From the NCBI GenBank assembly GCA_030038715.1, contig JASHSO010000513.1:1-10593 (forward strand): a stretch of 10,593 nucleotides of DNA, in the 5' to 3' direction. This stretch comes from Streptosporangiaceae bacterium (GTDB lineage Bacteria > Actinomycetota > Actinomycetes > Streptosporangiales > Streptosporangiaceae). A model generated the notes under the pieces. The model saw only the letters and a list, made by a program, of their open reading frames with translations, had not been told where the DNA came from and ran no database searches. The position numbers and the translations under genes were made by a program. Shown piece by piece: positions 1 to 10,593 of the stretch (positions are counted from its first letter, which is position 1; each line of letters begins with the position of its first letter).

Positions 1-58
1 CCCCTGTGCTGAGGATTTAGTGACTGTGGCGAGCGATCAGCGGTGAGAGCATGGTGCA

Positions 59-550
59 GTGCTCAGTTACCGCATAAGGCCAGCCACTGCCGTAGACGTC
101 GAGTTTCTGGTCGACGTGGTCATCGAGGCAACCCGGGCTCAGGGCCGTCTGCCCAACGACTTCGACGAGCCGCATTGGCGCACTGATTTCGGTGAGACGA
201 CGATGGAGCAAGTCCGCGGCGCGGTCCCCGGCAGCACTACTAGCGTGGTCGAGGTCGGTGACGAGCGTGTCGGCCGATTGCGGATCACCCGCACCGCCGA
301 GAGTATCGAGCTGAGCGGCATCCAGCTGCGTCCGGTTTTCCAGCGCCGTGGCATCGGCACCGCGATCATCGAGGACCTCAAGGCCCAGGCAGCTGCAGTC
401 GGCATCCCCCTCGACCTTGGCGTCGAGAAAGACAACCCTGATGCTCGCAAGCTGTACGAACGTCTGGGATTCGTCCGGGTAAGCGAGACGGGGCAGGAAT
501 ACAGGCTCCGATGGAGTCCGCGGCTCGATACCGGCAGCCCGCCGTCATGA
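59..550 (+). CDS. GNAT family N-acetyltransferase
   Basis: Encodes 163 residues that fit a complete GNAT (Gcn5-related) acetyltransferase, which moves acetyl from acetyl-CoA to an amine; the substrate cannot be read from sequence. The acetyl-CoA pyrophosphate loop is visible as QRRGIGTA (residues 95-102, Q/RxxGxG/A form), preceded by strand SGIQLRPVF. Motif B follows as NPDARKLYERLGF (126-138), with the Asn and Tyr typical of the family. The N-terminal RIRPATAVDVEFL is the usual opening strand and helix. The start is GTG 59: an in-frame TGA at 44-46 excludes anything longer, and the ATG at 51 is in another frame and stops quickly. The Shine-Dalgarno is weak (GGTGAG, 42-47). The gene stands alone and converges on the CocE-like hydrolase 56 bp away. 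Family is secure; the biological role is unknown. Confidence 0.93.
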   Translation: MLSYRIRPATAVDVEFLVDVVIEATRAQGRLPNDFDEPHWRTDFGETTMEQVRGAVPGSTTSVVEVGDERVGRLRITRTAESIELSGIQLRPVFQRRGIGTAIIEDLKAQAAAVGIPLDLGVEKDNPDARKLYERLGFVRVSETGQEYRLRWSPRLDTGSPPS

Positions 551-585
551 GGTGCGGCCGCATTGCCACGACCTCTCGGCGCACC
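551..585. terminator. Possible weak hairpin between convergent genes
   Basis: GGTGCG (551-556) and CCG (558-560) can pair with CGG (577-579) and CGCACC (580-585), giving nine pairs with one bulged G and a 16-nt loop, immediately after the GNAT stop codon. There is no T-tract. It lies in the only gap between the two convergent genes, so it could end either transcript, but the structure is poor compared with the hairpins near 4650. Confidence 0.3.
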
Positions 586-606
586 AGGCAGCATCGAAAG
601 TACAGC

Positions 607-2595
607 TCAGTGCCCATCGCGCGGGTAGCGGTGCTCCCAGCTGCGCTCGCGGATCATTACGCCGTCTTGTCGCAGTTCCCTGCGGAACCGGTAGCGCAGC
701 GATCTCTCGTCGCCATCCACGTCCAGCACGGAACAGAGGCTGAGCAGCCGGCCCGGCAAGTGAACTTCGGTGCGGGCCTCGCCGTGCGCCGATGCTCGGG
801 CCGGGTCGTCGTCGCGAACGTCATAGCGCATGTACTCCTCGTCCGTCACCTGTCCCCAGCTGAACTGCGTCCCGCTGGCGCCGCGCCACCAGATCGAGGC
901 CGCACCCGTGTCGTCGCGGAGCAGGTTCCAGCGGGCGGGGACCATCTCGCCCCAGGACTGGACTCCGGGAGGCAGCTCAGCAGGCTCGGGTGGGCCGAAC
1001 GCCGGCTCCTCCCGCATGGCCGGTGGTATGACCGGCAGCGCCAGCCGGGTGTGGGCCGGGCCGAGTAGGACCGTCGCTGTGGCCTGAGCCGGCGTCGGCC
1101 AGGTCATCGGCCACATTGCGTTGGACAGCGCGAGCCGGATGCGGTGGCCACGGGGGAAGACCCACGAGGTGACGTGCAGTTCCAGCCGCAGCGCCGAGGC
1201 TGCGCCGGGAGACTGGACGGTCGGCACCGGCTCGGCGGCGGCGGCGGGCAGCGAGCCTGGGTCGCGCATAGGGTCGGGCTGGCCCGACCTGCCGCCGCCC
1301 GTGACGAGCGTAACCTCGCCGTCGGGCGCTACATCGCACAGCCTGCCGAACCAGTGCAGCGGCTCGGCGTCCGCGTGGCAGGCCATCTCGACCGCCGGAA
1401 AGCCGAGGATCTCAATGTCGTCCTCGAGCTGGGCGGTATCGAAGACCATGCTGTAGGAGTCCGCGTCACGCTGGTCGGTAGTGAGCTCGCCCCACCAGTT
1501 GCCCGCCTGCGCCCCGGCCGACGGCACGTACCGCAGTGACACGGACCCGTCCGGCGGCGGTGCGGCAGACAGGTTCCGTTCCGGGCCGCAATACCACACC
1601 TGGTAGACGGTTCGCTCGGGCGGCAGTGCCGTCTCTGTCCGCCACCGCCCAGGTATCTCGGCCAGGCCGAGGTCCGGCGGGTGCCAGTGCCGCACGTAAA
1701 CGGTGACGGGCGGCTCGGCCATGATTCCGTTGTCCGCGCCTTTGAGCCAGTGATCCCACCACCGCACCGCTTCCGCTCGCCACTCGATCTTCGGCCCCGG
1801 TGCGGCATTATGAGGGAACGAGTGGTTCCACGGGCCGATCAGCGCCTTCACGGGCGCGGGGACCCGGGCGAGCATCCTGGGCACCGAGTCCCGGTAGCCG
1901 TCCAGCCAGCCCCCTATCAGGAACGCAGGAAGCGTGAGCCGGCCGTAGTCGGGCCGCAACGACCCGCGACGCCAGTATGGCCCGTCGCGCTGCTGGCCGA
2001 GCCAGGTCGCCAGCCACGGCGGAGAGTCGAACCGCCGGGTCAGCGTGTGCTCGTCCACACTGAAGTCCGGGGCCGGCGGCAGCGCGTTGATGTGGTCGAT
2101 CATCAGCGCGTACTCGTCGATGTGCAGCAGCCCATCGATGTAGTGCACGTCGTCGTGGAACAGGTCGTCGGACGCGTCCACCGCGATAATCGCCTTCAGC
2201 GCCGGCGGCCGGCGTAGCGCGACCTGGATCGCGTTGAACCCGCCCCACGAGATTCCCCACATCCCAACGGCACCCGAGCACCACGGCTGAACTGCGAGCC
2301 AGGCGATCACGTCCTCGGCGTCGCGCTGCTCCTGCTCGGTGTACTCGCCGCCAGGCCGTTCGCCGTCGCTGGCGCCGGTGCCGCGGATATCCACCCTTGC
2401 GCCCGCGTACCCCCGGCGGGCCAGGTACGAATACAGCTCGTAGTCGCGGGCCGCCATCGCGTCGTCCTTGCGGTATGGCAAGTACTCAAGCAACGCCGGC
2501 ACCGGGCCGGAGACTCCTTCAGGCAAGTACAGGGTGACCGCGAGCTCGATGCCGTCCCGCATCGGAATCCGGGCGGGTAGCAGCTGGACCGTCAC
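607..2595 (-). CDS. CocE/NonD family hydrolase (X-Pro dipeptidyl-peptidase S15-like)
   Basis: A 662-residue alpha/beta hydrolase of the CocE/NonD, S15-like group, whose members cleave esters (cocaine esterase), acyl-amides or X-Pro peptides using a Ser-Asp-His triad. The nucleophile elbow is GMWGISWGGF (111-120), giving Ser116. Asp232 in GGWLDGYRDS and His258 in GPWNHSF complete the triad, with spacing close to CocE. The N-terminal MRDGIELAVTLYLP and GYAGARVDIRGTGAS blocks are typical. Residues from about 320 match the C-terminal jelly-roll (PepX_C-like), for example HVTSWVFPRGHRIRLALSNA. No signal peptide is apparent, so it is likely cytoplasmic. The start is GTG 2595 with a weak ribosome site; Met12 is too close to the first strand to be likelier. 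It follows the transporter gene by 31 bp on the same strand and is probably co-transcribed. The substrate is not predictable. Confidence 0.93.
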   Translation of the reverse strand: MTVQLLPARIPMRDGIELAVTLYLPEGVSGPVPALLEYLPYRKDDAMAARDYELYSYLARRGYAGARVDIRGTGASDGERPGGEYTEQEQRDAEDVIAWLAVQPWCSGAVGMWGISWGGFNAIQVALRRPPALKAIIAVDASDDLFHDDVHYIDGLLHIDEYALMIDHINALPPAPDFSVDEHTLTRRFDSPPWLATWLGQQRDGPYWRRGSLRPDYGRLTLPAFLIGGWLDGYRDSVPRMLARVPAPVKALIGPWNHSFPHNAAPGPKIEWRAEAVRWWDHWLKGADNGIMAEPPVTVYVRHWHPPDLGLAEIPGRWRTETALPPERTVYQVWYCGPERNLSAAPPPDGSVSLRYVPSAGAQAGNWWGELTTDQRDADSYSMVFDTAQLEDDIEILGFPAVEMACHADAEPLHWFGRLCDVAPDGEVTLVTGGGRSGQPDPMRDPGSLPAAAAEPVPTVQSPGAASALRLELHVTSWVFPRGHRIRLALSNAMWPMTWPTPAQATATVLLGPAHTRLALPVIPPAMREEPAFGPPEPAELPPGVQSWGEMVPARWNLLRDDTGAASIWWRGASGTQFSWGQVTDEEYMRYDVRDDDPARASAHGEARTEVHLPGRLLSLCSVLDVDGDERSLRYRFRRELRQDGVMIRERSWEHRYPRDGH

Positions 2596-2626
2596 GGCTC
2601 GCTCGGCGACTGGCGCTCGGCCGGCC

Positions 2627-3550
2627 CTACGACTGCTCGACGGCCGGCGTGCCGCCCGCTACCTCGATAGCGGCTCCAGGGTCATCCTCGCCGTCTATCA
2701 GATGGCTGTGACTCAGCGTCGTGACGCCGACGACCAGCAGCGCGAGGGCAAGCGCCTCACCGGCAAGGCTCACGGTGCCCGCTTGCATGTGCTCACCGAA
2801 CAGGAACATGCCGAGCAGCGTGGCGGCCAGCGGATCGAGAATCGTGAACCCGGGCTGCGATGCGGCCAGCGGGCCGGCGGCCAGAGCATGCGAAGCCAGC
2901 AGCAGGCTCGCCGCCCCTACCCCGACGAGGACGTAGATGCTCCAGTTGGAGAAGATCGCTTCGACGCCGCCACCCAGGTGTGAGCTGAACTCCTTGATCA
3001 CGGCCGCAACGAAGCCCCAGGAGATGCCCGTGGCAGCGCCCAGCACGGCCGTGCGCAGCGGCACCGATGCCGGTGCCAAGCGATACAGCCCGAACGCCAG
3101 CGCAAGGCCGGCCAGAACGACCGCAAGCGTCGCCAGCCCGGCCAGCACCCACAACGAGCCCGGGGCGCGTTGGCGTCCGCCAGACGGCGAGGCGGCCAGC
3201 AGGAACAGCGCCAGCCCGGCTGACATGGCGAGCGCAGCCAGCCAGTCCCGCCTCCGCACCCGCCTGGAACCCAGGATTGCCATATACCCGAAGACGAAAA
3301 GCAGCTCCATTGCGAGGATCGGCTGGACCAAGGCCAGCGGCCCGTAATGCAGGGCCGTCAGCTGGAAGCCGAAGCCCAGGATCATGCTCGCCAGCCCCGC
3401 TAGCCAGACCGGGCGGCGAGCAAGCCGGAACACGAGCATGAGATCGAGCTTGGCCGGCGTTGCGGTGCTCCGGGCGCCGAGGCGCTGGCACACTGACGAC
3501 GTGGCAGTACACAGGCTGGCTGCCACCGCCAGCAGGATGGCCTTATCCAT
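2627..3550 (-). CDS. DMT-superfamily (EamA/NIPA-like) membrane transporter
   Basis: A 307-residue, strongly hydrophobic protein with nine or ten predicted membrane helices (roughly 4-22, 49-67, 72-94, 104-121, 132-154, 165-186, 201-222, 224-250, 258-280). The layout is that of the drug/metabolite transporter superfamily. The early segment GFGFQLTALHYGPLALVQP (59-77) resembles the NIPA-like branch (GFxxxxxAxxxxPxxLVxP), and SQPGFTILDPLAATLLGMFLFGE (231-253) resembles the matching block in the second half. NIPA proteins in eukaryotes move Mg2+; for actinobacterial relatives the cargo is generally unknown and metabolite export is equally possible. ATG 3550 is preceded by GGAGCAAAAGGCG. The short tail from about 283 is acidic and soluble. 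It lies upstream of, and probably in an operon with, the CocE-like hydrolase, so a shared substrate is an inference worth holding loosely. Confidence 0.87.
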   Translation of the reverse strand: MDKAILLAVAASLCTATSSVCQRLGARSTATPAKLDLMLVFRLARRPVWLAGLASMILGFGFQLTALHYGPLALVQPILAMELLFVFGYMAILGSRRVRRRDWLAALAMSAGLALFLLAASPSGGRQRAPGSLWVLAGLATLAVVLAGLALAFGLYRLAPASVPLRTAVLGAATGISWGFVAAVIKEFSSHLGGGVEAIFSNWSIYVLVGVGAASLLLASHALAAGPLAASQPGFTILDPLAATLLGMFLFGEHMQAGTVSLAGEALALALLVVGVTTLSHSHLIDGEDDPGAAIEVAGGTPAVEQS

Positions 3551-3579
3551 CGCCTTTTGCTCCGCTTCCCCTGGAGCAC

Positions 3580-3609
3580 ATCATTCTCGCCACGTTGTGC
3601 AGCAATCAA
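3580..3609 (-). promoter_or_regulatory. Candidate promoter of the transporter-hydrolase pair
   Basis: On the minus strand TTGATT (3609-3604) and AATGAT (3585-3580) are 18 bp apart and match the -35 and -10 consensus at four of six positions each. A start near 3573 would give a leader of about 23 nt before ATG 3550. Such hexamers arise by chance, so this is a suggestion only. Confidence 0.33.
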
Positions 3610-3751
3610 GAGGCCCTGCTTATGCCACCTACGGCTACCCGCACACGCCACGGCCAACCGCGCCGTTCTGTTTAGCACGTGTGCAGGCTGGCCAGGGCTG
3701 AGTCCGGAGAAATCCAGGTCGCGACGAAGACCCGCGCACCACAGCGAGAAC

Positions 3752-3805
3752 CCGGCTATGAGGGGGAAGCCGGCTATCAGGCGGAAGCCGGCTATGAGCG
3801 AAAAA
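3752..3805. repeat. Three tandem 18-bp repeats
   Basis: Three head-to-tail units start at 3752, 3770 and 3788, each opening CCGGCTAT(G/C)AG. Units 1 and 2 differ at two positions (CCGGCTATGAGGGGGAAG and CCGGCTATCAGGCGGAAG); unit 3 decays to an A-rich end. A partial fourth match (TCCGGC) follows. The CCGG boxes at unit borders are self-complementary, so neighbouring units can form short hairpins. The period is a multiple of three, so any frame across it stays open, but no gene is supported here. Confidence 0.82.
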
Positions 3806-3858
3806 TCCGGCAGCATCGGCTAGGTGACGCTCGCGGGTCCGGCCGCCTAGCAGCAGGG

Positions 3859-3890
3859 CGTTGGTCCCGGCGAAGTCGCACCGTTGGTCC
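3859..3890. repeat. Direct repeat CGTTGGTCC x2, 23 bp apart
   Basis: CGTTGGTCC occurs at 3859-3867 and again at 3882-3890, about 110-140 bp before the doxX start. The 23-bp offset is close to two helical turns, so a regulator could bind both on one face of the DNA. No known operator was recognised, and a nine-base repeat in GC-rich DNA may be chance. Confidence 0.35.
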
Positions 3891-3984
3891 TGCGCAGCCG
3901 AGCCGTCCGGCCGTGTTGGCGCATCGGCTTCCGGACGCACCCTGGATACAGAGCCCGCGGGAACCGGGCACAGAGCGAAGGAAG

Positions 3985-3991
3985 AAGGAAG
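3985..3991 (+). promoter_or_regulatory. Shine-Dalgarno of doxX (decides the start)
   Basis: The purine run GAAGGAAGAAGGAAG (3977-3991) includes AAGGA at 3985-3989, nine bases before ATG 3999. In-frame candidate starts upstream, such as GTG-type codons near 3861, have no such site and would add a Ser/Arg-rich leader unlike the family, so ATG 3999 is chosen. Confidence 0.75.
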
Positions 3992-3998
3992 CATTCCG

Positions 3999-4601
3999 AT
4001 GAGCAGCGCACTTGAGTTTCTCGGAGAGCCGTCGAAGCGCAGCAACCTGCGCGTGTGGGACTGGCTGAAGGAATCCAAGATCATGGCGCTTGGCTGGACT
4101 GCGATGCGGGTCTGGCTCGGGGCCATGTGGATTCAGGCGGGCTCGGCCAAGCTGTGGGGCGCGGAGAACCCAGCCTTCCTGCACAACAACGGAGCCGGGG
4201 TCGCGGGCTTTGCCGCCCACGGCGTCCCGGCGTACAGCTGGTGGGGCACCTTCCTGCACAGCTTCGTGGTCCCGAACTCCGGCTGGATCGCCATCCTCGT
4301 GGCGGTCGCTGAGTTCTCCGTCGGCGTCGCGCTGGTGGCCGGCTGCTTTACCCGAGTGGCAGCCCTCGGCAGCCTGGGGCTGCTGTTCACCTACGTGATG
4401 TCCGGCACGGCAAGCGTCTGCGCGTTCTACGCGCTGTTCGCGATCGTGATCCTGGTCATGTGGCGCACCTCAAGCTGGCTGGGCGTCGACGGCCTAGTGG
4501 CCAGTTACCGGCAGCACCACAAGGGCGAGCACGCGGCCATCCACTTCCCCTGGGGGAAGGGCGCGGCCGGGACCGTGCGGCCCGTCCACCGGGCCGCATA
4601 G
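3999..4601 (+). CDS. DoxX-family integral membrane protein
   Basis: A 200-residue membrane protein of the DoxX/DoxD-like family. Founding members are the small subunit of archaeal thiosulfate:quinone oxidoreductase (DoxD) and an actinobacterial DoxX in a membrane complex for redox or thiol stress; the role of most members is not established. Four helices are visible at about 29-47, 96-115, 119-136 and 140-157. Family marks are the RVWLGAMWIQAGSAKLWG block (37-54; wlxaGxxKl), AEFSVGVALVAGCFTRVAAL (104-123; E at 105, GlaLxxGxxTR) and the small-residue MSGTAS turn (134-139). The C-terminus from about 165 is soluble and His/Lys-rich. The start is set by a strong ribosome site at 3985. It is monocistronic, diverges from the transporter, and ends 28 bp before a long hairpin. 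Confidence 0.86.
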   Translation: MSSALEFLGEPSKRSNLRVWDWLKESKIMALGWTAMRVWLGAMWIQAGSAKLWGAENPAFLHNNGAGVAGFAAHGVPAYSWWGTFLHSFVVPNSGWIAILVAVAEFSVGVALVAGCFTRVAALGSLGLLFTYVMSGTASVCAFYALFAIVILVMWRTSSWLGVDGLVASYRQHHKGEHAAIHFPWGKGAAGTVRPVHRAA

Positions 4602-4628
4602 ACGGTCCGCTTCCTCGGCCGGGTCCCA

Positions 4629-4666
4629 GCGTGAGGCGGGCCTGCGACAGCAGGCCCGCCTCACGC
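4629..4666 (+). terminator. Strong GC hairpin terminator after doxX
   Basis: A perfect 17-bp inverted repeat: GCGTGAGGCGGGCCTGC (4629-4645) pairs with 4650-4666 around a GACA loop, 28 bp after the doxX stop. No T-run follows, which is usual for actinobacterial hairpins of this kind. It could act on transcripts from either side. Confidence 0.82.
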
Positions 4667-4711
4667 CTGTCTCGGGACAACTCCGGACCTGCGGCGGCTC
4701 GGGTACAGCCA

Positions 4712-4742
4712 TCGCCGCCGCCCTTCTGCAGGGCGGCGGCGA
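4712..4742 (-). terminator. GC hairpin terminator after dhaK
   Basis: TCGCCGCCGCCCT (4712-4724) and AGGGCGGCGGCGA (4730-4742) form a perfect 13-bp stem with a 5-nt loop (TCTGC). It starts 19 bp past the dhaK stop on the minus strand and has no T-tract. Together with the hairpin at 4629-4666 it insulates the convergent doxX and dha transcripts. Confidence 0.77.
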
Positions 4743-4761
4743 CAGCACTCCCCTCCCCCGG

Positions 4762-5757
4762 TCAGAACGTCCTGATGGCGACCTGCGCCGGAGCGGCCAG
4801 CAGCTCGGTTATCTCGTCGTCCAGGCGGCTCAGAGTGATCGACGTCCCCGCCATGTCCAAGGACGTGCAGTACTCCCCGACGTAGTTACGCCGGACGTTG
4901 ATGCCCCGCTTAGTCAGCTGCTCGTGCGCGTAGCCGTACAGCAAGTACAGCTCGCTGATCGGCGTGCCGCCGAGCCCGTTGATCATCAAGGCGACCTCGT
5001 CGCCCTGGCTGAAGGGCAGGTCGCTGACGACCGCCTCCAGCAGTTCATCGACGATCGCGTTGGCGCTGGCCAGCTTTTCGCGGCGGCGCCCGGGCTCGCC
5101 GTGGATCCCGACCCCCATCTCCATCTCGTCCTCGCCGAGCTCGAACAGCGGTGAGCCCTTGGCGGGCGGAGTGCACGAGGTCAGCGCCATGCCCATCGTC
5201 CTAGTCACCGAGTTGACCTTGTTGCCGATCCTGAGCAGCTCGTCCAGGTCGGCGCCTCGTTCGGAAGCGGCACCGACAGCCTTGATCACGAAGAAGTTGC
5301 CAGCCACGCCGCGGCGGCCGACCGTGTAGGTGGAGTCCTTCACGGCCACGTCGTCATCCACGATCAGCGTTCCTATTGTCACGCCGTCGGCCTCGGCCAT
5401 CTCACGGCCCATATCGAAGGCCATCCGGTCGCCTGTGTAGTTGTTGATGATGTGCAGGACGCCTTTCGCCGAGTTCAGCAGTTTGCTGGTCTCGAGCACG
5501 TAGTCCATGGGCGGGGCGGCGAAAACGTCGCCCGGGCAGGCAGCGTCCAGCATGCCCTTGCCGACGATCATCACGTGCGCGGGCTCGTGGCCCGAGCCCG
5601 ATCCTTGAACGATCGACACCTTGTCGTCGCTGGGCGCGTCGGAACGCATGATCAGGTTGTACTCCGGCACGTACTTGAGCGTGCCGGGGTTGGCCAGCGC
5701 GATGCCCTTGAGCATCTCCGCCACGAACTGCTGAGGGTCGTTAACGAACTTCTTCAT
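4762..5757 (-). CDS. dhaK: Dihydroxyacetone kinase, substrate-binding subunit DhaK
   Basis: A 331-residue, full-length DhaK. The subunit binds dihydroxyacetone as a covalent hemiaminal on a histidine and is phosphorylated with DhaL to give dihydroxyacetone phosphate in the cytoplasm. Visible signatures are GSGSGHEPAH (52-61, with His57), NNYTGDRMAFDMG (105-117, with Asp110, equivalent to E. coli Asp109) and GIHGEPGRRR (217-226, with His219, the covalent histidine, E. coli His230). MINGLGGTP (258-266) also matches. All catalytic residues are present. ATG 5757 overlaps the 3' end of the HAD-DhaL gene by 17 bp and has an excellent GGAGGT eight bases upstream, so it is the last gene of the aldolase/HAD-DhaL/DhaK operon. 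The true sugar may be DHA or a C4 ketose, since erythrulose kinases belong to the same family. Confidence 0.96.
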   Translation of the reverse strand: MKKFVNDPQQFVAEMLKGIALANPGTLKYVPEYNLIMRSDAPSDDKVSIVQGSGSGHEPAHVMIVGKGMLDAACPGDVFAAPPMDYVLETSKLLNSAKGVLHIINNYTGDRMAFDMGREMAEADGVTIGTLIVDDDVAVKDSTYTVGRRGVAGNFFVIKAVGAASERGADLDELLRIGNKVNSVTRTMGMALTSCTPPAKGSPLFELGEDEMEMGVGIHGEPGRRREKLASANAIVDELLEAVVSDLPFSQGDEVALMINGLGGTPISELYLLYGYAHEQLTKRGINVRRNYVGEYCTSLDMAGTSITLSRLDDEITELLAAPAQVAIRTF

Positions 5758-7273
5758 CTGCGGTTACCTCCGTGCTTTTCTGACCGGGCTGGCGCGCCGG
5801 CCACAGATCGGCAAGTGCCTCGAACATCACGGCGACGGCCACGGCACCGGCGTCGAGAGTGCCGATGCTGCGCTCCCCGGTGTAGGCGGCGCGCCCGCGC
5901 ATCGCCTGCATGGAGCGGGTCGCCTCGGCCCGCTCACGCGCAGTGCTGGCGGCGGCCCGCAGCGTGCCAGCAGCATCGGCCCCCTGGCCGATCTGCTCCT
6001 CGATGACGTCGATGGCCGGGACGACCGCGTCCAGCAGGGTCTTATCCCCGACGTCGGACTGCCCGCGCTGCTTGATGCCCGCTACCGAAGCACGCAACAT
6101 CGCCACGACCTTCAGCGGTGTCAACTCCGTTTCCGCGCCGGCGGTGGTCCCGGCCCGCAGGAACGCCGTCCCCCAGATCGGCCCGGAGGTGCCGCCGATC
6201 CGGCTTGTGATCACGACCGCCACCTTCTTCAGGAACGTGCCGATGTCGGTCCGATCGAACCCGTCCCAGTCACGCAGCACGAGTTCGAAGCCGCGAGCCA
6301 TCGAGTAGCCGAAGTCGCCATCGCCGACGACCGCATCTAGCTCACCGAAGTACTTCTCGTTGTCGACCGACACCTGGGCGATCGTGTGCACCACGAACTC
6401 AACGTCGTCAAAGGTTGCTACCGGCATGTGGGCTCCCTGTCGCGGGGGTTTTGCCGCCACGGACGGCTGGGGGTCGTGGTCGGGAGGCAGCACGGCGGCC
6501 AGGTCGTCCAGCGTCACCCAGTCGCCCGGGCTGGCAGCGCTCCGGTTGGCGAGCACAGAGCAGCGGTCGCCCCCAGGATCACCCAGCGAGGTCACGACGA
6601 GTGCGGCGTCGCTGAAGTCCTCGCCCGCCGTGAAGTCGTTCACGGTGATCACGCAGGTCAAGCCGGCAGCCGCGGCTGCGACGAGGCCGTTGTGCGAGTC
6701 CTCGATGACGACGACATGGTTAGCCGGCAGGCCCAGCCAGTTGAGGGCAAGCAGGTAGATGTCCGGGGCCGGCTTCTTGCGTGGCACGACGTCGCCGGCG
6801 AAGACCTTGATCAGTGGCGCAAGCTCGGTACCGACTGCCTGGTCAAGCGTCGCTTGGACCGACGCCAGAGCCGACGTCGAGGCAACTGCCACCTGCCACC
6901 CGCCAGCCATCGCCTCGGCTACGATCCTGGCAACACCGGGCCGCGGCGGAATCGCACCCGCGGCCATCAGGTGGGTGTAGATCTCGGTCTTGCGCCGATG
7001 CCAGTCCGAGACGGCCGCCTCTTGCCCGGCCGAGTCCGCTGGCAAACGTGCCGCAGCCACGAACTCTGGCGTGAGCAGGCTGGCCATTCGCTCCTTGCCG
7101 CCGCCGATCCGCAGCTTCTGCCGGTATTCGGCCGGGCTCCACCGCACTGGCAGCCCGAACTCGGCGAAGGTCTGGTTGAAGGCAACCAGGTGGCCGTCAC
7201 GCTCGGTGTCGGCAAGCACTCCGTCGCAGTCCAGCACCAGCGCGCGACGCTCCACGTCAGGCACCACGGTCAC
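5741..7273 (-). CDS. dhaL: CbbY-like HAD phosphatase fused to dihydroxyacetone kinase subunit DhaL
   Basis: A 510-residue two-enzyme protein. Residues 1-262 form a HAD-superfamily phosphatase of CbbY type: DCDGVLADTE (15-24, Asp15 and Asp17), the CbbY-like cap motif GGGKERM (57-63), VASTSA (130-135, motif II), RKKPAPDIY (165-173, Lys167) and VVIEDSHNG (188-196, motif IV). CbbY removes the C1 phosphate of xylulose-1,5-bisphosphate in photosynthetic bacteria. A Pro/Ala-rich linker (263-282) leads to DhaL (283-500), the nucleotide-binding half of dihydroxyacetone kinase: Asp313, Asp318 and Asp320 in LDAVVGDGDFG are the Mg ligands, followed by GGTSGPIWG (360-368), GDKTLLDA (409-416) and RGRAAYTGERSIGTLDAGA (459-477). 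DGDFG replaces the more usual DGDHG. The start is GTG 7273, overlapping the aldolase stop as GTGA. Both domains look complete. No DhaM is nearby. Confidence 0.94.
   Translation of the reverse strand: MTVVPDVERRALVLDCDGVLADTERDGHLVAFNQTFAEFGLPVRWSPAEYRQKLRIGGGKERMASLLTPEFVAAARLPADSAGQEAAVSDWHRRKTEIYTHLMAAGAIPPRPGVARIVAEAMAGGWQVAVASTSALASVQATLDQAVGTELAPLIKVFAGDVVPRKKPAPDIYLLALNWLGLPANHVVVIEDSHNGLVAAAAAGLTCVITVNDFTAGEDFSDAALVVTSLGDPGGDRCSVLANRSAASPGDWVTLDDLAAVLPPDHDPQPSVAAKPPRQGAHMPVATFDDVEFVVHTIAQVSVDNEKYFGELDAVVGDGDFGYSMARGFELVLRDWDGFDRTDIGTFLKKVAVVITSRIGGTSGPIWGTAFLRAGTTAGAETELTPLKVVAMLRASVAGIKQRGQSDVGDKTLLDAVVPAIDVIEEQIGQGADAAGTLRAAASTARERAEATRSMQAMRGRAAYTGERSIGTLDAGAVAVAVMFEALADLWPARQPGQKSTEVTADEEVR
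5766..5771 (-). promoter_or_regulatory. Shine-Dalgarno of dhaK inside the upstream gene
   Basis: GGAGGT on the minus strand (5771-5766) stands eight bases before ATG 5757 and lies within the last codons of the HAD-DhaL gene. It fixes the dhaK start and the 17-bp overlap, and suggests translational coupling that would keep DhaL and DhaK levels matched. Confidence 0.88.
6425..6438 (-). promoter_or_regulatory. Possible internal ribosome site and start for free DhaL
   Basis: On the minus strand AGGGAG (6438-6433) is five bases before an in-frame ATG (6427-6425), which is Met283 of the fusion, exactly where DhaL homology begins (MPVATFDDVEF). Initiation here would give a 228-residue stand-alone DhaL, close to the normal length of about 210 residues. 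Whether it is used is unknown. Confidence 0.5.
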
Positions 7274-8130
7274 CAGGCCTTGCCGACGCTGCCAAAACGG
7301 CGCATGTGCGTAACGGCCATGTCCACGACCGCCGCGCGGACCGCCGTGAACAGCGACGGCGGATCCCAGCTGCCGCGCGTCTCGGCGTCGCGCAGGAAGG
7401 TCAGGTTCGACTTCATGTAACTGACCTTGAGCGCGGTCGAGATGTTTACCTTCGCGCAGCCGCGCGCGATCAGGTCGCTGAACTGCGCGTCAGTCATGCC
7501 GGTGCCGCCGTGTAGAGCGATCGGGATGGGCTGCGCCGCCACGATGTCCGACACACGCTCGGCATCGAGCTTGGGCTCGGACCGGTAGAGACCGTGCGCA
7601 TTGCCGATTGCCGGCGCGAAGACATCGATGCCGGTGCTGCGGATGAAGTCAAGCGCCACTGGCAGGGACTGCCTGCTTGCCTCGTCGTCCGAGCCAATGT
7701 CGTCCTCGACCCCGGTGATGGCCTCGATCTCGCCTTCCACGCTCGCCCCGTAGGACTTGGCCTCGGCGACAACCTCCACGGTCTGCCGCTGGTTCTCTGC
7801 CACCGGCAGCGAGGAGCCGTCGAACAGCACCGAGTTCCAGCCCTTGCGCAGGCAGCTGGTGATGACCGAACGATCGGGGCAGTGGTCGAGGTGCAGGCTG
7901 ACCGGAACCTCGATGCCCGCGGTCAGCTCGCGCCACATGGCGTACAGCAGGTCCAAGCCGATCGAACGGACGGTCTTGACCGAAGTCTGGACGATCAGTG
8001 GCGATCGCTGCTCGACCGCGCCAGCGAGCACAGCCTCGAGGGTCAGGTCGTTGACGACGTTGATGGCAGCCACGCCGTAACGCTCGGTGAAGGCTCGATC
8101 GACGATGTCCTTCAGCGGAACGACAGGCAC
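7270..8130 (-). CDS. Class II ketose-bisphosphate aldolase (FBA/GatY/KbaY family)
   Basis: A 286-residue zinc-dependent class II aldolase, which reversibly joins dihydroxyacetone phosphate to an aldehyde. The active-site set lies at nearly the same positions as in tagatose-bisphosphate aldolases: HLDHCPD gives catalytic Asp82 and Zn ligand His83, VEGEIEAI gives Glu132 and Glu134, GNAHGLY gives His179, LHGGTGM gives His207, and KVNISTALK gives Asn229 and the phosphate-binding Ser/Thr. GWNSVLFDGSS (98-108) is also typical. GTG 8130 is chosen over a 25-codon longer frame because GGAGGG lies six bases upstream and homology starts with PLKDIVDRAF. It is the first gene of the operon and overlaps the HAD-DhaL start by GTGA. 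The preferred ketose bisphosphate (fructose, tagatose or pentulose type) cannot be read from the sequence. Confidence 0.93.
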   Translation of the reverse strand: MPVVPLKDIVDRAFTERYGVAAINVVNDLTLEAVLAGAVEQRSPLIVQTSVKTVRSIGLDLLYAMWRELTAGIEVPVSLHLDHCPDRSVITSCLRKGWNSVLFDGSSLPVAENQRQTVEVVAEAKSYGASVEGEIEAITGVEDDIGSDDEASRQSLPVALDFIRSTGIDVFAPAIGNAHGLYRSEPKLDAERVSDIVAAQPIPIALHGGTGMTDAQFSDLIARGCAKVNISTALKVSYMKSNLTFLRDAETRGSWDPPSLFTAVRAAVVDMAVTHMRRFGSVGKAW

Positions 8131-8136
8131 ACGCTT

Positions 8137-8142
8137 CCCTCC
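8137..8142 (-). promoter_or_regulatory. Shine-Dalgarno of the aldolase gene
   Basis: GGAGGG on the minus strand (8142-8137), six bases before GTG 8130. It decides the start: the longer in-frame candidate at 8205 has no comparable site and would add an Arg-rich leader foreign to class II aldolases. Confidence 0.82.
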
Positions 8143-8147
8143 GGAAA

Positions 8148-8167
8148 GTTCGTAACGCGAACGTAAC
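8148..8167. promoter_or_regulatory. Candidate operator before the aldolase operon
   Basis: GTTCG-TAACG-CGAAC (8148-8162) is a dyad with 5-bp arms, and GTAAC recurs at 8152-8156 and 8163-8167, 11 bp apart, about one helical turn. It lies 18-37 bp upstream of the start codon, where a repressor could block transcription or the leader. The binding protein is not known. Confidence 0.4.
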
Positions 8168-8211
8168 CTGCGCCGCGGTCCGGGTGGATCGGTGGAAACC
8201 CCCAACTGACC

Positions 8212-8225
8212 GGGAGTACTTTCCC
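8212..8225. promoter_or_regulatory. GGG-N8-CCC dyad, possible LuxR/NarL-type operator
   Basis: GGGAGTACTTTCCC (8212-8225) has GGG and CCC separated by eight bases around AGTACT, the same outer spacing as the DevR/DosR box (GGGACTWWAGTCCC). It lies about 80 bp upstream of the aldolase start, next to a gene for a LuxR-type regulator. The inner bases match the DevR consensus only partly. Confidence 0.4.
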
Positions 8226-8265
8226 CTACTCAGCGGCTGCGGACGAGCCGACGACACGCGTGACC

Positions 8266-8284
8266 GGTACGTCCCACACGTACC
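8266..8284. repeat. 19-bp perfect inverted repeat GGTACGT-N5-ACGTACC
   Basis: Seven-base perfect arms (8266-8272 and 8278-8284) flank CCCAC, between the regulator stop and the aldolase promoter region; an 8-bp palindrome CACGCGTG (8255-8262) lies just beside it. It could be a dimer operator or a short hairpin at the end of the regulator transcript. The stem is only moderately GC-rich, which favours an operator. Confidence 0.45.
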
Positions 8285-8322
8285 TGCCGTGGGTTGGCCG
8301 ACAGCACTTCTCGAGGCCTAGG

Positions 8323-8336
8323 GACTCACGGGAGTC
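8323..8336 (-). terminator. Very weak hairpin after the regulator gene
   Basis: GACTC (8323-8327) and GAGTC (8332-8336) can form a 5-bp stem with a 4-nt loop, ten bases past the regulator stop. It is too short to trust as a terminator, so read-through into the DHA operon remains possible. Confidence 0.2.
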
Positions 8337-8345
8337 GCCGAGGTC

Positions 8346-10241
8346 TCACCGGTGCCGCGCTCGCCCGGCTAGCGCGGCTAGCTCGGTGCGGTTGCGGACC
8401 CCGGTCTTGCGGAGCACCGCCGCAGCGTGCTTCTCCACGGTCTTCACCGATAGCACCAACCGCTGGGCGATCGCGCGGTCCGGCACGCCGAGCTCCATCA
8501 GACCGCGGACCTCCCGTTCCCGCTCGGTCAGGGCAGGCTGCGAATCGTCCGCGCGCATCCCGCGGTGCAGCTGGCTAAGCACCGCCCCCGACAAAATCGC
8601 CTGCCCCCGTCCCGCAGCTACCACGGCCTGGGCCAGCTCTGGCCCGCCGGCGCCAATGTCAACGCAGCCGCGCGCACCCGCCCGCATGGCGTCCGCCACC
8701 TGCTCGTCGTCACCGCTCTCGCACAGGCCGACCACAGCAAGCCCTGGCAGGTTCCGTAGCAGGACGCCGACGGCATCGTCTCCAGCGGCGGCCGGGCGCT
8801 CGGAGTCGGCTGGTTCGTGCTCGTCTGCCGACGCAGGGAGGCTCAGATCGACGAGAGCCACATCTGGTTGCTGTGCTCGGCACGCCGCCAGCGCCTGGTC
8901 CGCGGCGCCGACCTCGGCGATGACCTCGGTACCTGGCTCTGTCCAGGTGAGCAGCCGGGCGAGGCCTGCGCGTAGCACGGGGCGCCGCGCGGCGACAAGG
9001 ACCCGCAGGCGCGGGCCACCCCGTTCCCCGCTTGTCAAATAGGGAAAACGAGCACGGATGCGGGTACCCCAGCCCGGCAGCGAGTCGATGTCGACCGTGG
9101 CGCCAAGCTCTCGCGCACGCTCGGACATGGCACGCAGGCCGAACTGGTCGCCCCGCCCGCTGTGGTGCAGGTCGAACCCCTGGCCGTCGTCTTGTACCAG
9201 CAGCGACACTGAGGCTGGCTCGTACAGCAGGCCGATCCGCACGGTGCGCGCCTGCGCGTGCCGGACGATGTTGGTCAGCGCCTCCCGCGCTGCCCACAGG
9301 ACCTCACGAGACAGGCGGCCGTCGATCGCCACAGGCGAGCCAGCGGTTACCAGCCGCACCTCGAGGCCGCCGATGCTCTCCGCCCACGCGGCCTCCGACC
9401 CGAGCGCGGCCTCCAGCGCCAGTCCGTCGGGCGGCGCCGACAGTCCAAGCAGCGACTGCCTGGCCTCGACTAGCGCGTCCCTGGTCGCAGCGCTCGCCTG
9501 GTCCAGATGGTCGGCCAGCGCGCCGTGCGGGTAGTTCGTGGCGGCGCCGACGGTATGGCCGACCTGGCCGAGGTCACGCCGCGCGCTGTCGAGGTGCACC
9601 TGAACACTGGCCAGCCGCTGGGCGAGCGTGTTGTGCAGTTCGCCGAGCAGCCGGTCACGCTCGGCCGCCGCCGCCTCCGTCCTGGCCCGCTCCTCGGCCG
9701 CCTCGTGCATGCGCGCGTTCGCCAGCGCGATCGCCGCGTGCTTGGCGAACAGCTCGAGCAGTTCGGCGTCGTCGGGACCGAACGTCCGGTGCTCGTCCCG
9801 GCTGAATACAATGCAGGCGCCGATGATGCGGCCGCGCCATTCCAGCGGCACGCCGATCACGCCGCGCAGCGAGGCGCGCTCCTCCGGCGCTACGTGCCCG
9901 CCAGGCACGTCGTCGTAGCGGGCGAACCAGACTGGCGCCCGGCGCGCCACGACCGCGCCCGTCATGCCCTCGGTGAGCGGGAACACCTGCCCGGACTGAC
10001 AGGCCACCCCGATGTCGGCTTCCTTCCGGTATGTCGCGGATGCCTCGTCGACGCTGCAGATCGAGCCCGCATGACAGCCGAGCAGCTCCGTGCAGCGGAG
10101 CAGGATCCGCTCGAGCAAGGGCCGGAGCGAGAACTCGCCAGCCAGGTCCTCGGCAACAGCGATCAGCCCAGCGGCACGTGCTGCCGCGCTATCCTGCGAC
10201 TGCGGTCCCTGCGGACCGCGCGGGTGTGAGCCGACGCCCAT
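8346..10241 (-). CDS. Fused sensor kinase-regulator: GAF, HisKA_3/HATPase, degenerate receiver, LuxR HTH
   Basis: A 631-residue protein (from ATG 10241) joining a NarL-type two-component pair in one chain. An N-terminal GAF domain covers about 22-179, then a charged helix (180-197). The phosphotransfer helix ERDRLLGELHNTLAQRL holds His203, followed by Asn204 where the family usually has Asp, and Gln208. The ATPase has the N-box REALTNIVRHA (Asn324), DDGQGFD and GLRAMSERA, and ends with GWGTRIRARFP. A receiver-like domain (412-550) keeps Asp465 in PDVALVDLSLP, but the acidic pair is Ala418-Arg419, the Thr position is Cys and the Lys position is Ile/Asp. It also has an acidic insert (about 471-492). 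A LuxR HTH (569-629, LTEREREVRGLMELG and VKTVEKHAAAVL) ends the chain. No membrane segment is seen, so it is likely a cytosolic sensor. It lies 215 bp upstream of the aldolase operon on the same strand. GTG 10259 is an alternative start without a ribosome site. Confidence 0.92.
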   Translation of the reverse strand: MGVGSHPRGPQGPQSQDSAAARAAGLIAVAEDLAGEFSLRPLLERILLRCTELLGCHAGSICSVDEASATYRKEADIGVACQSGQVFPLTEGMTGAVVARRAPVWFARYDDVPGGHVAPEERASLRGVIGVPLEWRGRIIGACIVFSRDEHRTFGPDDAELLELFAKHAAIALANARMHEAAEERARTEAAAAERDRLLGELHNTLAQRLASVQVHLDSARRDLGQVGHTVGAATNYPHGALADHLDQASAATRDALVEARQSLLGLSAPPDGLALEAALGSEAAWAESIGGLEVRLVTAGSPVAIDGRLSREVLWAAREALTNIVRHAQARTVRIGLLYEPASVSLLVQDDGQGFDLHHSGRGDQFGLRAMSERARELGATVDIDSLPGWGTRIRARFPYLTSGERGGPRLRVLVAARRPVLRAGLARLLTWTEPGTEVIAEVGAADQALAACRAQQPDVALVDLSLPASADEHEPADSERPAAAGDDAVGVLLRNLPGLAVVGLCESGDDEQVADAMRAGARGCVDIGAGGPELAQAVVAAGRGQAILSGAVLSQLHRGMRADDSQPALTEREREVRGLMELGVPDRAIAQRLVLSVKTVEKHAAAVLRKTGVRNRTELAALAGRARHR

Positions 10242-10244
10242 CTG

Positions 10245-10250
10245 CCCTCC
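10245..10250 (-). promoter_or_regulatory. Shine-Dalgarno favouring ATG 10241 for the regulator
   Basis: GGAGGG on the minus strand (10250-10245) ends three bases before ATG 10241. The gap is short, but the longer GTG 10259 start has nothing purine-rich ahead of it, so ATG 10241 is preferred. The difference is only six residues outside any domain. Confidence 0.55.
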
Positions 10251-10302
10251 GGTGTGCACGACTGCGTGCGTGCTGGCAAGGGCCTGCTAACGGATCGGTC
10301 TG

Positions 10303-10332
10303 AGCATCACTCTGCCCCCGTGCGTCCGTCAA
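10303..10332 (-). promoter_or_regulatory. Weak candidate promoter of the regulator gene
   Basis: TTGACG on the minus strand (10332-10327) is a good -35 hexamer; 18 bp on, GATGCT (10308-10303) is a poor -10. The 154-bp gap 10260-10414 otherwise shows no structure that I recognise. Confidence 0.22.
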
Positions 10333-10414
10333 GCCAGCCGACGTCGCGGTGGGCTGGTGCGAACGAAGCGGCTACGGGCGAGCGTGCCGACTGCGGGGCT
10401 CGCGACCGCGCTGC

Positions 10415-10593
10415 TCAGCAGGCCGCCCGGCACCTGGCCAGCAGCCGCCTTCGCGGGTTGGCCCCGCCGCTGACGTCGTGCTGATCGACCAGGTCGAACC
10501 CTGGCGGCAGCAGCGACGCGGGCTCACCCTGGCGCACGCACCATTCCGCCGGAATGTGCGGACGTTCGCGCCTGGCTGCCTCGGTCAGAGCCT
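10415..10593 (-). CDS. Partial C-terminal reading frame of an unrecognised protein
   Basis: A minus-strand frame enters from the right edge and stops at TGA 10417-10415, leaving the last 58 residues. They read ALTEAARRERPHIPAEWC, then VRQGEPASLLPPGFDLVD, then QHDVSGGANP and an Arg-rich end. Third positions are mostly G or C, and the mix of residues looks protein-like, but I recognise no family. The opposite strand is also open here (a frame through VVLIDQVEPW), so the coding strand is not certain. If real, the gene lies 173 bp upstream of the regulator and points the same way. Confidence 0.4.
   Translation of the reverse strand, partial: ALTEAARRERPHIPAEWCVRQGEPASLLPPGFDLVDQHDVSGGANPRRRLLARCRAAC

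Follow-up and report, generated by a model that had tools for sequence, protein, structure and literature searches.

The window analysed here, a stretch of 10,593 nucleotides from a Streptosporangiaceae bacterium, raises the question of why a CbbY-type phosphatase and DhaL, a subunit of dihydroxyacetone (DHA) kinase, should be read in a single frame. The gene and its two domains are as follows.

5741..7273, minus strand: HAD-DhaL fusion gene of 510 codons, whose GTG start overlaps the aldolase stop (GTGA)
6581..7246, minus strand: CbbY-type HAD phosphatase domain, residues 10-231
5810..6391, minus strand: DhaL (Dak2) domain, residues 295-488

The fused frame is real. The minus-strand frame from 7273 to 5741 runs through residues 1-510 without a stop, while the plus strand of 5741-7273 contains a stop in frame 1. 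In Pfam, the fusion protein matched HAD Hydrolase at residues 10-204 (86.8 bits), HAD_2 at 13-208 (61.1 bits) and Dak2 at 316-488 (159.7 bits), each above the curated cut-off, and the NCBIfam DhaL equivalog TIGR02365 scored 173.5 bits (cut-off 138.3). We located the HAD motifs D15, D17, K167, E191-D192 and GGGKERM (57-63) as well as the DhaL motifs D313/D318/D320, GGTSGP (360-365) and GDKTLLDA (409-416), and all of them, M63 excepted, are invariant across an alignment of 52 fusions. The equivalog score, the metal-binding Asp triad and GGTSGP together place the second half in DhaL. An earlier note on this DNA had described an uninterrupted 510-codon frame with full HAD/CbbY and DhaL motif sets, that is, a CbbY-type HAD joined in frame to DhaL, and was right in each respect; it had left out the strand.

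The same fused frame recurs in two further metagenome-assembled genomes (L034 and L035), in L034 as a single open frame of 489 codons. Moreover, 120 of 120 protein clusters among the matches listed are fused, the window's own cluster counted in; this list came from a search for fused proteins, and the fused clade is represented in DNA by three distinct loci only. Because of this recurrence, neither chance nor an assembly error accounts for the frame. An artefact of assembly or gene calling is also opposed by the linkers, which come in 28 different lengths, every one in frame. In favour of a fusion without consequence, the covalent link looks dispensable, its state flipping often. Altogether, we consider an artefact or an inconsequential fusion very improbable.

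Among the 37 loci with both HAD and DhaL, only 2 have them fused. In a 66-taxon tree the fused sequences sampled form one actinobacterial clade (UFBoot 97) that also contains split lineages, and a larger HAD tree (FastTree; 233 rows, 257 columns) contains at least 14 changes between the fused and separate states, or 37 by parsimony. Because of these changes on the HAD tree, a fixed HAD-DhaL fusion family with a single, stably kept origin was rejected. Since close relatives keep the two genes apart, the fusion seems optional, and on the evidence of these trees it is one labile state of two adjoining genes, not a fixed new architecture. The earlier note had called the joining of the two enzymes unexpected; the fusion itself stands, but its lability and its operon context had been missed.

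The junction between the two domains bears on how the fusion arose and contains the following elements.

6428..6499, minus strand: hypervariable linker, residues 259-282, with low model confidence at 266-281
6433..6438, minus strand: Shine-Dalgarno-like AGGGAG kept from the ancestral dhaL and read as part of Gln-Gly-Ala 279-281
6425..6427, minus strand: internal ATG (Met283), a probable second translation start for free DhaL

Although the linker is hypervariable, the Shine-Dalgarno sequence and ATG of dhaL are preserved within the fused frame. When in-frame ATG/GTG codons are ranked by duplex energy, the Shine-Dalgarno sequence of the internal start comes only 4th of 27, 1st of 23 and 3rd of 24, which counts against an internal start. 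A stop between residues 262 and 283, which the earlier note had named as speaking against the fusion, is absent from the window but present in the close relative L033. As the hypervariable linker still holds both elements, the fusion appears to have arisen when a stop codon was lost, and its products are probably HAD-DhaL and, through internal initiation, DhaL on its own. Such a fusion would be cheap and reversible, because a stop beside a ribosome-binding site is lost and the downstream start kept. The earlier note had known of no characterised protein with this layout; in agreement with this, we found no description of it in the literature searched, judged by titles and the openings of abstracts.

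The fusion gene lies in a tight operon of a class II aldolase, HAD-DhaL and DhaK, and the other genes of this region are listed below.

4762..5757, minus strand: dhaK, the kinase subunit that binds dihydroxyacetone; it shares 17 bases with the fusion gene
7270..8130, minus strand: class II (FBA-like) aldolase, without the DPR arginine seen in FBP aldolases; translation might instead begin upstream, at 8205
8346..10259, minus strand: single-chain regulator (GAF-histidine kinase-receiver-LuxR) lying immediately upstream of the operon, its receiver under the Pfam cut-off

The order aldolase, HAD, DhaL, DhaK on one strand was found in 36 of 47 related loci, and the set occurs in Actinomycetota and in a small number of further phyla. 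The four-gene set is conserved, and the fusion itself seems to be an option. Besides the regulator, no neighbour cluster recurred across genera among the loci clustered, and these clusters held no recurrent transporter or sugar gene; the annotated neighbours vary with genus. These neighbours include amino-acid-type ABC transporter genes in Modestobacter (L060), RNase PH and Ham1 in Jiangella (L036) and a melibiase at L040. Behind the operon of Dormibacterota L053, and on its strand, lie an HD-domain gene, XylA and XylB; this is the single locus in which such a neighbourhood was annotated. The aldolase and HAD adjoin a glycerol-3-phosphate-oxidase-like protein at L051 and lie near a RuBisCO-like protein at L071. 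A link to dihydroxyacetone synthase was rejected, as the cluster-12 proteins near L066, L074 and L075, transketolase-like by length, are heavy-metal P-type ATPases. In a genome of the same genus carrying an 81% CocE relative, the 10.6 kb contig matched the window by blastn at that gene only, and tblastn with the four operon proteins gave no match on it.

DhaK scored as a DhaK equivalog (429.5 bits, cut-off 406.25), and E. coli DhaK and DhaL chains (3pnl, 2btd, 1uoe) were the best PDB matches of the window proteins, having in common with them the DhaL Asp triad and the DhaK motifs GSGHEP and GIHGEPG. Unlike the PTS-type kinase DhaKLM, the operon has no dhaM, and none stands beside dhaK and dhaL within the window. 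Of 33 carrier genomes, 31 do have DhaM-family genes; in G022 and in the genome of the window these were located on contigs other than that of the operon.

For the HAD domain, comparison with PDB sequences gave 203 bits for AtCbbYA of Arabidopsis (4uav) and 150 bits for RsCbbY (4uar), against 44 bits for the next non-CbbY protein, with 46% identity to both over the aligned stretches (105/228 for 4uav, 89/195 for 4uar). The three proteins have 63 residues in common, 42 of which are invariant in 38 cassette HADs, and Foldseek with the fusion model placed CbbY at ranks 1-4 and DhaL at ranks 5 and 10. By sequence and fold, the domain is nearest to CbbY among solved HADs and keeps its core motifs (D15, D17, K167, E191-D192) and GGKER; it differs in its fusion to DhaL and in having genes for aldolase and DHA kinase beside its own. 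In MtlD, the mannitol-1-phosphate dehydrogenase/phosphatase of Acinetobacter (7ocn), a HAD sugar phosphatase is likewise fused to an enzyme of the same pathway, but the partner is a dehydrogenase and its HAD matches the window much more poorly than CbbY does, at 38 bits as against 203. CbbY proteins convert xylulose-1,5-bisphosphate (XuBP) to Xu5P and are described as repair enzymes highly specific for XuBP (excerpted text of PMC10212915). The earlier note had also drawn on this clearing role, which fits poorly here: RuBisCO was matched in 6 of 39 carrier genomes and had no match in 33, many of them incomplete drafts, nor in the window's own genome, which is 73% complete. Calvin-cycle repair was therefore rejected as the shared role of these proteins.

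Most family matches of the aldolase are FBP or tagatose-bisphosphate aldolases, with no NCBIfam cut-off reached. Its whole-length profile matches (7ncc, 3q94, 8q57/8q58) scored 215-232 bits, with 232 for the FBP aldolase 7ncc, 226 for 8q58 and 223 for 8q57. The latter two are, we take it, the class II sulfofructose-1-phosphate aldolase SqiA, and as these scores are nearly equal, the sequence does not give the substrate. The family profile and HLDH/GGTG motifs of class II FBP aldolases were present, and the cluster aldolases retain TSVK and HLDHCP(D/E)R, but 40 of 40 cluster aldolases lack the DPR arginine that three FBP aldolase chains have, presumably the binder of the C6 phosphate. No description of this arginine difference was found in the literature searched. 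Even so, a distal phosphate might be bound by the conserved Lys52 and Arg87. D-xylulose 1-phosphate is among the compounds on which FBP aldolases act, and its cleavage is called thermodynamically unfavourable (excerpts of PMC4918971).

Taken together, the four-gene set looks like an undescribed way to build a ketose from dihydroxyacetone. DhaK and DhaL would phosphorylate dihydroxyacetone to DHAP, the aldolase would join DHAP and an aldehyde into a ketose 1-phosphate, and the CbbY-like domain, with relatives known to cleave the C1 phosphate from a D-xylulose bisphosphate, would take off the phosphate at C1 to leave the ketose. Kinase and phosphatase would act on successive steps, ATP use and phosphate release pulling the aldol addition towards synthesis. 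This agrees with the earlier view that the opposing reactions are sensible on different pathway steps; the conserved operon, overlooked at the time, offers the aldolase for the middle one. Our guess is that the aldehyde is glycolaldehyde, giving D-xylulose, or glycolaldehyde phosphate, giving xylulose 5-phosphate. Of 33 carrier genomes, 23 have a xylulokinase match above the cut-off; the genome of the window, 73% complete, is not one of them. An engineered set of formolase, DHA kinase, RhaD aldolase and phosphatase makes ketose, and E. coli FruA and TagA failed there with dihydroxyacetone as acceptor; it resembles the proposed pathway in letting a DHA kinase, a DHAP aldolase and a phosphatase act one after another, but it is man-made, its enzymes are unrelated and its aldolase is RhaD or FucA (excerpts of PMC6202814). 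No description of DHA kinase-aldolase-phosphatase operons was found in the literature searched. We give a probability of about 0.5 to stop-loss fusion with dual translation and ketose synthesis by DhaKL, aldolase and CbbY-like phosphatase, taken jointly.

Other functions of the operon have to be weighed against ketose synthesis. The operon might serve mainly for dihydroxyacetone use, with the HAD clearing inhibitory XuBP-like ketose bisphosphates formed as side products of aldolase and kinase, and the kinship with CbbY, a described repair enzyme (PMC10212915, in excerpt), is in keeping with such metabolite repair. We regard it as doubtful, since the known XuBP source, RuBisCO, is unmatched in most carriers, and a repair enzyme need not stay between aldolase and kinase genes as the HAD does in the 36 loci. 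Assimilation into hexose, by which the aldolase would join DHAP from DhaKL to glyceraldehyde 3-phosphate and the HAD would be a fructose/sedoheptulose bisphosphatase, is unlikely. A set of aldolase, phosphatase and DHA kinase does suit the dihydroxyacetone/formaldehyde cycle, and the family matches of the aldolase lean the same way, below cut-off as they are. The missing DPR arginine stands against it, as does the XuBP specificity described for CbbY (PMC10212915, same excerpts). It is quite unlikely that the operon is catabolic, DhaKL phosphorylating an imported or internal sugar in the manner of an erythrulose-like ketose kinase, the aldolase splitting the product and the HAD recycling phosphorylated by-products. 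DhaK-family kinases for other short ketoses are known, but this DhaK passes the DhaK equivalog cut-off, and no gene cluster except the regulator accompanies the operon across genera among the loci clustered.

Returning to ketose synthesis, we tentatively propose a natural, ATP-driven counterpart of the engineered kinase-aldolase-phosphatase cascade, which would condense dihydroxyacetone with glycolaldehyde or glycolaldehyde phosphate to a D-threo ketose. Its CbbY phosphatase would have been drawn from carbon fixation, and its middle genes would, within a single clade, toggle between fusion and fission, the fused frame giving bifunctional HAD-DhaL as well as DhaL from the internal start. The fusion is a clear example of how gene fusions begin. 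If the proposal is true, CbbY-type phosphatases would gain a role beyond RuBisCO repair, bacteria would have an undescribed route from reactive small carbonyls to sugar, and a natural operon would be ready for enzymatic ketose synthesis.

The earlier note had described a CbbY-like phosphatase joined in frame to the dihydroxyacetone kinase subunit DhaL, and this fusion is real and its parts were precisely named. All the HAD and DhaL motifs that the note listed were found in one uninterrupted frame, both the HAD and the Dak2 domains passed the Pfam cut-offs in the profile search, and the DhaL half also passed the NCBIfam DhaL equivalog cut-off. The gene and its neighbors are arranged as follows.

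7273 to 5741, minus strand: HAD-DhaL open frame, 510 codons, GTG start
Upstream of the fusion, minus strand: class II aldolase gene, whose stop overlaps the fusion start as GTGA
Downstream of the fusion, minus strand: dhaK, with a 17-base overlap with the fusion gene
8346-10259, minus strand: GAF-histidine kinase-receiver-LuxR protein, directly upstream of the aldolase

An AlphaFold model of the fusion, built with 52 fused sequences, contains two well-formed domains (mean pLDDT 84); its pTM is 0.56 and linker residues 266-281 fall below 50, so no fixed orientation of HAD and DhaL is predicted. The first four Foldseek hits are CbbY of Arabidopsis and Rhodobacter, and E. coli DhaL comes fifth and tenth.

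The layout, presented in the note as unexpected, recurs in proteins: the query as a whole drew 1174 protein matches, and HAD and Dak2 are both carried by each of the 120 that were listed, one of which is the window's own. When each species was represented by a single genome, 47 loci encoding a relative of the query were found, and HAD and DhaL are fused in two (L034 and L035) of the 37 that hold both. Aldolase, HAD, DhaL and DhaK stand in that order on one strand in 36 of the 47, and L034, at a contig edge, has three of the four genes; the remaining ten comprise eight with HAD alone and two (L051 and L071) with aldolase and HAD. Judged by record title, most of the 37 carriers belong to Actinomycetota (Jiangella, Catellatospora, Kribbella, Modestobacter, Leifsonia, Cryobacterium and others); Chloroflexota and Dormibacterota contribute two each, and Acetobacteraceae one. 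Fusion of HAD and DhaL is optional within this conserved operon, and therefore the surprise lies in the operon itself.

In whole-genome searches with the fused protein (E up to 1e-60, each tally including the window's own genome), 6 of 341 family genomes had a relative, the same six being returned for the order, as did 14 of 394 genomes of the class and 7 of 396 of the phylum; the eight same-genus genomes gave no match at that threshold. Three of the six family genomes are fused, namely the window's, G400 (locus L080, identical to L034) and G121 (L081, identical to L035), which are the three distinct fused loci with DNA, and two are split, G022 (L033) and G264 (L040). Among 120 relatives listed for the HAD half (71-81% identical), 113 end no more than 45 residues past the HAD domain and are separate HADs. 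One of these eight genomes, G002, carries an 81% identical copy of the CocE/NonD family hydrolase of the window (607-2595, minus strand). Apart from this gene, the G002 contig matches nothing in the window by blastn, and it lacks the operon genes, so the operon may have been recently gained or lost, or may lie elsewhere in this 77% complete genome.

With HAD and DhaL concatenated, a tree of 66 taxa placed its 34 fused rows in one clade (UFBoot 97), many of whose inner nodes are weak (UFBoot 19 to 58). Split loci fall inside it: L033, where a TAA ahead of GGAG separates the two genes, is nested in an 11-member clade (UFBoot 100), and L040/L082, whose genes lie in different frames, pairs with P0029 (UFBoot 92). 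A FastTree phylogeny of the HAD domain (257 columns) covered 120 fused and 113 separate rows, 233 in all; on it, parsimony gave 37 changes of state, at least 14 of them forced by well-supported branches, compared with 78 for shuffled labels; these counts do not separate gain from loss. Errors in gene calling or sequencing may account for some of the separate rows, and because of this, the method and the column number, 14 is the safer figure.

The junction retains traces of an old dhaL start. Among the 120 fused proteins listed, the linker, measured between the HAD anchor and the start of DhaL, has 28 different lengths (6 to 50 residues), and the first DhaL residue is Met in 119 and Val in one. 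Gly stands at -3 in 115, a residue whose codons begin with G is at -2 in 115, and the -4 residue is mostly Gln (76); it is one base from a stop codon in 117, which is weak evidence alone since that set spans half the amino acids. In the fused loci, the DNA at this point reads CAGGGAGcccacATG (window), CAAGGAGcccccATG (L035) and GAGGGAtcgcgcATG (L034); the split L033 has TAAGGAGcactgATG. GGA encodes the -3 Gly in all three fused loci, and its share of Gly codons in called genes is 6.3% in the window, 10.3% in L034 and 1.9% in L035. Ranked by anti-Shine-Dalgarno duplex energy against the in-frame ATG/GTG codons of these loci, the internal start comes 4th of 27, 1st of 23 and 3rd of 24, which is supportive, not decisive. 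We read the fusion as loss of a stop codon with an internal dhaL start (Met283) predicted to be still usable, so that two products are predicted.

The HAD half is close to CbbY, matching AtCbbYA of Arabidopsis at 203 bits (105 of 228 aligned positions identical) and RsCbbY of Rhodobacter at 150 bits (89 of 195), with the next other solved HAD at 44 bits. The three share 63 residues, of which 42 are invariant in 38 cassette HADs, including D15, D17, H28, N33, W45, Y50, GGKER 58-62, H92, K95, R111, K166-K167, E191 and D192; other shared residues vary (E97, 17/38; L102, 18/38). Plant and Rhodobacter CbbY are described as converting xylulose-1,5-bisphosphate (XuBP) to Xu5P with high selectivity, and the plant enzyme as also releasing phosphate from RuBP, not from Xu5P (PMC10212915). 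Of 39 carrier genomes, a set in which one genome is counted both as G022 and as G060, six have a RuBisCO match. Two of the matches are strong, at 458 and 467 bits, and the others, at 62 to 218 bits, are perhaps RuBisCO-like proteins.

The aldolase profile did not separate the FBP aldolase chains 7ncc (232 bits) and 3q94 (215) from chains 8q58 (226) and 8q57 (223). FBP aldolase chains 7ncc, 3q94 and 7nc7 share a DPR motif whose Arg, which we take to bind the C6 phosphate, is replaced by Pro, Ser or Val in 40 of 40 cluster aldolases. TSVK is found in 38 of 38 sequences with letters there and HLDHCP(D/E)R in 39 of 39; the Lys and Arg of these motifs could lie near the acceptor end, as their inferred position suggests, so an acidic acceptor is possible.

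The operon's DhaK retains E. coli-type motifs, so formation of DHAP from dihydroxyacetone, by DhaK with DhaL, would be expected, the phosphate coming from ATP or from DhaM in trans. DhaM-family genes are present in 31 of 33 carrier genomes, on other contigs than the operon in the window's genome and G022. The genome of L001, G000, has another DhaL (C524:2025-2546) beside an FGGY kinase-like gene, and a DhaM at a contig edge on C571, so the DhaKL encoded by the operon is probably the second of this genome. The aldolase would then join DHAP to an aldehyde. The phosphate of DHAP becomes a C1 phosphate, and FBP-aldolase stereochemistry leads to the D-threo series, of which XuBP is a member; this C1 phosphate would be the one that CbbY removes. 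D-xylulose as product is hinted at by L053, where XylA (598 bits, cut-off 447) and XylB (517, cut-off 380) lie downstream of the operon behind an HD-domain gene, and the downstream genes of L052 resemble these in length and order. Against D-xylulose, XylB is above its cut-off in only 23 of 33 carriers, and no gene of the window's 73% complete genome exceeds it. FBP aldolases are reported to handle D-xylulose 1-phosphate, cleavage being the thermodynamically unfavourable direction (PMC4918971). In a comparable engineered route, formolase, DHA kinase, RhaD and fructose-1-phosphatase lead from formaldehyde via dihydroxyacetone to a branched ketose, and the same report states that E. coli FruA and TagA refuse dihydroxyacetone itself as acceptor (PMC6202814).

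The regulator clusters with 14 other proteins, and among these 15 the receiver acidic pair (AR for DD in the window) and even the kinase His (absent in L048) are lost in places; that of L056 and the five Modestobacter loci is GAF-LuxR only, as if the GAF domain alone senses. In L051 (2573-6813), aldolase and HAD without DhaKL follow an amino-acid permease-like protein and a type 2 glycerol-3-phosphate-oxidase-like protein that scores 190 bits against a cut-off of 460 and is perhaps another DHAP source. In L071 of Propionibacteriaceae (326-1432), a RuBisCO-like protein lies opposite the aldolase-HAD pair, its best model being 2,3-diketo-5-methylthiopentyl-1-phosphate enolase (263 bits, below cut-off).

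No description of a CbbY-type phosphatase with an aldolase-DHA kinase set was found among the papers listed from an open-licence library, as judged by title and start of abstract. Judged from its sequences, the operon is one in which a CbbY-type phosphatase is predicted to serve such a set, mostly outside carbon fixation.
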